From the NCBI GenBank assembly GCA_021776235.1, contig JAJFGG010000069.1, positions 1 through 64,000 on the forward strand: 64,000 bases of DNA. The letters run 5' to 3'. Every line of letters starts with the position of its first letter. The stretch's first letter is position 1. The DNA is from Alphaproteobacteria bacterium. GTDB taxonomy: Bacteria; Pseudomonadota; Alphaproteobacteria; GCA-2731375. The position numbers and the translations under genes were made by a program. The notes under the pieces were generated by a model. That model saw only the letters and a program-made list of their open reading frames with translations. It made no database searches and was not told where the DNA came from. Positions 1-64,000 of the stretch are shown here, in pieces.

Positions 1-99
1 GGGCCACCCGCTCCCCCTGCCCGTCCACCCATTAATGGTACCCTGTGGGTGGACGGGCAGGGGGAGCGGGTGGGTAGTTCAATTTCGAAAATGGACTAG
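1..99. repeat. Palindromic repeat element, copy 1
   Basis: A perfect 28-bp inverted repeat (arms 4-31 and 46-73, 14-nt loop) is followed by a 26-nt tail ending in CTAG at 96-99. The same sequence occurs in reverse orientation at 19817-19916, with two substitutions in the tail and one C fewer in one arm. There is no T-run after the stem on either strand, so it is not simply an intrinsic terminator. The outer left edge is cut by the window start. It resembles a MITE or REP-type element; the family is not recognised. Confidence 0.85.
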
Positions 100-150
100 A
101 AACGGCTTTCGGCGCCCAAACTCCGGCGCGGCATAATTGGCGTTACAGCC

Positions 151-273
151 CTACCGCTGCTGGTTCTGGAAGTTGAAGGTGAAACCGCCGCCGCACACGA
201 GGCCGGCGCACCCGTTGGCCAGGATCAGCGCAATGGCGATCATCACCGGAACGGGGAGGCCGGCCCCTATCAC
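151..273 (-). CDS. Possible 40-aa small hydrophobic protein
   Basis: A GTG-initiated ORF of 40 codons lies downstream of the hydroxyacyl-CoA dehydrogenase gene. The product would have one hydrophobic stretch (MIAIALILANG) followed by a Cys/Gly-rich segment and a polar tail ending FQNQQR. The Shine-Dalgarno sequence is weak and no family is recognised. It is listed because it is the only coding-like feature in the 250 bases between the repeat element and the next gene; it may be chance. Confidence 0.2.
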   Translation of the reverse strand: MIGAGLPVPVMIAIALILANGCAGLVCGGGFTFNFQNQQR

Positions 274-342
274 GCCGCCGTCCGCTATGGTCCGATAAGA
301 CGCCGCCCCCGGCTACGATAAATCGATGGCCCTAGCTGCGAC

Positions 343-1218
343 CTACCGCGTCGGGGTTGGTTTCTCGCCTTGGTAGTCGTAGAAGCCGCGGCCGGTCTTT
401 TTGCCTAGCCAGCCAGCCTCGACGTACTTGACCAACAGCGGGCAGGGCCGGTATTTGGTGTCGGCGAGGCCTTCATACAGCGTCTGCATGATGGCCAGGC
501 AGGTATCCAGGCCGATGAAATCGGCCAGTTGCAGTGGTCCCATGCGATGATGGGCGCCCAAGCGCATGGCACTGTCGATGCCTTCAACGGTGCCGACGCC
601 TTCGTACAAGGTGTAAATTGCCTCGTTGACCATGGGCATCAGGATACGGTTGACGATAAAGGCAGGAAAATCCTCGGCATTGGCGGGAACCTTGCCGATC
701 TTGACCACGACCTCACGGATGGCGCTGAAGGTCCCCTCTGCCGTGGCAATGCCCCGAATTAGTTCGACCAGTTCCATCACCGGCACCGGATTCATGAAAT
801 GCATGCCCATGAAACTTTCCGGCCGGCCCGATACGGCGGCCAGACGGGTGATGGAAATGGAGGACGTATTGGTGGCAATCAAACCTTCCGGCTTCAGAAT
901 AGATCCCAGAGCCGAGAGGATCTGGCGCTTGATGTCTTCGTCCTCGGACGCCGCCTCGATCACCAGATCCGCGTCGGCCAGTTCAGGCAGGCCGGCGACC
1001 GTCTTGATCCGGCTCAGCGCACTTGCCATCTCCGCCTCTTCCAGCCGGCCCCGGCCCACCTGGCGCGCCATGTTCGCTTCGATTACCTTCAGCGCCTTCT
1101 GCATCTGGGCATTGGAGGTGTCGGTGAGCAGGACATCGTAGCCGGCGGCGGCCAGTACATGGGCGATACCATTACCCATCTGACCGGCACCGATAATGCC
1201 AATGGTCTGGATCATCAT
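343..1218 (-). CDS. 3-hydroxyacyl-CoA (3-hydroxybutyryl-CoA) dehydrogenase
   Basis: NAD-dependent oxidation of 3-hydroxyacyl-CoA to 3-ketoacyl-CoA in the cytoplasm, as in beta-oxidation or butyrate/PHB-type metabolism. The 291-aa product has the N-terminal Rossmann motif GAGQMGNG, the SSISIT segment, the catalytic His region GMHFMNPVP, and a C-terminal domain with FIVNRILMPMVNEA and DFIGLD, the usual length and order for a single-function HbdA/PaaH enzyme. I start it at the ATG at 1218 (MMIQTIGIIG) because AGAAAG precedes it; an upstream ATG would add 12 residues. It is the last gene of the etfB-etfA-hbd string, 137 nt after etfA. Confidence 0.93.
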   Translation of the reverse strand: MMIQTIGIIGAGQMGNGIAHVLAAAGYDVLLTDTSNAQMQKALKVIEANMARQVGRGRLEEAEMASALSRIKTVAGLPELADADLVIEAASEDEDIKRQILSALGSILKPEGLIATNTSSISITRLAAVSGRPESFMGMHFMNPVPVMELVELIRGIATAEGTFSAIREVVVKIGKVPANAEDFPAFIVNRILMPMVNEAIYTLYEGVGTVEGIDSAMRLGAHHRMGPLQLADFIGLDTCLAIMQTLYEGLADTKYRPCPLLVKYVEAGWLGKKTGRGFYDYQGEKPTPTR

Positions 1219-1355
1219 TAATCTTTCTGCCGGCGAATTCAGCCGGCGTTTCATTACTGTGATTTACAGTTTGTGAGGGCCGCTAACGCGGCTTATGTGC
1301 TTGATTCAATTGCTCTACTTCAAAAAAGCCTGGGCAAATTAAGTCGGACCGCGCT

Positions 1356-2303
1356 TTAGGCTGGCGGCAGCTTCTTCAGCTCTTCTTCCAGTTCCGGCAC
1401 CGCCTTGAACAAATCGGCGACCAGACCGTAGTCGGCGACCTGAAAGATCGGTGCCTCTTCATCCTTGTTGATGGCGACGATCACCTTGCTGTCCTTCATA
1501 CCGGCCAGATGCTGAATGGCGCCCGAGATGCCGACGGCGATGTACAGTTCCGGGGCCACGACCTTGCCGGTCTGCCCGACCTGATAGTCGTTCGGTACGA
1601 AACCGGCATCGACCGCCGCTCGAGAGGCGCCGACCGCCGCGCCGAGCTGATCCGCAACCGCTTCGATAATCGGGAAATTCTCGCCTGACTGCATGCCGCG
1701 GCCACCCGAGATGATGATCTTCGCCGCCGTCAATTCCGGCCGCTCGGATTTCGACAGTTCCTCGCCCACGAAACTGGAAAGGCCGGGATCGCCGGCCGCG
1801 GGGAGATTTTCGACGCTTGCCGAACCGCCTTCGGCCGCGGCCTTTTCAAACCCCGTGGGCCGTATGGTAATAACCTTGATGGCATCGGACGATTGCACGG
1901 TCGCCATGGCGTTACCGGCATAGATGGGCCGGATAAAGGTATCGGGACCGACGATCTCCGAGATCTCGGAAATCTGCGAGACATCCAACAGGGCGGCGAC
2001 CCGGGGCATGAAATTCTTGCCCACGGTATTCGCCACCGCCATGACGGCGGCATAATTCCGCGCCAGAGGGACCACCAGATCAGCCACGGGCTCGGCCAGC
2101 ATGTAGGCGTATTCCGGCGCATCCGCGACCAGTACCTTGGCCACGCCGGCGACGTTCGCCGCCGCGGCCCCGACCGCGGCACAGCCGCTGCCGACCACCA
2201 GGACATCCACATCGCCGCCCATGGCGGTGGCGGCGGTTACGGCGGCAAGGGTGGCCGGCTTTAACTCGGCGTTATCATGTTCGGCAATTACCAGGACGGA
2301 CAT
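1356..2303 (-). CDS. etfA: Electron transfer flavoprotein, alpha subunit
   Basis: The FAD-binding subunit of the ETF heterodimer, which carries electrons from acyl-CoA dehydrogenases (one is encoded at 32911-34053) to ETF-ubiquinone oxidoreductase. At 315 aa it is of standard length. The C-terminal half shows the FAD signature [12 protein letters not shown], followed by [21 protein letters not shown] and [12 protein letters not shown]. Its ATG overlaps the TGA of etfB by one base (TGATG), so translational coupling is likely. Confidence 0.97.
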
Positions 2304-3052
2304 CAGATCACCCCCGCTTCGTTACGCAATTTATTCACCAGGTCGGCAACATCTTCGACAATCACGCCGGCTTCCCGTTTGGGCGGCTCGGCCACTTTCA
2401 GGGTGGTCAATCGCGGCGCCGTATCGATGCCCAGATCCTCCGGCGTCTTTTCGTCAATGGGCTTTTTCTTTGCCTTCATGATGTTTGGCAGCGAGGCATA
2501 GCGCGGCTCGTTCAGACGCAGGTCGGTCGTCACGATCATGGGCAGGTTCAGGGTCAGGGTTTGCAGACCGCCGTCCACTTCCCGGGTTACGTTGGCCTTG
2601 CCATCGCTGAATTCGATCTTGGAGGCAAAGGTCCCTTGCGGCCAACCCAACAGGGCCGCCAGCATCTGGCCGGTTTGATTGCAATCGTCGTCGATTGCCT
2701 GTTTTCCCAGGATTACCAGGCCCGGTTGTTCTTCGTCCACCACGGCCTTCATTATCTTGGCCACGTGCAGGGGCTCCAGGGCATCGTCGGTCTTGACCAG
2801 GATGCCCCGGTCAGCGCCCATGGCCAGGGCGGTGCGGATGGTTTCCTGACACTGCTGCACACCGATCGAGACGGCGATAATTTCCTCCGCCGTGCCGGCC
2901 TCCTTCATGCGCAGAGCCTCTTCAACGGCAATTTCGTCGAACGGGTTCATGGACATCTTGACGTTGGACAGGTCGACACCGGTTTGATCGGCTTTGACCC
3001 GGATCTTGACGTTGTAGTCAACCACGCGCTTGACGGCGACGAGAACTTTCAT
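2303..3052 (-). CDS. etfB: Electron transfer flavoprotein, beta subunit
   Basis: The partner subunit of EtfA. The 249-aa protein begins [14 protein letters not shown], has the conserved [14 protein letters not shown] segment and GADRGILV, and ends in the lysine-rich tail (MKAKKKPI) plus an [10 protein letters not shown] terminus typical of the family. It is one base from etfA. In many alphaproteobacteria the HIG1-like and adenosyltransferase genes found at 4389-5178 sit directly upstream; here two unrelated genes intervene. Confidence 0.97.
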
Positions 3053-3216
3053 CGGCGGCCTCTTCTCAGGGGAATGGTCTTCCGGCAGCGCAGGATCCCG
3101 TTCCCACGCCCCGGGCGGACGGATTATCGCGCCCGCTGGCTAATGCTGCGCCGCAAAATAGTGAAGCAGGATAGGCGAGTCAACGCGTGGCGAAACTTAT
3201 TGCCGCAATTGTCCCG

Positions 3217-3651
3217 TCACGCCGTAAATAATGGTTCTATTGGTTCCGCAGTCGAGAGAAATTCCAGCAAATTGCCGTCAGGATCGCGGAAATAGACCGA
3301 TTGGCCCCAGACCCCATCTGCGGCCCAGCGCGGTACCGGCCCTTCAATGATCTCTACCCCGGCCCGGCTCAGGTACGCTTCCGCCTCGGCGATGGTGCCG
3401 TCCCAGCGGAAACAGACATCGACGGCGCCGGATTGCAGGCATTCCGCGACAATATAGGCAGGCTGCTCCAGGCGTTGCAGATTGACCACCGCGCCGCCCA
3501 GATTGATCGGCAGACTGGACAGCCTGCCATCCCGGAAACGCGGCAAATACCTGGCCTCGCCGCCCAAAATACCGCAATAGAATTCAATCGATTGTTCAAT
3601 ATCGGCGGCCATGACGACGACGTGATCGATGGTACGTATGGGAAGCGTCAT
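3217..3651 (-). CDS. VOC (glyoxalase-fold) protein
   Basis: A 144-aa single VOC unit with the pattern DHVVVMAADIEQSIEFYCGILG, then a second beta-alpha-beta half ending YFRDPDGNLLEFLS. His in the first strand and Glu near the C-terminus are plausible metal ligands. Such proteins are glyoxalases, ring-cleavage dioxygenases, fosfomycin-resistance-like enzymes or binding proteins; the substrate cannot be told. I start at the ATG at 3651 (MTLPIRTIDH), preceded by AAAGGAA; the longer reading adds seven residues. It is convergent-neighbouring and divergent from the isomerase at 3756. Confidence 0.85.
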   Translation of the reverse strand: MTLPIRTIDHVVVMAADIEQSIEFYCGILGGEARYLPRFRDGRLSSLPINLGGAVVNLQRLEQPAYIVAECLQSGAVDVCFRWDGTIAEAEAYLSRAGVEIIEGPVPRWAADGVWGQSVYFRDPDGNLLEFLSTAEPIEPLFTA

Positions 3652-3755
3652 GCCTGTATTCCTTTCGAACAACGGTCAGCGGCTTGATTGAGGCGCGCCG
3701 ATGCAGATGATAATCTTTAGTGGTGCACAAGATACCAGACACATTGGAGTAAACC

Positions 3756-4370
3756 ATGTCAGAGATCGAGTACTTCTATTCCGCTCATTCCGTGTTCGCC
3801 TATCTTGGTTCGGCCCGGTTCATGGACATCGCCCAGGCCGCGGGCCGCGCCATCGTGCACCGGCCCGTCGATTTGAACCAGGTCGTGCCGGCGGGCGGGG
3901 CCTCGTCGTTTCGCGAGCGCAGCCCAAAGCATCGAGCCTATTTTTTTCGTCGCGAGATCGACCGCTGGTCCGAGCAGCGTGCCGCCCCGGTGATGGCAGG
4001 CTATCCGGCCCATCATCATAACGACATGGCGTTGGGCAACGGCATGCTGATCGCCGGCGCCATGCAAGGCCACAATGTAGACCAGTTGGCCCATGCCATG
4101 CTGCGTGATCATTGGCTTCACGATGCCGATTTTGCCGACCGCGGGACCTTGGCAAGGATCGCCGAAAGTGTCGGCCTGCAGCCAGAGCCGATTTTGGCGG
4201 CAGCTTTGTCGGACGAGGTACAGCTGATCTATCAGAGCAATACGGACGAGGCCATCGGACGTTCCGTGTTCGGTTCACCCACCTATTTCGTCGATGGCGA
4301 TATGTTCTATGGCCAGGATCGGCTGGAAATGGTCGAACGCGCCCTGCGCCAACCCTACGCGCCGTCGTAG
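3756..4370 (+). CDS. 2-hydroxychromene-2-carboxylate isomerase family protein (DsbA-like)
   Basis: A 204-aa thioredoxin-fold protein of the DsbA/HCCA isomerase group, beginning IEYFYSAHSVFAYLGSARF with the conserved Ser in the active-site region, followed by an all-helical insertion and the C-terminal VFGSPTYFVDGDMFYGQDRLEMVERAL signature (split here across residues). HCCA isomerases are glutathione-dependent and act in naphthalene/aromatic degradation, but most family members have unknown substrates. The neighbouring VOC protein and two GSTs in the window fit a detoxification or aromatic role. The first ATG follows GGAGTAAACC. Confidence 0.85.
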   Translation: MSEIEYFYSAHSVFAYLGSARFMDIAQAAGRAIVHRPVDLNQVVPAGGASSFRERSPKHRAYFFRREIDRWSEQRAAPVMAGYPAHHHNDMALGNGMLIAGAMQGHNVDQLAHAMLRDHWLHDADFADRGTLARIAESVGLQPEPILAAALSDEVQLIYQSNTDEAIGRSVFGSPTYFVDGDMFYGQDRLEMVERALRQPYAPS

Positions 4371-4388
4371 AGACCTGAATGAACACCC

Positions 4389-4952
4389 TTAACGGTTAAT
4401 GCCCGGCTGCCACAGGACGTCCACCTTGCCATCATCATTGGCGTGGCGGGCCAGTTGAAACAGATGGTCGGACAGGCGGTTGAGATAGCGTAGGGCGGCC
4501 GGATTGACCTGTTCCCGGTCCGCCAAAGTGATGGCCAGGCGTTCCGCCCGCCGCGCCACGGTGCGGGCCAGATGCAACTGTGCCGCCAATGGCGTGCCGC
4601 CGGGCAGGACAAAGGAATTCAGGGCCGTTAATGCCGTGCCCAGGGCGTCGATTTCCCGCTCCAGCCGCTCCACCTGACGATCCAGAATACGCAGCGGCGG
4701 ATGTTTCGGCGCCTCGACGATGGGCGTGGACAGATCAGCCCCCAGATCGAACAGATCATGCTGAACGCGGGCCAACATTTCGTCCACGGCGCCAGTGGCA
4801 TGCAGCCGCGCCAGACCGATAACAGCGTTCAATTCATCAACATCGCCATACGCCGCAACCCGTGGATCATTCTTGGCCAGACGGCTGCCGTCGCTCAGAC
4901 TGGTTTCGCCGGCATCGCCGCCACGGGTATAGATTTTTGTCAGTTTGACCAT
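4389..4952 (-). CDS. Cob(I)yrinic acid a,c-diamide adenosyltransferase, PduO type
   Basis: Transfers the 5'-deoxyadenosyl group from ATP to cob(I)alamin to form coenzyme B12. The 187-aa protein starts MVKLTKIYTRGGDAGETSLS, the N-terminal ATP-binding signature of the PduO family, and contains FVLPGGTPLAAQLHLARTVARRAER and NRLSDHLFQLAR-type motifs of the trimeric five-helix bundle. The ATG at 4952 gives the family N-terminus; the longer reading runs through the upstream HIG1-like gene. It lies 13 nt after that gene, in one operon. Confidence 0.95.
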   Translation of the reverse strand: MVKLTKIYTRGGDAGETSLSDGSRLAKNDPRVAAYGDVDELNAVIGLARLHATGAVDEMLARVQHDLFDLGADLSTPIVEAPKHPPLRILDRQVERLEREIDALGTALTALNSFVLPGGTPLAAQLHLARTVARRAERLAITLADREQVNPAALRYLNRLSDHLFQLARHANDDGKVDVLWQPGINR

Positions 4953-4965
4953 ATGCTTTTCTTTA

Positions 4966-5178
4966 TCAGCGTCCGCCGGCAATACCCTGGTTAATATAAA
5001 ACAACAACACCATGATGCCCACGGCCAGCAATTGCAGCACAATGCGCCAGCGCATCAGCAGGTTGCCGTATTTGCGGTTGAATTCACCACCACGTCCCGT
5101 GCTGTAGACGCCCACCAGCAATACCCCCACAACGCCGGCCAGGGTAAGACCTAAAACAATCGTCAGCATACCCGACAT
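4966..5178 (-). CDS. HIG1-type twin transmembrane protein
   Basis: A 70-aa protein with two transmembrane helices (about residues 5-25 and 44-64) joined by a polar loop containing RGGEFNRKYGNLLMRWR, typical of bacterial HIG1-domain proteins. Mitochondrial relatives associate with cytochrome oxidase supercomplexes; in alphaproteobacteria the gene commonly precedes the cobalamin adenosyltransferase and etfBA, as it does here. A function in respiratory chain assembly is an inference from the family only. Confidence 0.85.
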   Translation of the reverse strand: MSGMLTIVLGLTLAGVVGVLLVGVYSTGRGGEFNRKYGNLLMRWRIVLQLLAVGIMVLLFYINQGIAGGR

Positions 5179-5336
5179 GGCCGCACCCCGAGATCGTTGT
5201 TGTGGTCGTTCATAAAAGAATTATCCGTTATGGTTGGGCCGCGGGATTGCCGCGTGTAATTTAGTCCTAGCATGATTCCGCGGATATCGGCGCGCAAATT
5301 TCCGGCCGCGGCGGCTTTGCTTGAAGAGGTTTGCGG

Positions 5337-6563
5337 ATGACGGCGGAGCATGCGGATGGACGGCGCGGCCTGGCATTGGCACTGCTGGCGTTTTGCGAAG
5401 TAGCGGCCCTGGGCCTGTGGTTTTCCGCCTCCGCCGTGGTGCCCTCGCTGATCGCTGAATACGGGCTCTCGCCCGGCCGGGCTTCGATGATGACCTCGGC
5501 CGTGCAAATCGGCTTTGTTGCCGGCACCTTGATTTCCGCACTCTTAAGTCTGGCCGACCGTCTGGATCTGCGTCGGTTTTTCATGGCCAGCGCCCTGGTG
5601 GCGGCCCTGGCCAACGCCTTGTTGCTGACCGTGGAGCCGACCTCCCCCATGGTTATCCTGTTGCGCTTTGTCACCGGGGTCTGCATGGCGGGAATTTACC
5701 CCGTCGGTATGAAGATGGCGGTCAGCTGGGCCCGTGGCGATGTTGGTTTGCTGATTGGCCTGTTGGTCGGGGCCCTGACCCTTGGTTCGGCGGCGCCGCA
5801 TCTGTTCAATGCCTTTGGCGGTGTCGATTGGCGTTTCACCATTCTGGCCGCATCCCTTCTGGCCCTGCTGTCGGCGCTTTTGGTCAATCTGGTCCGGTTG
5901 GGGCCAAATCTGGCGCCTGCGCCGCCATTTACCCCTGGTGCCGCACTGCAAGCCTTTCGCAAACCTGCTCTGCGGTGGGCGAACTTCGGCTATTTGGGAC
6001 ATATGTGGGAGCTGTACGCAATGTGGGCCTGGCTGGTGGTGTTCCTGGATGCGTCGTTTCGCCAGGTCATGGCGGTTGACGCGGCGGCCTGGTGGTCCCG
6101 TCTGGCGACGTTTGGCGCCATGGGTATCGGTGGCGCCATAGGCTGTTTGGCGGGAGGGGCCCTGGCGGATCGTTATGGCCGCACGACCCTGACCATGGGC
6201 GCCATGACGGCGTCCGGTCTGTGCGCCTTGGTCATCGGCTTTCTGTTCGGCGGCCCGCCCTGGCTTCTGGTCCTGCTGGCGGCATTCTGGGGGGTTACGG
6301 TGGTGGCGGATTCGGCGCAGTTTTCGGCCTCTATCGCCGAACTGTCGCCGCCCGAATTCGTCGGCACCATGTTAACCGTGCAGACCTGCGTCGGATTCTT
6401 ATTGACCTTGTTCACGGTGCATCTGGTGCCGCCCCTGGCGGCGGCATGGGGTTGGCAATATGCCTTCGCGGTGCTGGCAATAGGGCCATTTCTGGGTGTT
6501 TTCGCCATGTCCCGTCTGCGCGCTCATCCCGATGCCGTACGTCTGGCCGGCGGCCGAAAATAG
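5337..6563 (+). CDS. MFS transporter
   Basis: A 408-aa integral membrane protein with about twelve hydrophobic segments and MFS features: loop 2-3 LSLADRLDLRRF after TM2, ARG-rich central loop, and a second-half equivalent GGALADRYGRTTLTMG. The substrate is unknown. The ATG at 5337 has GAAGAGG seven bases upstream; a TTG at 5331 would leave almost no spacing. It is divergent from the HIG1-like gene, with 158 bp between. Confidence 0.88.
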   Translation: MTAEHADGRRGLALALLAFCEVAALGLWFSASAVVPSLIAEYGLSPGRASMMTSAVQIGFVAGTLISALLSLADRLDLRRFFMASALVAALANALLLTVEPTSPMVILLRFVTGVCMAGIYPVGMKMAVSWARGDVGLLIGLLVGALTLGSAAPHLFNAFGGVDWRFTILAASLLALLSALLVNLVRLGPNLAPAPPFTPGAALQAFRKPALRWANFGYLGHMWELYAMWAWLVVFLDASFRQVMAVDAAAWWSRLATFGAMGIGGAIGCLAGGALADRYGRTTLTMGAMTASGLCALVIGFLFGGPPWLLVLLAAFWGVTVVADSAQFSASIAELSPPEFVGTMLTVQTCVGFLLTLFTVHLVPPLAAAWGWQYAFAVLAIGPFLGVFAMSRLRAHPDAVRLAGGRK

Positions 6564-6685
6564 CGGCCCGCCCGCGGCCCTGCTCAGCATCCCGCAAAAT
6601 GACGATCTCTATGGGTTCCTATCATCACAATGTGGTATTAAATGCGCAGGCGGAATCAAAACAACCCAACGGAGACGGCAGCAAG

Positions 6686-7297
6686 ATGAAAATGTACAAT
6701 TCCGTGGGGCCAAACCCCCGCGTTGTTCGGATGTTCCTGGCTGAAAAGGCCGTCGATCTGCCGCTGGAGGAAGTCGATATCATGGCCGGCGTTAACCGTC
6801 AGGCCGACTTTCTGAAAATCAATGCGGCGGGGCAATGCCCGGCCCTGGAACTGGATGACGGCAGCATCTTGTGTGAGATTACAGCGATCTGTGAATATTT
6901 GGAAGATCGCAATCCCAACCCCCCTCTGATCGGCGCCACGGCGGAGGAGAAGGCCGAAACCCGCATGTGGACGCGGCGCATTGATCTGAATATCTGTGAA
7001 CCCATGGGCAATGGCTTTCGCTATTCCACCGGTCTGAAAATGTTTCAGGACCGTGTGCGTTGCATACCCCAGGCAGCCGATGAACTGAAGGCGACAGCGC
7101 AGGATGGCCTGCGATGGCTGGATGGTGAGATGGCCGGTAAGACATATGTCGTTGGCGAGCGGTTCACCCTGGCCGATATCCTGCTGTTCGGCTTCGTAGA
7201 TTTTTTCGCCGGCGTGGATCAACCCATTGACGAGACTCTGAAGAACATACACGCTTGGCATGGACGGGTTCAGGCCCGGCCCAGCGCAGAAGCCTGA
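6686..7297 (+). CDS. Glutathione S-transferase
   Basis: A cytosolic GST-type protein of 203 aa: N-terminal thioredoxin domain beginning MKMYNSVGPNPRVVRMFLAE, cis-Pro loop GQCPALEL, the glutathione gamma-Glu-binding segment EITAICEYLE, and a helical C-terminal domain with the N-capping motif FTLADILLFG. The start at 6686 follows GGAGACGG. An open frame continues upstream through the MFS gene in another phase but carries no MFS-like sequence, so no fusion is proposed. Substrate unknown. Confidence 0.9.
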   Translation: MKMYNSVGPNPRVVRMFLAEKAVDLPLEEVDIMAGVNRQADFLKINAAGQCPALELDDGSILCEITAICEYLEDRNPNPPLIGATAEEKAETRMWTRRIDLNICEPMGNGFRYSTGLKMFQDRVRCIPQAADELKATAQDGLRWLDGEMAGKTYVVGERFTLADILLFGFVDFFAGVDQPIDETLKNIHAWHGRVQARPSAEA

Positions 7298-7364
7298 AGT
7301 TCTCCGCTGACGGCACAGTCAAACGACCCATTCGCACTAATCAGAACAAGTGAAGGAAACGGCC

Positions 7365-7865
7365 ATGGACGACGAGGCAAAAAAGACGGCGCTGCGCATG
7401 ATCCCCTATGGCATCTATGTCATGACGGCGGAGAACGATGGCGAAATCGCTGCTGCGACCGTTAACTGGGTGACGCAAACCGCCTTCGCTCCGCCGTTGC
7501 TGGTGGTGGGCGCCAAAGCCGATTCAGGTGCCTACGCAATCGCCAAGGCAGCCGGGCATTTTGCCTTGAACATGCTGGGCAAGGGACAACAGGGCATGGC
7601 CTTTGGTTTTTTCAAGCCGGCGACCCGTGACGGCGCTACGGTCAGTGGCGAGCCGTTCCACGCCGGGAGCACCGGCGCCCCAATTCTGGACAACGCCATG
7701 GCCAGCGTGGAGTGTAAGATTGTCGAAATCGTGGAACAGGGCGATCACCACATCGTTGTTGGGGAAGTGGTCGATGCCAATGTTGCCAAGGCGCCGGACG
7801 GCCGGGCGGATGAAGCCATTTTGGAGATGAAGGAATTGGGCGACAACGTTTTCTACGGTGGATAG
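7365..7865 (+). CDS. Flavin reductase-like FMN-binding protein
   Basis: A 166-aa flavin reductase-domain protein (split-barrel FMN-binding fold) with YGIYVMTAE, AAATVNWVTQTAFAPPLLVVG and HFALNMLGKGQ, the nucleotide-binding pattern of the family. It may supply reduced flavin to a monooxygenase or act as a small flavoprotein; no partner monooxygenase is adjacent. Start at ATG 7365 preceded by AAGGAAA; the GTG at 7350 is less likely. Downstream of the GST, same strand, 67 nt apart. Confidence 0.88.
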   Translation: MDDEAKKTALRMIPYGIYVMTAENDGEIAAATVNWVTQTAFAPPLLVVGAKADSGAYAIAKAAGHFALNMLGKGQQGMAFGFFKPATRDGATVSGEPFHAGSTGAPILDNAMASVECKIVEIVEQGDHHIVVGEVVDANVAKAPDGRADEAILEMKELGDNVFYGG

Positions 7866-7942
7866 ACCGGTTCAGGGTTGCCGCAACGGCGCGCCGGCGA
7901 CAGAGCACCCAGCACCGGCATTTTGCAAGGCCGGAATTTGCT

Positions 7943-7969
7943 GATTTTCCCTCGAATTTGAGGGAAATC
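7943..7969. promoter_or_regulatory. Inverted repeat upstream of PAS gene
   Basis: An 8-bp inverted repeat, TTTCCCTC (7946-7953) and GAGGGAAA (7960-7967), lies in the 207-bp gap between the flavin reductase and the PAS protein. No T-run follows, so an operator or a factor-dependent terminator is more likely than an intrinsic one. A smaller AGTGA/TCACT dyad follows at about 7979. Confidence 0.3.
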
Positions 7970-8072
7970 GCGCGAAATAGTGACACCCATCACTCCGTTA
8001 ACAAGGCAGTAACCATAAACTCCGTGTCACGGGCCCTATGCCATGCTTGGCGGGGACCGTCCGGAGGGCACA

Positions 8073-8537
8073 ATGGAATCGGCGATAGTATTGGATGCGG
8101 GCGCCAACGTGTCCTTGCAGCAGACCCTGGATTATTGGCGGCGTTTGTGCGGCGAACGGCCCATGCCCGCGCGTAAGGACCTGAACCCCGCCGATATTCC
8201 CCGTCTGTTGCCTAACTTGATGCTGGCCGATGTCGGCGGCCCTGCCGCGGATGCACAGGCACCCCAGATACGCTTTCGCTTGGTGGGCACCGAGGTGGTC
8301 CGCGGCTTCGGCCACGAGTTGACCGGGTATCGTCTATCGGAAATCGACTATGGCGCCCAGGGGCACCAAGTCGTCGAACTGTATCGCCAGGTGGTGGATA
8401 CAGCCAAGCCGCAATTCGCCCGCATCGAATTTCGGCAGGGCCGCGACCGCGTCATTGAGATGCAGCAGTTGTTGCTGCCCCTGTCGGATGATGGATCAGA
8501 GGTGAACATGATACTGGCCGTGGTACACTGCCAATAG
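8073..8537 (+). CDS. PAS_5 (DUF1457) domain protein
   Basis: A 154-aa single-domain protein of the alphaproteobacterial PAS_5 type: N-terminal LDYWRRLCGERPMPARKDLNP and DIPRLLPNLMLADV, then a PAS core with RFRLVGTEVVRGFGHELTG and a C-terminal MQQLLLPLSDDG strand. It has no output domain, so it may sense a ligand and act through a partner, but function is unknown. A paralogue lies at 47420-47917. The ATG at 8073 follows GGAGGG; the ATG at 8043 has no ribosome-binding site. Confidence 0.82.
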   Translation: MESAIVLDAGANVSLQQTLDYWRRLCGERPMPARKDLNPADIPRLLPNLMLADVGGPAADAQAPQIRFRLVGTEVVRGFGHELTGYRLSEIDYGAQGHQVVELYRQVVDTAKPQFARIEFRQGRDRVIEMQQLLLPLSDDGSEVNMILAVVHCQ

Positions 8538-8647
8538 GCCGGACCCTGGCGCCGGCCGCCGGGATGGCACGGGCTTCCCAGCCATGCTAGATTTTGACGG
8601 GTCTATGCCCTTGGCCATCCCTTCCTCTTGGCGTGGAGATCCCGTGA

Positions 8648-9466
8648 ATGCCGAAGATTGAGCACATTCAGCCCTGCATGCCGCCCGATGCCGTCCATGA
8701 GCTGCTGGCGCGGGACGGCGCGGTCGTTGTTGAAAATATTATTACGCCGCAACAGGTGCAGGGCCTGAATGGAGAACTCGACCCATTTATCGCCGCCGCA
8801 GGGCCGGGCCTGCGGCATCCGACCCACGAAAGAATGGTTGAATTCTATGGCCAATCGACCGTTCGTATTGATGGCCTGCCAGCCAAGTCCGAGGCTTTTA
8901 TCGGCATTATGCTGACACCGCTGCTTTGTGGGGCGGCTGACAATTTCCTGCTACCCAACTGCCACGACTATATCTTCAATACGGGCCAGTTGATCGAAAT
9001 CGGGCCCGGCGAGGCGGCGCAGGCGCTGCATCGTGACGAAGACGCGTGGAGCTTTCTGAAAGCACCAAAGCCGCCATTGCAAGTGGAGGCGATGTTTGCC
9101 TTGACGGAATTTACGCTTCGGAACGGCGCCACCCAGGTCGTACCCGGCAGCCACCTCTGGCCGCCCGGACGCCGGGTCAAGGCCGAAGAGGTCGTTCAGG
9201 CCGAGATGACGGCAGGATCGGCATTGCTTTATCTGGGCTCAACCATCCATGGCGGCGGCGCCAATCTGACCAGCGACCAGCGCCGGCGGGGCCTTTTCCT
9301 GGGCTATGTGGTTGGCTGGCTGCGAGCCGAGGAGAACAGCTTTTTGACCGTGCCCTTGGATAAAGTGCGCGCTATGCCGGTGCGGATCCAGGAGCTGTTG
9401 GGCTACAAGGCGCATGCCGCCATAGGCGTGGCGGATGTGGGCAGCCCAATGGCGCTGCTGCGTTGA
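8648..9466 (+). CDS. Phytanoyl-CoA dioxygenase (PhyH) family protein
   Basis: A Fe(II)/2-oxoglutarate-dependent dioxygenase of 272 aa. The iron triad is visible: H128-R-D130 in ALHRDEDAW and a distal His169 in VVPGSH, with Arg177 nearby for 2-oxoglutarate. The substrate is not predictable; bacterial relatives hydroxylate small metabolites such as ectoine or fatty acyl groups. Start ATG is preceded by GGAGAT. The next gene begins two bases after its stop codon, suggesting cotranscription. Confidence 0.9.
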   Translation: MPKIEHIQPCMPPDAVHELLARDGAVVVENIITPQQVQGLNGELDPFIAAAGPGLRHPTHERMVEFYGQSTVRIDGLPAKSEAFIGIMLTPLLCGAADNFLLPNCHDYIFNTGQLIEIGPGEAAQALHRDEDAWSFLKAPKPPLQVEAMFALTEFTLRNGATQVVPGSHLWPPGRRVKAEEVVQAEMTAGSALLYLGSTIHGGGANLTSDQRRRGLFLGYVVGWLRAEENSFLTVPLDKVRAMPVRIQELLGYKAHAAIGVADVGSPMALLR

Positions 9467-9467
9467 A

Positions 9468-10949
9468 ATGGGCGTTGCCTCGCCTGTTCTGGTTTGCTGC
9501 CGTGTGGGCTGCATTTTCCGCTACGCGCTTGTTTCAATGGTCCTGCTGTTGCTGCTATCTGCCGGCCCCATTGCCCAGGCCGGCCATGGTCTTCGCGACG
9601 ATGCCGTCGCCGGTGCGGCGCAGGCGGTCATTCTAGGTGCACCGGAACAGGCCGGCAGGGCCCTGGAATTCCTAACGCAAAGGAACAAAACGGATGTGGT
9701 GGCAGGCCTGATCCTGGCCCTGCAGTTCTCCAACAATAACGAAGCGCCCATTCTGGCGGCCCTGACGGCCTTGACCGGGCATCAGGCCGAAGGCTGGTTC
9801 CAATGGATGCTGTGGCAGGAAGCCAACAAAAAACTACGTCCCCACCCCAGTTTCGCCGCGTTGATGGTCGATACGCTGCAACGGATCGACCCGAAATTCG
9901 CCGTCTTCTTTCGCCCCGGCTGGCACAATGGCGACAGTATGCGGGTGCGTATGGAAGAGATCGTCTGGGGCGGTGTCGGCGCCATGACCGGCATACCGTC
10001 CCTGGATGCGCCCCATATGATCGCGGCGGACGCGGCCGATTACCTGGCCGCAGATGACCTGGTATTCGGCGTCGAAATCGCCGGCGATGTCCGCGCCTAT
10101 CCTTTGCGGATCATGGGTTGGCACGAGATGTTCAACGATACCATCGGCGGTGTTCCCGTGGCCCTGGCCTATTGCACCCTGTGTGGCTCCGGCATCTTGT
10201 ACGAGACCCTGTTGCCGGGCCGGGCTGACCTGCCGGGCCGGGGCAAGGCGTTTGTATTTGGATCGTCGGGACTGCTTTACCGGTCCAACAAGCTGATGTT
10301 CGATTGGGAAACCTTGAGCCTGTGGAACCAGTTTACCGGCGAGCCGGTGGCCGGGCCACTGGCGCAAAGTGGTATCCGCCTGAAGACACGGCCCGTCACC
10401 ATCACCACCTGGGGGCAATGGCGCAAGGCGCATCCGGCTACGTCCGTGCTGGCGCTGGAAACCGGCTACCGCCGCGACTATGGATCCGCGGCGGTATACA
10501 AGGATTATTTCGCCTCACCGGACCTGATGTTTCCGTCCCTGGTTCGCCCGGGCGCGCCGCTAGAACAGAAAGCCTATGTCTTTGGCATCCGTGCCTTTGC
10601 CGCCGCCAAGGCCTGGCCCCTGGCGGCATTCGCGGGCGGCGCCGTGATTAATGATGGCATGGCCGGGCGCAATCTGGTTCTGCTGGGCGATGCCGCCTCT
10701 CGCACGGTGCGCGCTTACGAGCGGGAAGAGCAGTCATTCAAGGCGCATCACGAAAGCGGGAAACTACAGGGTGCGAATGGCGTCTGGACCGTAACCGAGG
10801 CCGCACTGATCGGCCCCAACGGCGCCCGGCTGCCGCGGGTGGCGGGCCATATTGCCTATTGGTTTGCCTGGGATAACTATCTTGGTGTCAAAAGCGAACT
10901 TTACGCTGTTTCCGACGGCTCAGAAGGCAAGCCGAACAAGGCCGAATAA
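9468..10949 (+). CDS. DUF3179 domain protein, exported
   Basis: About 493 aa with an N-terminal hydrophobic signal (residues about 19-38, ending AGPIAQA). The core matches DUF3179: VFGVEIAGDVRAYPLRIMGWHEM, then the Cys-containing ALAYCTLCGSGI motif and FGSSGLLYRSNKLMFD, and WSQ-like FTGEPVAGPL; these are split here. The conserved CTLC pair and His may bind metal, but the function is unknown. The exact start is uncertain because several in-frame starts precede the signal peptide; 9468 is the ATG directly after the PhyH stop. Confidence 0.85.
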   Translation: MGVASPVLVCCRVGCIFRYALVSMVLLLLLSAGPIAQAGHGLRDDAVAGAAQAVILGAPEQAGRALEFLTQRNKTDVVAGLILALQFSNNNEAPILAALTALTGHQAEGWFQWMLWQEANKKLRPHPSFAALMVDTLQRIDPKFAVFFRPGWHNGDSMRVRMEEIVWGGVGAMTGIPSLDAPHMIAADAADYLAADDLVFGVEIAGDVRAYPLRIMGWHEMFNDTIGGVPVALAYCTLCGSGILYETLLPGRADLPGRGKAFVFGSSGLLYRSNKLMFDWETLSLWNQFTGEPVAGPLAQSGIRLKTRPVTITTWGQWRKAHPATSVLALETGYRRDYGSAAVYKDYFASPDLMFPSLVRPGAPLEQKAYVFGIRAFAAAKAWPLAAFAGGAVINDGMAGRNLVLLGDAASRTVRAYEREEQSFKAHHESGKLQGANGVWTVTEAALIGPNGARLPRVAGHIAYWFAWDNYLGVKSELYAVSDGSEGKPNKAE

Positions 10950-10974
10950 AATCATTCCATCCCCCGTTGTCGTT

Positions 10975-11015
10975 GCCTCCGCGAACGTTCTGACTGGCTG
11001 TTCAGAGGCGTTTTT
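10975..11015 (+). terminator. Possible intrinsic terminator
   Basis: Between the convergent DUF3179 and ABC ATPase genes a weak stem (GCCTC at 10975 with GAGGC at 11005) is followed immediately by GTTTTT. The stem is short with a long loop, so the call is tentative. Confidence 0.35.
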
Positions 11016-12649
11016 CAGGCGTTCTCTCCCTGCCGGTCGTCGAGTAGATTATCCAGCCAGTCCGGGTCCATTTCCGGGACCGAGGACAATAGCAGTTCGG
11101 TGTATTCATGGTGCGGCGGGCTCAGGACCTGTTGCTTTGGCCCCTGTTCGACAATTTTGCCCTGCAGCATCACGACAATTTCGTCGGCGATGGCCCGCAC
11201 CGTCGCCAAGTCGTGAGTAATGAACATGTAGGCCAGACCCAGTTCGTCCTGCAGCCGTTGCAACAGTTTCAGGATTTCTTCCGCCACCAGCTGGTCCAGG
11301 GCCGAGGTCACCTCGTCGCAGATGATCAATTCCGGTTCCGCCGCCAGGGCGCGGGCGATGCATACGCGCTGTTTTTGTCCGCCCGAGAGTTCCCCGGGAT
11401 AGCGGTCGATAAATTCATCCGGATCCAGCTCGATCATCTCCAGCAGCTCGCGGACCCTGGCGGTCCGGTCGGCGCCGCGCAGGCCGAGATAAAACTCCAA
11501 TGGCCGGCCAATGATCGCACTCACCCTCTGCCTCGGATTAATGGCCGTATCGGGCATTTGATAAATCATCTGCAGGCGCCGCTTTTCGTCCTTGTTGCGT
11601 TTGCGGTGATCCAGCGGCAAGGGCAGGCCGTCATAGAAAACCTGGCCTTGGCTGGGCGGCAACAGGCCGGTAATGACCCGCGCCATGGTACTTTTGCCGC
11701 TGCCCGATTCACCAACCACGGCGACCGTGCGTTTGCGGTGAATATCCATGGAAACGTCGTACAGCACCGGGACCTTGCCATAGGCCGCGCTGACACCCTC
11801 AACGCGCAACAGAGGCATATCGGCTCCCGGGCTATCCGCCGTGTCCTTTCGGAAGGTCCGCACCGCCAACAGATCGCGGGTATAATCCTTCTGCGGATCC
11901 TCGATCATGCCCCTGGTTTCACCCTCTTCAACCAGGTTGCCGTGGCGCAGAACCATGATCCGGTCAGCCATCTGGCTGACCACCGCCAGGTCATGGGTGA
12001 TGTAAATGGCCGCCGTGTTGAATTGGCGCACGATTTCGCGGATGGCCGACAGCACTTCGATCTGGGTGGTGACATCCAGGGCCGTGGTCGGTTCATCAAA
12101 GACGATCAGATCAGGGCGGCAGGCCATGGCCATGGCGGTCATGGCACGCTGTAACTGGCCGCCCGAAACCTGATGGGGATAGCGGAAGCCGATGGTATCG
12201 GGCCCCGGCAGCTGCAGGCGGCGATACAGGTCGATCGCGTCGCTCTCGGCCTCGGCCCGGGGCATGATGCCGTGCTGTACCGGTGCCTCGCAATATTGAT
12301 CAATCAGTTTGTGCGCCGGGTTAAAGGCGGCGGCGGCGCTTTGCGCGACATAGGCGATGCGCGAGCCGCGCAATTGCCGCAGGCCGTCATCGGAGGCCTT
12401 GGCCAGATCGACACCGTCGAACATGATCGAACCACCGGAAATGCGGCAGCCGTCCCGGGCGAAACCCATGGCGGCCAGGCCGATGGTGCTTTTGCCCGCG
12501 CCGGATTCACCGATCAGGCCCAGCACTTCACCCCGGTGCAGGGTGACATCGATGCCGTGTACGATTTCGTGCCAGATTTCGTCGCTGCGGCCTTCAATGC
12601 GCAGACCGCGCATATCCAAAATGACCTCGCCTATGGTTGCGTCATTCAC
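11015..12649 (-). CDS. Peptide-type ABC transporter, fused double ATPase (DppDF-like)
   Basis: A 544-aa protein with two complete ABC domains in tandem, the common fused form of OppDF/DppDF. The first half has Walker [10 protein letters not shown], signature SGGQLQRA and Walker [13 protein letters not shown]. The second has [24 protein letters not shown] and [12 protein letters not shown]. It energises import by the permeases encoded just upstream (5-nt gap). The operon order is binding protein, permease B, permease C, ATPase. Confidence 0.95.
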
Positions 12650-12654
12650 CGCGC

Positions 12655-13824
12655 CTAATCCTTCAATCCGGAGGCTTTGTGCAGGAACCAGTCGACCACG
12701 AAATTCACACCGACGGTCAGTAGAGCGATGGCTGCGGCGGGCAACAGCGGCGTGATATCGCCGTAGGTGATCAGGGTGGCATTATCGCGCACCATGGAGC
12801 CCCAATCCGCCGTTGGCGGCTGGATGCCGAGGCCAAGAAAGCTCAGGCTGCTCAGGAACAGGAACACGAAGCAGAAACGCAGGCCGAACTCGGCGACCAG
12901 GGGCGGCAGGATATTTGGCAGAATTTCGCTTCTGATGATCCACCACAACCCTTCACCCCTGAGGCTGGCGGCTTCCACGAATTCCAGAACCACCACATTC
13001 ATGGAGACCGCCCGGGCCAGACGGAAGACCCGCGTGGCATCAAGGATCCCGATGACCAGGATCAACGACGGGACAGAGGTGCCGACAATGGTCAAAATCA
13101 ACAGCGCGAAAATAAACGACGGGATGGCCATCAGGATATCGACCGACCGGCCCAGAATCTGGTCGACCCAGCCGCGCATGGCGGCGGCCAAAAGCCCTGC
13201 CAGACCGCCGAGAACAAAGGCCAGAACCGTGGTCGCGAAAGCGATGCCTACCGTATTGCGGCCGCCATAGATGATACGAGTGAACATGTCCCGGCCCAGG
13301 TTGTCAGTGCCGAGCAAATGCTTGTTGCTCCAGACGTCATACTCCGAACCGACGATTTCCGTTTCGCCAAAAGGGGCGATGATCGGCGCTGTCGCCGCCA
13401 CCATGACGTAGATCAGAATAACGATCAGACCGAACCAGGCACTGGCCGGCGCCCCGCGCAATTCCTTCCAGTAGCGGACGGCGGCGAAAGCGCAGATCTG
13501 TACCAATGCCAGGCCGAACATGGTTGACCAAGGCCAGGCGCTGGCGCGGTCCCAGAAAATTATGGCGACCAGGACGAATTCCAGGGTCAGGGCGACGACC
13601 ACTGTATCGCCTGCCGGCGTGCGCTCGATACGGCTCCAATAGGTCAACGCGACGACGCTGTACAGATGCGCGAACAGCAACCCGATGATGGAGCTCCAGG
13701 TATCCGCCGTGACGTTTTGCAGGAACAGCACCAAAATGAAAAAATGTATCGCCGCCATGGCGATGCGGCTGACCCAGGGCGAGGCGTTGCCGCCAAAGGC
13801 CTCCTTGCTCATGGTCATGGTCAT
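12655..13824 (-). CDS. Peptide-type ABC permease (DppC-like) with extra N-terminal membrane domain
   Basis: The C-terminal 270 residues are an ordinary DppC: GLIVILIYVMVAATAPIIAP as the usual first helix, LLGTDNLGRDMFTRIIYGGRN, and the EAA-loop region EAASLRGEGLWWIIRSEILPN (split). Unusually, about 120 residues precede it with four hydrophobic segments (approximately 20-38, 42-62, 74-95, 98-118), making it 389 aa against roughly 290 for the family. The extension is in the same frame with no internal start that would obviously give the short form. Its role is unknown. Confidence 0.92.
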   Translation of the reverse strand: MTMTMSKEAFGGNASPWVSRIAMAAIHFFILVLFLQNVTADTWSSIIGLLFAHLYSVVALTYWSRIERTPAGDTVVVALTLEFVLVAIIFWDRASAWPWSTMFGLALVQICAFAAVRYWKELRGAPASAWFGLIVILIYVMVAATAPIIAPFGETEIVGSEYDVWSNKHLLGTDNLGRDMFTRIIYGGRNTVGIAFATTVLAFVLGGLAGLLAAAMRGWVDQILGRSVDILMAIPSFIFALLILTIVGTSVPSLILVIGILDATRVFRLARAVSMNVVVLEFVEAASLRGEGLWWIIRSEILPNILPPLVAEFGLRFCFVFLFLSSLSFLGLGIQPPTADWGSMVRDNATLITYGDITPLLPAAAIALLTVGVNFVVDWFLHKASGLKD

Positions 13825-13837
13825 GGCAACGTCCCCA

Positions 13838-14794
13838 TCATCGCGGATGCAACAGCCGTGGGTTGCTCATGATCGAGAGCACATCCGCCAGCAGGTTCAA
13901 GAGCACATAGGTCGCGGCGAAAACCAGGCTGCAGGCCTGCACCACGGGAATGTCCCGTTTGGCCACGGAATCCACCAGCAATTGCCCCAGGCCGGGATAG
14001 ACGAATACCACCTCGACCAGAACCACACCGACGACCAGATAGGCCAAATTCAGCACCACCACATTGATGATCGGCGCCAGGGCATTGGGCAGGGCGTGTT
14101 TGAGGATGATGCGGCCGGGACGCAGGCCTTTCAGGCGGGCCATTTCAATATACGGGCTGGCCAGCAGGTTGATGATCGCGGCCCGGGTCATGCGCATTAC
14201 ATAGGCCAGGATGACCAGGGTCATGGTCAGGGCGGGCAGGGCGGTACGATAGACTTTCTCCCAAAAGCCCAGTTCCTCGCTTATGTTTGAAATGGCGGGG
14301 AACAGGTTCAGGGTCACGCCCAGTACGATGATCAGGACATAGGCGACGAAAAACTCCGGGAACGAAATGGCGGTCAATGTCATCGCGTTGACGCCGCGGT
14401 CAAAAATGCTGTCCCGGTAGAGCGCGGCCAAAATACCAAGGCTGACCGCCAGGGGAATGGCGATGACCGCCGCCACCGCCGCCAGGAACAGGGTGTTCTG
14501 CAGGCGGATACCCAACAACTCGGAAATTTCCCGCTGGTTGGCCAGGGAGCGGCCGAAATCACCCTGCAACATATCGAACAGCCAGTTCACATAACGTTCG
14601 TGGGGTGGCAGGTCCAGGCCGAGTTCCCGATTGAACGCGGCCACTGTTTCAGGCGTTGCGCCACGTCCCAGCATCTCCTGGGCAAAATTGCCAGGTAGCA
14701 ACTCCACACAGCCGAATATGATCAAGGAAACGATAAAGAGGGTCAGGAGACCCAGCGCCAAGCGCTGGGCCACCATTTTACCTATTTGAGACAT
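13838..14794 (-). CDS. Peptide-type ABC permease (DppB-like)
   Basis: A 318-aa inner-membrane permease: N-terminal cytoplasmic start plus helix LALGLLTLFIVSLIIFGCVELLPG, then the usual ARAYG-like region LGLDLPPHERYVNWLFDMLQGDFGRS and an EAA loop MARLKGLRPGRIILKHALPNAL in the last third (motifs described in pieces). It forms the translocation channel with the DppC-like partner, 13 nt downstream. Confidence 0.95.
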   Translation of the reverse strand: MSQIGKMVAQRLALGLLTLFIVSLIIFGCVELLPGNFAQEMLGRGATPETVAAFNRELGLDLPPHERYVNWLFDMLQGDFGRSLANQREISELLGIRLQNTLFLAAVAAVIAIPLAVSLGILAALYRDSIFDRGVNAMTLTAISFPEFFVAYVLIIVLGVTLNLFPAISNISEELGFWEKVYRTALPALTMTLVILAYVMRMTRAAIINLLASPYIEMARLKGLRPGRIILKHALPNALAPIINVVVLNLAYLVVGVVLVEVVFVYPGLGQLLVDSVAKRDIPVVQACSLVFAATYVLLNLLADVLSIMSNPRLLHPR

Positions 14795-14820
14795 GAGCCC
14801 TCCGGCACAAGCAGTTCAGT

Positions 14821-16428
14821 TTATCCGAACCACCAGCGCTCTATGGCTTTGTCGCCATCCATGTCCCAGTTGCCCGCCATCTTCGGGCCATGCTGGACCT
14901 TGTCAGACATGGCGAAGACGTAGTTGGCGAACAACGGCACAACGGTGCCGCCTTCCATATTCACGATGGTCTGCATATCCACATACATGGTACGGCGCTT
15001 GGCCTCGTCCAGTTCCGCCCGCGCAGCAATCAATAGTTCGTTGAACTTCTTATGGGCGAAGTGAGATTCGTTCCAATCGGCACCCGCGGCCAGGGATTGG
15101 GTGAACATCATGTCCTCGGTCGGCCGGCCACCCCAATAAACCATGCACCAAGGCTTTTTCAGCCAGACATTCGACCAATAGCCGTCATTGGGCTCGCGCA
15201 CCACGTTGATGTCGATGCCGGCCTTGGCGGCTTGCTCCCTGTACAGAACGGCCGCGTCCACGGCGCCGGTGAAGGCGGCGTCGGCGGCGGACAGATCCAC
15301 GGACAACTTGGTCACGCCGGCCTTCTTCAAATGGAACTTGGCCTTGTCCAGATCGTACGTCCGTTGCGGCAGATCGCCTGCATGGTAGCGGTTGGCGGTG
15401 GAAATCGGGTGGTCGTTGCCAACGACGCCGTGGCCCTTGAGGATAACCTGCAAAAGAACATCGCGGTCCACGGCATATTTCAAGGCCAGGCGCACATCGT
15501 TATTGTCAAAAGGCGCGACATCCGTGTGCATGGGAATTGTGTAATGCAGGGTGCCGGTAACTTCTTCCACCTTCAGCTTTTTGTTCCGCTTCAGCAGATG
15601 TACCGTTTTCAAGTCGCAGCGGTTCATGGCGTCGATCTCACCGGTGCTGAGCGCATTGGTCCGCGCCACAACGTCGCCGATGGTCAGGAATTCGATCTCA
15701 TCGAAATGACCGCGCCCCGACTTGAAATAGTTCGGATTGCGTTTATAGGTGCCGCGCACGCCAGGCTCGAAGGTTTGCTTCACATAGGCGCCGGTGCCCA
15801 CGCCCGACCGCCAATCGACCTTGCCGTCGCCGGTCGATGGCATGATCGCCAGGTGATAGTCACTGACCGTGTAGGGGAAATCGGCGTTGCCGCCGCTCAA
15901 TGTGAACACCACTTTGTTCTTGCCGTCGGCCTTCAATTCCTTGACCGGCGCCAGCAGGGGCTTGGCGGCGGATTTGGTGTCCTTGCCCCGGTGATGGTTC
16001 ATGGAATCGACCACGTCCTGGGCGTCCATGGTTTTGCCGTTATGGAATTCCACCCCCTTGCGCAAGGTAAAGACCCATTCCACGGCATCGTCGGAGGCTT
16101 CCCATTTCTCGCACAACTCAGGCACCAGGCTGCCATCGCTGTCGACCTCGGTGAGGTGATTGCGCATGCCGTAACCCTGGTGGATGATGCCGCCGTTTTC
16201 GAAGGTGCCCGGATCCAGGGAATCTGTGGTGCTGCCATGGTTGGAACCAAAACGCATCTTGCCGCCGCGTTTCGGCGCCGCCGGCACGGAATTGCTCCAC
16301 ATCGTGGAGGCCGCCGCCACCGTGACGCCCATGGCCATGGCCCGGCCCATGAAATCGCGCCGGCTGATCCGGCCCTTTTTCGCCAATTGCGTCAATTCGT
16401 TGCGTTTCTGTAGGTCAACCTGCTTCAT
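14821..16428 (-). CDS. Peptide-type ABC transporter, substrate-binding protein (family 5), Tat-exported
   Basis: A 535-aa periplasmic binding protein of the SBP_bac_5 family. The N-terminus carries a twin-arginine signal (RISRRDFMGRAMAMG then a hydrophobic stretch to SVPAAP), suggesting export of a folded protein. Body motifs include GMRNHLTEVDSDGSLVPELCEKW and VFTLRKGVEFHNG. Ligands of this family are peptides, opines, nickel or glycosides; the divergently transcribed M20 deacylase hints at an N-acylated or amide-linked substrate, which is inference. Confidence 0.93.
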   Translation of the reverse strand: MKQVDLQKRNELTQLAKKGRISRRDFMGRAMAMGVTVAAASTMWSNSVPAAPKRGGKMRFGSNHGSTTDSLDPGTFENGGIIHQGYGMRNHLTEVDSDGSLVPELCEKWEASDDAVEWVFTLRKGVEFHNGKTMDAQDVVDSMNHHRGKDTKSAAKPLLAPVKELKADGKNKVVFTLSGGNADFPYTVSDYHLAIMPSTGDGKVDWRSGVGTGAYVKQTFEPGVRGTYKRNPNYFKSGRGHFDEIEFLTIGDVVARTNALSTGEIDAMNRCDLKTVHLLKRNKKLKVEEVTGTLHYTIPMHTDVAPFDNNDVRLALKYAVDRDVLLQVILKGHGVVGNDHPISTANRYHAGDLPQRTYDLDKAKFHLKKAGVTKLSVDLSAADAAFTGAVDAAVLYREQAAKAGIDINVVREPNDGYWSNVWLKKPWCMVYWGGRPTEDMMFTQSLAAGADWNESHFAHKKFNELLIAARAELDEAKRRTMYVDMQTIVNMEGGTVVPLFANYVFAMSDKVQHGPKMAGNWDMDGDKAIERWWFG

Positions 16429-16850
16429 GCTGTGTTTACCGCCCCCGTTGGGAACGACTCCTTTCCCTGTTGGTTCGTTTTTAGTATTATTAATCTAATT
16501 ATATAGCATTCGTAGAAAAAATATAATACAGACAGGTCGCAGGCTGAATACCCAAAAGAAATACTTATTTCTCTAGATAAACGCCATATTTTTGCGGCGA
16601 ATACCTGAATTTGTATCTATTTTTTCTTGTCTACGCTCCCAGTGCCTAAACTCAATACTCGCCAATCCCGCCGGCTAAATCAAGCATTTATTCTTGGCGC
16701 AATTTCCCCCGGCCTGGCGCTGTCCTTACAGTCGACAAAATTCCGCATGCACCGGCGGCGCTGCCGCGACCCCATCAACGACCTTTCGGGCTGGTTACCA
16801 TCGCCCAATGACCCTATTCTGGCACTGGTGCCGGGTGCGGGAGGACAATC
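16429..16850. promoter_or_regulatory. Divergent AT-rich intergenic region
   Basis: This 422-bp gap separates the ABC importer operon (minus) from the M20 deacylase (plus) and must hold both promoters. About 16480-16640 is strikingly AT-rich for this window, with a TATAAT at 16522-16527 lacking a good -35 box. No convincing operator, riboswitch or reading frame was seen. Confidence 0.5.
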
Positions 16851-18131
16851 ATGCTGGATAGTGCCATTGCCGGAAAGATCAAGGATGCGGTTGATGCCGG
16901 CTTCGACGAGCAGGTGGATTTTACCGCTGAACTGGTGAAATTCCCCTCGCGCCGGGGCCGGGAACATACCGCCCAGGACTTCATGGCGGCGGCCATGCGG
17001 GAGCAAGGCCTGGCTGTCGACCGCTGGCAGATCGATGTGGATCAGATCAGCCATCTGCCGGGGTTCTCACCGGTCTATACGGACTACGACAATGCCTTCA
17101 ACGTGGTCGGTGGCCACCGCAGCGAAAATCCAAAGGGCCGCTCGCTGATTTTGAACGGCCATATCGATGTTGTGCCCGAAGGACCGCACGAGATGTGGAC
17201 CTCGCCGCCCTATCAGCCGCGTATCGATGGCGGTTGGCTGTATGGCCGCGGCGCCGGCGACATGAAGGCCGGACTGGTGGGCGCCATGTACGCCCTGCGT
17301 TCGTTGCAGGGCCTTGGCCTGCAGCCGGCGGCGGATGTCTTTCTGCAATCCGTGGTCGAGGAGGAATGCACCGGCAACGGCGCCCTGGCCTGCCTGGCGC
17401 GGGGCTATCGGGCCGAGGCGGCGTTGATCCCGGAACCCATGGGCGACAGCCTGGTCCGGGCTCAGATCGGCGTCATCTGGCTGCAGGTAAGGGTGCAGGG
17501 CATACCCGTCCATGTCGCCTATGCGGGCAGCGGCTCGAACGCCATCGATGCGGCTTTCGTTTTGATCCAGGGCCTGAAGGAGCTGGAGAAAAAGTGGAAC
17601 GCCGAAAAGGCCGGCCAACCCCATTACGCCGACCATGAGCACCCGATCAATTTCAATGTCGGCAAGATCGAAGGCGGTGACTGGGCCTCTTCCGTGCCGT
17701 CCTGGTGCGTCTTCGATCTTCGTGTGGCGATCTATCCCGGCGACGATTTGCAGGCCCGGCGGGCAGAATTGGATGACTGCATCCGCCAGGCCGCCTCCCA
17801 GGACGCATTTTTGCGCAATGCCCCGCCGCAGGTAACTTACAACGGCTTCCTGGCTGAAGGTTATGTCCTGCAGGACGCCGACGAAGCCGAGGCGGCCCTG
17901 GGCCGGGCCCATGCCGAAGCCTATGGTCAGGCCTTGCAGGCGCACGCCACCACGGCGACCACGGACGCGCGCTTTTTTGGTCTCTACGCGGATATTCCGG
18001 GCCTGGTTTATGGTCCGTTGTCCGATGCGATCCATGGTTTTGACGAACGGGTCAATTTGGAATCCGTGCGCCGGAACACCCAGGCCATGGCGCTGTTCAT
18101 CGCCGAATGGTGCGGCCTGGAAGAAATCTAA
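16851..18131 (+). CDS. M20 family metallo-deacylase (ArgE/DapE-like)
   Basis: A zinc-dependent amidohydrolase/peptidase of 426 aa. The di-zinc site is readable: NGHIDVVPEGP (His and Asp), GRGAGDMKAG (bridging Asp), VEEECTGNG (catalytic Glu and Glu ligand), PEPM, and a C-terminal AIHGFDE His. ArgE/DapE relatives remove acyl groups from N-acetylornithine, succinyl-diaminopimelate or other N-acyl amino acids; the substrate here is open. The position opposite a peptide-type importer suggests catabolism of an imported amide. GGGAGG precedes the ATG. Confidence 0.92.
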   Translation: MLDSAIAGKIKDAVDAGFDEQVDFTAELVKFPSRRGREHTAQDFMAAAMREQGLAVDRWQIDVDQISHLPGFSPVYTDYDNAFNVVGGHRSENPKGRSLILNGHIDVVPEGPHEMWTSPPYQPRIDGGWLYGRGAGDMKAGLVGAMYALRSLQGLGLQPAADVFLQSVVEEECTGNGALACLARGYRAEAALIPEPMGDSLVRAQIGVIWLQVRVQGIPVHVAYAGSGSNAIDAAFVLIQGLKELEKKWNAEKAGQPHYADHEHPINFNVGKIEGGDWASSVPSWCVFDLRVAIYPGDDLQARRAELDDCIRQAASQDAFLRNAPPQVTYNGFLAEGYVLQDADEAEAALGRAHAEAYGQALQAHATTATTDARFFGLYADIPGLVYGPLSDAIHGFDERVNLESVRRNTQAMALFIAEWCGLEEI

Positions 18132-18149
18132 CAGGGGATACCTAACAAC

Positions 18150-19820
18150 ATGCAACCAGATATTGAAATCGCCCGTCAGGCTACCGCGTTGCCGATCGAG
18201 GAGATCGCCGAAAAACTGAATATTCCAGCCGGGCATCTGTACCGCTATGGCCCCGACAAGGCCAAGGTCGACCTGGGCTATCTGGGCTCTCTGGGGGAGC
18301 GGCCCAGTGGCAAGCTGATCCTGGTCACCGCCATCACGCCGACGCCGGCCGGCGAGGGCAAAACCACGACCACCGTCGGCCTGGGCGACGCCATGAACAG
18401 AATTGGCCGGCAGACCGCGATCTGCCTGCGGGAACCCAGCCTGGGCCCGTGTTTCGGCACCAAGGGCGGGGCCGCCGGCGGCGGCTATGCCCAGGTCGTG
18501 CCCATGGAAGAGATCAACCTGCATTTCACCGGCGACTTCCATGCCATCGGCGCGGCCAACAACCTGCTGGCGGCCATGCTGGATAACCATATCTACTGGG
18601 GCAACAAGCTGGGCATCGATGCCCGGCGGATATCCTGGCGCCGGGTGGTCGACATGAACGACCGGGCCCTGCGCAGCATCGTCGCCAATCTCGGCGGCGT
18701 GGCCAACGGCTTTCCCCGCCAGGACGGCTTTGACATCACCGTGGCCTCGGAAGTGATGGCGGTGTTTTGTCTGGCCACGGACAGTGATGATCTGCGCCGC
18801 CGCCTGGGCAATATGGTGGTGGCGCAAAATCGCGAGCGGGCCGTGGTTACGGCGCGGGAACTGGATGCCGACGGCGCCATGGCGGCGTTGTTGAAGGACG
18901 CGATCCAGCCCAATCTGGCGCAAACCCTGGAGAACAACCCGGCCTTCATCCATGGCGGCCCCTTCGCCAATATCGCCCATGGCTGCAATTCCGTCATTGC
19001 CACCAAGGCCGCCATGAAGATGGCCGACTTTGTCGTCACCGAAGCCGGCTTTGGCGCCGATCTGGGGGCGGAGAAGTTTTTCAACATCAAGTGCCGCAAA
19101 GCGGACCTGCGTCCCGACGCGGTGGTGCTGGTGGCCACGGTCCGGGCCCTGAAGATGCACGGCGGCGTGGCTCGGGACGACCTGGGCAAGGAAGACGTCG
19201 CCGCTTTGCAACGGGGCCTGGAAAACCTGGGCCGGCATCTGGAGAACCTGGCCCAGTTCGGTATGCGGGCCGTGGTCGCGATCAACCGCTTCGATGCCGA
19301 TACAAAGGCCGAGATGGCGGCGATTACGGAATATTGCAAAGGCTTTGAAGTGGACGCCTTTGTCTGCAGCCACTGGTCCGACGGCGGGGCCGGCGCCGAG
19401 GCTCTGGCCCACAAGGTTGCGGAACTGGCGCAATCCGGCACCTCGGACTTCAACCCGTTATATGCCGACGAGATGCCGTTGTGGGAGAAGATGCGCACCG
19501 TCGCCCAGCGGATTTACGGCGCCGATGACATCAGCGCGGACCGGGTGGTCAGCGAACGCTTTCAGCAATTGCAGGCGCAAGGCTATGGCCAGCTGCCGAT
19601 CTGCGTGGCCAAGACCCAGTACAGTTTTTCCACGGATCCAAACCGCAAGGGCGCGCCCTTGGGCCACGTGGTCTCGATCCGGGAAATCCGTCTGGCCGCC
19701 GGGGCCGAGTTCCTGGTCGTGGTCTGCGGCGACATCATGACCATGCCGGGCCTGCCCAGCCGCCCCGCCGCGGAAGCCATCGGCCTGGACGACGACGGCC
19801 AGATCACCGGATTGTTCTAG
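18150..19820 (+). CDS. fhs: Formate-tetrahydrofolate ligase
   Basis: ATP-dependent synthesis of 10-formyl-THF from formate, a one-carbon entry point in the cytoplasm. The 556-aa protein has the P-loop [20 protein letters not shown] (20 residues), [27 protein letters not shown] and a C-terminal [20 protein letters not shown] tail, all standard. It follows the M20 gene by 18 nt with AGGGGA before the ATG. Its TAG stop (19818-19820) lies inside the CTAG edge of the second palindromic repeat copy. Confidence 0.97.
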
Positions 19821-19916
19821 ACCGTTTTCGAAATTGAACTACCCACCCGCTCCCCTGCCCGTCCACCCACAGGGTACCATTAATGGGTGGACGGGCAGGG
19901 GGAGCGGGTGGCCCGG
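19817..19916. repeat. Palindromic repeat element, copy 2 (inverted)
   Basis: Reverse-complement copy of the element at 1-99. Arms 19843-19869 and 19884-19911 (27/28 nt, one C missing in the left arm) flank a 14-nt loop with the same sequence as copy 1 on the other strand. The tail from CTAG (19817) to 19842 matches copy 1 at 24 of 26 positions. It separates convergent fhs and soeC. Confidence 0.85.
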
Positions 19917-19941
19917 CGACTCGATGAATATCGAAACCGAT

Positions 19942-20907
19942 CTAAATGCTGTCCGCGCCGTAGTACAGCATCACCTTGTGCTGGGCTTCGGCGAAGAACA
20001 GCCAGCGTTCGACGACGACACCGAAGCTGACGGAGACGGCGGCCAGAGCCGCGGCCAGCAGGCTGACGGGGCCGGCGGAAACTGTTTGAACCAGGACCAG
20101 AACCAGGGGCACCAGGAAGGCCATCAGGTGGGTCAGGCGGCGCAGCTTGGCGGCGTGTTTGCGCGCAATGGCAAAGCCCATTTCCTTCAGCAGATAATTA
20201 TCCTGTACATGGGGCGGGTCCAAGGGGCGCACTGGGGCCCCGCCGGCAATGCCCGCCAACCCGGTCGCCGAGGCCGTGCTGCTGCCGCCCGCGGCGCCGT
20301 CTATGGCCCGCCAGTAAGCGATTTTCAACAGCCAGGCGGCGGCCACCGCGGCAAAGCAAATGGCCCGCGCCAGGGCATGGCCGACAGGGTCGCTGACAAA
20401 GGGCGCCAGCACCGCATTCAGCCATAGGGCCCCCGTGGCCAGGGCCAGGATCAGATAGACCCATGGCACCAAGGGATGATGCCAGCGGGGAATGGCGGCC
20501 AGGGAACGGTATATCATCGCCGTGCTGTAGACGGTGACCATGGACAGCGCCGCCGCCGCCAGGCCGGCCAGGGGCCAAAGACCGTCGTTCCGTTGCAGGA
20601 CCAGCCAGGCAAAGGCGAACAGGGCGGCCGGGCCGTACCCGGCCACGGCCAGAACCCCCTCCCGGGACAGCCAGGAAGAGCGCCATTGGCTGAAGGCCCG
20701 CCAGGCCCGCTCCGGCCGACCCAAATGCGCTGCCGAGGCCAACAGGCCGGCGCTGATCAATGCCACGGCCAGACCCAGGGCGAGCAGGCCAAAGGCCCTC
20801 TCGTCCGGCAGACGGTCCATGGCGCGGAGCACGCCCAGCAGGGCCAGCAGGCCATAGCCCGCCCCCGTGGCGGTGGTCAGGAAAATTACGGAATAGGCTG
20901 GTTGCAT
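19942..20907 (-). CDS. soeC: Membrane anchor subunit, DmsC/SoeC-like
   Basis: A 321-aa protein with about eight transmembrane helices, starting MQPAYSVIFLTTATGAGYGLLALLG and containing LGRPERAWRAFSQWRSSWLSREG, the DmsC-family signature loop (described in pieces). It anchors the molybdoenzyme and passes electrons to the quinone pool. Third gene of the operon. Assignment to SoeC rather than DmsC or PsrC rests on the lack of a Tat signal on the catalytic subunit and on matching subunit sizes. Confidence 0.8.
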   Translation of the reverse strand: MQPAYSVIFLTTATGAGYGLLALLGVLRAMDRLPDERAFGLLALGLAVALISAGLLASAAHLGRPERAWRAFSQWRSSWLSREGVLAVAGYGPAALFAFAWLVLQRNDGLWPLAGLAAAALSMVTVYSTAMIYRSLAAIPRWHHPLVPWVYLILALATGALWLNAVLAPFVSDPVGHALARAICFAAVAAAWLLKIAYWRAIDGAAGGSSTASATGLAGIAGGAPVRPLDPPHVQDNYLLKEMGFAIARKHAAKLRRLTHLMAFLVPLVLVLVQTVSAGPVSLLAAALAAVSVSFGVVVERWLFFAEAQHKVMLYYGADSI

Positions 20908-20933
20908 GTTTCGTCTCTACGCTTAACCCGCGG

Positions 20934-21665
20934 CTACCGGGACAAGGCCCGGTCAATCCAGCCCAGAAAACCGCCGGCGCCGGCCGCCGCGTCCTTCAGG
21001 CTGGCGCCATCACCCACCTTGGCGCTGGGCCGGGGCGGCAAATATCGATTGGTGGGTTTCAGGCCCATTTCCGGCAACAGCTCCACCCCGCCGCGGGCGG
21101 CGGTCAGCTCGGATACCTTTGAATGCGGATCGTTGAAATCACCGAAATGCCGGGCCTTGGCCGGGCAGGCGTTGACACAGGCCGGCTGCCGGTCAACCTC
21201 TTCCAGGTTTTCATTGTAGATGCGGTCGATGCACAAGGTACATTTCTTCATCACGCCGCCGTCGCTATCGAATTCACGGGCGCCATAGGGGCAGGCCCAG
21301 GAACACAGCTTGCAGCCGATACATATGTCTTCATCAACCAGTACGATGCCATCCTCGGTCCGCTTGTAGGAGGCCCCGGTCGGGCAGACGGTGACACAGG
21401 GCGCTTCTTCGCAATGCAGGCACGAGCGCGGGAAGTAGACCGTCCGTCCGTTCCCCTCGGCGCCGGTTTCATAGCCATGCACGCGGTTCAGCCAGACCCC
21501 GTCTACGTCCTTGCCATAAGGATCGGCATCGGGCAGGGGCGCGTGATAGCCGGTGGTGTTCCATTCCTTGCAACTTACGGCGCAGGCATGGCAGCCGACG
21601 CAGGTATCCAGATCGATCACCAGGCCAAGGCGTTTTGCCGGCGCTTGTTTTGGTAACGAGGTCAT
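20934..21665 (-). CDS. soeB: Four-cluster 4Fe-4S ferredoxin subunit, DmsB/SoeB-like
   Basis: A 243-aa iron-sulfur electron-transfer subunit with four cysteine clusters: CVGCHACAVSC, CLHCEEAPCVTVCP, CIGCKLCSWACP and CTLCIDR plus CVNACP. It links the molybdenum subunit to the membrane anchor. Its ATG overlaps the stop of the catalytic gene by four bases (ATGA), and 26 nt separate it from the anchor gene. Confidence 0.88.
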   Translation of the reverse strand: MTSLPKQAPAKRLGLVIDLDTCVGCHACAVSCKEWNTTGYHAPLPDADPYGKDVDGVWLNRVHGYETGAEGNGRTVYFPRSCLHCEEAPCVTVCPTGASYKRTEDGIVLVDEDICIGCKLCSWACPYGAREFDSDGGVMKKCTLCIDRIYNENLEEVDRQPACVNACPAKARHFGDFNDPHSKVSELTAARGGVELLPEMGLKPTNRYLPPRPSAKVGDGASLKDAAAGAGGFLGWIDRALSR

Positions 21666-24550
21666 GACTTGCCTCCCTTGAACCTGGCGCCATAGCGCAG
21701 CATGGCCGGTCTGGGCGCAACGCCGGGCGGCAACGGCAGGGGCTTGAAGGCGGGCTCGGACAGCCCGGCCCCGGCCGGCGCCCTTGATATGCGCACCCGC
21801 AGGTCGAACCAGGCCGCCTGGCCGGTGATGGGATCGGCGTTGGGCAGACGTTCGCCATTGCCATCGGGGGGCAGCAGATCCTCGATCAGGTGGTTAAGCA
21901 GGAAGCCCTTTTCGGCTTCCGGTGCGTCCGCCGCCAGGTTCCAGGCGCCGGACCGTTTGCCGATGGCGTTCCAGGTCCAGACCGTGCGCTCGTTGACCCC
22001 GGCCATGACCCGCACCTGGGCCTTGATGCGGCCATGGCGGCTTTCCAGATAGGCCCAGCCATCGTCCTCGATGCCCTGCTCGCGCGCCACGCTTTCGGAA
22101 ATATACAGCCGGTTGGCCGTGTGGATCTGCCGCAGCCAGGCGTTCTGCGAGCCCCAGGAATGGTACATGGCCGCCGGCCGCTGGCTGATGGCATGCAGGG
22201 GAAAATCCTCCGCCGCCGTGCCATCCACGGCGCTGGGCGGATACCATATGGGCAGGGGATCGAAAAACCTTTCGATCCGCTTGCGCTGCGCCTCGGGCGG
22301 TTGTTGCGCGCCCACGCCGCGCGCGGCCAGGCGAAAACGCTGCAGGGCCTCGGTATAGAGTTGCAGGACCACTGGCTGCGCCGCGCCGATGAAGCCCATC
22401 TTCACGGCATAGTCAAGATAGTCCCGGTTGGCGTGTTTGAAATAGCGTTGCTCCGGCGCCAGCTCGTCCTGCCAGAAACACTGGTTTTCCACATAGCGGT
22501 CAAGCTGCGCCGGGTTGACCGCGCCCTGGCCATGGCTATCACCGTCGGCGCCGCGCCAGCCCGCCAGCGAGCCGACCCCGGGGCTGCGTTCGTGGTTCGC
22601 CAGATAGTCGGGATAGCCGCCGGGATAGCGCGCCGTGCCGGCCTCGTTCAGCAGACCCGGCAGGCCCAGCCGGACGCCCAGGTCCAACAGCACATCCTGA
22701 AACGGGCGGACGTCGCGATTTGGCGTCAGGACCGGCTGGCGGATCGCGTCCGCCGGCCCGTCGGCGCTGGAGATCGGGCGGTCCAGCATGGAGACGCAGT
22801 CCCAACGCTCAAGATAGGTGGTGTCCGGCAGGATCAGATCCGCATAGGCCACGGTCTCGGAATAAAAGGCGTCGGAATAGATGAAATGCGGGATCTTGTA
22901 TTCGCCGCTGTCGGGATTCTTGTCCGTCAGCATGGCGATGGCATCGGAGGTGTTCATGGACGAATTCCAGGCCATGTTGGCCATGTACATGAACAGGGTG
23001 TCGATGGGATAAGGATCGCCGCGCCAGGCGTTGGCGATCACCGTATGCATCATGCCGTGGGCCGACATGGGCGCGTCCCAGGAGAACGCATGATCGATGC
23101 GGCAGGGCGCGCCATTGGCCTCGACCAAAAGATCATCCGGCCCCTGGGGAAAGCCCAGGGGCGGTCCGCCCAGGGGCTGGCCCGGCACCACATCGCCCGG
23201 CTTGCCGGCGGGTTTCAGCCCCGGCGGCGCGGGTTTCGGAAACGGCGGCTTGTAGCGGAAGCCCCCGGGCACATCGATACTGCCCAGCAGCATTTGCAGC
23301 AAATGCAGGCTGCGGCAGGTTTGAAAGCCGTTGGCATGGGCCGAGATGCCGCGCATGGCATGAATGGCCACCGGCCGGCCGATCATCTGTTCCTGCCGGC
23401 GCCCGGCCCAGTCGGTCCAGGGCACGTTCAGTACCACTTCCTCGGCGAAGGCGGCATGGGCCAATTCGCCTGCGATCCGCCGTATGCTTTCCGCCGAAAT
23501 GCCGGTCTGGTCCGCCACCGCGTCGGGGCCGTATTGCCCATCCAGATATCGCGCGGCCAACAGATGAAACACCGGCACCGCGGAGCGTCCGTCGGGCAGG
23601 GTGACCCGGTCCTTCAGGGCGGGGGCAATGCCGGCCTCCAGGGCGTTGACCGCCGTGTCCTTGACGCTGTCCCAACACAGGGGGTTGCCGTCCCCGTCGC
23701 GGGCGAACAGGCCGTCGTCATCGGCGCCGGGATCCTCGATCACCAGCCAGGGCGCGTTGGTGTAACGGGCCAGATAGTCCAGGTCGACCTTGCCCGCGCG
23801 CAGCAGTTCATGCACCAGGGCCAGGACCAGCAGGCCATCGCTGCCCGGCGTAACGGCCAGCCATTCGTCGGCGATGGCGGCATAGCCCGTACGCACCGGG
23901 TTCACGGCGACGTACTTGGCGCCCCGTTCCTTCAGCTTCGCCAGGCCGGTCTTGATGGGGTTGGAATCGTGGTCTTCCGCGACCCCGAACATCATGAAAT
24001 AGCGGCAATGCTCCCAATCGGGTTCGCCGAACTCCCAGAACGAGCCGCCGATGGTATAGAGCCCCGCCGCCGCCATGTTGACCGAGCAAAAGCCGCCGTG
24101 GGCCGCATGATTGGGGGTGCCGAACTGGCTGGCCCACCAGCCCGTCAGGGCCTGGCTTTGATCCCGGCCGGTGAAAAAGGCCAGTTTGCGCGGGTCCTCC
24201 TTGCGGATCGGATCCAGCCACGACGTGGCCAGGTCCAGGGCCTCGTCCCAGCCGATGGCGCGGAATTCGCCGCTGCCCCGCTCCCCCACCCGCAGCAGGG
24301 GCTGCGACAGGCGGGCCGGCGAATGATGCTGCATGATCCCGGCCGAACCCTTGGCGCACAGGACGCCGCGGTTGACCGGATGGTCCCGGTTGCCTTCGAT
24401 ATAGCGCAACTCGCCATCGCGCAGATGCACCTTGATGCCGCAACGGCAGGCGCACATGTAGCAGGTGGTGTATTTGACTTCGTCCGATACGCTTGGTGAC
24501 AGATCAACCCGCTCGGCGTCGTGGGCCGCGTCCGCATCTACAATCGTCAT
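21662..24550 (-). CDS. soeA: Molybdopterin oxidoreductase catalytic subunit, probable sulfite dehydrogenase SoeA
   Basis: A 962-aa DMSO-reductase-superfamily enzyme: N-terminal 4Fe-4S motif at C30, C33, C37 and C65, a putative Mo-ligand Cys155 in HGGFCSVNM, and a C-terminal molybdopterin dinucleotide domain (RLYISESVAREQGI, AHGRIKAQVR-like). There is no signal peptide, so it faces the cytoplasm. Absence of a Tat signal plus the A-B-C gene order and sizes match SoeABC, which oxidises sulfite to sulfate. Polysulfide/thiosulfate or DMSO reductase relatives are alternatives. Confidence 0.8.
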   Translation of the reverse strand: MTIVDADAAHDAERVDLSPSVSDEVKYTTCYMCACRCGIKVHLRDGELRYIEGNRDHPVNRGVLCAKGSAGIMQHHSPARLSQPLLRVGERGSGEFRAIGWDEALDLATSWLDPIRKEDPRKLAFFTGRDQSQALTGWWASQFGTPNHAAHGGFCSVNMAAAGLYTIGGSFWEFGEPDWEHCRYFMMFGVAEDHDSNPIKTGLAKLKERGAKYVAVNPVRTGYAAIADEWLAVTPGSDGLLVLALVHELLRAGKVDLDYLARYTNAPWLVIEDPGADDDGLFARDGDGNPLCWDSVKDTAVNALEAGIAPALKDRVTLPDGRSAVPVFHLLAARYLDGQYGPDAVADQTGISAESIRRIAGELAHAAFAEEVVLNVPWTDWAGRRQEQMIGRPVAIHAMRGISAHANGFQTCRSLHLLQMLLGSIDVPGGFRYKPPFPKPAPPGLKPAGKPGDVVPGQPLGGPPLGFPQGPDDLLVEANGAPCRIDHAFSWDAPMSAHGMMHTVIANAWRGDPYPIDTLFMYMANMAWNSSMNTSDAIAMLTDKNPDSGEYKIPHFIYSDAFYSETVAYADLILPDTTYLERWDCVSMLDRPISSADGPADAIRQPVLTPNRDVRPFQDVLLDLGVRLGLPGLLNEAGTARYPGGYPDYLANHERSPGVGSLAGWRGADGDSHGQGAVNPAQLDRYVENQCFWQDELAPEQRYFKHANRDYLDYAVKMGFIGAAQPVVLQLYTEALQRFRLAARGVGAQQPPEAQRKRIERFFDPLPIWYPPSAVDGTAAEDFPLHAISQRPAAMYHSWGSQNAWLRQIHTANRLYISESVAREQGIEDDGWAYLESRHGRIKAQVRVMAGVNERTVWTWNAIGKRSGAWNLAADAPEAEKGFLLNHLIEDLLPPDGNGERLPNADPITGQAAWFDLRVRISRAPAGAGLSEPAFKPLPLPPGVAPRPAMLRYGARFKGGKS

Positions 24551-24720
24551 TCAGGTGGGCTCCCCAGCGCCGCCGGGGCGCATCATGTCGTTGGGCCCAT
24601 CATAAATGGCCCCGCTCGAGAGTACAATCCGATAGCAAGCATGCATGCATCACAGGACTGGAAATTTTCCGGCCAACGGGCAATCATGGCGCCTGGGGCA
24701 AATGTTTGCAGGGGATATTC

Positions 24721-26412
24721 ATGACCTACGATCTGGTAATCAGGAATGGCACCATCGTCGACGGCACCGGTGCGGCGGCCTATCGCGGCGATATTGCAAT
24801 CTCCGGCGACCGTATTGCCGCGGTCGGAGAGCTTGACGGCACCGGCAAGGAGAGCATCGACGCCGACGGCCATCTGGTAACCCCCGGCTTCGTCGACATC
24901 CACACTCATCTTGATGCCCAGATCACCTGGGACCCCATCGCCTCGTCATCCTGCTGGCACGGCGTGACCTCGGCGGTGATGGGCAATTGCGGCGTCACCT
25001 TTGCGCCCTGCAGGGCCGAGGACCGGGAGTACCTCACCCGGCTCATGGAATCGGTCGAGGACGTGCCCGCCAAGAGCATTCAAAGCGGCCTGCAATGGAA
25101 CTGGGAATCCTATGGCGAATACCTGGGCGCCCTGGATCAGCTGCCCAAGGGGATCAACGTCGGCGGCCTGGTGGGCCATTGCGCTCTGCGGCTTTACGCC
25201 ATGGGCGAACAGGCCCTGGAAAACAAACCGGCCACAGGGGAACAGATCGAGGCCATGCACGATGCGGTTTCGGAAGCCATGGCGGGCGGCGCGCTGGGTT
25301 TCTCCACCTCGCGAACGCCCCTGCATCTGACCCCCGATGGCGATGTGGTGCCCGGCACCCATGCCACCGCCGAGGAACTCAAGGGTATTTGCGCCGCGCT
25401 GGGCGAACATGGCCGCGGCGTGGTTGAGGCCGCCACCGGTATCAGCGGACCGGATGAAGCATCGGTCCGGCGAAATCTCGAGACTGAATTCGGCTGGATG
25501 ACCGATATCAGCCTGGAAACCGGCCGCCCGGTCACCTTCGGTTTGGCGCAGAACCGGCAAACACCAAAGGCCTATGGCTGGATCCTGGAAAAAGTGGCCG
25601 AAAGCGTTGCCAAAGGCGCCCGCATCAAGCCGCAGTCCACCACCCGCGGCATTGGCGTGCTGTTCGGTTTTCAGAACAGAACCCCGTTCGACCGGGCCCC
25701 GGCCTGGCGCGCCCTGCGTGGCCTTGCCATGGGGGAAAAACTGGCCAAGCTGCGCGATGCCGACTATCGCGCGGCAATGGTGGAACAGGCCCTGTCCGAC
25801 CCGCCGCCCCTCGACATGAGCGATCTGTACCTGATGTCCCACGCCGCGCCCCGTTATGACCTGGATCCGACGCAAAGCCTTGCGGCCCAGGCCGCGCGCC
25901 TGAATATCAGCCCGCCGGCCGCCTTTATCGAGCTGTCCCTGGCCGAGAATGGTCTGGCCCTGTTCAACTATCCCTTCCTCAACCCGGAAATGTCGGCGGT
26001 GGGCGAGATGCTGAACGATCCCAACGTGGTCCTGGGCCTGGGCGATTCAGGGGCCCATTGCGGCCAGATCATGGATGCCAGCCTGCCGACCTATTTTCTG
26101 ACCTATTGGGTCCGCGAACGGGGCGATTTCAGCCTTGAAACCGGCATCCATAAACTGACCGGCGAACCCGCCGCCCTGTATGATCTGAAAGACCGCGGCG
26201 TCCTGGCGCCGGGCGCCTTCGCCGATATCAACGTCATCGATTTCGACGGCCTACGCCTGCGGGGCCCCGAATTCGTGCACGATTTCCCGGCCGGCGCCGG
26301 CCGCTATATCCAGAAATCCGAAGGCTACAGCCACATGTTCGTCAACGGTCAGCTGTTCATGAGCAACGGCGAACACGCCGGCGCCCTGGCCGGGCGGGTC
26401 CTGCGCAGCTAA
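24721..26412 (+). CDS. N-acyl-D-amino-acid deacylase-type amidohydrolase
   Basis: A 563-aa metal-dependent amidohydrolase (amidohydro_3/D-aminoacylase type). It begins YDLVIRNGTIVDGTGA, has the HxH metal motif GFVDIHTHLDAQ, and ends with GLGDSGAHCGQIMD and GVLAPGAFADINVIDFD, typical of the beta-sandwich-flanked barrel. Family members remove acyl groups from D-amino acids; exact substrate unknown. GCAGGGGA precedes the ATG at 24721; a longer frame overlaps the start of soeA and is rejected. Confidence 0.88.
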   Translation: MTYDLVIRNGTIVDGTGAAAYRGDIAISGDRIAAVGELDGTGKESIDADGHLVTPGFVDIHTHLDAQITWDPIASSSCWHGVTSAVMGNCGVTFAPCRAEDREYLTRLMESVEDVPAKSIQSGLQWNWESYGEYLGALDQLPKGINVGGLVGHCALRLYAMGEQALENKPATGEQIEAMHDAVSEAMAGGALGFSTSRTPLHLTPDGDVVPGTHATAEELKGICAALGEHGRGVVEAATGISGPDEASVRRNLETEFGWMTDISLETGRPVTFGLAQNRQTPKAYGWILEKVAESVAKGARIKPQSTTRGIGVLFGFQNRTPFDRAPAWRALRGLAMGEKLAKLRDADYRAAMVEQALSDPPPLDMSDLYLMSHAAPRYDLDPTQSLAAQAARLNISPPAAFIELSLAENGLALFNYPFLNPEMSAVGEMLNDPNVVLGLGDSGAHCGQIMDASLPTYFLTYWVRERGDFSLETGIHKLTGEPAALYDLKDRGVLAPGAFADINVIDFDGLRLRGPEFVHDFPAGAGRYIQKSEGYSHMFVNGQLFMSNGEHAGALAGRVLRS

Positions 26413-26449
26413 TGAGGCCTATCGCGCGGTCAGCGCGGACGGATCCGGG

Positions 26450-27238
26450 TCATTCGGTCGCCAGGCCGTTAAAGAATTCGGCCCGTTCCCGTGCCCGCGC
26501 CGTAAGCAGGCTCAAGTCGTTCTCCGTCAGCAGCAAGCGCATGCCGCAGGCCACATAACGGGCCCAGTCCTGCGCTTCGCGTATGCCACCCATGCCGGCG
26601 ACCTTGCCGGCATCACGGGCGGCCCGGCAGACCGTCTCGACCGCCGCCTGCATCCGTTCATGACCATATTGCGAGTTGATGCCCATATCGAAAGTCAGGT
26701 CCGAGGCGCCGATGAACAGGGCGTCGACCCCCTCGACCGCGGCAATCGCCTCGGCGTTCGCCACTGCCTGCTCCGACTCGATCATCGCCACGACCATGAC
26801 GTTTTCGTTGAACCAGCTGGTCGCCTCGGGCAAGGGCACGCTTTCATAGCCGTATTGCGGCACCAGGCCCGGCGCGGCCATCACGCCGGCCGGCGGGTAG
26901 CGGGCGGCCCGGGCCGCATGGGCGGCCTCTTCCGGCGTATTCACATGGGGCACGAAGATACCCATGGCCCCGTTATTGAGCCAACTGGTGATTTCCGCCG
27001 CATCGTTCCAGCGGGCCCGGACGAAGGGCGTTATGCCGGCCCGAATGGCGCCCAGGCACATCTCGTAGGCGGTTCCGGTGGGAATGGGGCTGTGTTCGTT
27101 ATCGACGAAGAACCAGCTATACCCGCACGACGCGAGAATGGCGCCGATCTCGCTGGTCCTGGAATGTCTGGCGTTCAGGCCCAGGACAACCTGGCCGGCT
27201 GCCAGGCGCTGTCGCATTAGGGTGCTGTCGGGTGGCAT
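26450..27238 (-). CDS. HpcH/HpaI family class II aldolase
   Basis: A 262-aa metal-dependent pyruvate aldolase-fold protein. Motifs: WFFVDNEHSPI (family DxEH), ARWNDAAEITSWLNNGAMGIFVPHVNT (Arg and loop), VVAMIESEQAVANAE (metal Glu) and VDALFIGASDLTFDMG (Asp ligand). Enzymes of this family cleave 4-hydroxy-2-oxoacids or related compounds. I start at the ATG at 27238, which follows GGAGAGAG; the longer frame adds eleven residues. Convergent with the deacylase, 37 nt apart. Confidence 0.9.
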   Translation of the reverse strand: MPPDSTLMRQRLAAGQVVLGLNARHSRTSEIGAILASCGYSWFFVDNEHSPIPTGTAYEMCLGAIRAGITPFVRARWNDAAEITSWLNNGAMGIFVPHVNTPEEAAHAARAARYPPAGVMAAPGLVPQYGYESVPLPEATSWFNENVMVVAMIESEQAVANAEAIAAVEGVDALFIGASDLTFDMGINSQYGHERMQAAVETVCRAARDAGKVAGMGGIREAQDWARYVACGMRLLLTENDLSLLTARARERAEFFNGLATE

Positions 27239-27377
27239 GGTTCTCTCTCCGAGCCTGCTTCGGGTGGCCAAGTATCAAGCCCGCCCGCCTGGACTGTCAA
27301 TGGAACTGCGGTGAGGGGAATTTTGTGCACAGGTCCCCGGAAAGGACACGCGGTCCCTCAACGGTGAACCGGCAGTT

Positions 27378-28955
27378 TTATCGGGCTTTGAGGGACCTGG
27401 TAAGCCCGACGGCGTGCGAGACCAGGGCGATGTCGACGAAATCGTTCAACAGGACCACCAGCCCCGCACAATGGGATAACCTGCCGGGAATTTCCTTGTT
27501 CGCCAGCCAATTGTAGGTCGCATGGTCGAAGATCGGCTTGGTGGCCTGCAGCACCGAGCCGGTATCGCTTTCCAACAGATCATAGGCCCATTGCCCTAGA
27601 TGCTGCTCTATTGTGGTCACATAGTTCTCGAGTGCCTCGCTGCCGGTGTCCTGCAGTTGCAGCACGGTATAATCGTATCTCTCATCGGGGGCCCTGCATT
27701 TGTCCAATGTGGAGCCAAGTGCTTTAAGCACCAATTGAGGGTCCGTCAGGGACGTGGTGTTGGGATTGCCGGGGGCGTCATAGCTGTCGTTTACCTGGGC
27801 CGGCTTGGGCTGGTAGAGGACGATCACGCGCCCGTTTTTGGCGACCAACTCCTGAAGGCGCGTCGCGAAGAAACGGCGCGGGTCGGCCGGCAAAACGTGG
27901 TGGGTTGATGTGATGTGCCTGTTCAGGAATGCCGTCACATGATTCTGGCTCAATGGCGTGAAATAGGTACCGTCGATGCCGCTGCTGGTGATCTGAATGA
28001 CGACAACCTCGTGTTTGTTGTTCTTCAGGAATGTATTGATGTCCGATAGGAAGGTCTCGAACCTGACGCCCGGAATGAAGCTGTGGATGTGGAAGGTATT
28101 GAGGTCGCTGGGTGCCGCGTTGCCCAGGACGGCAGGCCTGAAATCAAAAAACCGAACCCCCAGTCTAAGCTGATCGGCGGTACTATCCTTCTGGGTAACA
28201 GCAAAATTGGTCAAGGGCGTCATTAACAAAGGTGTCACGGCTTCCGACAGCAATAAGCAGATACCGGGGAAGTCCTTGCACAGCTGGGACTGCAGGTCGA
28301 TTTTCGAAGCCAGGGCAACAAGTTCTGGCTCGTTGATGAGGTACATGCCGGCATCGTGCGCGCCTGGCAGCACCAGGCGATTGAGGGTGATGTCCGAAAA
28401 CCCTCCGGCCAGCAGGTCCCCCATCCAGCCCGATCTGCCGCGCCCGACATAGACATAGGCCTGATTCCCGACCGGTGGCTGAAAGCGGCTGACGCCATAG
28501 TTCATGGCGTAGTTCAGCCCGCCGTGTGCGAAGAAAACAGATTTCTGCGCCAATAGATCATTTCCCTCGGTGATCCTCCCGCTGGCGATGTCGAACAGGT
28601 ACCGCTCGTCCTGCAACGTCGCGTCGCCACGCCTGACTTGCAAGTTCAAGCCGTACTTTGCATCCAGGTACAAACCCGCGAATTGACCGCATTCTCCTTG
28701 CGCGACGGCACCGACTCCCGCGACCCCCGATCGCTTGAACGGAAAGGAGTGCTGTTGTCCTTGCAGCGGATCCGTCACGCTCAAGCCGCAGACGATGTTC
28801 GGGAACACCGATGCGTCGTCGGTGTATGCGGTGAGTTCGATATCAGTAGCAAGCGCCCCGGTTGCGCGGACCAGGTCCAGCATCAAAAGCAGGGCGACGA
28901 TGACGCCCTGCGCACACGGCCCATTTCGAGAAAACCGCTCACTGCCGTATGTCAT
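27378..28955 (-). CDS. Secreted PI-PLC X-like phosphodiesterase domain protein
   Basis: A 525-aa protein with an N-terminal signal (hydrophobic run VIVALLLMLDLV, then ATGALAT). The first 180 residues look like a beta-rich domain of unknown family. The middle resembles a PLC-like phosphodiesterase barrel: LPGAHDAGMYL with the first catalytic His, GVRFFDFRP, and FHIHSFIPG with the second His, then NKHEVVVIQI. Such domains occur in phosphatidylinositol phospholipases and eukaryote-like PLCXD proteins. ATG 28955 follows CGGGAGAC. Substrate unknown. Confidence 0.75.
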   Translation of the reverse strand: MTYGSERFSRNGPCAQGVIVALLLMLDLVRATGALATDIELTAYTDDASVFPNIVCGLSVTDPLQGQQHSFPFKRSGVAGVGAVAQGECGQFAGLYLDAKYGLNLQVRRGDATLQDERYLFDIASGRITEGNDLLAQKSVFFAHGGLNYAMNYGVSRFQPPVGNQAYVYVGRGRSGWMGDLLAGGFSDITLNRLVLPGAHDAGMYLINEPELVALASKIDLQSQLCKDFPGICLLLSEAVTPLLMTPLTNFAVTQKDSTADQLRLGVRFFDFRPAVLGNAAPSDLNTFHIHSFIPGVRFETFLSDINTFLKNNKHEVVVIQITSSGIDGTYFTPLSQNHVTAFLNRHITSTHHVLPADPRRFFATRLQELVAKNGRVIVLYQPKPAQVNDSYDAPGNPNTTSLTDPQLVLKALGSTLDKCRAPDERYDYTVLQLQDTGSEALENYVTTIEQHLGQWAYDLLESDTGSVLQATKPIFDHATYNWLANKEIPGRLSHCAGLVVLLNDFVDIALVSHAVGLTRSLKAR

Positions 28956-29107
28956 GCTGTGTCTCCCGTGCGTCGTACCGCCGGCCACAACCGCCGCAGA
29001 ACGCCAAACTTGCGTGGCGGACACGATCCGGCATTTTTGGATGTGGACGGCATCAGTCTCGTCCGCATCCGGTCGGACAATCAGAATTAGAGCAACACTT
29101 CTCTATT

Positions 29108-29124
29108 ACTCACGTAATGTGAGT
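29108..29124. promoter_or_regulatory. Dyad in the promoter region of the PLC-like gene
   Basis: ACTCAC (29108) and GTGAGT (29119) form a perfect 6-bp dyad with a 5-nt spacer, 153 nt upstream of the PLC-like start, in the 336-bp gap 28956-29291. It looks like a dimeric regulator site; nothing else was seen in this gap apart from the terminator-like stem at its end. Confidence 0.3.
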
Positions 29125-29285
29125 GTGCCATCGCGCAATTACTGTTGCAAGGCGAATTGCCCGCAACTGTCCCCAGTCAGCGTGACTCAGCTATGAAATG
29201 CCGTCCTCTTGTGCCGCGCGCAGGGCAACCTGCGTCCTTACCGCAATCGCACATCACCGAGTTTACTTAGGTGACCGCGATAAAT

Positions 29286-29300
29286 GCCGCCTCAGGCGGC
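29286..29300 (-). terminator. Short stem spanning the carotenoid oxygenase stop codon
   Basis: GCCGCC-TGA-GGCGGC forms a tight 6-bp hairpin whose loop is the TGA stop, followed on the minus strand by ATTTAT. It is weak as an intrinsic terminator because no continuous T-run follows. Confidence 0.3.
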
Positions 29301-30647
29301 CGGGATCCAGTTGCCGTGGAAGCCGAAGGGGACGCGGACGGGCAGGTGGATTTTTGCTACCGGCGGGGCCGAGAAATCCTGGGCATCGATGATCCGCACG
29401 TGGCTTTTGCCGCTGCCGCCGTCATAGACCACCGATAGGACATAACCCTCGTCCTCGCCCGCGCCGGCGGGGACGAAGACGCCCTCGCTGGCGGCGCCGT
29501 CCGGGCCCACGTCGTGCGCCGTCATGCTGCGCTGTTCCAGGTCATGTTTGAGCAGGTTGCCGGGGCCCACGCCCATGCCGAAACTCACCGTATAGCCATA
29601 GCGGTGGGGATGGCATTCCACCCTGGGGTCGACCCGGGGGAATTCCTGGCCCAGGCCGCTGATAATTTCGCTCGTGACCCGCTCCTTGGCGGGATCGATG
29701 GTCCAGCGTTCCAGGCGGGTCTCGCCGCCGCCTTCCAACTGGCCCTGTACGAAGGTGCGGTCATGGCGCACCACGTCGAAAATGATCTCGTCGCCAGCGT
29801 CATAGGCATTCAGGGGATGGTAGACATAACAGGGATCGATCTCGATCCATTGCACCTGGTCCGTGGTGGCGGCCCGGGGCAGGATGCCCAGACGGGCCGG
29901 CATGTCGTCGCGCCAATGGAACGGCAGCCCCTTGCCGCTGAGGGCCATTTCCAGATTGAAGGCCACCGGCAGATCCATGAAGATGACCCGGCTCGCCGTG
30001 ACGCCGAAGTCATGCATCATGGTCGGGATGGGCTTCGCGATCTCGACCGTGCGCAGCAGTTTGCCGGCCCGGTCGGCGACGTGATAACGCAGGCTGATGG
30101 GGCCGAAATCATAGCCGAAGAAGACCAGTTCGCCGTTCGCGGCATCGATCTTCGGATGCGCCGTCATGTTGCTGCGCAGGGCGCCCGCGAAATCATGTTG
30201 GCCGATGGTATTCAATTCGCCATCCAGTTGCCATGGCAGCCCGACCTCCGGCAAGGCCAGGATGCGGCCGCCGTGGCCGATCACGTTGACGCTGCCCGAG
30301 CCCTGCGGCATGGGCTGGTGCGGGCTGATGGGTGCTTTCGTCAGACCCAGCAGCGCCTCGACCTGGGCCGTCCGGACCCAGCGGTTGCGATAGACCTGGG
30401 CGCCGCCGCCGGCAATGGTGATGCCGTGCACCATGCCATCGCCCGTGAACCAGTGATGGCCGGGTCCGGGGGCGATGGGGTTCGGTCCGTCGCGCAGCAG
30501 GGCGCCGTTCAGTTCGGGCGGTATGGTGCCCTCGACCACAAGGTCATGGGCCGTGGTCTCCACTTCGACTGGCGCGAAATTGCCTTGCAGTACCGGATTG
30601 TCTTCCAGAGCAACGGCGGCGCCCTCGATAGGTTGGCTCTGTGTCAT
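29292..30647 (-). CDS. Carotenoid oxygenase (RPE65/lignostilbene dioxygenase family)
   Basis: A 451-aa non-haem iron dioxygenase that cleaves double bonds in carotenoids, stilbenes or related compounds. The four iron-binding His fall in the expected places: MTAHPKID, MMHDFGVT, CHPHRYG or YHPLNAYD, and the C-terminal FGFHGNW. GNGALLRDGPNP-like ELNGALLRDGPNP near the N-terminus is also diagnostic. No carotenoid synthesis genes are in the window, so an aromatic or dietary-type substrate is as likely. Confidence 0.92.
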   Translation of the reverse strand: MTQSQPIEGAAVALEDNPVLQGNFAPVEVETTAHDLVVEGTIPPELNGALLRDGPNPIAPGPGHHWFTGDGMVHGITIAGGGAQVYRNRWVRTAQVEALLGLTKAPISPHQPMPQGSGSVNVIGHGGRILALPEVGLPWQLDGELNTIGQHDFAGALRSNMTAHPKIDAANGELVFFGYDFGPISLRYHVADRAGKLLRTVEIAKPIPTMMHDFGVTASRVIFMDLPVAFNLEMALSGKGLPFHWRDDMPARLGILPRAATTDQVQWIEIDPCYVYHPLNAYDAGDEIIFDVVRHDRTFVQGQLEGGGETRLERWTIDPAKERVTSEIISGLGQEFPRVDPRVECHPHRYGYTVSFGMGVGPGNLLKHDLEQRSMTAHDVGPDGAASEGVFVPAGAGEDEGYVLSVVYDGGSGKSHVRIIDAQDFSAPPVAKIHLPVRVPFGFHGNWIPAA

Positions 30648-30694
30648 GGAATCATCCCCTAATTCAACCTTGTGAGCTTAGCACATCCGTCTAG

Positions 30695-31969
30695 CTAGCG
30701 CCGCCGTATATGCGGCCAGATCAGGCCGGCCAGAAGCAGGGCGGCCAGGCCTTCGCAGGCCATGATGCTGACGGCGGCGGCGCCGCCAAACCAATCGGCC
30801 AACAGGCCCACCTGCAATATGCCCAGGGGGTTGACCCCGATACAGACCGCCAGCACACCCATCAACCGGCCGCGCATTTCCGGCGGCGCGGCGGTAAAGA
30901 CAATGGTGCTTTGCATGGCGGCGAAACCGGCGACGCCCAGGCCGCTGAGAAACAGAAAGCCCAGTGACAGGGGGTACCATTGGGAGTGCGAAAAGGCGAA
31001 AACGGCGCAAAGAAAAACCACGGAGCCATAGAAATAGACCCGTGTGAAATGCCGCGGCCGGGCAAAGTTGGCGATCACCACGGCGCCCAGCAAGGCGCCG
31101 GTGGCATCGGCCGAGAGCAGCAGGCCCGTGGCGACCGCGTCCTGGCCCAGAACCTCGGCCCCGATCACCGGCACCATGGCGCCATAGGGGAAGCCGAACA
31201 GGTTGATCACCACGGTCACGAACAGGGTGCCCATGACCCGCGGGTCGGAGCGGATATAGCGCAGGCCCTCGACGATCTGCGCCAGCATGCGCGGCGCGGC
31301 GCCGTCGCGTCCCGCGGCCCGATAGCGGGCCCCCCAGACCAGCCAAAAGGCCAGGCTGAACAACAGGGCGCCCAGAACATAGACCCCCGGCAGGCCAAAG
31401 GCCTGTAATACCAGACCGCCCAGGATCGGCCCGACCAGGCGCATGCAATGGTTGGTGGCGCTGTCCAGGCTCAGGGCGACGCCGGCCCCGCCGGTACCGA
31501 CCTTGTCGGCGGCGATGATGCCCAGCATGGTGCGCCGGACCGGAAACTCCAGGGTACCGTAAATGCCCGAGGCAAAGGCGCCCAGCGCCACGTGCCATAA
31601 TTCGATCCGCCCGGTCAGGGTCAGAAAGGCCAGAACCCCCGAGATCAAGGCCAGCAGAGCCAGGCCCCACAACAACATCAGGCGGCGGTCGAAACGGTCC
31701 GCAATGGCGCCGGTAAAGGCGCTGAACAACAGCATGGGCAGCGAGCGCGCCATGGTCAGCAGGGCCACCATCAGGGCCGAACCCGTGGCCTCGAAAGTGA
31801 AAACACCGATGGCCAGCATTTCCAGCCAGCGCATCACCCAACCTAACGCGCCGGCCAGCCAGATGCGGCGGAAATCCCGGTCGCGGATCAGCGTTCGCGG
31901 CGTGATCCGGCTCTGGGCGGTTGGCCCGGCCGCCGCTTCGGCGGCTACCTTGCCATCAGTTTCGTGCAA
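30695..31969 (-). CDS. MFS transporter (EntS-like MFS_3 type)
   Basis: A 424-aa, twelve-helix major facilitator. Motifs: FRRIWLAGALGWVMRWLEM at the N-terminus, loop 2-3 GAIADRFDRRLML, and RTMLGIIAADKVG in the central region. It is paralogous to the protein at 53997-55202. The only in-frame start near the N-terminus is TTG at 31969, with GGAGG two bases upstream; the gene begins nine bases after the selenoprotein stop, so cotranscription is likely. Substrate unknown. Confidence 0.85.
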   Translation of the reverse strand: MHETDGKVAAEAAAGPTAQSRITPRTLIRDRDFRRIWLAGALGWVMRWLEMLAIGVFTFEATGSALMVALLTMARSLPMLLFSAFTGAIADRFDRRLMLLWGLALLALISGVLAFLTLTGRIELWHVALGAFASGIYGTLEFPVRRTMLGIIAADKVGTGGAGVALSLDSATNHCMRLVGPILGGLVLQAFGLPGVYVLGALLFSLAFWLVWGARYRAAGRDGAAPRMLAQIVEGLRYIRSDPRVMGTLFVTVVINLFGFPYGAMVPVIGAEVLGQDAVATGLLLSADATGALLGAVVIANFARPRHFTRVYFYGSVVFLCAVFAFSHSQWYPLSLGFLFLSGLGVAGFAAMQSTIVFTAAPPEMRGRLMGVLAVCIGVNPLGILQVGLLADWFGGAAAVSIMACEGLAALLLAGLIWPHIRRR

Positions 31970-31978
31970 AACCTCCGC

Positions 31979-32851
31979 TTAGCCGCCCGCCGCCGCTTCG
32001 GCCAAGTGGCGGTCTTCTTCCCGTTGGTAGCGTACGGTCATGTCGCGGGGCTGGCGCACATCGTCGGCCGACTGGTCCGCCGCGGCGGCCTTCCAGGCCT
32101 CGCCGCCGGGCCAGGTTTGTGCCAGGGGAACGATTTCGCCAGGGCTTTGCAGGCTTTCGAAGGCCGCCATGGCCTGCCGGGCGATGGCCAGCTGCTGCTC
32201 CGGTTCAAAGGCCGGGCCGCCGCCATGGCCGAGGGGGAAATCCATGAACACGGCCCGCGGCGGCCAGCCGAACTTGACGATATCCAGGGCCGTGCCCACG
32301 CACAGGGTCGGCATGCCGCGTTCTTCCAGGTAACGTGCGATCAGACACACGGTCTGATGACATACCGGTCACAACGGCACCAGATAGGCCACATCGACGC
32401 CTTCCGCCGCAAAGGCCGCGTGCATGGCCGGGGCCAGTTCCTCCTCGACCCGCCGTTTGGAATAGACCGCGCCCATGCAGGAGAAAAAATTGTCCGCGAC
32501 GCCGCCGATCACGCCTTCAGCCGCCAGTTGCCGCAGCGGTTCCATGGGGAAGGCGCAATTGGCGTCTTCCCGGGCATCCGGCAGATAGTTTTCGGTCAGA
32601 TGGGAAAAGCGCAAATCGCCGACCGGCGTGTCCGACGGTATGACCCGGTGCGAGGCATCGTCCTTGTAGAAATAGGCGACCTGTCCGGCCACATAGGTGC
32701 CGGCGGTGGACATCATGCCGACACGGCAGTCCGCTAGCGGCTTGGCCAGCGGCGTCCAGGGCGGCGGCGCGCTCGCCTGGTGCCAGCCATAGGGGGTATA
32801 GCCCAACTTGCTGTACTTCTCCCGAATGGTTTTCATATATTCAATTGGCAT
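31979..32851 (-). CDS. Selenoprotein, GrdB-like (in-frame UGA = selenocysteine 161)
   Basis: Reading from ATG 32851 (AAAGGAG upstream), the frame meets TGA at 32369-32371 and continues in the same frame to TAA at 31979, giving 290 residues. The context around the codon is VPL-U-PVCHQTVC, a U-x-x-C redox motif like that of glycine/sarcosine/betaine reductase protein B. The downstream part stays coding (RYLEERGMPTLCVGTALD, FMDFPLGHGGGP). A SECIS-like hairpin starts 10 nt after the UGA. No grdA or other reductase genes are nearby, so the reaction is unknown; a redox role is inferred. Placed between an acyl-CoA dehydrogenase and an MFS gene. Confidence 0.85.
32329..32366 (-). promoter_or_regulatory. 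SECIS-like hairpin
   Basis: On the mRNA, AUCAGAC (32358-32352) pairs perfectly with GUCUGAU (32346-32340) around a five-base loop CGUGU, which has a G at its second position. A lower GGUA/UACC pairing (32366-32363 with 32332-32329) can extend it. The apical loop begins 17 nt after the UGA, within the range known for bacterial SECIS elements recognised by SelB. Confidence 0.7.
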
Positions 32852-32910
32852 GGCGCCTGTGCTCCTTTTCCGTTCTCTTGGTCCGATACTAAGGCAACGC
32901 CCCGCCCCGC

Positions 32911-34053
32911 TCAACCGCGCGCAAGAGCGCGGGAAATAACCAGCTTCTGGATATCGTTGGTGCCTTCGTAAATGCGGTGGACGCGCACGTCGCGGAGGAT
33001 CCTGGCGACCGGGTAATCTTCCAGATAGCCGTTGCCGCCAAAGGTCTGCAACGCGGCAGAGGCCACTTTCTCCGCCATGTCCGAGGCGAACAGCTTGGCC
33101 ATGGAGGCTTCTTTCAGGCAGGGCGCGCCGATGTCCAGAAGCTGCGCCGCATGCAGGTACATTTGCCGCCCGGCCTCGATCCCGGTCGCCATATCCGCCA
33201 GGCGAAAGGCTACCGCCTGGTGCTCGAAGATCGGTTTGCCAAAGGCCTGGCGTTCCTGGGCGTAGGCCAGGGCCGCTTCATAGGCCGCCCGCGCCCCGCC
33301 CACCGCCTGGGCCGCCACGGCGATGCGGCCGACGGACAGGTTGGCCAGGGCAATGCCCAGGCCGCGGCCCTCGGCGCCCAGCAGGTCGCCGGCCGGTACC
33401 GCCATATCTTCGAGGGCGATGGCGCAGGTATCATTGCTGCGATGGCCCAGCTTGGCCTCTTCCCGCAGCACCTTGTAGCCGGGATTGTCCGTCGGCGTCA
33501 GAAAGGCCGAGATACCCCGCTTGCCCGCCGCCGGATCGGTAACGGCGATGATCATGGCGACACCGGCCCGCCGCCCCGCCGTGATGAACTGTTTCTGGCC
33601 GTTCAGCACGAAATGATCGCCCCCGGACTTGCTGCGGCTGGCCCGGGTCAGGATGGCCGCGGCGTCGGATCCCGTGTGGGGTTCCGTCAAGAGAAATGCG
33701 CCGATCATCTCGCCCCTGGTCATGCTGGGGAAATACCGCTGCGTCTGCGCCTCGGTTCCGTGCTCGTTCAGGGCCGCCATGACCGGTGAATTGTTGGCCG
33801 CCATCAGGTTGGCGATGCCGCCGTCGGCGGCGGAAACCTCCTCCATGGCGATGACGTAGGAGACGAAATCGGCCCCGGCGCCGCCCCATTCAGGGCCGAT
33901 ACAGATGCCCATCAGGCCGGCCTGGCCCATCTTGCGCATCAGCTCGGGGGATGCGCCGGTCTTCTCCCATTGCCTGACGTTGGGCAGGATTTCCGTCTGG
34001 GCAAAGCGCCGCGCGGTCTCCTGGATCAGCCGTTGCTCTTCGCTTAATTGCAT
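32911..34053 (-). CDS. Acyl-CoA dehydrogenase
   Basis: A 380-aa FAD enzyme that oxidises acyl-CoA to trans-2-enoyl-CoA and hands electrons to ETF (encoded at 1356-3052). FAD/substrate motifs LLTEPHTGSDAA and FITAGRRAG are present, and the catalytic-base region HRIYEGTNDIQ contains the expected Glu. Length and order are standard for short/medium-chain enzymes. It lies 59 nt upstream of the selenoprotein start on the same strand, so the two may be coexpressed. Confidence 0.95.
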   Translation of the reverse strand: MQLSEEQRLIQETARRFAQTEILPNVRQWEKTGASPELMRKMGQAGLMGICIGPEWGGAGADFVSYVIAMEEVSAADGGIANLMAANNSPVMAALNEHGTEAQTQRYFPSMTRGEMIGAFLLTEPHTGSDAAAILTRASRSKSGGDHFVLNGQKQFITAGRRAGVAMIIAVTDPAAGKRGISAFLTPTDNPGYKVLREEAKLGHRSNDTCAIALEDMAVPAGDLLGAEGRGLGIALANLSVGRIAVAAQAVGGARAAYEAALAYAQERQAFGKPIFEHQAVAFRLADMATGIEAGRQMYLHAAQLLDIGAPCLKEASMAKLFASDMAEKVASAALQTFGGNGYLEDYPVARILRDVRVHRIYEGTNDIQKLVISRALARG

Positions 34054-34151
34054 CTGATATCAATGTTCAGGGATATTACCATCGTCCCGGTGCAACGAAA
34101 ATCACGCCAGGCACGGGCATGAGCGCCGGCGCCGAAAACTTTGATGATCGG

Positions 34152-34952
34152 CTATTTGGGCGACCATTTCGTGACCAACCGGGGCATTGTCTCGCCGGCA
34201 ACGGAAACCGCTTCGACCCGCTCGTCAAAGAAACACAGAAAATCCTTGATGCGGGCCGCCTCGGCTACCGGCGCGGGATAGCTCCAGACCAGATCCTCGA
34301 AGCATTCTTCGCCCAGGTTCAGGTGCCAATATTCGGCCGTACCCTTGTAGGGGCAACTGCTGCGCCGCTCGGATGGCTGCAACAGGTCCATCCGGACATC
34401 CTCTTTCGGCAGATAATAGCGGGTGGGCAGGCCGGTCTCGAACAGCATCCTGGCCCGGCTGCTTTCAGCCACTGTCTGGCCCCCTACGGTGATGTGCACC
34501 GGCCGGGACGAGTCCAGAATATCCAGGCGCACACGGGGGTCTCTGGCGTGGACGAAAACCTCCTCGTCCTCCTCGAACCAATGATCCATGCGGTCCCAGT
34601 AAAAGGCCACATGATCCTTGAGCTCGGCGGTTTCCGGGTACGGCGTGGGATAGGTCCAGACCGCGTTCTCGGCCGCCCTGTCGCCCACCTGCACGGTCCA
34701 ATAGGCGGCGTCGCCCTTAAAGGGGCAATGGGTCGAATGCTCCGTTGTCTGCAACAAGTCCTGGCGCACATCGTCGATTGGAAAGTAGTAAACCGGAATG
34801 TGCTTGCTTTCGACCAGATATTGCGCCCGGGTGCTATCCGCCACGGTCTCGCCATTGAAGACGACCCGCAGGCGCTTCGGGCAGGGCTCGAAATGGACAT
34901 CGTAGCCCGGGTGCTTGTCATAAAGCGATGGTCGTTGCTGGGTATCTGTCAT
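34152..34952 (-). CDS. Tandem DUF427 domain protein
   Basis: A 266-aa protein made of two DUF427 units. Each has G-x-TVA(D/E)S(T/S)RA, a PxYYxPxxDVRxDLLQ stretch, a C-P-(F/Y)-K-G motif (HCPFKG and SCPYKG), a W-TYP/W-SYP segment and a closing aromatic run. The repeated Cys-Pro-x-Lys-Gly is the family hallmark; function is unknown. ATG 34952 follows AGGGAGA; the longer frame adds 40 residues and is unlikely. Confidence 0.88.
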   Translation of the reverse strand: MTDTQQRPSLYDKHPGYDVHFEPCPKRLRVVFNGETVADSTRAQYLVESKHIPVYYFPIDDVRQDLLQTTEHSTHCPFKGDAAYWTVQVGDRAAENAVWTYPTPYPETAELKDHVAFYWDRMDHWFEEDEEVFVHARDPRVRLDILDSSRPVHITVGGQTVAESSRARMLFETGLPTRYYLPKEDVRMDLLQPSERRSSCPYKGTAEYWHLNLGEECFEDLVWSYPAPVAEAARIKDFLCFFDERVEAVSVAGETMPRLVTKWSPK

Positions 34953-35071
34953 GCTTTGTCTCCCTGGCCCTATCATCGCTCTGTTGCGGTTTCGGCGCAA
35001 CTTGCATGGAGTTGTCGCCTTGATGCCATTAAACTCATCGCAAATTACGCATTCATGCAGGGAAGCTGACA

Positions 35072-36241
35072 ATGGGAACGACGATGATTAGGGGGATGCT
35101 CTGGGCCGTGGCGGCGGCACTTTTGGCGACGGCTCCGGCGCGGGCGCAAAGCCCCCTGGCCGATGCCCATATCCACTACAGCCATGACGCCTGGGAGATG
35201 CTGCCGCCGGCCGAGGCCATCAAGGTCCTGCGCCAAGCCGGCCTGAAAAAGGCCTTCGTCTCCTCTTCCAGCGACCAGGGAACGCAGATGCTCCACGCAC
35301 AGGCGCCGGATCTTATTGTCCCTGTCCTGCGGCCCTACCGGCGGCGCGGGGAAACCGGCACCTGGTTCAGGGATGCCAGCGTCGGCGACATGGTGGCGGA
35401 CCTGTTGGCAAAAAACACCTATGCCGGCATCGGCGAATTCCATCTGTTTGGCAAGGACGCCGAGCTTCCCGTGCCCCGGCGCATTGTGCAACTGGCGGCG
35501 AAATACGGGATTTTCCTGCATGCTCATTCCGATGCCGACGCCGTCGAGCGCATTTTCGCGCAGAACCCGGAGGCACGGGTGCTGTGGGCCCATTCCGGTT
35601 TCGAGCCGCCGGAAGCCGTCGCGGTGATGCTGCGCAAGTACAAACACCTGTGGTCGGACCTGGCCTTCCGTTCGGAGCATGCCTCGGACGGAAAGGTGGA
35701 TCCCGCGTGGCGCAAGGTTTTCATGGAGTTTCCCGACCGTTTCATGCTCGGCACCGATACCTACGTCCCGGAGCGCTGGTACTACGTGGTCGAGCAAGCC
35801 GCATGGTCGCGGCGCTGGCTGGCCGATCTTCCCAGGGAGGTTGGCGAGAACATCGCCTACCGCAACGCCGAGGCCCTGGCGAACTGGGCCTTGAAGACAG
35901 ACGCTTCCGCCTGTGCCTCGGGGCAGACAATGGCGAAAGACGGCTATCGTCTGTCCTATCGCTTTGAACCGGCGGCGATCCAGGTTGGCCAGCCCTTCGC
36001 CATGCAGATCGCCGTATGCGCGCCGGACGATCAGCCCTTTACCGGCGAGGTGCGGGTGGGTGCGGCCATGCCGGCGCATGGTCATGGCATGAACTACAAA
36101 CCCACTGTGCAACAGACTGCAGAGGGAAGGTTCCATGCCCAGGGCCTGATGCTGCATATGCGCGGCCATTGGCAGTTCAATTTTGAACTGCTGACCGAGA
36201 CGGGGATCGTTCGCCTGGGCGCCGATCATCGGCAAAAATGA
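35072..36241 (+). CDS. Secreted amidohydrolase with C-terminal YtkA-like domain
   Basis: A 389-aa protein with a signal peptide (cleavage near APARAQ). An amidohydrolase_2-like barrel follows, with H33 and H35 (DAHIH), E122/H124 (GEFHLF), H150-x-H152, H174 (WAHSGF) and D229 (GTDTY) as metal or catalytic residues. From about residue 293 a beta-rich domain with AMPAHGHGMNYKP resembles YtkA/CopC-like periplasmic domains, whose His/Met clusters often bind copper. Its stop overlaps the start of the di-heme enzyme (ATGA). Substrate unknown. Confidence 0.8.
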   Translation: MGTTMIRGMLWAVAAALLATAPARAQSPLADAHIHYSHDAWEMLPPAEAIKVLRQAGLKKAFVSSSSDQGTQMLHAQAPDLIVPVLRPYRRRGETGTWFRDASVGDMVADLLAKNTYAGIGEFHLFGKDAELPVPRRIVQLAAKYGIFLHAHSDADAVERIFAQNPEARVLWAHSGFEPPEAVAVMLRKYKHLWSDLAFRSEHASDGKVDPAWRKVFMEFPDRFMLGTDTYVPERWYYVVEQAAWSRRWLADLPREVGENIAYRNAEALANWALKTDASACASGQTMAKDGYRLSYRFEPAAIQVGQPFAMQIAVCAPDDQPFTGEVRVGAAMPAHGHGMNYKPTVQQTAEGRFHAQGLMLHMRGHWQFNFELLTETGIVRLGADHRQK

Positions 36242-37398
36242 CGCCAGCGGTCCGGCTGCTCTACGCCGCGTTGCTGGCGGCGCCTTGTCTGCTGCCAGCA
36301 GCGGCGAGCGGCACCGGCGTTTCGTTCAGCGCAGACGAACGGGCGGCAGTTCTATCCCATGGCCCCTGGCCGCCTGAACTCAGGCCGGATGCCTCCAACC
36401 GTGTGTCGGGCGAGGCTGGCGCCATCGCCCTGGGCAAAAGACTGTTCGCCGAACCCCGATTGTCGTCCACGGGCACGATCGCCTGTGCCACCTGTCATAT
36501 CAGCGCCAGGGCCTTCGCCGATGGCCGGCCCCTGGGGGCTGGGTTGCGGCCCCTGGTGCGCAACACGCCCACCGTTTGGAACGCCCGTTTCAACCGCTGG
36601 TACGGCTGGGCCGGCGCCGTCGATACCTTGTGGGGGGCCAGCATACGCCCGATCCTCGATGCCAGCGAAATGGCCGCGACGGCGGACCATGTCGCCGGCC
36701 TGCTTGCTGCTGACCCCGGGCTCGCCGGCCAGTTCGAGACCGCGTTCGGCGTTGATCCGAAGGCTCTGCAAAGTGACGAGGTATTGGCTGGGGTGGGCAA
36801 GGCCCTGGCTGCATTCCAGGAAACCCTGGTGACTGGACGGACGCCCTTCGATGGCTTCCGCGACGCCCTGGCCGACAACGACAAGGCGGCCATGGCGCGG
36901 TATCCACGGGCGGCGCTGCGGGGCCTGAAGATATTCGTCGGCAAGGGGCGCTGCAGTCTTTGCCACCTGGGCGCCGGTTTCACCAATGGCGAGTTCGACG
37001 ATGCGGGCGTATCTTATTTCACCAGGTCCGGTAAAGTGGATCAGGGCCGCTATGAAGGCATCCGGCTGTTCCGGCAATCGCCCTATTCGGGCCACGGACG
37101 TCATTCCGACGACCGCCACGGCGCCAATGCCAACCTGACCCGCCATGTCATGTCGCAGCACCGGGATTGGGGCGCCTTCAAGGTTCCGTCGCTGCGAAAT
37201 GTGGCCAAGACCGCGCCCTATATGCACAACGGCAGCTTGGCCAGCCTGCATGATGTCGCCAGGCACTATTCCGAGATCGATATGGAGCGCCTGCACACCG
37301 ATGGTGCCTCGATCCTGCGGCCGCTTCACCTGACGGCCTTGGAGATCAATGACCTGGTGGCGTTTCTGCAGTCGTTGACAAGCGGCGAAGCGCCATGA
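36238..37398 (+). CDS. Di-heme c-type enzyme, MbnH/cytochrome c peroxidase family
   Basis: A 386-aa exported protein (signal to about residue 24) with two haem c sites, CATCH (83-87) and CSLCH (239-243). The C-terminal VPSLRNVAKTAPYMHNGSLASLHDV segment (in pieces) is the CCP/MauG/MbnH signature. Classical members reduce peroxide; MbnH and MauG oxidise aromatic residues in partner proteins. The translationally coupled amidohydrolase is the natural candidate partner here, but this is inference. Confidence 0.88.
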   Translation: MTPAVRLLYAALLAAPCLLPAAASGTGVSFSADERAAVLSHGPWPPELRPDASNRVSGEAGAIALGKRLFAEPRLSSTGTIACATCHISARAFADGRPLGAGLRPLVRNTPTVWNARFNRWYGWAGAVDTLWGASIRPILDASEMAATADHVAGLLAADPGLAGQFETAFGVDPKALQSDEVLAGVGKALAAFQETLVTGRTPFDGFRDALADNDKAAMARYPRAALRGLKIFVGKGRCSLCHLGAGFTNGEFDDAGVSYFTRSGKVDQGRYEGIRLFRQSPYSGHGRHSDDRHGANANLTRHVMSQHRDWGAFKVPSLRNVAKTAPYMHNGSLASLHDVARHYSEIDMERLHTDGASILRPLHLTALEINDLVAFLQSLTSGEAP

Positions 37399-37400
37399 CC

Positions 37401-37611
37401 CTAGTGACCCCGGCGGGCTGCTGAAATACAATTTGGAACCACCGAATCCTCTCTACACCGGTCTTTCCCGCGAAAGCGGGAAACCAGATGTGGGAGACAG
37501 GCTCTTTGTTTTCAAATGCTTATGCATAGCCTGCAACTAAGATCTGGTTTCCCGCTTTCGCGGGAAAGACGATACTTTCTGATAGGTTCGAGTATTTCAA
37601 CAGCCTGCTAG
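37401..37611. repeat. Nested inverted-repeat element
   Basis: This 251-bp gap before the CoA-transferase holds a perfect 29-nt inverted repeat (37461-37489 and 37542-37570) whose arms each contain the inner palindrome TTCCCGC-GAAA-GCGGGAA. It is bracketed by imperfect terminal repeats GGCTGCTGAAATAC (37416-37429) and GTATTTCAACAGCC (37592-37605), with CTAG at 37401 and 37608. No ORF lies inside; it looks like a small non-autonomous element. Confidence 0.75.
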
Positions 37612-37650
37612 GTCAGGCTCCGGCGAAACTGCGAAAAGGAACCATCAGTC

Positions 37651-39054
37651 ATGGAGACATTGGGAATTCTGCAGGAGATCTGCGGCCTCGCGGGTCTGCC
37701 GGCTGACGGCCTGAACGAACTGGAACTGACCGGCCGGGACCCGGTTCTGCCCTCGTCGTTCAGGATCGGAACGGTGGCGCAGGCGGCGATTGCCGCCTCA
37801 GCCCTGGCGGCCGGAGAGCTCTGGTATCGGCGCAGCGGCAAGCGCCAGGGCATCACGGTGGACATGCGCCACGCGGCGGCCGAATTCCGCAGCGAGCGCT
37901 ATATCCGCATTGACGGTGGGCCGCCGCCCGCGCTTTGGGACAAGATCGCCGGCACCTATCAAACCGGCGATGGCCGCTGGGTCCGCCTGCACACCAATTT
38001 TCCCCATCATCGGGACGGCATTCTGGAGCTGCTGGGCGTCGCCTATGACCGCGAGGCGGTCGCCGCCGCCCTTGGCCAATGGACCGGTCAGGACTTCGAG
38101 GATGCGGCCGCCGAACGGGGCCTGGTCGCCACCATGATGCGAAGCGCAGAGGAGTGGCGGGTGCATCCCCAGACCCAGGCCCTGGCGCAACAGCCGCTGA
38201 TCGGGATCAAGCGGATCGGCGAGGCCCCGCCCCGCCCCCTGAGCGCCCTTTCCCTGCCCACCGGCGCCCGACCCCTGGCCGGCGTCCGGGTGCTTGATCT
38301 GACCCGGATCATCGCCGGCCCGGTTTGCGGCCGTACCCTGGCGGCCCATGGCGCGGATGTCATGCGGGTGACCGCGCCGCACCTGCCCTTCGTTGCCGCC
38401 CTGGTCACCGATGCCGGGCGCGGCAAGCTTTCCAGCCATCTCGACCTGCGGGCCGAGGACGGCAGGGAGGGCTTGCGGAAATTACTCGGCGAGGCGGATA
38501 TCTTTGTCCAGGGCTACCGGCCCGGCGGGTTGGCGCGCTGGGGTTTCTCGCCCGAAGAAGCGGCGAAAATCCGCCCCGGCATCATCTACGTCTCGCTTTC
38601 CGCCTATGGCCATATGGGCCCCTGGGCCCTGCGACGAGGCTTCGATTCCCTGATCCAGACGGCCAGCGGCATCAATCACGCCGAGGCTGAAGCCTGCGGC
38701 CTGGACCGGCCGAAAGCCCTGCCCTGTCAGGCCCTGGACCATGCCTCGGGCTACCTCATGGCCGCCGCCGCCATGGCGGCGCTGGCCCGGCGGGCGGAAC
38801 AGGGCGGCAGCTGGCACATCCGCATATCCCTGGCCCGTACGGGGCGCTGGCTTCAAAGTCTCGGACAGATCGGCAACGGCTTCGACATTGCCGACCCAAC
38901 CCTGGACGAGGTCGGCGATCTGATGGAAGAAAGCGCCTCGGGCTTCGGCCGCTTGACGGCGGTTCGCCATGCCGCGCAACTGGCAGGGACACCGGCCCAT
39001 TGGGCCCGGCCGTCCGTGCCCCTGGGCAGTCATCCGCCAGTCTGGCCCGTTTGA
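37651..39054 (+). CDS. Class III CoA-transferase (CaiB/BaiF family)
   Basis: A 467-aa CoA-transferase whose N-terminal third is a diverged half-domain followed by a more typical one: LAGVRVLDLTRIIAGPVCGR, ADIFVQGYRPGGLARWG, and ALDHASGYLMAAAAM, where the Asp is the likely catalytic residue. These enzymes exchange CoA between acyl-CoA and free acids without a ping-pong Glu. The specific acids are unknown. AAAGGAA precedes the ATG. Confidence 0.88.
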   Translation: METLGILQEICGLAGLPADGLNELELTGRDPVLPSSFRIGTVAQAAIAASALAAGELWYRRSGKRQGITVDMRHAAAEFRSERYIRIDGGPPPALWDKIAGTYQTGDGRWVRLHTNFPHHRDGILELLGVAYDREAVAAALGQWTGQDFEDAAAERGLVATMMRSAEEWRVHPQTQALAQQPLIGIKRIGEAPPRPLSALSLPTGARPLAGVRVLDLTRIIAGPVCGRTLAAHGADVMRVTAPHLPFVAALVTDAGRGKLSSHLDLRAEDGREGLRKLLGEADIFVQGYRPGGLARWGFSPEEAAKIRPGIIYVSLSAYGHMGPWALRRGFDSLIQTASGINHAEAEACGLDRPKALPCQALDHASGYLMAAAAMAALARRAEQGGSWHIRISLARTGRWLQSLGQIGNGFDIADPTLDEVGDLMEESASGFGRLTAVRHAAQLAGTPAHWARPSVPLGSHPPVWPV

Positions 39055-39073
39055 GGGCGGTCGAGGATTGCGA

Positions 39074-39364
39074 ATGGAGAAAACCAGAATGATCAAACGC
39101 ATTGCGGTGCATGGCCCCCTGGCCCGGCATGTCCCCGGTATTCGCCGTTATGTGCAAAGCCACATACAGAGCGAGTCCGTTCGCGCCGATATCCCGGCGA
39201 CGGAGATTGAATTCGACGGTATTGCCGAGCTCTGGTACGACTCCGTTGCGGCAATGGAGCGCTCCAGCGCAACACCCGAGGCCCAGGCGCTGTATGCGGA
39301 CGGGGCCCTGATCATCGGCAAAATCAAGAGCTTCGTCGTCGAGGCAAAAGTTATTATGGAATGA
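39074..39364 (+). CDS. Short EthD-like protein
   Basis: About 96 aa (91 if the ATG at 39089 is used). It keeps the EthD motif HGPLARHVPGIRRYVQSHI and a dimeric alpha-beta-barrel C-terminal half, but the segment normally placed between the first strand and HGPL (about 20 residues) is missing: the protein reads MIKRIAV directly into HGPLA. This may be a shortened functional variant or a small deletion. It follows the CoA-transferase by 19 nt. Confidence 0.6.
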   Translation: MEKTRMIKRIAVHGPLARHVPGIRRYVQSHIQSESVRADIPATEIEFDGIAELWYDSVAAMERSSATPEAQALYADGALIIGKIKSFVVEAKVIME

Positions 39365-39460
39365 ACGCCGCCGGCGCGATGTTTAGGTTCAGGTCTGGCC
39401 CTGAAGCGCCGGGATTGCTACAAGGCGGTCCAGCCATGGATTTTATAGGATTGCTCATAA

Positions 39461-40195
39461 ATGCCAAAAACCACCGCCGCCATCGAAGCGCCCTTAGAAG
39501 AGCGCCTGATCATTGCCCTGGATGTGCCCAGCACCGAAGAAGCCCGGGCGGTTGTTGACGAGATTGGCGATGCGGCCTGTTTCTATAAGATCGGCATGCA
39601 ACTGCAGTTCGCCAACGGCCTGCAATTGGCGGAACAGCTGATTGGTGAGGGCAAGAAGGTTTTTCTGGATGCCAAACTGTTTGATATCGACGCCACCATC
39701 GAAAAGGCGGTGGCCTCGGTGGTCAGGATGGGCGCCAGTTTCCTGACCGTGCATGGCAATGAGCCCACCATCCGGGCCGCCGTCCGCGGCCGCGGCGATG
39801 CCGATTTGAAAATCCTCTCGGTCACCGTGCTGACCAGCCTTGATCACCACGACATCCAGGCTCTTGGTTTTCCTTGCGATGTCCGCGAATTGACCCTGCA
39901 CCGGGCCAAAAAGGCGGCCGAGGCCGGGGCCGACGGGGTCATCGCCTCGGGCCTGGAAGTCTCGGAAATCAAGCAGCTGGGGGACCAGAACCTATTGATC
40001 GTGACCCCGGGCATCCGCTCGGCCGGGGTCTCCAGCGACGATCAAAAGCGCGTCGTGACGCCGGAGATGGCGATCATGGCCGGGGCCGACTATCTGGTTG
40101 TGGGCCGGCAGATCGTCGCCGCCACGGACCGCCGCGCCGCCGCCCTGGCCGCCATGACGGAAATGCGCGCCGCCTTCGAACGCCGGGACGCATAG
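39461..40195 (+). CDS. pyrF: Orotidine 5'-phosphate decarboxylase
   Basis: Last step of UMP synthesis. The 244-aa protein has the catalytic array D-x-K-x-x-D in FLDAKLFDIDAT, substrate motifs TVHG and VTPGIRSAG, and the closing DYLVVGRQIV phosphate-binding loop. Length and order match the subfamily with the shorter N-terminus. It stands alone rather than in a pyrimidine operon. Confidence 0.96.
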   Translation: MPKTTAAIEAPLEERLIIALDVPSTEEARAVVDEIGDAACFYKIGMQLQFANGLQLAEQLIGEGKKVFLDAKLFDIDATIEKAVASVVRMGASFLTVHGNEPTIRAAVRGRGDADLKILSVTVLTSLDHHDIQALGFPCDVRELTLHRAKKAAEAGADGVIASGLEVSEIKQLGDQNLLIVTPGIRSAGVSSDDQKRVVTPEMAIMAGADYLVVGRQIVAATDRRAAALAAMTEMRAAFERRDA

Positions 40196-40366
40196 GCACG
40201 GCACCCGCCACTGCCCAACCGCCGGCGCCTGTCCAGATCACCTTGCCCTGGACGCCGCTCCCACGCCTTCAAGTTGACCGGTGCAGATGGCCTCCGATAC
40301 CGAGTGTGCCCTATGAATGGCATTTCCATGTGATAATAGCTTCCGGGTTTGATAAGGGGTCAACTG

Positions 40367-41689
40367 GTGTGGAAACGGGTTCCATCGATTATCGCGGGAG
40401 CTACCAAGAGTCCGCTTGGAATTTGGGCAATTCTAATCTGTGCTTTAGGCGGGACCGGATTCTTCTTTTTCCGTGACCCGGAAACACCGATCACGTTCGG
40501 CATCTATCTTTTGCTATTTATTGGCTTAGCGATTTTTGCCGTCGCCGCGTCGCGGGTGAAATCCATTCCAGCCAAGCAAAAACTGGTGGGCCAGGACGAT
40601 CCCAACGGCTCGCCCGAAGCCCAGCGCTTATTCCACAACGCTGAACAGTATCGCTTGTCGGGCCGCATAGACCAGGCGCGGACGGCCTACGCAGAGGCGC
40701 GCACCCTATACAAACAGGTACAGGACCGCTTGGGCGAGGCCAATACGCTCGTTGGCCTGGGCGATTTGGAGGGTAGGCTCTGGCGCGATGACGAGGCGCG
40801 GATGGCATACGCGGAGGCCCGCGCCCTTTACAAGCAGGTATTAAAGGAGCAACCGGTAGAGGCCGAGACACTCCTTAGTCTGGCCAATTTGGAGCGCAGG
40901 CTCAGGGGCAATCACATGGCGCGGACGGTCTATAAGAAGGCCCGCGCCCTCTACAAGCGGGAACAGAACCGTCTGGGCGAGGCCAATGCGCTCGTTGGCC
41001 TGGGCGAGGTGGAGGGATCGCTCGGACGCGTACGTCCGGCGCGGAGGGCCTTCACGAAGGCCCGCGCCCTCTACAATCAGGAGCAGAACCGCTCGGGCGA
41101 GGCCGAAGCGCTTTATTCCCTGGGCATTATGGAATCGCGGCTCGGAGGCTTTGCCTTTATGAATTGGCTGCTGGGAGGCAAACGGGATGCGCGGAAGGCT
41201 TTCGCGGAGGCCCGCGCCCTCTACAAACAGGAACAGAACCGCAAGGGCGAGGCTGATACGTTCCATACGCAGGGCGTTCTGGAGAGCAAGGCCGGCCGGA
41301 AGGAACAGGCCCGCGCGGCATTCGCCGACGCGCAAACCCTCTACAAGCAGATACCGGACCGTCTGGCCGAGGCCAATTTATTGTGCCACGTGGGCGATCT
41401 AGAGAGCAGGTCCGGGCGTAACGCACAGGCGTGGACGGCCTACACTGAGGCCCACGTCATCTTCAAGCGTGAACGGCACCGCTTGGGCGAGGCCGCTGTG
41501 CTCGCCAGCCTGGGTGGATTGGAGAAGTCGCTTGGCCGCGATGAGCAGGCGAAACAGTATTTCCATCAGGCTGCCGATCTGTACGGCGCCATCGGTCTGA
41601 AAAAGCAGAAGGAACAGATACTGGGTCGCGCTGCGACGTCCAGCTCCTGGTCTGCATTGAAGCGGTGGCTTCAGTTCCCTCGACAGTAA
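40367..41689 (+). CDS. Membrane-anchored tetratricopeptide repeat protein
   Basis: About 440 aa. Two N-terminal hydrophobic helices (roughly residues 15-33 and 41-60) precede eight tandem 40-residue TPR units of the form EAxxLxxLGxLExxxGRxxxARxAFxEARALYKQ. The fifth unit carries an extra ten residues. The 40-residue period is longer than the canonical 34 and resembles TPRs of the LGN/Pins type. A GTG at 40367 fits the AAGGGG seven bases upstream better than the TTG at 40349. It is likely a protein-interaction scaffold; partners unknown. Confidence 0.8.
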   Translation: MWKRVPSIIAGATKSPLGIWAILICALGGTGFFFFRDPETPITFGIYLLLFIGLAIFAVAASRVKSIPAKQKLVGQDDPNGSPEAQRLFHNAEQYRLSGRIDQARTAYAEARTLYKQVQDRLGEANTLVGLGDLEGRLWRDDEARMAYAEARALYKQVLKEQPVEAETLLSLANLERRLRGNHMARTVYKKARALYKREQNRLGEANALVGLGEVEGSLGRVRPARRAFTKARALYNQEQNRSGEAEALYSLGIMESRLGGFAFMNWLLGGKRDARKAFAEARALYKQEQNRKGEADTFHTQGVLESKAGRKEQARAAFADAQTLYKQIPDRLAEANLLCHVGDLESRSGRNAQAWTAYTEAHVIFKRERHRLGEAAVLASLGGLEKSLGRDEQAKQYFHQAADLYGAIGLKKQKEQILGRAATSSSWSALKRWLQFPRQ

Positions 41690-41985
41690 GGACCAGTAAA
41701 GCGCAGATAGACGTGGGAACTGATAATCCTGCCGTTAAAGGGCTTCCAATCAGGGGCCACTCCCATGTTCTGTCATTTGGCCTAAAGGCTGCCGGAATTC
41801 TAGATCAGAGCGTTCCCCGGCCCGTTCCGGTGTCGCCGGCGGCGCCCAAATTCCCTAGCTTGACCTCATTTGCAATTCGATCTCCCGGATATGATCAAGG
41901 GCTCACCCCGACGGTATCGCGGCCCACCCTGGCCCGAGAAGCGAGCCAGCCCACAAGGCAATCGCACATCAACGAATATTGCTGA
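41690..41985. other. Intergenic region without a recognised feature
   Basis: These 296 bases between the convergent TPR and serine-hydrolase genes hold no reading frame with coding character, no strong stem-loop and no recognised repeat. Confidence 0.5.
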
Positions 41986-43086
41986 TCAATCCGTAATGGC
42001 GGCGATGGTTTGGGCGATCAGGGGGTTCAGGGCGGCGCCGTCGAGCCAGCGGGCCACCAACACCAGATCGTGGGCCGGGTCGACCAGGATGCTGTTGCCG
42101 CCCGCCCCGACCGCCGCCGCGGCCCCTGCCGAGGCCGCCGGATAGCGGGCCCGGTCCGTGTTCAGCCACCATAAATAGCCGTATTCGGGGTTGATGGCGC
42201 AGGGGGTCAGCATGGCGTCGATCCAGCTTTCCGGCAGCAATTGCCGGCCCTCCCAGGCGCCGCGCTGCAAAATCAGCTGGCCGAGCCTGGCCTGATCCCG
42301 GGCCCCGATCCACAAGCCGCCGCCCCAGTGGGAGCCGCCCGGCACCGAGGGCATGCTGACCCCGCCGATGCTGACCTGGGCGTTGCGGTAGGCGTTCCAC
42401 GACCAATCATCCGAGGCCCCGATGGGCGTCATGATCCGTTCGGCCAGCACCTGGTCCAGGGGCCGGCGGAACAGCTGCAGCAGAGACAGGCTCAGGCGGT
42501 TGACCCGCACATCGTTGTATTCCCAGTATTCGCCCGGCGGCTGTAGATCCCGGTGCTGGCCCTTGCGGGAATTGTCCGGATCGGCGCCCAGCCGCCGGTT
42601 GCGGTCAATCAGATCCGGCTTGTCCCACAACGTGCCTTCCCATTCCGAGGTCTGCTGCAACAGATGCTGCCAGGTGATATTCCGGTTCTGGGCCGAGTCG
42701 AAATGATCATCCAGGGCGCTTTCGGCGACCCGCGCGTGCACATGGTCGATCAGGCCGTCCATCACCGCCAGCCCGGCCAGGATGGCAAGGTAGCTTTTCG
42801 CCACGGAGAACGTCATGTCCGCGCGTGCGGCGTCGCCCCAGGTTGCGGCCAGGCGGCCCCGGCGCATGACGACGCCGGCCGGCCCGCCCCGGGGTTTGGT
42901 CGGGCCCAGTATTTCATTCCAGGGCGGCGGCTCGAACTCGCCCTTGCCCAGTTGATCGTCAATGTTGCGCGACCAGGCGATTTCATGGTCCGTGGCGAAG
43001 GCCAGCGCGTCGGCCAGACGGGATGGCGAGAAACCGGCCGCATCGGGATCGATGAGGCCCGGTTCGATATCTATTGTTTCCGACAT
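41986..43086 (-). CDS. Serine hydrolase, beta-lactamase/PBP fold
   Basis: A 366-aa class C beta-lactamase-like protein. The nucleophile motif S94-V-A-K97 (TFSVAKSY), a Tyr motif in YWEYNDVRVN and the glycine-rich GAGGNSIL near the C-terminus are in order. No signal peptide was seen with the chosen start (43086, MSETIDIEPG), so it may be a cytoplasmic esterase or amidase rather than a true beta-lactamase. Confidence 0.87.
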   Translation of the reverse strand: MSETIDIEPGLIDPDAAGFSPSRLADALAFATDHEIAWSRNIDDQLGKGEFEPPPWNEILGPTKPRGGPAGVVMRRGRLAATWGDAARADMTFSVAKSYLAILAGLAVMDGLIDHVHARVAESALDDHFDSAQNRNITWQHLLQQTSEWEGTLWDKPDLIDRNRRLGADPDNSRKGQHRDLQPPGEYWEYNDVRVNRLSLSLLQLFRRPLDQVLAERIMTPIGASDDWSWNAYRNAQVSIGGVSMPSVPGGSHWGGGLWIGARDQARLGQLILQRGAWEGRQLLPESWIDAMLTPCAINPEYGYLWWLNTDRARYPAASAGAAAAVGAGGNSILVDPAHDLVLVARWLDGAALNPLIAQTIAAITD

Positions 43087-43230
43087 GGCGGCAGTGTAGC
43101 ACAGCGGCGGCGGGTTGGCGCAGCTTCGTCGGGATGCAAAGGAGGCGGCAATGGCTTTGCCGGTAACAGAAACATTTTTCGCGGCCGGCGCCCAGGCCCG
43201 TGAGAGGCACAAGGGGCGCAGGACAGCCTG

Positions 43231-44607
43231 ATGAAAGCATCAAATTTCATCGCCGCGGCGGGCCTGCTGGCGGCCGCGGCCCTGGCCTTCATTCCGATCG
43301 ACGGCCTGGCGGTGGAAACGGCCCGGACCGGCGCCCTGGCCCTGGCCGCGGTGGTGCTGTTCGCCACCGGCGCCCTGGCGGAATTCATCACCGCCATTCT
43401 GTTTTTTGCCATCGCCATGCTGTTCGCCCTGGGGCCCGCCAATGTGGTTTTTTCGGGCTTTCATTCGGCCGGTTTCTGGATGGTCTTTGGCGGCCTGGTG
43501 ATCGGCGTCGGGGTCCGGAGCACGGGCCTGGCGGAGCGCCTGGCCCACGGGGTCAGCCGGCGCTTCGGCCACCGTTACGCCGGCATCATTGCCGGTACCG
43601 TCGTCATGGCCGTGGTCATGGCGTTCCTGATGCCCTCGACCCTGGGCCGGATCATGATCCTGTTGCCCATCATTCTGGCCATGGCCGACGGCTTTGGCTA
43701 TGGCCCGGGCAGCAACGGCCGCGCGGGCATGGTTCTGGCGGTTTCCTTCGCCACCATGTTGCCCGGCTTCGCCATCATGTCGGCCACGGTACCGGCCATG
43801 GTGGTAATCGGGTCCAGCGAGACCCTGTATGATATCCGGCCCCTTTATGGCACCTGGCTGATGCTGCATTTCCCGATCCTCGGCGCCTTGAAGGCGGTGG
43901 TGATCGGCGCCCTGATCGTCTGGCTGTTTCCCGAGCGGGAGGCGAAGGCACCGGCCCGGCAGGCCGAGGCGCCGGCGGCCATGGCCCGGCGCGAGCGTTT
44001 GATGGCCCTGTTGCTGCTGCTGGCCCTGGCCTTGTGGATGACCGATTTTCTGCATCATATTTCCCCGGCCTGGATCGCCCTGGGGGCGGCGGGGATCATC
44101 ATCCTGCCCTTTGTCGGCATCGTCAGCGCCCAGGCCTTTGATGAAAAGGTGCGTTTCGGTTCGTTGTTCTATGTCGCCGGGGTCCTGGGCCTGGGCGCCA
44201 TGGTCGCCCATGGCGGGGTCGGCGACCTGCTGGCGAAATCCGCCCTGCCCCTGCTTGACCTGCAGCCCGGCGAGACGGCCTGGAATTTCGCCGCCGTCAC
44301 CGGCCTGTCCAGCCTGCTGGCCATGTTCGCGACGCAACCGGGCGTGCCGGCGATCCTGGTCCCCCTGGCCGGCCATATGGCCGAGGCCGCCGCCCTGCCG
44401 GTGGAGGCGGTGCTGATGCTGACCGTGGTCGGCTATACCACGGTGATTCTGCCCTATCAGACACCGCCGTTGGTCGTGGCCATGCAACTGGGCGGCGTAC
44501 CCATGCGTCAGGGCAACAGATTATGCCTTTGGTTACTGGCTGTTACCGTATTTGTGCTGCTGCCGCTGGATTATCTTTGGTGGCGCCTGCTAGGCTGGCT
44601 GCCATGA
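43231..44607 (+). CDS. SLC13 (DASS)-type anion permease
   Basis: A 458-aa protein with about twelve hydrophobic segments arranged as two inverted halves: AMLFALGPANVVFSGF, MPSTLGRIMILLPIIL in the first half and ATQPGVPAILVPL and VLPYQTPPLV-like ILPYQTPPLVVAM in the second. Members carry sulfate, dicarboxylates or other anions with sodium; the ligand is unknown. A sulfite-oxidising complex elsewhere in the window makes sulfate or sulfonate traffic thinkable but unsupported. It overlaps DUF1489 by four bases. Confidence 0.85.
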   Translation: MKASNFIAAAGLLAAAALAFIPIDGLAVETARTGALALAAVVLFATGALAEFITAILFFAIAMLFALGPANVVFSGFHSAGFWMVFGGLVIGVGVRSTGLAERLAHGVSRRFGHRYAGIIAGTVVMAVVMAFLMPSTLGRIMILLPIILAMADGFGYGPGSNGRAGMVLAVSFATMLPGFAIMSATVPAMVVIGSSETLYDIRPLYGTWLMLHFPILGALKAVVIGALIVWLFPEREAKAPARQAEAPAAMARRERLMALLLLLALALWMTDFLHHISPAWIALGAAGIIILPFVGIVSAQAFDEKVRFGSLFYVAGVLGLGAMVAHGGVGDLLAKSALPLLDLQPGETAWNFAAVTGLSSLLAMFATQPGVPAILVPLAGHMAEAAALPVEAVLMLTVVGYTTVILPYQTPPLVVAMQLGGVPMRQGNRLCLWLLAVTVFVLLPLDYLWWRLLGWLP

Positions 44608-45062
44608 CCGTGCATATCGTCAAGCTTTCCGTCGGCATCGATTCGATCGAACATCTGGCCCGGTTCCAATCGGCCCGCCGGGCGCAATTGCAGGCCATGG
44701 GCGCGTCGGCGGAGAATGTGAACCGCACCCGCAACCGGCCGCGCCGCGACGGCGAAGTTCTCGCCGGCGGGTCGATCTATTGGATCATCAAGGGCTTCAT
44801 CCGGGTGCGCCAGGCCATCGCGCGCCTGGACCGGCTGCACGATGACGAGGGCGGCAAGCGCTGCGGCCTGGTGCTGGATCCGACCCTGGTGCGAACAGAG
44901 CTGCATGCCCGCCGCCCGCATCAGGGCTGGCGTTATCTGGAGGCCAAGGATGCGCCGGCGGACCTGCCGGCGCCGCTGCAGGCCGGCCATTGGGACCCCG
45001 GCATCCACGACGGACCGCCCCCCGAAATGGCGGCCGAACTCCGGGCTCTGGGTCTGCTTTAA
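44604..45062 (+). CDS. DUF1489 family protein
   Basis: A 152-aa conserved alphaproteobacterial protein beginning MTVHIVKLSVGIDSIEHL, with the family motifs TRNRPRRDGEVLAGGSIYWIIKG (in pieces), RCGLVLDP and GWRYL. Function unknown. The ATG overlaps the TGA of the SLC13 gene (ATGA), so coupling is likely. Confidence 0.88.
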   Translation: MTVHIVKLSVGIDSIEHLARFQSARRAQLQAMGASAENVNRTRNRPRRDGEVLAGGSIYWIIKGFIRVRQAIARLDRLHDDEGGKRCGLVLDPTLVRTELHARRPHQGWRYLEAKDAPADLPAPLQAGHWDPGIHDGPPPEMAAELRALGLL

Positions 45063-45219
45063 GGCCGGCCTATCGGGTTAATACCACCCTGCGATGATAG
45101 GGGCCCATGACAGCGCAAACGTCGGCTGACTATTTTGCTTCCAGGGCAAGAAACGGATGGATCGTCTGATCCAATATTAGCACACTCCGCCTGCGTGAAT
45201 ATTCGCGAAGGGACGAGAG

Positions 45220-46140
45220 ATGGAAGCCCCAAAGACCATGGACGGCCAGGACTGGAGCCTATTGATCCTGCTTTCGGTGCTGTGGGGTGGCGCATACTTC
45301 TTCGCGGGCGTTGCCGTCAAAGAGCTGCCACCGTTAACCGTCGTGTTGGCACGGGTTTTTTTGGCGGCAGCCGCCTTGTTGCCGCTGTTCTGGTACCTCG
45401 GCCATTCCTTGCCAAAGTCTTTTTCCGGCTGGCTGCCGTACTTCGGCATGGGCCTTTTGAACAATGTGCTGCCATTCGGCTTCATCTTTGCCGGACAGAC
45501 CCAGATCACCGTCGGTCTTTCTTCGATCATCAATGCCATGACGCCGTTGTTCACCGTTATCGTCATGGCCAGCTTTCGACAGGAGCGCCTGACCGCCTAC
45601 CGGATCATCGGGGTGCTGCTGGGTGTCATCGGGGTTGCCGTGTTGCGGGGGATTGATGGACCCATGGACGGTCATCAGACACTGGGTATTGCGCTGTGCC
45701 TGGCCGGCGCGCTTAGTTACGGATTTGCCGCCCTTTGGGGGCGGAAATTCCTCGCCGGTGTGCCGCCGGTAAAATCCGCGACCTGCCAGTTATTGTGCTC
45801 GACTTTGATCATAGGCGTGGTTGTTTCCGTAATCGACCGGCCATGGACGCTCGCCGCGCCAAGCCGGGGCACGGTGCTGTCGCTGCTGGCGCTGGCTGTT
45901 TTTGGCACGGCCATTGCCTATATCGTCTTTTTCAAGATCCTGGTCCGCGCCGGCGCCAGCAACGTCATGCTGGTGACCCTGCTGATACCGGTAACGGCCC
46001 TGGTCCTGGGAAACATTTTCCTGGGCGAACCTATTCAGGCAAAAGAAATTGTGGGCGCGGTCATTATCGGCACAGGGCTCTTGTTCATTGACGGCCGCCT
46101 CATCAAACGGCTGACCGGAAAATTCGTGGCCGCGGGCTGA
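45220..46140 (+). CDS. EamA/DMT family transporter
   Basis: A 306-aa protein with ten predicted helices in two five-helix EamA repeats: WSLLILLSVLWGGAYFFAGV opens the first and LCLAGALSYGFAALWGRKF the second, ending VTALVLGNIFLGEPI. Such proteins export amino acids or metabolites. GAAGGGA precedes the ATG. Substrate unknown. Confidence 0.9.
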   Translation: MEAPKTMDGQDWSLLILLSVLWGGAYFFAGVAVKELPPLTVVLARVFLAAAALLPLFWYLGHSLPKSFSGWLPYFGMGLLNNVLPFGFIFAGQTQITVGLSSIINAMTPLFTVIVMASFRQERLTAYRIIGVLLGVIGVAVLRGIDGPMDGHQTLGIALCLAGALSYGFAALWGRKFLAGVPPVKSATCQLLCSTLIIGVVVSVIDRPWTLAAPSRGTVLSLLALAVFGTAIAYIVFFKILVRAGASNVMLVTLLIPVTALVLGNIFLGEPIQAKEIVGAVIIGTGLLFIDGRLIKRLTGKFVAAG

Positions 46141-46277
46141 AAACGGTTTCCGGCAATTTCGGCGAGAATCATCGTTCGGCCTGCCTTTCCGCCCACTATT
46201 GTAGCGGCAAGACTCGTTATCGATGCTAACCTTTTCGCCGATGCTGTCCGACATGCGCCAATGCGGGGTTACGGGAT

Positions 46278-47255
46278 ATGAAAGCTGTGGTTGTCCATTC
46301 GCCGGGTGGCATTGACGCCTTGGTGATCGAAGAGGTGCCGGAGCCAATGCCAGGCCCCGGCCAGGTGTTGATCGAAACCGCCTTCGCCGGCTGCAATTGG
46401 GCCGACACGCAAGTCCGATCCGGCATCTACCCCCACCCATACGACTTTCCGGTGATCCCCGGCCTGGAAGTATCCGGCACTGTTCTTGGCCTCGGCGCCG
46501 ATGTGGATCACGTGGCTGTCGGTGACCGGGTGACGGCATTGCCCAATATGGGCGGCTACGCCGAAAAATGCGTCGCTGACGCCACATTGGTGACAAAACT
46601 GCCGGACGCTGTTGGATTGGATGTCGGGGCAGCCTTTCCGGTCCAGGCGCTGACGGCGTATCACATGCTGCACACCGTCCATGATCTGAAACAGGATGAC
46701 GTGGTTCTTGTGCATGCGGCCGGCGGCGGTGTCGGTCTCCTGGTCATTCAATTGGCGGTCAGGGCAGGGGCGCGGGTGATCGGCACCGTCGGTACCGAGG
46801 GCAAGGAGAAGAAGGCCTTGCAATACGGCGCCGAGCGCATCGTAAATCTGAAGCAAGAGGATTTTGTCGCCGTCGTAAATGGGATGACCGACGGCCGCGG
46901 CGTCGACCTGGTCGTTGATTCACTCGGTGCCGAGACACTTGACCGCAGTTTTGCTGCCGTAAAGGTGCTGGGGCACGTGATCAATATCGGCGAAGCCCAG
47001 GGCAAACCCTTCAACAATATTCGTGACCGCGTCCTGTTGACGTCATCGTCATTTACCCGATTTTCAATCAGCCACGTCATGCCCGATGCTTTGCTATGGC
47101 AACGTGGCATGGATTTTGTCTTGGATGGCTTGGCGGAAAATTGGCTGGAAATACCGATTGTGGAACGCGTTGCGTTCGATAACGTCCGCGATATGCACCG
47201 CCAGATCGAAGGCCGCCATGTCGCGGGCAAATTGCTCCTCGCAATCGCCGGCTAG
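46278..47255 (+). CDS. NADPH:quinone oxidoreductase-type MDR protein
   Basis: A 325-aa zinc-independent medium-chain dehydrogenase/reductase. GroES-like N-terminal domain (VLIETAFAGCNWADTQVRSG, PGLEVSGTVLGLG), then a Rossmann domain with HAAGGGVGLLVIQLA and a C-terminal GKLLLAIAG tail. The zinc ligands of alcohol dehydrogenases are absent. Likely reduces quinones or enoyl compounds with NADPH. The final codon pair GGC-TAG makes a CTAG that starts a degenerate repeat relic. Confidence 0.9.
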   Translation: MKAVVVHSPGGIDALVIEEVPEPMPGPGQVLIETAFAGCNWADTQVRSGIYPHPYDFPVIPGLEVSGTVLGLGADVDHVAVGDRVTALPNMGGYAEKCVADATLVTKLPDAVGLDVGAAFPVQALTAYHMLHTVHDLKQDDVVLVHAAGGGVGLLVIQLAVRAGARVIGTVGTEGKEKKALQYGAERIVNLKQEDFVAVVNGMTDGRGVDLVVDSLGAETLDRSFAAVKVLGHVINIGEAQGKPFNNIRDRVLLTSSSFTRFSISHVMPDALLWQRGMDFVLDGLAENWLEIPIVERVAFDNVRDMHRQIEGRHVAGKLLLAIAG

Positions 47256-47277
47256 GACATTTCCGGGCTGCTCTGCC
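47252..47277. repeat. Degenerate relic of the 34-nt terminal repeat
   Basis: CTAGGACATTTCCGGGCT matches the first 18 bases of the terminal repeat at 51122 with two mismatches, then diverges after one base. It starts at the CTAG containing the stop codon of the quinone reductase gene. Confidence 0.5.
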
Positions 47278-47295
47278 GCCACGGCCAATTTTACG

Positions 47296-47309
47296 GAATA
47301 GCGCTATTC
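47296..47309. promoter_or_regulatory. 14-bp perfect palindrome upstream of PAS gene
   Basis: GAATAGCGCTATTC lies 111 bases upstream of the second PAS_5 gene, in an AT-richer promoter-like gap. It could be an operator; nothing further supports that. Confidence 0.3.
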
Positions 47310-47419
47310 AGAAACCAGCGATGGAAACAGGTGATTCTCTTTGAGACAAATAACGTAACACTTGCTATAAACAATCAAGTTCCAGGCGATAGTAATCCGC
47401 CCTATTCGGGATACGGATA

Positions 47420-47917
47420 ATGAATATTCCAGCTTTTGAATTGCCGGAAGACTGTGATAGCCGCACCCTACAGCTTTATCAATATTGGCTGGGGAAAAAG
47501 AAAACCCGAATTTGCCCGTCACGAACCGACATAGATCAGCTCGATATCCCACGACTATTTCCCAACATTACATTAATAAATGTCTCGCCCGTGCCACCCC
47601 GATTCAGCTTCAGGCTGGTAGGCACCCAGGTTGTCTGGATGTTCAAGGATGATCCCACCGGCCAGGAGATCGGCCTGGGCCTGAAACTGTCGGAACGGGC
47701 CGAGGTCATCAGCCGCCATGAGTTTGTCGCCGATAATTGTTGCCCGCTTTTTCATCGGCGCCGGCTGCAAAGGGAGAAGAATGATTTCACCATGGTAGAG
47801 CGGTTGATGCTGCCGCTGTCCGCCAACGGCAGGGACGTCGACATGTTGATGGTGTCGGTTTTCCATGTGGCTGATGACCAAGGCGAACTCCCGATGGCCG
47901 GGACGGGACAAAGATAG
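47420..47917 (+). CDS. PAS_5 (DUF1457) domain protein, second copy
   Basis: A 165-aa relative of the protein at 8073-8537, sharing the layout LQLYQYWLGKKKTRICPSRTDI (in pieces), LDIPRLFPNITLINV, RFSFRLVGTQVVWMF and VERLMLPLSANG. Again a lone PAS-type sensor with no output domain. The coding sequence is AT-richer than its neighbours at the 5' end. The stop codon sits inside a hairpin. Confidence 0.82.
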   Translation: MNIPAFELPEDCDSRTLQLYQYWLGKKKTRICPSRTDIDQLDIPRLFPNITLINVSPVPPRFSFRLVGTQVVWMFKDDPTGQEIGLGLKLSERAEVISRHEFVADNCCPLFHRRRLQREKNDFTMVERLMLPLSANGRDVDMLMVSVFHVADDQGELPMAGTGQR

Positions 47918-47945
47918 CGGCGCGTCATGGCCGCTTCTTGTCCCG
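47904..47945 (+). terminator. Stem-loop between convergent PAS and rhlE genes
   Basis: CGGGACAA (47904-47911) pairs with TTGTCCCG (47938-47945), with an inner AGCGGC/GCCGCT pairing. It spans the PAS stop codon and could act in both directions, though no T-run follows. Confidence 0.35.
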
Positions 47946-48033
47946 GCCATTGATCTGCCATCGAGGTGCCGTAGCAGCGGCAAGTCCGGGCATCCGGTCC
48001 AGCCAAGGGGTGCAGGAGATTGCCCCGTTTGCG

Positions 48034-49296
48034 CTAGGCGGCCACGCGCGCGGAACGATTGCCGCGCTGCGGGTTGCGGCGGCGTTGGCCGGGCCGCTTG
48101 GTCTGCCGAGGGCTGGGCTTGTCCCCTCCGGGATCGGCCGCGGCGCCGGCCGCATGGTAGGGGTGGTCCTCCATCACCGGTACGCGCTGGCGAATGGTTT
48201 TTTCGATGTCGCGCAGATAGGCGCGCTCTTCATGGTCGCAGAACGAGATTGCGATCCCGGCCGCCCCGGCCCGGGCCGTGCGGCCGATCCGGTGCACATA
48301 GCTTTCAGGTTCGTTGGGCAGTTCGAAGTTGATGACATGGGTCACGCCCTCGACGTCAATGCCGCGGGCGGCGATGTCAGTCGCAACCAGTGCCCGGACA
48401 TTGCCGGAACGAAAGCCTTCGAGAGCCCGCTGCCGGGCATTCTGGGCCTTGTTGCCATGGATGGCGTCCGAGGAAACGCCGTTTTGCTGCAGGTGCCGGG
48501 CAACACGGTTGGCGCCGTGCTTGGTGCGGGTAAAGATGAGCACCCGCTCAATGTCCTGGTCTTTCAGCAATTCGCTGAGCAGCGCCCGTTTCTTGTCCTT
48601 GGGTACGAAAAAGACCCTTTGCTCCACTTTCTCGGCCGTGGTTGCCGCCGGCGCCGCCTCGACCCGGACCGGGTCGGTCAGTAGCCCGCCGGCCAGGCTT
48701 TGCACCGACTTCGGCATGGTGGCCGAGAACAGGGCCGTCTGACGGCGCGCCGGCACGGCTGCGATAATCTTCTTTACGTCACGGATAAAGCCCATATCGA
48801 GCATGCGATCGGCCTCGTCCAGGATGAAGACCTCGACCGCATCCAGACGCACTTGGCCCTGGTTCATCAGGTCCAGCAGCCGTCCCGGGGTGGCGACCAG
48901 CACATGGATACCACGGTTCAGGGCCTGGATCTGCGGGCGGGCGGAAACGCCGCCGAAGATCACCGCCGAGCGCAGTTCCAGATGCCGGCCGTAGCTGCGC
49001 AGGCTGTCATTGATCTGGCCCGCCAGCTCGCGGGTCGGCGCCAGGATCAGCGCGCGCGGCCGGTTGCGCAGCGGTTTTTCGGCGGCCTTGCTGTCTGTGC
49101 CCGCAAGGTGGTGCAGCAGAGGCAGGGCAAAAGCGGCCGTCTTGCCGGTGCCGGTCTGGGCCACGCCCAGCAGGTCGCGCCCATCAAGCAACGGCGGGAT
49201 GGCTTTGCCCTGAATGGGAGTGGGGATTGTGTAGCCTTCGTCGGCGATGGCGCGAAGGATGGGTGGGGCCAGTTTCAGGCCCGCGAATTCAGTCAT
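48034..49296 (-). CDS. rhlE: DEAD-box ATP-dependent RNA helicase
   Basis: A 420-aa helicase with all core motifs: TPIQ (Q motif), AQTGTGKT (I), PTRELAGQI (Ia), [11 protein letters not shown] (II), SATMP (III), IFTRTKHGA (IV), [10 protein letters not shown] (V) and [10 protein letters not shown] (VI), followed by a short basic tail rich in Arg, Gln and Pro. RhlE-type enzymes aid RNA turnover and ribosome assembly, often at low temperature. ATG 49296 gives the family N-terminus; the leader upstream can form hairpins. Confidence 0.95.
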
Positions 49297-49334
49297 GTAT
49301 GGTTTTTCTTTCTTGATTAAGTTGTCGCAACTCG

Positions 49335-49394
49335 AGAGCAATTTTCAATTGCTCTACATTATAGAGTCTGAGCACATTCTCTTCGCATGTGCTC
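49335..49394 (-). promoter_or_regulatory. rhlE promoter and 5'-leader hairpin
   Basis: On the minus strand a TATAAT (49363-49358) is followed a few bases later by AGAGCAAT-N5-ATTGCTCT (49355-49335), so a transcript from this -10 box would begin at or just before a hairpin. Upstream of the -10, GAGCACAT and ATGTGCTC (49394-49370) form another dyad overlapping the -35 area, where no TTGACA-like hexamer is present. An operator plus 5' hairpin arrangement is plausible. Confidence 0.45.
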
Positions 49395-49399
49395 CAGCC

Positions 49400-49705
49400 C
49401 CAATAGCGGGGCGGCGAGAGTGCAAGCACCGCGTAAGCGGTGCCGACGCGGCTTGCAATGGCAGTGGCCCGTCTATCGAAACGCCCGGATATGTCGGAAT
49501 GAAACGTGGCCGGTCCACCATTTCGTCAGGCGGACTTGTCGGAAAGGGCATCTGGTTAGGAAGCACATACTCCGACCGGCGAGCGATCGTGATTCGACCT
49601 TGAAGGGAGTGTCGCTGATGCCACATATTGGGTCCGGCCCCCAAAAGTCAAGGAAATTCGTCCTGCTGCCGGTAATCCTACAAATATGGCGATAGCGCCG
49701 GGATA
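49400..49705. other. Structured region of unknown function
   Basis: Between the rhlE promoter and the next gene there are about 300 bases with no convincing protein. At 49422-49457 GCAAGC and GCTTGC enclose an inner CACCGC-GTAA-GCGGTG hairpin with a tetraloop. This could belong to a small RNA or a repeat; I do not recognise a family. Confidence 0.3.
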
Positions 49706-49936
49706 CTAGGCCCGGGCAATGGAGTTGATTTTGGCGCGGCGTTGACCGGACCGCAGGGCGATTTCGTTGTCCTGATCCTCGATGGCGGTGCGGGCCAAAT
49801 CGTCGATGCTGTCGCCGAACGACTGATCCAGCAGATCATTCGACACCCGCCGGTTCGAACTCACGGTGCCGTCCTGATAGGTCACGTTGAACATCATGTA
49901 TGCGGCACTCTTGCCCTTGGGTTTCTTGCGCGCCAT
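49706..49936 (-). CDS. Small conserved-looking protein (76 aa)
   Basis: ATG 49936 has a strong GGAGG six bases upstream. The product begins with a basic MARKKPKGK, then FNVTYQDGTVSSNRRV (a beta-hairpin-like segment), an acidic stretch with DSIDDLARTAIEDQD and a basic tail. Similar 70-80 aa proteins are common hypotheticals in this group. No function is recognised. The 278 bases between it and the ODC gene hold only the terminator listed below. Confidence 0.7.
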   Translation of the reverse strand: MARKKPKGKSAAYMMFNVTYQDGTVSSNRRVSNDLLDQSFGDSIDDLARTAIEDQDNEIALRSGQRRAKINSIARA

Positions 49937-50173
49937 CCTGGCCTCCATCTGAACAAACCATGCTCCGGGTCGATCCCCTGGTGCAGGTTTTGTTGGTGCC
50001 GGCGAAAAGAACTGAAACCCCGACACACGGGTTGTGATTTCATCAGACTCACCTGAACGCCCCGGGTCGCAGGGTTGTTTCCCGCCAACTCGCCGGGGAT
50101 CGCATCGGGTAAAATTGATGTCCGTTACGGGGCACATACCAGAGCCTTGGCCCAGATTCAAATGGTTGCCACT

Positions 50174-50199
50174 AAAAACCCGTTGAGGGCAGGGTTTCC
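50174..50199 (-). terminator. Intrinsic terminator of the speD operon
   Basis: On the minus strand AAACCC, a ten-base loop and GGGTTT are followed directly by TT, giving a short stem with a T-run 16 bases after the decarboxylase stop codon. Confidence 0.5.
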
Positions 50200-50214
50200 T
50201 GGCCCCGGCATTCT

Positions 50215-50607
50215 CTAGATATAGTATGCCGGCAAAGGATCAAACCCGTTGAAGCCGACACTGGCGTAGGTCGTGGTATAGGCCCCGGTGGAGAGGAATT
50301 GAACCCGGTCGCCGATAGCGAGATCCAGCGGCATCTCGTAGCCTTGCCGTTGGTACAGGATATCAACGCTGTCGCAGGTCGGCCCGGCCAGGACGGCCGG
50401 TCCCGCCGGTTTACCGTCGTGGGGCGTGCGCAGGGCATAATTGATGGCCTCGCCCTCGGTATTGGCTTTGACCGCGTAGAATATTTCCGCCGCCGGCAAA
50501 TGCCGCCGCATCTGTTCATAGCGATCCGCCACCACATCCAGATCAACCACCAAGAACGGCGTTGGTGGATCCTGCTCCTGGATAAAGCGTGCGATCTTTT
50601 CCATCAT
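50215..50607 (-). pseudogene. Ornithine/lysine decarboxylase (group IV) with large internal in-frame deletion
   Basis: The 130-residue frame joins the start and end of a PLP-dependent alanine-racemase-fold decarboxylase that is normally about 375-390 aa. Residues 1-50 carry PTPFLVVDLDVV and the PLP-lysine motif FYAVKAN (K47). Residues 51-130 carry RTPHDGKPAGPAVLAGPTCDS (Cys78, active-site loop; described in pieces), LSTGAYTTTYASVGFNGF. The central barrel, about 250 residues including the phosphate-binding and HVGSQ regions, is absent. The frame remains open and its ATG overlaps the speD stop. Non-functional as a decarboxylase by expectation; a residual role cannot be excluded. Confidence 0.8.
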
Positions 50608-51062
50608 TGCGGCACGCCAACCGGCGTGATCCCCGGCAAGACACCGCGGCGCTGTTCGGTCAGCTCGATCCGGCGGGGGCGCAGGGCCTCCTGCAGGGCC
50701 GCGGCCGCACGTTCCGGCTCCGCCGTGCCGCACATGAAAATGTCGAAGGCGGCGAAAGCACGCTCGGGCCAGGTGTGGACGCTGATATGGCTTTCCGCCA
50801 GAACCGCAACCCCGGAAACCCCGCCAAAGGGCGAAAAATGATGCAGGTGTAAATGCAGCAGCGTGGCCTCGGCGGCCGTGACCGCGGCTTCCATGGCGCG
50901 GCCCAGGCGGTCCGGGTTGTCCAGATGCTCGGCCTCCCACATGTCCAGCAATAGATGCACGCCGGCGAAGCGGACGCCATTCTGCGTTTTGAAATGGTCG
51001 TTCGGGACCAGGTTTTCATTTGCGACGTCAACCGTCAACGTCCGAGGCTGAATGACCGCCAT
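50604..51062 (-). CDS. speD: S-adenosylmethionine decarboxylase proenzyme
   Basis: A 152-aa prokaryotic AdoMetDC that self-cleaves at Glu90-Ser91 in LAESHISVHTWPE to form the pyruvoyl cofactor. Conserved HHFSPFGGVSGVAVLAE precedes it and AAFDIFMCG follows. It makes decarboxylated AdoMet for spermidine synthesis. It is the first gene of a pair with the truncated ornithine decarboxylase, so the local putrescine route appears broken. Confidence 0.95.
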   Translation of the reverse strand: MAVIQPRTLTVDVANENLVPNDHFKTQNGVRFAGVHLLLDMWEAEHLDNPDRLGRAMEAAVTAAEATLLHLHLHHFSPFGGVSGVAVLAESHISVHTWPERAFAAFDIFMCGTAEPERAAAALQEALRPRRIELTEQRRGVLPGITPVGVPQ

Positions 51063-51121
51063 TGGCGTCCCTCCAAAACTGAATGAATAATGCCGTCGAA
51101 TGTCATGAACCGGCCCACAGT

Positions 51122-51386
51122 CTAGAGCATTTCCGGGCTATTCTGGGTCATTTGACCGTCCAACAAGGCTCCGTGGGTAGGCGCGGTTTGCCGGTCGATG
51201 TGGGACATCGTCCAAAAACCGCAACGCCGCCACGGAGCCTTGTTGGACGGCCTTCGGTGGCGACCCTAAGCCATTCGGATGCGTTGCGCCGCTTGCCCGA
51301 TGTACCACATCGCGCGACGCGCCGCGCCTACCCGAATGGCTTAGGGTCGCCATCAAATGACTCAGAATAGCCCGGAAGTGCTCTAG
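51122..51386. repeat. Composite palindromic element with terminal inverted repeats and two 95-nt hairpins
   Basis: Terminal repeats 51122-51155 and 51353-51386 are inverted 34-mers with two mismatches, each ending in CTAG. Between them lie hairpin 1 (51156-51250) and hairpin 2 (51258-51352), both exactly 95 nt with perfect 21-bp outer arms. Read from opposite strands they share GTAGGCGCGG at positions 22-31, CGATGTGG(G/T)ACATCG at 41-55 and GCAACGC at 66-72, but their arms are unrelated. No ORF is present. It lies in the promoter-proximal gap between speD and the gene at 51538. Confidence 0.9.
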
Positions 51387-51537
51387 GCTCGGGGCGGGGG
51401 CAAGATAGGATATATTTTGCCGGATGCAAGCGGCAAATTTGGGGCGATGCCGCCACCCCGCGGCGGCCTGCGCCTTGCCATTGCCGGGCGCTTTCGACGA
51501 TGATGGAATGGCGTCAGAAATTTGAGGGGAAGAACTC

Positions 51538-51924
51538 ATGCCGACGGAGCTGCGAAAGATCATCTTTTCCCAGCGGGACCTGATTGAGGCCTTTGAAAAG
51601 CGCCCCCATAACCTTCCCGGCAACACCGAAACAGTGCCGCCGGGGGCCGTGCGCGGCGTGCATGTCTTTCAGAAATTTGGCGGCGGCGTGAAAGTTCTCC
51701 TGGATATCGAGGATGAGGTGGAGGGGCGGCTGAAGCGCTTCAATCTGAACGCGGAATTCATTTCGGAAGTTCTGCTGCATTACTGCGGCAAGCTGAACAT
51801 TCCGGTGGCGCGCGGGGCGGACAAATATCTTGAGGTTATCGGTGATAATCTGGCCCTGAGCCAGAAGATCAGAGCGCAGGAGGTCTTTGCCGAGCAGGCC
51901 ATCGAACCGCCGCTGGAATACTAG
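51538..51924 (+). CDS. Conserved hypothetical protein (128 aa)
   Basis: A strong GAGGGGAAG precedes the ATG. The soluble protein begins MPTELRKIIFSQRDLIEAFE, has a glycine-rich centre (FQKFGGGVKVLLDIEDE) and NLNAEFISEVLLHYCGKLNIPVARGADKYLEV (in pieces), and ends EPPLEY. I do not recognise a named family; its clear coding character and ribosome-binding site argue that it is real. The TAC-TAG end forms the CTAG edge of a 49-nt palindrome. Confidence 0.75.
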   Translation: MPTELRKIIFSQRDLIEAFEKRPHNLPGNTETVPPGAVRGVHVFQKFGGGVKVLLDIEDEVEGRLKRFNLNAEFISEVLLHYCGKLNIPVARGADKYLEVIGDNLALSQKIRAQEVFAEQAIEPPLEY

Positions 51925-51969
51925 ACCACATTCACAGAACATAGACCCGTTTGATGGCGTGTGGTCTAG
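51921..51969. repeat. 49-nt CTAG-bounded palindrome
   Basis: CTAGACCACA (51921-51930) and TGTGGTCTAG (51960-51969) are a perfect 10-bp inverted repeat around a 29-nt interior. The stop codon of the upstream gene is within the left arm. It could serve as a terminator, but there is no T-run. Confidence 0.5.
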
Positions 51970-52036
51970 AGTGTGTCAGGACTGGTCCGTGGCGCCCGCT
52001 TTCACTCGACCCTGAATTGCCCGGATTGAAATCAAT

Positions 52037-52597
52037 TCAGCCCCTTGTCCGGATACTGCGGCGCTGTCGAAAACGCCGTATCAAACGCAGACTCCACCAA
52101 TAACCCAGAAAAGCCGCCACGATGGCCCAGGGTACGCAACCCAGCAACATGGGCGCACCCCATGCCTCGAATATTCCCACCGCATAAATCCACAGGGACT
52201 CCAGGAAGGTGGCGTCGGTTTGCAGCAGTTCGACCAGTTGGGCCGAAAACATGGCGTAGCCGCCGGCCTCGCCCCAACGGCCCAGCATCGCCTCGCCGGT
52301 CAGCAGGAACATGTAATAGATCGGCGGCAGCGTGAAGACGTTGGTCAGCCAGGTCCACAGCATGCCGACCACCACGTTGAAATCCCAGGCCGGGCGCAGC
52401 ACGCGCACCATGGCCCAGATGCCCGCCACGATCAGCATCTGGACACCTACCGTCGGCGTCATCGCCACCAACAGGCCGACGAAGACACCGCGCGCCGTAT
52501 AATCGGGGGCGGCGGGAGAGCGCAGGACCGGGATCACCAAACGCAGGCGCAGCAGACGCAAAAACCGCCGCCAGCCGTTGTATTTCGCTCTAGCCAT
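52037..52597 (-). CDS. DUF2062 membrane protein
   Basis: A 186-aa protein with basic N-terminus, the DUF2062 segment GVFVGLLVAMTPTVGVQMLIV and NVFTLPPIYYMFLLTGE, a middle soluble stretch and a final helix WAIVAAFLGYWWSLRL. Function unknown. It overlaps the thioesterase gene by eight bases on the same strand, which suggests cotranscription. Confidence 0.88.
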   Translation of the reverse strand: MARAKYNGWRRFLRLLRLRLVIPVLRSPAAPDYTARGVFVGLLVAMTPTVGVQMLIVAGIWAMVRVLRPAWDFNVVVGMLWTWLTNVFTLPPIYYMFLLTGEAMLGRWGEAGGYAMFSAQLVELLQTDATFLESLWIYAVGIFEAWGAPMLLGCVPWAIVAAFLGYWWSLRLIRRFRQRRSIRTRG

Positions 52598-53042
52598 TCT
52601 TCAGGGCGCCGCGTTTGCCGACCCGTTTCATCACCGCGCTGCAAACGAACAGCGTGTTATCGCCCACGTGAATGTGGCCCCTGATAAAAGCCATGGAGCC
52701 CGTCCGCCGGACCAGTTCGGCCCGCGCCTCGACCAGATCACCGACCTGGCCGGCCGCAACGAATTCTGAATTGAAGGACACGGTGACATAGGCGTCGTCC
52801 GCTTCCGCCTTGGCCGTGACCGCCATGGTGAGATCCGCCATGGTCATCAAAAGGCCGCCGTGGATCACGCCAAAGGCATTGGCGTGGCGCGGCTCGCTGC
52901 GCAGGACGAAGTGGTGGCTGCCGTCTGGCAAAAGGCGCCAATGGAAGGGCCCGGCGTCATTTTCAAACGGATCAACCGGATCATAGATGATGTAGCCGTC
53001 CAGGGGCGGCGACGGCGACGGCGGGTTTTTTGGCTCAGACAT
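52590..53042 (-). CDS. PaaI-type hot-dog thioesterase
   Basis: A 150-aa hot-dog fold acyl-CoA thioesterase-like protein: RHANAFGVIHGGLLMTMADL contains the helix-capping HGG motif and Asp of the active site, followed by TVSFNSEFVAAGQVGDLVEA. It probably hydrolyses an acyl-CoA; the chain type is unknown. Located between GST and DUF2062 genes on the minus strand. Confidence 0.9.
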   Translation of the reverse strand: MSEPKNPPSPSPPLDGYIIYDPVDPFENDAGPFHWRLLPDGSHHFVLRSEPRHANAFGVIHGGLLMTMADLTMAVTAKAEADDAYVTVSFNSEFVAAGQVGDLVEARAELVRRTGSMAFIRGHIHVGDNTLFVCSAVMKRVGKRGALKNG

Positions 53043-53123
53043 GGTATCGATCTAACATTTGCCGACCCTCCTTGGCGAGGGACAATGGGGTTTGTTTCGC
53101 TGTTCTGCGCTTCTCCAGGTCAT

Positions 53124-53789
53124 TCAAATGGAGGATTGAGCGCGGCTTTGGGAGCCTTTGAACTGTTCCTTGCCGATGTTGGCGGCCCGTTCCACGGCCG
53201 GGCGGGCGCCAACCCGTTTGAACCAGGCCCGCAAATGTTCGAACGCCTTCAGATCGATGCCATAGGCCTTGTAGCCGCGAATCCAGGGCCAGCAGGCCAT
53301 GTCGGCGATGGAATAGGCCCCGGCCAGATAGTCGCGGTCCGCCAGCCGGGTATTCATCACGCCGTAGAGCCGGATGACTTCGTCCGTATAACGGTCGATG
53401 GCATAGGCAATCTTGTCCGCCTTGTAGTTGCGGAAATGGGCCGCCTGGCCGGCCATGGGCCCCAGTCCGGCCATTTGCCAGAACAGCCATTGTTCAACTT
53501 CGCTGCGTTGGCGTTGTTCTTCCGGGTAGAATTCATGGGTCTTGTTACCCAGGTACTGCAGGATGGCGCCGGATTCGAAGATGGCAATGGGCATCCCGTC
53601 CGGTCCGTCCGGATCGACGATGGCGGGCATGCGTCCGTTTGGAGAGAGCTTCAGAAAGTCCGGCGCAAACTGCGCCTTATTGGACAAATCGACCAGCTTG
53701 ATGTCATAGGGAAGGCCGCATTCTTCCAGCATAATGGTAATTTTCCAGCCGTTCGGCGTTGGCCAGAAATAAAGCTCCATGGGCGTCAT
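53124..53789 (-). CDS. Glutathione S-transferase, Nu-class-like (YfcG/YghU type)
   Basis: A 221-aa GST beginning MELYFWPTPNGWKITIMLEE, with the Nu-class Thr/Asn-type active-site region (TPNGWK), LSPNGRMPAIVDPDG with cis-Pro, and IFESGAILQYLG for gamma-Glu binding, then a helical domain. E. coli relatives reduce disulfide bonds or peroxides with glutathione. The start is ATG 53789 or the Met three codons later. Confidence 0.9.
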   Translation of the reverse strand: MTPMELYFWPTPNGWKITIMLEECGLPYDIKLVDLSNKAQFAPDFLKLSPNGRMPAIVDPDGPDGMPIAIFESGAILQYLGNKTHEFYPEEQRQRSEVEQWLFWQMAGLGPMAGQAAHFRNYKADKIAYAIDRYTDEVIRLYGVMNTRLADRDYLAGAYSIADMACWPWIRGYKAYGIDLKAFEHLRAWFKRVGARPAVERAANIGKEQFKGSQSRAQSSI

Positions 53790-53996
53790 GTTCGTCTATC
53801 CTGATATTCGCCGTTCGGCGTTGGCTGCGGGGCGGGTTCCAATTGCAAAGCGAAGTTATGATAGTGTTGCCGGTAATCCGCAAGTCATCTGCAAGCGCTG
53901 GGGCCGCCATATGAATTTCGCCATAGCCGTTCTAGCGCGCCTTTGGGTCCTCGCGCCCATCGCCCCAGCGGTCACCGGCACGCGGTAAAGCATCCG

Positions 53997-55202
53997 ATGC
54001 CGCAGAACCGGGGCCTGGGCGCCCTGCTGGCGGTAGCCGCCTTCCGCAAGGTCTGGGCGGTCGGCGCCTTGGGCGGTGTGGTGCGCTGGATCGAAATGCT
54101 GGCCTTTGCGGTCTATGTTTTCGATATTACCCATTCACCGTTTCTGGTCGCCCTGGTTTCTCTGGTGCGCATGCTGCCCCTGGCATTTTTCGGCGCCGTC
54201 GTGGGTGCCCTGGCGGACCGGGTCGACCGTCAGAAGATCGTTCTGGGCGGCCTGGTGCTGTTGTTTGTGGTTGCCTTGCTATTGGCCTGGCTGGCCTATT
54301 CCGGGCGCCTGGAGATCTGGCATCTGCTGGCCGGTTCCCTGATCAACGGCTTCTACTGGTCGACCGACATGCCGGCCCGGCGCACTCTGCTGGGCGCGAT
54401 CGCGGGCGCGGAACGGGTTGCCCCGGCGATGGCCCTGGATGCCTCGACCAACAGTTTGACCCGCGCCGTGGGCCCGGCCACGGGGGGCCTGCTGGTCGCC
54501 TTCACCGGATTGCCGGGGGCGCTGTTGCTGGGCGCCGGCCTGTACGCCGTGGCCATATTCCTGATGTTGACCTTGCCCCGGCAGGACGGCGGGCGGGCGG
54601 CGCCCGAGCTTGGCCTGTGGCGGACTTTGAAAGAGGGCCTGTCCTATGCCGCCAAGGACCGGGCCGTTCTTGGCATCATGATCGTGACCCTGATCTTCAA
54701 TATCTGGGTCTTTCCCTATACCGCGATGATTGCCGTGATTGGCCGGGATGACCTGGGCCTGGGGCCCTTCAATGTGGGCCTGCTGATGAGCATGGAAGGC
54801 GCCGGCGCCTTCATCGGCGCCATCGCGGTCGCCTTCTGGGGACGTCGGTCTGCCTATGGGCGGATCTATCTGTATGGCGCGATAGGGGCGGAGATTTGCC
54901 TGATGCTGTTCGCCATTTCGCCGCATCCCCTGCTCTCGGGCCTGATGCTGCTGCTGGCCGGCGTCGGGGCGGGCTGTTTCTCCAGCATGCAGGCGACCCT
55001 GATGTTGTTGCTGGCGCCACCCGAAATCCGCGGCCGCCTGATGGGGGTGCTGTCGGTCTGTATCGGCCTTGGCCCCTTGGGTTTTGCCCATTTGGGATTG
55101 ATGGCGGATTGGCTGGGCACCGCACAGGCGGTGACGATCATGGGTTTGGAAGGGCTATGCGCCTTTGTCCTGGCCTGGTTGTTCTGGCCTGAAATCCGCT
55201 GA
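53997..55202 (+). CDS. MFS transporter (EntS-like MFS_3 type), second copy
   Basis: A 401-aa twelve-helix transporter that aligns along its length with the protein at 30695-31969: FRKVWAVGALGGVVRWIEM, GALADRVDRQKIVLG, and AGVGAGCFSSMQATLML near the end. The ATG at 53997 starts the homologous region; the ribosome-binding site is weak. Substrate unknown. Confidence 0.87.
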   Translation: MPQNRGLGALLAVAAFRKVWAVGALGGVVRWIEMLAFAVYVFDITHSPFLVALVSLVRMLPLAFFGAVVGALADRVDRQKIVLGGLVLLFVVALLLAWLAYSGRLEIWHLLAGSLINGFYWSTDMPARRTLLGAIAGAERVAPAMALDASTNSLTRAVGPATGGLLVAFTGLPGALLLGAGLYAVAIFLMLTLPRQDGGRAAPELGLWRTLKEGLSYAAKDRAVLGIMIVTLIFNIWVFPYTAMIAVIGRDDLGLGPFNVGLLMSMEGAGAFIGAIAVAFWGRRSAYGRIYLYGAIGAEICLMLFAISPHPLLSGLMLLLAGVGAGCFSSMQATLMLLLAPPEIRGRLMGVLSVCIGLGPLGFAHLGLMADWLGTAQAVTIMGLEGLCAFVLAWLFWPEIR

Positions 55203-55279
55203 GGCTTCTTACCAACATGCGGTCACAGGGATCCATTGGAATGGGCCGCCGGAAACCAGGCACCTAATAATTAAGAAAC

Positions 55280-55831
55280 TCAGGATTCTCTGTCGGTTTT
55301 CACGGCCAAACAATTTGCAGGCGGCATATCTCCCGCGATCTCAAAATCCCGACAGGACAGAAACAGATAATTGTAAGTCCCCGAAAAATACCCGGCGCCA
55401 AAAAATAGACCCGAGATGAGAACTGCTCCAGCCTTTGGCCTGAAACCCTTAAGAGTCAACAGGTCCGGGTTAATGATATGCAACAGAATATAGATTGCGT
55501 ATGGCAGGCAAATCAATTGTGAAACCAAAACCAAAATGAACAAAACCGGCTTTACAATTTCACCCTGATGTTGCATTCCGAAATAGCTTACGGACAATGC
55601 CCAGACCGACGGTATCAACAATACAGCCAATTGCCAAAACCGGATTCCTGTTTCATGTCTGGGTAACACGATTAATGCCACCAGGGCACCGGTTACCAGC
55701 GACCAGGCAGCAATTTTGTTGCTGTAAAAAAGTTCGCCATGCACACCTAACTGAAACCCCGCGTTGAACATGTGTAAAGCGAGGGTTGTGGAGAGCAATA
55801 GAAAGGTACGAGCACCGGGGCTGATATTCAT
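55280..55831 (-). CDS. Hypothetical integral membrane protein
   Basis: A 183-aa protein with about five hydrophobic segments (near residues 8-24, 41-57, 66-84, 93-118, 135-152) and a Cys-containing C-terminal tail. No family recognised. The gene is visibly AT-richer and uses more AT-ending codons than its neighbours, which suggests recent acquisition. Confidence 0.65.
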   Translation of the reverse strand: MNISPGARTFLLLSTTLALHMFNAGFQLGVHGELFYSNKIAAWSLVTGALVALIVLPRHETGIRFWQLAVLLIPSVWALSVSYFGMQHQGEIVKPVLFILVLVSQLICLPYAIYILLHIINPDLLTLKGFRPKAGAVLISGLFFGAGYFSGTYNYLFLSCRDFEIAGDMPPANCLAVKTDRES

Positions 55832-56052
55832 TGGCTGGTTACCTATGTCTTTTTATTGAGTTGAGGCAAGCGTTCGGCTGCCGGACCTCCCCACCCATTT
55901 TGCGCGACGGATCCGTGCCCGGCGTGACCATCGCAACCGCATGGCCTATGTTGAGCGGCTACAGTTTTAGCAGACCGGCAACGCCCGGTTTGGCCCGTTG
56001 GTCACCGTGATCGGTCAGCGTGATCGCAGAATGGTCTCAAACCAACGGTCAA

Positions 56053-56571
56053 CTATTTGCGTTGGCTGGCGAAGTGCGTCACCAGCCGATCGATCATTCC
56101 GAGCGCCGCGTTCCTGGCCGTGACGCTTTTACCGCCGGCAGCCGGTTGCTCTTGCGCCTGGCTCGAAAACTGGGTGTTCTTGTAAATTACGATCGGAAAG
56201 ACACCGAGGCGGTCGATCGCCGCGCGGACATTGGGGTCCGAGGTGACGATGTTGTCCTTGCTCAGGTTCGCGCCGAACATCAGCTCTACCAAGGTGATGC
56301 AGCGGCCGCCGAGCAAGCCGATTTTTTGGCCGGCGATGCTGATGTTGGCGGAGAGATAGCTCGCATCGCTCTGGTGCACGCCGATCGCGGCCAGCCTGTC
56401 GCCGAGACGAGCCGCATAGGTCGCGGTGTGCTCCAGGTTGCAATCCTTGGCGTCCGTCGAATAGGTAACGGTGATTGCCCGGTAGGCCTTGATTACATCG
56501 GGTACGCCGGTTTGCCCGTGCGCGCCCGCCGAGGCCAGGCAGCAGGCCAAAAAAAGCAACAGATAACGCAT
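56053..56571 (-). CDS. Secreted hypothetical protein (172 aa)
   Basis: Sec signal peptide (LLLFLACCLASAGAHGQ) then a compact soluble domain with two cysteines (DCNLEH and GGRCITL) that could form a disulfide. Contains the regular segment DPNVRAAIDRLGVFPIVIYKN. No family recognised. First member, from the window's left, of three exported small proteins on the minus strand. Confidence 0.65.
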   Translation of the reverse strand: MRYLLLFLACCLASAGAHGQTGVPDVIKAYRAITVTYSTDAKDCNLEHTATYAARLGDRLAAIGVHQSDASYLSANISIAGQKIGLLGGRCITLVELMFGANLSKDNIVTSDPNVRAAIDRLGVFPIVIYKNTQFSSQAQEQPAAGGKSVTARNAALGMIDRLVTHFASQRK

Positions 56572-56582
56572 GTCGTCCCCCC

Positions 56583-56605
56583 AAGAATAGCCCGGAAATG
56601 CTCTA
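56583..56605. repeat. Truncated relic of the 34-nt terminal repeat
   Basis: GAATAGCCCGGAAATGCTCTAG (described as GAATAGCCCGG then AAATGCTCTAG) matches the right terminal repeat of the element at 51353-51386 over its last 22 bases with one mismatch, ending in CTAG. The rest of the element is absent. Confidence 0.65.
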
Positions 56606-56621
56606 GCAGCTCAGATTCAGG

Positions 56622-57047
56622 TCAATGGGGCACACAGGCGCCGAAGACGACAAATCCGACATCGCCACCGGAAGCTGTCAACACCATGCGGCCGTTGTCA
56701 TCCTGGATGGCGATGCTCCAGGCCAGACCGTCCCTAATTCCGTCCCTACCGTCTTCGGCGCCCTGCAGGAAGAGCTTGCCGTCGATCTGCTTCATGCCGG
56801 CAATCTTCGAGCTCCGTTCGGACTGGCCGTGCCCCTTGTCCTTGATCATCTTCGCCTTAAAATCCACGTCGATGAAGGCAGGCACATTATTGTCTTCCAA
56901 TGAAACCCGCTCGCAACCGTCATTCTCTGTGCATTCCATGGCGCTTCGCGTGGCACAGATCAGGGCCTTGGAGCCGTCGAAATCGGCCGCCATGGCGAGG
57001 TTTGGAACGAACAACGCACTTAGTATCAACAGCAGGATCGGTCTCAT
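56622..57047 (-). CDS. Secreted hypothetical protein (141 aa)
   Basis: Signal peptide MRPILLLILSALFVPNLAMA, then a domain with a cysteine cluster (ICATRSAMEC and NDGCER) and a beta-rich C-terminal half including KQIDGKLFLQG and SIAIQDDNGRMVLTASGG. The pattern suggests a small periplasmic protein stabilised by disulfides. ATG 57047 follows GGGGGAAA. No family recognised. Confidence 0.7.
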   Translation of the reverse strand: MRPILLLILSALFVPNLAMAADFDGSKALICATRSAMECTENDGCERVSLEDNNVPAFIDVDFKAKMIKDKGHGQSERSSKIAGMKQIDGKLFLQGAEDGRDGIRDGLAWSIAIQDDNGRMVLTASGGDVGFVVFGACVPH

Positions 57048-57061
57048 GGTTTCCCCCAATC

Positions 57062-57556
57062 TCATTGTACCGTGTATCCGCGGCCGCCCAGACAGGCGCC
57101 GTAGGCCCGGTCGTAGTTGTTGCGCGCATTCTGGTATTGCGCCGCCTGATCCTGAGCCCATTGCTGCTCTGCCTGTTGTTGATTGCGCTGCTGATCACGG
57201 CGCCGCATGCCGCCGACCAGCCCGCCGCCAACGGCACCAATGGCCGCACCCTTGCCGGCATCGCCGGCAATCGCGCCGACCGCCAACCCGGCCACACCGC
57301 CACGAACGGCGCCGCGACCGACGCCGCCCTGCTGCGCGCCCTGTTGCGGCGGCGCCGATGTCGCCCTGGGCTGCTGCATGGGGTCAAAACCGGTCTGTTC
57401 CCGGGCCCAATGATAACATTCGCTTTCGTCCTTTTGCTGCTGTTCCTTGCTCTGGCCCTGAGCGGGATAGACAAACTGTTGCGCAACACTGGGCTGGCCA
57501 ACTGCCACCAATAGTCCGAAGCCCATGGCGATGCCTGCTATGGATCTAATCCGCAC
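57062..57556 (-). CDS. Exported glycine-zipper protein
   Basis: About 164 aa, GTG start at 57556 placed eight bases after AAGGAG (the upstream GTG is too close). A signal peptide ends near GQPSVAQ. The centre is a glycine zipper (GVAGLAVGAIAGDAGKGAAIG), and the rest is Gln-rich with ARNNYDRAYGACLGGRGY at the end. Glycine-zipper proteins are usually envelope-associated. 14 bases separate it from the next secreted protein. Confidence 0.8.
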   Translation of the reverse strand: MRIRSIAGIAMGFGLLVAVGQPSVAQQFVYPAQGQSKEQQQKDESECYHWAREQTGFDPMQQPRATSAPPQQGAQQGGVGRGAVRGGVAGLAVGAIAGDAGKGAAIGAVGGGLVGGMRRRDQQRNQQQAEQQWAQDQAAQYQNARNNYDRAYGACLGGRGYTVQ

Positions 57557-57580
57557 CTTCACTTCTCCTTAAATGCAAAA

Positions 57581-57599
57581 CCGGCCCGGTTGGCCGGTC
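57581..57599 (-). terminator. Hairpin in the leader of the glycine-zipper gene
   Basis: ACCGGCC and GGCCGGT form a perfect 7-bp stem around a 5-base loop. On the minus strand it is followed by TTTT and lies about 25 bases before the start codon, so it could attenuate or terminate transcription in the leader. Confidence 0.4.
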
Positions 57600-57670
57600 T
57601 GCTCGTTTGTGATCCTTCTAGTCTAACGCCTTCCGCTAATATGGGCGACTTCTATTGTTGACAGTCCTAG

Positions 57671-57868
57671 GCGATAATTTGGACGGCTGATTATAGTAGA
57701 TTGCCCGACATCCTCGCTGACGGGGCCTCGCCGACGTTCGCCCGTCTGGCGCGCCGGCTTCTCGCGGCGCAAGGGAACATCGCGGGCGCCGATCACGGGC
57801 TGCGCAACGGCCTTGCGGCGAACCCGAACGATGCGAATTTGGCGCGATATCTGGAGAACTTGCGTTAA
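57671..57868 (+). pseudogene. C-terminal remnant of a TPR-like protein
   Basis: In the 384-bp gap before the CoA ligase an open frame ends at TAA 57866 and encodes a coherent helical C-terminus: FARLARRLLAAQGN, GADHGLRNGLAANPND and ANLARYLENLR. The frame is closed upstream by TAG and has no ribosome-binding site or ATG, so it is read as the tail of a lost gene. TTG at 57701 is the only possible start. Confidence 0.45.
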
Positions 57869-57940
57869 CATATGGCGTAGAAATTATGGCCGTAATTTGC
57901 CGGCGATAAAAATCACGGCGACGCAGTCTGGGAGGACGCA

Positions 57941-59584
57941 ATGGATCTTGGCCTGAACCTGCCGCAGGATCGCATCAATGCTTTTGTGAAATCCGGCGCC
58001 TGGATCGATCGAACCATATTCGATTATCTGGATGATGTCCTCGCGGGCGGCGCCGAGCGTCCCGCGATCACCTCATACAATGGCGAAACGGGGCAGAAAA
58101 CGGTTCTTAGCTATGGCGAATTGGACCGCCTTTCGCGGTGCCTGGCGCTGGCCCTGATCGATCTGGGCGTGAAACCGGGGGATGTGGTTTCGCTGCAACT
58201 GCCGAACTGGTGGCAGTTCAATGCCATGCACCTGGCCTGTGCCCGCATCGGCGCCATTACCAACCCGTTGATGCCGATTTTTCGCGAGCGCGAGCTAAGC
58301 TACATGCTGGCTTTCGCCGAGAGCAAGGTGGTGGTCGCGCCCCATAGCTTTCGCGGCTTCGCCTACAAACCGATGATCGAGGCAATCCGTGGTGATCTGC
58401 CGGATCTGGCGCATGCCTTTTACGTTGATGGCGAAGGCGCGGATGATTTCGCCACGGCACTTCTGAGCGAGCCGCGGGAGGAGCATACGGATGCAGACGC
58501 GGTCCTGGCGGCGCTGCGGCCGGGGCCCAACGATGTGAACGAGATAATCTATACCTCCGGGACCACCGGGCAGCCAAAAGGTGTAATGCACACCGCCAAC
58601 AGCACCTTCGGTCATCTCAGCAGCTGGATTGAACTGCATGGCCTGAATGGCGATGACAAGGTTTTCATGGCCTCGCCCCTGGCCCATCAGACCGGCTTTC
58701 TGTACGCCATACTGCAGCCCGTCATGCTGGGGGTGGAAGTTGTGCTGCTGGACCGCTGGTCCGCCCCCGTGGGAGTGGAACTGATACAGAACCACGGCTG
58801 CACCTTCACCATGGGCGCGACACCCTTCCTCAGCGACCTTGTCGAAATGCCCAACGTACAGAATTTCGATCTGTCGACGCTGCGTATCTTCGCCTCGGCC
58901 GGGGCGCCGATCCCGCCGGCCCTGGTGCAAAAAGCCGCCGCCAACTTCTCCTTCAAGGTCCTGTCGGGCTGGGGCATGACGGAATGCGCCTGTTCCACCG
59001 TTTGCCGCCCCGATGATCCGGACGAAAAGGTCTGGACATCGGATGGCTATCCCCTGCCCCATACGGAAGTCACGGTCCACAGGCCCGACGGCAGCCCGGC
59101 GCCTCAGGGTGAGGAGGGCGTGTTGAAAGTCCGCGGCCAGCCCATGTTCGTGGGCTATCTGAAAAAGCCGGAATTGCACGGCACCGACGCCGAAGGCTGG
59201 TTCGACACCGGGGATCAGGCCTTCATACACCCGGACGGCTATATCCGTATCACCGGCCGGGCCAAGGATATCATCATTCGAGGCGGCGAAAACGTCCCGG
59301 TGGTGGAGGTCGAGGATGTGATCTATCGCCATCCCGCGGTATCCGAAGTCGCCGTTGTCGGTGTCCCCGATGACCGCCTGGGCGAACGGGGCTGCGCCTT
59401 TGTCACCGTGCAGCCGGGCAGCAGCCTGGCATTGGACGAGTTGATCCGTTATCTCGATGAGATTGGCACGGCGAAGCAATATTGGCCGGAGCACCTGGAA
59501 GTGATCGACGAGATGCCGCGCACCCCCAGCGGCAAGATCCAGAAATTCAAGCTGCGCGAGATGGCCGCGGCGTTCAGCCGCTAG
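57941..59584 (+). CDS. Acyl-CoA synthetase, cyclohexanecarboxylate-CoA ligase-like
   Basis: A 547-aa AMP-forming ligase. Motifs: [15 protein letters not shown] (P-loop), [31 protein letters not shown] and the C-terminal catalytic Lys in [13 protein letters not shown]-terminal [16 protein letters not shown] and [20 protein letters not shown] resemble cyclohexanecarboxylate-CoA ligase AliA, but medium-chain or aromatic acids are possible. GGAGGA precedes the ATG. Confidence 0.88.
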
Positions 59585-59598
59585 CCGGAACCGCGATC

Positions 59599-60441
59599 AT
59601 GACACAAAACGAAGCTGCCAGACAGCAACAGGAAACCCGGGATAACTGGTCTCTGCGGGCCGGCGAGTGGAACCAACAGGCCGATCACATGGCCAGGCTG
59701 GCCAAGGGCCTGAACGAGCCGTTGATCGCGGCGGCCGCCGTTGCGCCGGGCCATAAGGTTCTGGATCTTGCCTCCGGGGTCGGCGAGCCGGCCCTGAGCA
59801 TGGCCAAGCTGGTCGGCGGGCATGGCAGTGTCACCGCCACCGATTTGGTGGCCGAAATGCTGGCCGGGACGGAACGCCGGGCCGGGGAACAGGGCCTGGC
59901 CAACATGCGCTTTCAGGTTACGCCGATGGAAGATTTGCCCTTTGCCGATGACAGCTTTGACGCCGTGACCTGCCGCCTTGGCCTGATGTACACCCCGTCG
60001 CCGGAACAGGCGGCGGCCCAGGCCCGGCGCGTCCTGCGAACAGGGGGCCGGGCCGCGTTTCTGGTCTGGGGGCCGAAGGCGGATAACAGCCAGTTCATCA
60101 TCGTCGATAGGGTGCTGCAGGAGGTCGCGGGCATCGACCCGCACGAGGGCGCCTTCACGCCGACCCGTCTGGGGGCCGATGGCGCCTTGAACCGGATATT
60201 GCAGGCCGGTGGTTTCGACGCCTTTGAGGAGCAGACCCTGCGTTTCAGCCCGCGGGTCGACCCGGACAGCAATTTCTGGCGTCCGCAACTGGCGCTACGC
60301 CTGGGCGACCGTCTCGGGGCCATGGACCAGGACGAGCGCCAACGTCTGGACGACGCCATGCGCCAGGCCTACGAAGACCTGCGCGATGGTGACCGGGCGC
60401 AATTGCAGGTGCATGCCCGGATCGGCATTGGCACGGCATAA
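59599..60441 (+). CDS. Class I SAM-dependent methyltransferase
   Basis: A 280-aa methyltransferase with motif I VLDLASGVGEPAL, the acidic motif II ATDLVAEML, and PFADDSFDAVTCRLGLMY typical of the UbiE/COQ5-like methyltransferase_11 group. The C-terminal half may bind substrate. It follows the CoA ligase by 14 bases. Substrate unknown. Confidence 0.9.
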   Translation: MTQNEAARQQQETRDNWSLRAGEWNQQADHMARLAKGLNEPLIAAAAVAPGHKVLDLASGVGEPALSMAKLVGGHGSVTATDLVAEMLAGTERRAGEQGLANMRFQVTPMEDLPFADDSFDAVTCRLGLMYTPSPEQAAAQARRVLRTGGRAAFLVWGPKADNSQFIIVDRVLQEVAGIDPHEGAFTPTRLGADGALNRILQAGGFDAFEEQTLRFSPRVDPDSNFWRPQLALRLGDRLGAMDQDERQRLDDAMRQAYEDLRDGDRAQLQVHARIGIGTA

Positions 60442-60523
60442 ATAACGAGATTTTGTCACGTGCCAAAACACCCGCCAGGAACGGCGAAAAATTCGGGTCC
60501 CTAATTGCCACGGAGCGAAGGCC

Positions 60524-62254
60524 ATGAATGTTGTCAACAGTTTGAATTTTCAGAGTATTGCTAGCAGCAGCATCGTTGCCATTGCTTTGACCCTTGCGTT
60601 CGCGACCGCCGGTGAGAGCGTCGAGGCCGCCGCCAAGCCTCGTCTAATATTGCAAATTACCGTCGATCAGTTGCGGGGTGATCTACCTCAACGGTATCTG
60701 GACAGGCTGGGGAAGGGTGGTTTCCGCTATTTGCTGGAAAAAGGCGCGGTATACGCAAACGCCCACCACCGCCATGCCAATACGGAAACAATTGTCGGGC
60801 ACGTCACCCTGGCGACTGGCGCCGACCCTTCGGTGCATGGGATGATTGGAAACGTCTGGCTGGACCGGGCCAGCGGGGAATTGACCTACAACGTCGAAGA
60901 TGCCCGTTATCCGATTCTGGGTAAGGGCGCGGGTATTGACAAAAAAGCCGAGATCGACCCCACCCAAAGGGCCGCAAGATCTGACGGGCGATCGCCATCG
61001 GCCATGCTGGTTTCGACTTTTGGCGACGAGCTCACGCTCAATCAAGGTGGAAAGGCGAAGGTTTTCGGCATTTCGGTCAAGGACCGCGGGGCAATCTCGA
61101 TGGCGGGGCATACCGGTAAGGCGTTCTGGTTTTCCAAAACAGCCGGGGGATTCGTCACCAGCAGTTTCTATTACGACGAATACCCCAACTGGGTGAACGA
61201 ATGGAACGCACGGAAGCCCGCGGACAAATATGCCGGCAAGTCGTGGCGGCTGCTGCACGATCAATCAGCCTATCTGTTTGGCGCAAACGATGACAGGCCC
61301 TACGAAACAGCGCTGCCGGGCTATGGGCGGACCTTCCCTCATCCTTTCGGTCAACCCGGTGACAAATACTTCACGACGTTGCTGACCATTAGTCCGGCCG
61401 GGGACGAACTGACCCTTGATTTCGCCAAGGCTTTGATAAGGAACGAAGGCCTTGGGCGCGACGCGACGCCGGACTATCTCGCCATAAGCTTTTCCTCAAC
61501 CGACTATGTCGGCCATGTGTTCGGACCGTCCAGCCTGGAAAGCGAAGATAATATCCTGAGGCTGGACCGCACTTTGGCCGAACTATTCCGTTTCATCGAT
61601 GCCGAGGTCGGCCTGGCAAAAACCCTGATCGTACTCTCCTCCGATCATGGCGGCGCGGAGGCCCCGGGATATCTTACCGAATTGGGTTTTGAAGCCGAAT
61701 ACATCGAGCCAAAGACGTTTGATAAGACCGGCGCGATCAAAAGGCTGAAACAACGCTTTGGCATCGGGAAGGAATTGATAACCACCTATTTTCACCCCTA
61801 CCTCTACCTGAACCGCAAGGTGATCGCAGAGAACGGTCTCGACCTGGCCGAGGTCGAACGCGCGGTGGCCGCGGACCTGACGCGCTTTGATGGCATTGCC
61901 CTGGCAGTGTCCAGCAGCGCGCTCGGCAGCGGCGGGCTGCCGGACACGCCGCTTATTCAATCGATTTTGAGAAACTACAACCCTTACCGGTCCGGCGATG
62001 TGTATGTGGTGTTCGAACCCAACCATTTCATCAATGATTTTGATGGACTAACGGTTGCCGCCTCCCATGGATCGCCATGGCGATATGACACCTACGTGCC
62101 AATTATCTTTGCCGGGTTTGGCGTTTCCGCACAACGCATTACCCGCCTGGTGCATACGGTCGATATCGCGCCGACCCTGTCCATAGTGGTCGGCGCAAAA
62201 CCACCGTCCGGATCATCTGGCACACTGCTCGGCGAGATCATCAGAGCAAATTAG
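60524..62254 (+). CDS. Alkaline phosphatase-superfamily enzyme, PafA/type I phosphodiesterase-like
   Basis: A 576-aa exported enzyme (N-terminal hydrophobic signal to about residue 37). Two-metal motifs: D48 in ITVDQLRGD, Thr nucleophile in ANTETIVGH (T87 or T89), SSTDYVGHVFG, VLSSDHGGAEAPGYL and ASHGSPWRYDTYVPIIFAG. Close in layout to the phosphate-irrepressible phosphatase PafA; nucleotide phosphodiesterase activity is possible. Confidence 0.9.
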   Translation: MNVVNSLNFQSIASSSIVAIALTLAFATAGESVEAAAKPRLILQITVDQLRGDLPQRYLDRLGKGGFRYLLEKGAVYANAHHRHANTETIVGHVTLATGADPSVHGMIGNVWLDRASGELTYNVEDARYPILGKGAGIDKKAEIDPTQRAARSDGRSPSAMLVSTFGDELTLNQGGKAKVFGISVKDRGAISMAGHTGKAFWFSKTAGGFVTSSFYYDEYPNWVNEWNARKPADKYAGKSWRLLHDQSAYLFGANDDRPYETALPGYGRTFPHPFGQPGDKYFTTLLTISPAGDELTLDFAKALIRNEGLGRDATPDYLAISFSSTDYVGHVFGPSSLESEDNILRLDRTLAELFRFIDAEVGLAKTLIVLSSDHGGAEAPGYLTELGFEAEYIEPKTFDKTGAIKRLKQRFGIGKELITTYFHPYLYLNRKVIAENGLDLAEVERAVAADLTRFDGIALAVSSSALGSGGLPDTPLIQSILRNYNPYRSGDVYVVFEPNHFINDFDGLTVAASHGSPWRYDTYVPIIFAGFGVSAQRITRLVHTVDIAPTLSIVVGAKPPSGSSGTLLGEIIRAN

Positions 62255-62268
62255 CAAGTCGATGATCA

Positions 62269-62304
62269 CCATCAAATGACTCACAATAGCCCGGAAGTGC
62301 TCTA
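62269..62304. repeat. Solo copy of the 34-nt terminal repeat
   Basis: Starting CATCAAATGACTC and ending GGAAGTGCTCTA, this 36-mer matches the right terminal repeat at 51351-51386 with two mismatches (the final G and one interior base). No hairpin modules accompany it. It lies just after the phosphatase stop. Confidence 0.75.
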
Positions 62305-62345
62305 ACCTGCCAATTGTTGCCTATGGCGACGGCGATACAATGGTG

Positions 62346-63185
62346 TTATGGCTTCCATGCTTCCAGTGACCCGGCCTTTAGCGCGCGTTTTTCATCGCCG
62401 GACAATTTGTAATTGAAGCCATAGGGGGCGGATTCCCAACTGCCGTAGGTCGGGTTGGCGACGACGATCCACTGCTTGCCCCATTTGGCTGTATGTTGCT
62501 TCATCAACGCGGCCCGGCCGGCCTGGGTTTTCTTATAGCCGTCGACGAAATCACCGAAATTATCGCCGATCAGCAGCAGGACCCGGTAGTCCTTGCCCAC
62601 ATGGCTGCGCCGCGGGCTCTTTTTCGAAGAGGCCCATTCCGGCCGCTCCTTTCTCAGCAACACGGTATCCACGTTGCCGCCCATGGGGTAGCCGAACTTT
62701 TCCAAATTCTTGCGGGTGGCGTCTTCCAGATCGCCATTTCGGTTGGAAACGTAAAAGACCTTTACCCCCTTGCTGGCCGCGTATTTTGTAAACGCAAGGG
62801 ATCCCGGAATTGGCCGTGACGTCACCGTGTTGACGAATTTGCCCCAGGTCTTGGGATGGAAGCTCTGGTCATTCAAAACCATCCAGGACTGATACGGCGA
62901 ATTGTCCAGGACGGTTTCATCCACATCCAAGATGACCGCCGCCGGCCGATCACGGAAATCATCACCTTGTTCGGCGGCGGCGAGGGCGCTCCAGCCTTTG
63001 TCGGCCAATGCCTGATCCAAACGGATGGTGGCCAACGCGTAGGCGGTCAAGGCGCTGCCTTTGAACTCGACCGAACGCTGGGTCCACAGGGCCGCGTTCA
63101 GATTATCGTTGGGACCCGCGATGGCCGGTGTTGCCAGCATCGCCACGGCGCCGATTAGCACGGCCGATTTCAGTAGAATTCTCAT
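62346..63185 (-). CDS. Secreted HAD acid phosphatase (class IIIB, e(P4)-like)
   Basis: A 279-aa protein with signal peptide (LIGAVAMLATPAIAG) and the HAD motif I D87-V-D89-E-T in VILDVDETVLDNSPYQ; YVSNRNGD is motif II and LLIGDNFGDFVDG motif IV. Class B/C acid phosphatases dephosphorylate nucleotides in the periplasm. It is convergent with the alkaline phosphatase-family gene, giving two exported phosphatases side by side. Confidence 0.9.
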   Translation of the reverse strand: MRILLKSAVLIGAVAMLATPAIAGPNDNLNAALWTQRSVEFKGSALTAYALATIRLDQALADKGWSALAAAEQGDDFRDRPAAVILDVDETVLDNSPYQSWMVLNDQSFHPKTWGKFVNTVTSRPIPGSLAFTKYAASKGVKVFYVSNRNGDLEDATRKNLEKFGYPMGGNVDTVLLRKERPEWASSKKSPRRSHVGKDYRVLLLIGDNFGDFVDGYKKTQAGRAALMKQHTAKWGKQWIVVANPTYGSWESAPYGFNYKLSGDEKRALKAGSLEAWKP

Positions 63186-63223
63186 ATTGACCTCCCCCAG
63201 TGCGGATGTTCAAAGCGATGATA

Positions 63224-63919
63224 TCAAAGACCGGAGACCAGGTCCGGCAAATTTCCGATCCGCTCGATCCGCCGGTACCTGGGGTGGCTGGGTTCAGCCT
63301 GATGGCGCTCGAACGAGGCGGTGACATGATAGGGCACATAGACGCCGTATCCGCCCAATTCCAGGATCGGCAACACGTCGGATGGGATCGAATTTCCGAT
63401 CATCAAAGTCTGGTTGGAGGCAAGATCAAGACGCGTAAACAGCGCGCGGTATGTTGCCACATCCTTCAAGGCGACAATTTCAATGGCCTCGAAATAGTGA
63501 TTCAGACCGGATTGCAAAATCTTGTTCTGCTGATCCATCACGTCACCTTTGGTGATCATGATCAGGCGGTGGCGTTGCGCCAGATCGGTCAGCACCGCCT
63601 CTACGCCGGGCAAAAGTTCCATGGGCCGATCCAGCATCGCCTTGCCCATCATGGCGATCTCATGGATGTCAGCCGCACTGATCCGCTGTCCCGAGATTTC
63701 GATTGCCGCTTCGATCATCGACAGGGTGAAACCTTTGACGCCATAGCCGAACAGCTTGATGTTGCGTTCCTCGATGCCATGCAGCCGGCTCTGGACCTCG
63801 TCATGAGGGGCGTAGGCGTCGAGGATTTCCGAAAGGCGCATCTGGGTTGCCTGAAAGTGGCTCTCGGTATGCCAGAGCGTGTCGTCGGCGTCGAAGGCTA
63901 TGGTTGCAAGTCTGCTCAT
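63224..63919 (-). CDS. HAD family hydrolase
   Basis: A 231-aa cytoplasmic HAD phosphatase with motif I D10-A-D12-D-T (IAFDADDTLWH), motif II MITKGDV, a Lys region (EIVALKD) and motif IV IGNSIPSDV. The cap is helical (subclass I). Substrate unknown. Its ATG overlaps the stop of the gene upstream (ATGA). Confidence 0.9.
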   Translation of the reverse strand: MSRLATIAFDADDTLWHTESHFQATQMRLSEILDAYAPHDEVQSRLHGIEERNIKLFGYGVKGFTLSMIEAAIEISGQRISAADIHEIAMMGKAMLDRPMELLPGVEAVLTDLAQRHRLIMITKGDVMDQQNKILQSGLNHYFEAIEIVALKDVATYRALFTRLDLASNQTLMIGNSIPSDVLPILELGGYGVYVPYHVTASFERHQAEPSHPRYRRIERIGNLPDLVSGL

Positions 63920-64000
63920 GGCTGTCCTTCGGCATTCGGCGAATGGCCCATGAAATTATTCAGGCGGCTCAACAGTTTCGCCCTGGTTTCGTCGTCCGCG
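63916..64000 (-). CDS. C-terminal end of an upstream gene (partial)
   Basis: Reading in from the window edge on the minus strand, an open frame of 27 codons (ending NNFMGHSPNAEGQP) stops at TGA 63916-63918, overlapping the HAD start by four bases. It must be the 3' end of a coupled gene lying beyond the window; family not identifiable. Confidence 0.6.
   Translation of the reverse strand, partial: ADDETRAKLLSRLNNFMGHSPNAEGQP

Follow-up and report, generated by a model that had tools for sequence, protein, structure and literature searches.

Does a TGA codon in the middle of a reading frame encode selenocysteine (Sec), and if it does, what kind of protein carries it? The question arises in a stretch of 64,000 nucleotides of alphaproteobacterial DNA, which we refer to as the window. 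A first-pass annotation, made from the letters alone, had described a frame that continues through TGA 32369-32371 into coding-like sequence, with a U-x-x-C site at the TGA and a hairpin behind it. When TGA was translated as U, the frame ran on the minus strand from an ATG at 32851 to a TAA at 31981-31979 with 129 codons past residue 161, and both the read-through and the U-x-x-C site (U-P-V-C, in the context LVPL-U-PVCHQTV) were recovered. The features of the gene itself are as follows:

32851 to 31979, minus strand: PrdB-like putative selenoprotein gene, 290 aa with Sec at residue 161, TAA stop included (TGA=U translation, TIGR04483, 80 relatives, dN/dS)
32371-32369, minus strand: UGA predicted to be read as selenocysteine, residue 161 (TGA in 15/80 and TGC/TGT in 65/80 fetched relatives)
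32358-32340, minus strand: predicted bacterial SECIS-type hairpin, stem of 7 bp, loop CGUGU, spacer of 10 nt from the UGA (covariation, synonymous null, loop codon)

Gene calling with translation table 11 divides this locus into one ORF of 181 aa and another of 123 aa, which is the split that had been foreseen for a standard caller. The open frame alone is weak evidence for Sec, since 11 out of 1699 TGA codons in the six frames of this G+C-rich window have equally long open flanks. The case for Sec rests on comparison: the presence of TGA or a Cys codon at the site, purifying selection, hairpin covariation and the sel genes.

All 80 relatives that were fetched align at codon 161. TGA is kept in 15 of them (49-91% identical), while 65 have TGC or TGT, encoding Cys (34-44% identical). 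The codon is followed by PVCHQTV or by QVCHQTV/PVCHQTM, and U/C161, C164, H165, Q166 and T167 are invariant in the aligned subset of relatives. Loci of congeneric genomes also have TGA at this position. Against the nine closest relatives (L002-L010), dN/dS was 0.09-0.19 before the UGA codon and 0.07-0.26 after it, values which indicate that purifying selection acts on both halves of the gene. The first-pass annotation had suggested a search for Cys homologues at residue 161, and these indeed make up the majority of the relatives; it had also allowed that homologues might all stop at the UGA, which is contradicted by the low downstream dN/dS and by the finding of Cys or TGA in 80/80. A search for relatives on viral contigs found none.

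The hairpin was found where it had been claimed, with a 7-bp stem and a five-base loop starting 10 nt after the UGA. Its stem arms are ATCAGAC/GTCTGAT and its loop is CGTGT. To judge it, a stem-specific pairing test was used in place of whole-window minimum free energy (MFE), for which the comparison with synonymous shuffles separated Sec from Cys genes only modestly (p 0.004). In 46 Sec genes, a mean of 6.67 of the 7 stem pairs is formed. When the same peptides were recoded with synonymous codons the mean was 4.94, and the observed total was not reached in any of 1000 replicates. All seven pairs are formed in 36/46 Sec genes versus 2/66 Cys genes. The Cys genes lie slightly above their own synonymous null (5.23 vs 4.57 pairs), so part of the stem pairing follows codon preference or ancestry. 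Among 23 distinct sequences, two-sided changes occur at 5/7 stem pairs, in 36 cells versus 8.3 expected in shuffles; 91.9% of the cells are paired, none of 500 shuffles reached the observed value, and the signal was lost when the partner was shifted by one base. In the loop, valine is encoded by GTG in 45/46 Sec genes versus 8/66 Cys genes. In the RNA-fold check that had been proposed, the fold of the single sequence was unremarkable and uninformative (z -1.15); the comparative tests, covariation and the synonymous null, were positive. A search of Rfam around the gene returned nothing above chance. Taken together, the comparisons indicate that a predicted SECIS hairpin is present directly 3' of the UGA.

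If the UGA is decoded as Sec, the genome should hold the corresponding machinery, and this check, which the first-pass annotation had also called for, was borne out for the proteins. Contig C166 carries selA (530 bits) next to selB (414 bits, with its neighbours), and selD (382 bits) lies on C46. The tRNA-Sec gene selC was searched for in the 174-contig draft assembly and was not found; two above-cut-off matches to RF01852 were examined as candidates and rejected, since both are tRNA-Ser. In other alphaproteobacteria tRNA-Sec is nested in or follows selB (PMC8124441). That arrangement was looked for here and not found: selB on G000:C166 (L132) has no nested tRNA-Sec, unlike the published pattern, and selC is a separate locus in congeners. 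Because ARAGORN identified a clear tRNA-SeC in all nine congeneric genomes searched (9/9), selC is likely missing owing to an assembly gap. The selD gene of C46 (G000:C46:22266-23192; L090, L133) has one in-frame TGA of its own, so that its product is probably itself a selenoprotein by sequence, and C25 holds another SelD-like gene. On these comparisons the window TGA almost certainly encodes selenocysteine, and we are highly confident that UGA 32371-32369 would be read by SelB and tRNA-Sec with the help of the hairpin. The earlier proposal of a real selenoprotein gene with alphaproteobacterial relatives is therefore upheld, to the extent that recurrent TGA, Cys homologues, selection, hairpin and sel genes can speak for it.

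The family assignment, in contrast, had to be revised. The protein had been called GrdB-like; among named families it is closest to PrdB, a subunit of D-proline reductase. The best NCBIfam match is PrdB TIGR04483 (131.4 bits, E 3.4e-38) over 217 residues (28-244), below the equivalog cut-off of 300 bits, and this model is matched by 43/43 aligned relatives. The GrdB-type models (TIGR01917, TIGR01918, NF040794, NF040795) score 24.6-29.6 bits versus cut-offs of 602-800, and Pfam GRDB (PF07355) scores 19.4, below its cut-off of 22. With clostridial PrdB the window protein shares the UxxC selenocysteine site. With protein B of glycine, sarcosine and betaine reductase (GrdB/GrdF/GrdH) it shares UxxC and, around the Sec site, a weak similarity that covers residues 93-194 or 93-227, but it has 290 aa where theirs have about 435. 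The UGSC family (seleno)protein NF041046 also has UxxC and is matched by 2/43 relatives at E about 3e-4, whereas the window protein, with its UPVC motif, is not matched. The first-pass annotation had placed the gene apart from the rest of a Grd complex. In agreement with this, the genome has no match to PF04723 (GrdA) or to PF09338 (GrdE/PrdA); both searches lacked a positive control, the latter model having no match among 398 Pseudomonadota either.

The genes around the selenoprotein gene were identified from Pfam, NCBIfam and comparison with the loci of relatives:

32911..34053, minus strand: acyl-CoA dehydrogenase (ACAD), first gene of a likely operon, 60 bp upstream of the selenoprotein gene (Pfam)
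30695..31969, minus strand: MFS transporter of exporter type, following the selenoprotein gene after 10 bp (Pfam MFS_3/MFS_1)
34152..35072, minus strand: protein in which DUF427 (PF04248) occurs twice; its start is uncertain (Pfam, clustering)
19942..24550, minus strand: molybdopterin oxidoreductase set of 962, 243 and 321 aa (ORFs; homologues in L004 annotated Molybdopterin/Fer4_11/DmsC)

An ACAD gene directly precedes the selenoprotein gene, in the same orientation, in the window, L002, L004, L008, L009, L106 and L128, with a gap of 54-68 bp in several relatives of the window clade. The best NCBIfam match of the window ACAD is acryloyl-CoA reductase AcrC (351 bits, below cut-off). The MFS gene follows 9-17 bp downstream in the window and in eight relatives (L002, L003, L005-L010). 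The order ACAD-PrdB-MFS is conserved in the window clade. The DUF427 protein, a more distant neighbour, is also kept in L002, L003, L006 and L010. The link to the DmsABC-like oxidoreductase set is loose: a homologue of the catalytic subunit adjoins the selenoprotein gene in L003-L006 and is 6 kb off in the window; the clustering with the window copy covered the 962-aa subunit. Unlike the prd operon of clostridial PrdB, the neighbourhood formed by ACAD, MFS, DUF427 and RPE65-type genes is of an aerobic catabolic type, and Pfam and NCBIfam searches of the flanking genes revealed no prd neighbours. The RPE65-type gene, for a carotenoid cleavage oxygenase, lies at 29292-30647, downstream of the MFS gene.

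The window gene is one of nine PrdB-like genes in this genome, each with one in-frame TGA. Ten congeners have 6-11 PrdB-like matches each. Among 398 Pseudomonadota genomes, the present one included, 17 others match and none has more than two, counts which are lower bounds because up to six candidates were scored per genome. In a quick tree with SH-aLRT support, the nine paralogues fall into the window clade, a UxxD clade, a clade of long proteins (380-430 aa) and one that also contains the Cys forms from Bradyrhizobium and others. Across the 66-row tree, which is unrooted and has subsampled Cys rows, at least three switches between Sec and Cys occur. In the UxxD Sec clade the motif is UPLDHQTV, with Asp in place of the usual second Cys; it occurs in at least 10 genomes of the same and another family (L107 and L134 on G000 contig C38; also L103-L105, L108-L111, L114 and L131). 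Two long PrdB-like Sec proteins of about 410 aa have an extra C-terminal region and the motif UPxCTRAV (G000:C140:88205-88783, L136; G000:C50:12395-12976, L138). Beside the other paralogues, ORFs picked by a simple script encode class III CoA transferases, a luciferase-like monooxygenase, a TauD-type dioxygenase, a 2-hydroxyacid dehydrogenase, an amidohydrolase and a glyoxalase-fold protein.

What might such a protein do? An AlphaFold model (pLDDT 86.7, pTM 0.89) predicts a Rossmann-like alpha/beta domain in which residue 161 lies between strand 154-158 and helix 162-177. Sec161 would thus sit at the N-terminal end of the helix, with Cys164 and His165 beside it in sequence. A sequence search of solved structures returned none that was credible. 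Assigning a function from the fold with Foldseek and VIA-align was rejected, as the best Z, 7.9, is no higher than a widespread alpha/beta arrangement would be expected to give.

As the best overall explanation we favour, with reasonable confidence, a stand-alone PrdB-type selenoprotein that carries out a reductive cleavage in a catabolic pathway. The selenolate of Sec161 would attack a small substrate held by the protein, and a C-N, C-S, C-O or C-halogen bond would be cleaved reductively. Cys164 would resolve the selenium intermediate as a selenenyl-sulfide, which a cellular thiol system would re-reduce; as far as this can be tested, no pyruvoyl partner would take part. The substrate or product may be an acyl-CoA, handled by the upstream ACAD and moved by the downstream MFS transporter. 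GrdB and PrdB enzymes work in multi-subunit complexes of fermenting anaerobes, so the transfer of their chemistry to the window protein is an analogy, and for selenolate-driven cleavage with Cys164 as the resolving residue we see the chances as even. Since the UxxD clade lacks the second Cys, a Cys-resolved cycle cannot hold for all paralogues. The eight other Sec paralogues, among different catabolic neighbours, may carry out an equivalent step with substrates of their own. More tentatively, marine bacteria may possess a whole clan of stand-alone PrdB-type selenoenzymes without a pyruvoyl subunit, each in its own catabolic pathway and with varied substrates, including a UxxD form that dropped the resolving cysteine.

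The strongest competitor, which we nevertheless consider unlikely, is a general thiol- or peroxide-type redox enzyme that uses UxxC in the manner of a peroxiredoxin or thioredoxin and cleaves no substrate. A UxxC leading into a helix is often seen in thiol-redox proteins, and GST-like genes (L104/L118, called by eye) and glyoxalase-fold genes lie beside some paralogues. Nonetheless, no thioredoxin-fold match was found, the modelled alpha/beta domain has no clear solved relative, and the protein is kin to the PrdB/GrdB reductases. Nine diverged paralogues in different catabolic neighbourhoods further suggest different substrates. A true D-proline reductase, converting D-proline to 5-aminovalerate with a diverged partner, is much less probable: PrdB is the best family over those 217 residues, but the score is far under the 300-bit cut-off, no PrdA/GrdE-type partner was matched in the genome (in the search without a positive control), prd neighbours are absent and the Sec paralogues diverge deeply. 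That the TGA is a real stop, through sequencing error, pseudogenization or the presence of two separate short genes, is barely credible. The two called ORFs and the draft without selC would fit such a stop, but the TGA is seen again in 15 of the genome records fetched and in congeneric loci, selection extends beyond it, other relatives have Cys at the same codon and the hairpin covaries. Reading of the UGA as another residue such as Trp, whether through an altered genetic code or by suppression, has nothing but the open frame in its favour and is the least plausible of all, given that Cys is the sole replacement in relatives, that the hairpin and sel genes are present and that congeners have tRNA-Sec. 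Sequence error, pseudogene and recoding to another residue were rejected on these grounds.

The gene belongs to a selenoprotein family that is already on record and functionally uncharacterised. In the Sargasso Sea set, PrdB ranked third in abundance among known selenoprotein families, with 42 genes (PMC1088965), and Global Ocean Sampling yielded 235 Sec and 110 Cys forms (PMC2398784); a list of proteobacterial proline-reductase selenoproteins dates from 2006. The metagenomic proteins, matched here by description and not by sequence, share with the window protein UxxC, PrdB/pfam07355 kinship, Sec and Cys forms and a marine origin. Because marine PrdB was already reported as abundant, the novelty implied by the first-pass annotation is weakened. 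The metagenomic forms came from short reads without gene order or copy number. Apparently new are the genome's set of nine Sec paralogues, the UxxD subclade and the conserved ACAD-PrdB-MFS order, for none of which a description was found in the open-licence literature searched. Ordinary annotation splits each PrdB-like gene in two, and thus nine selenoproteins of a single genome stay hidden. Of the selenoprotein families recorded in seawater, PrdB is one of the most abundant, yet the one reaction known for it belongs to clostridial fermentation. Concrete substrate classes are suggested by the conserved operon together with the paralogues, among which Sec, Cys and UxxD forms can be compared as they occur in nature. 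Several of the close relatives (among L002-L010) are metagenome-assembled genomes, whose isolate names (150 m samples, SI072/SI074, Arabian) suggest, as far as names go, a habitat in deep or oxygen-poor water.
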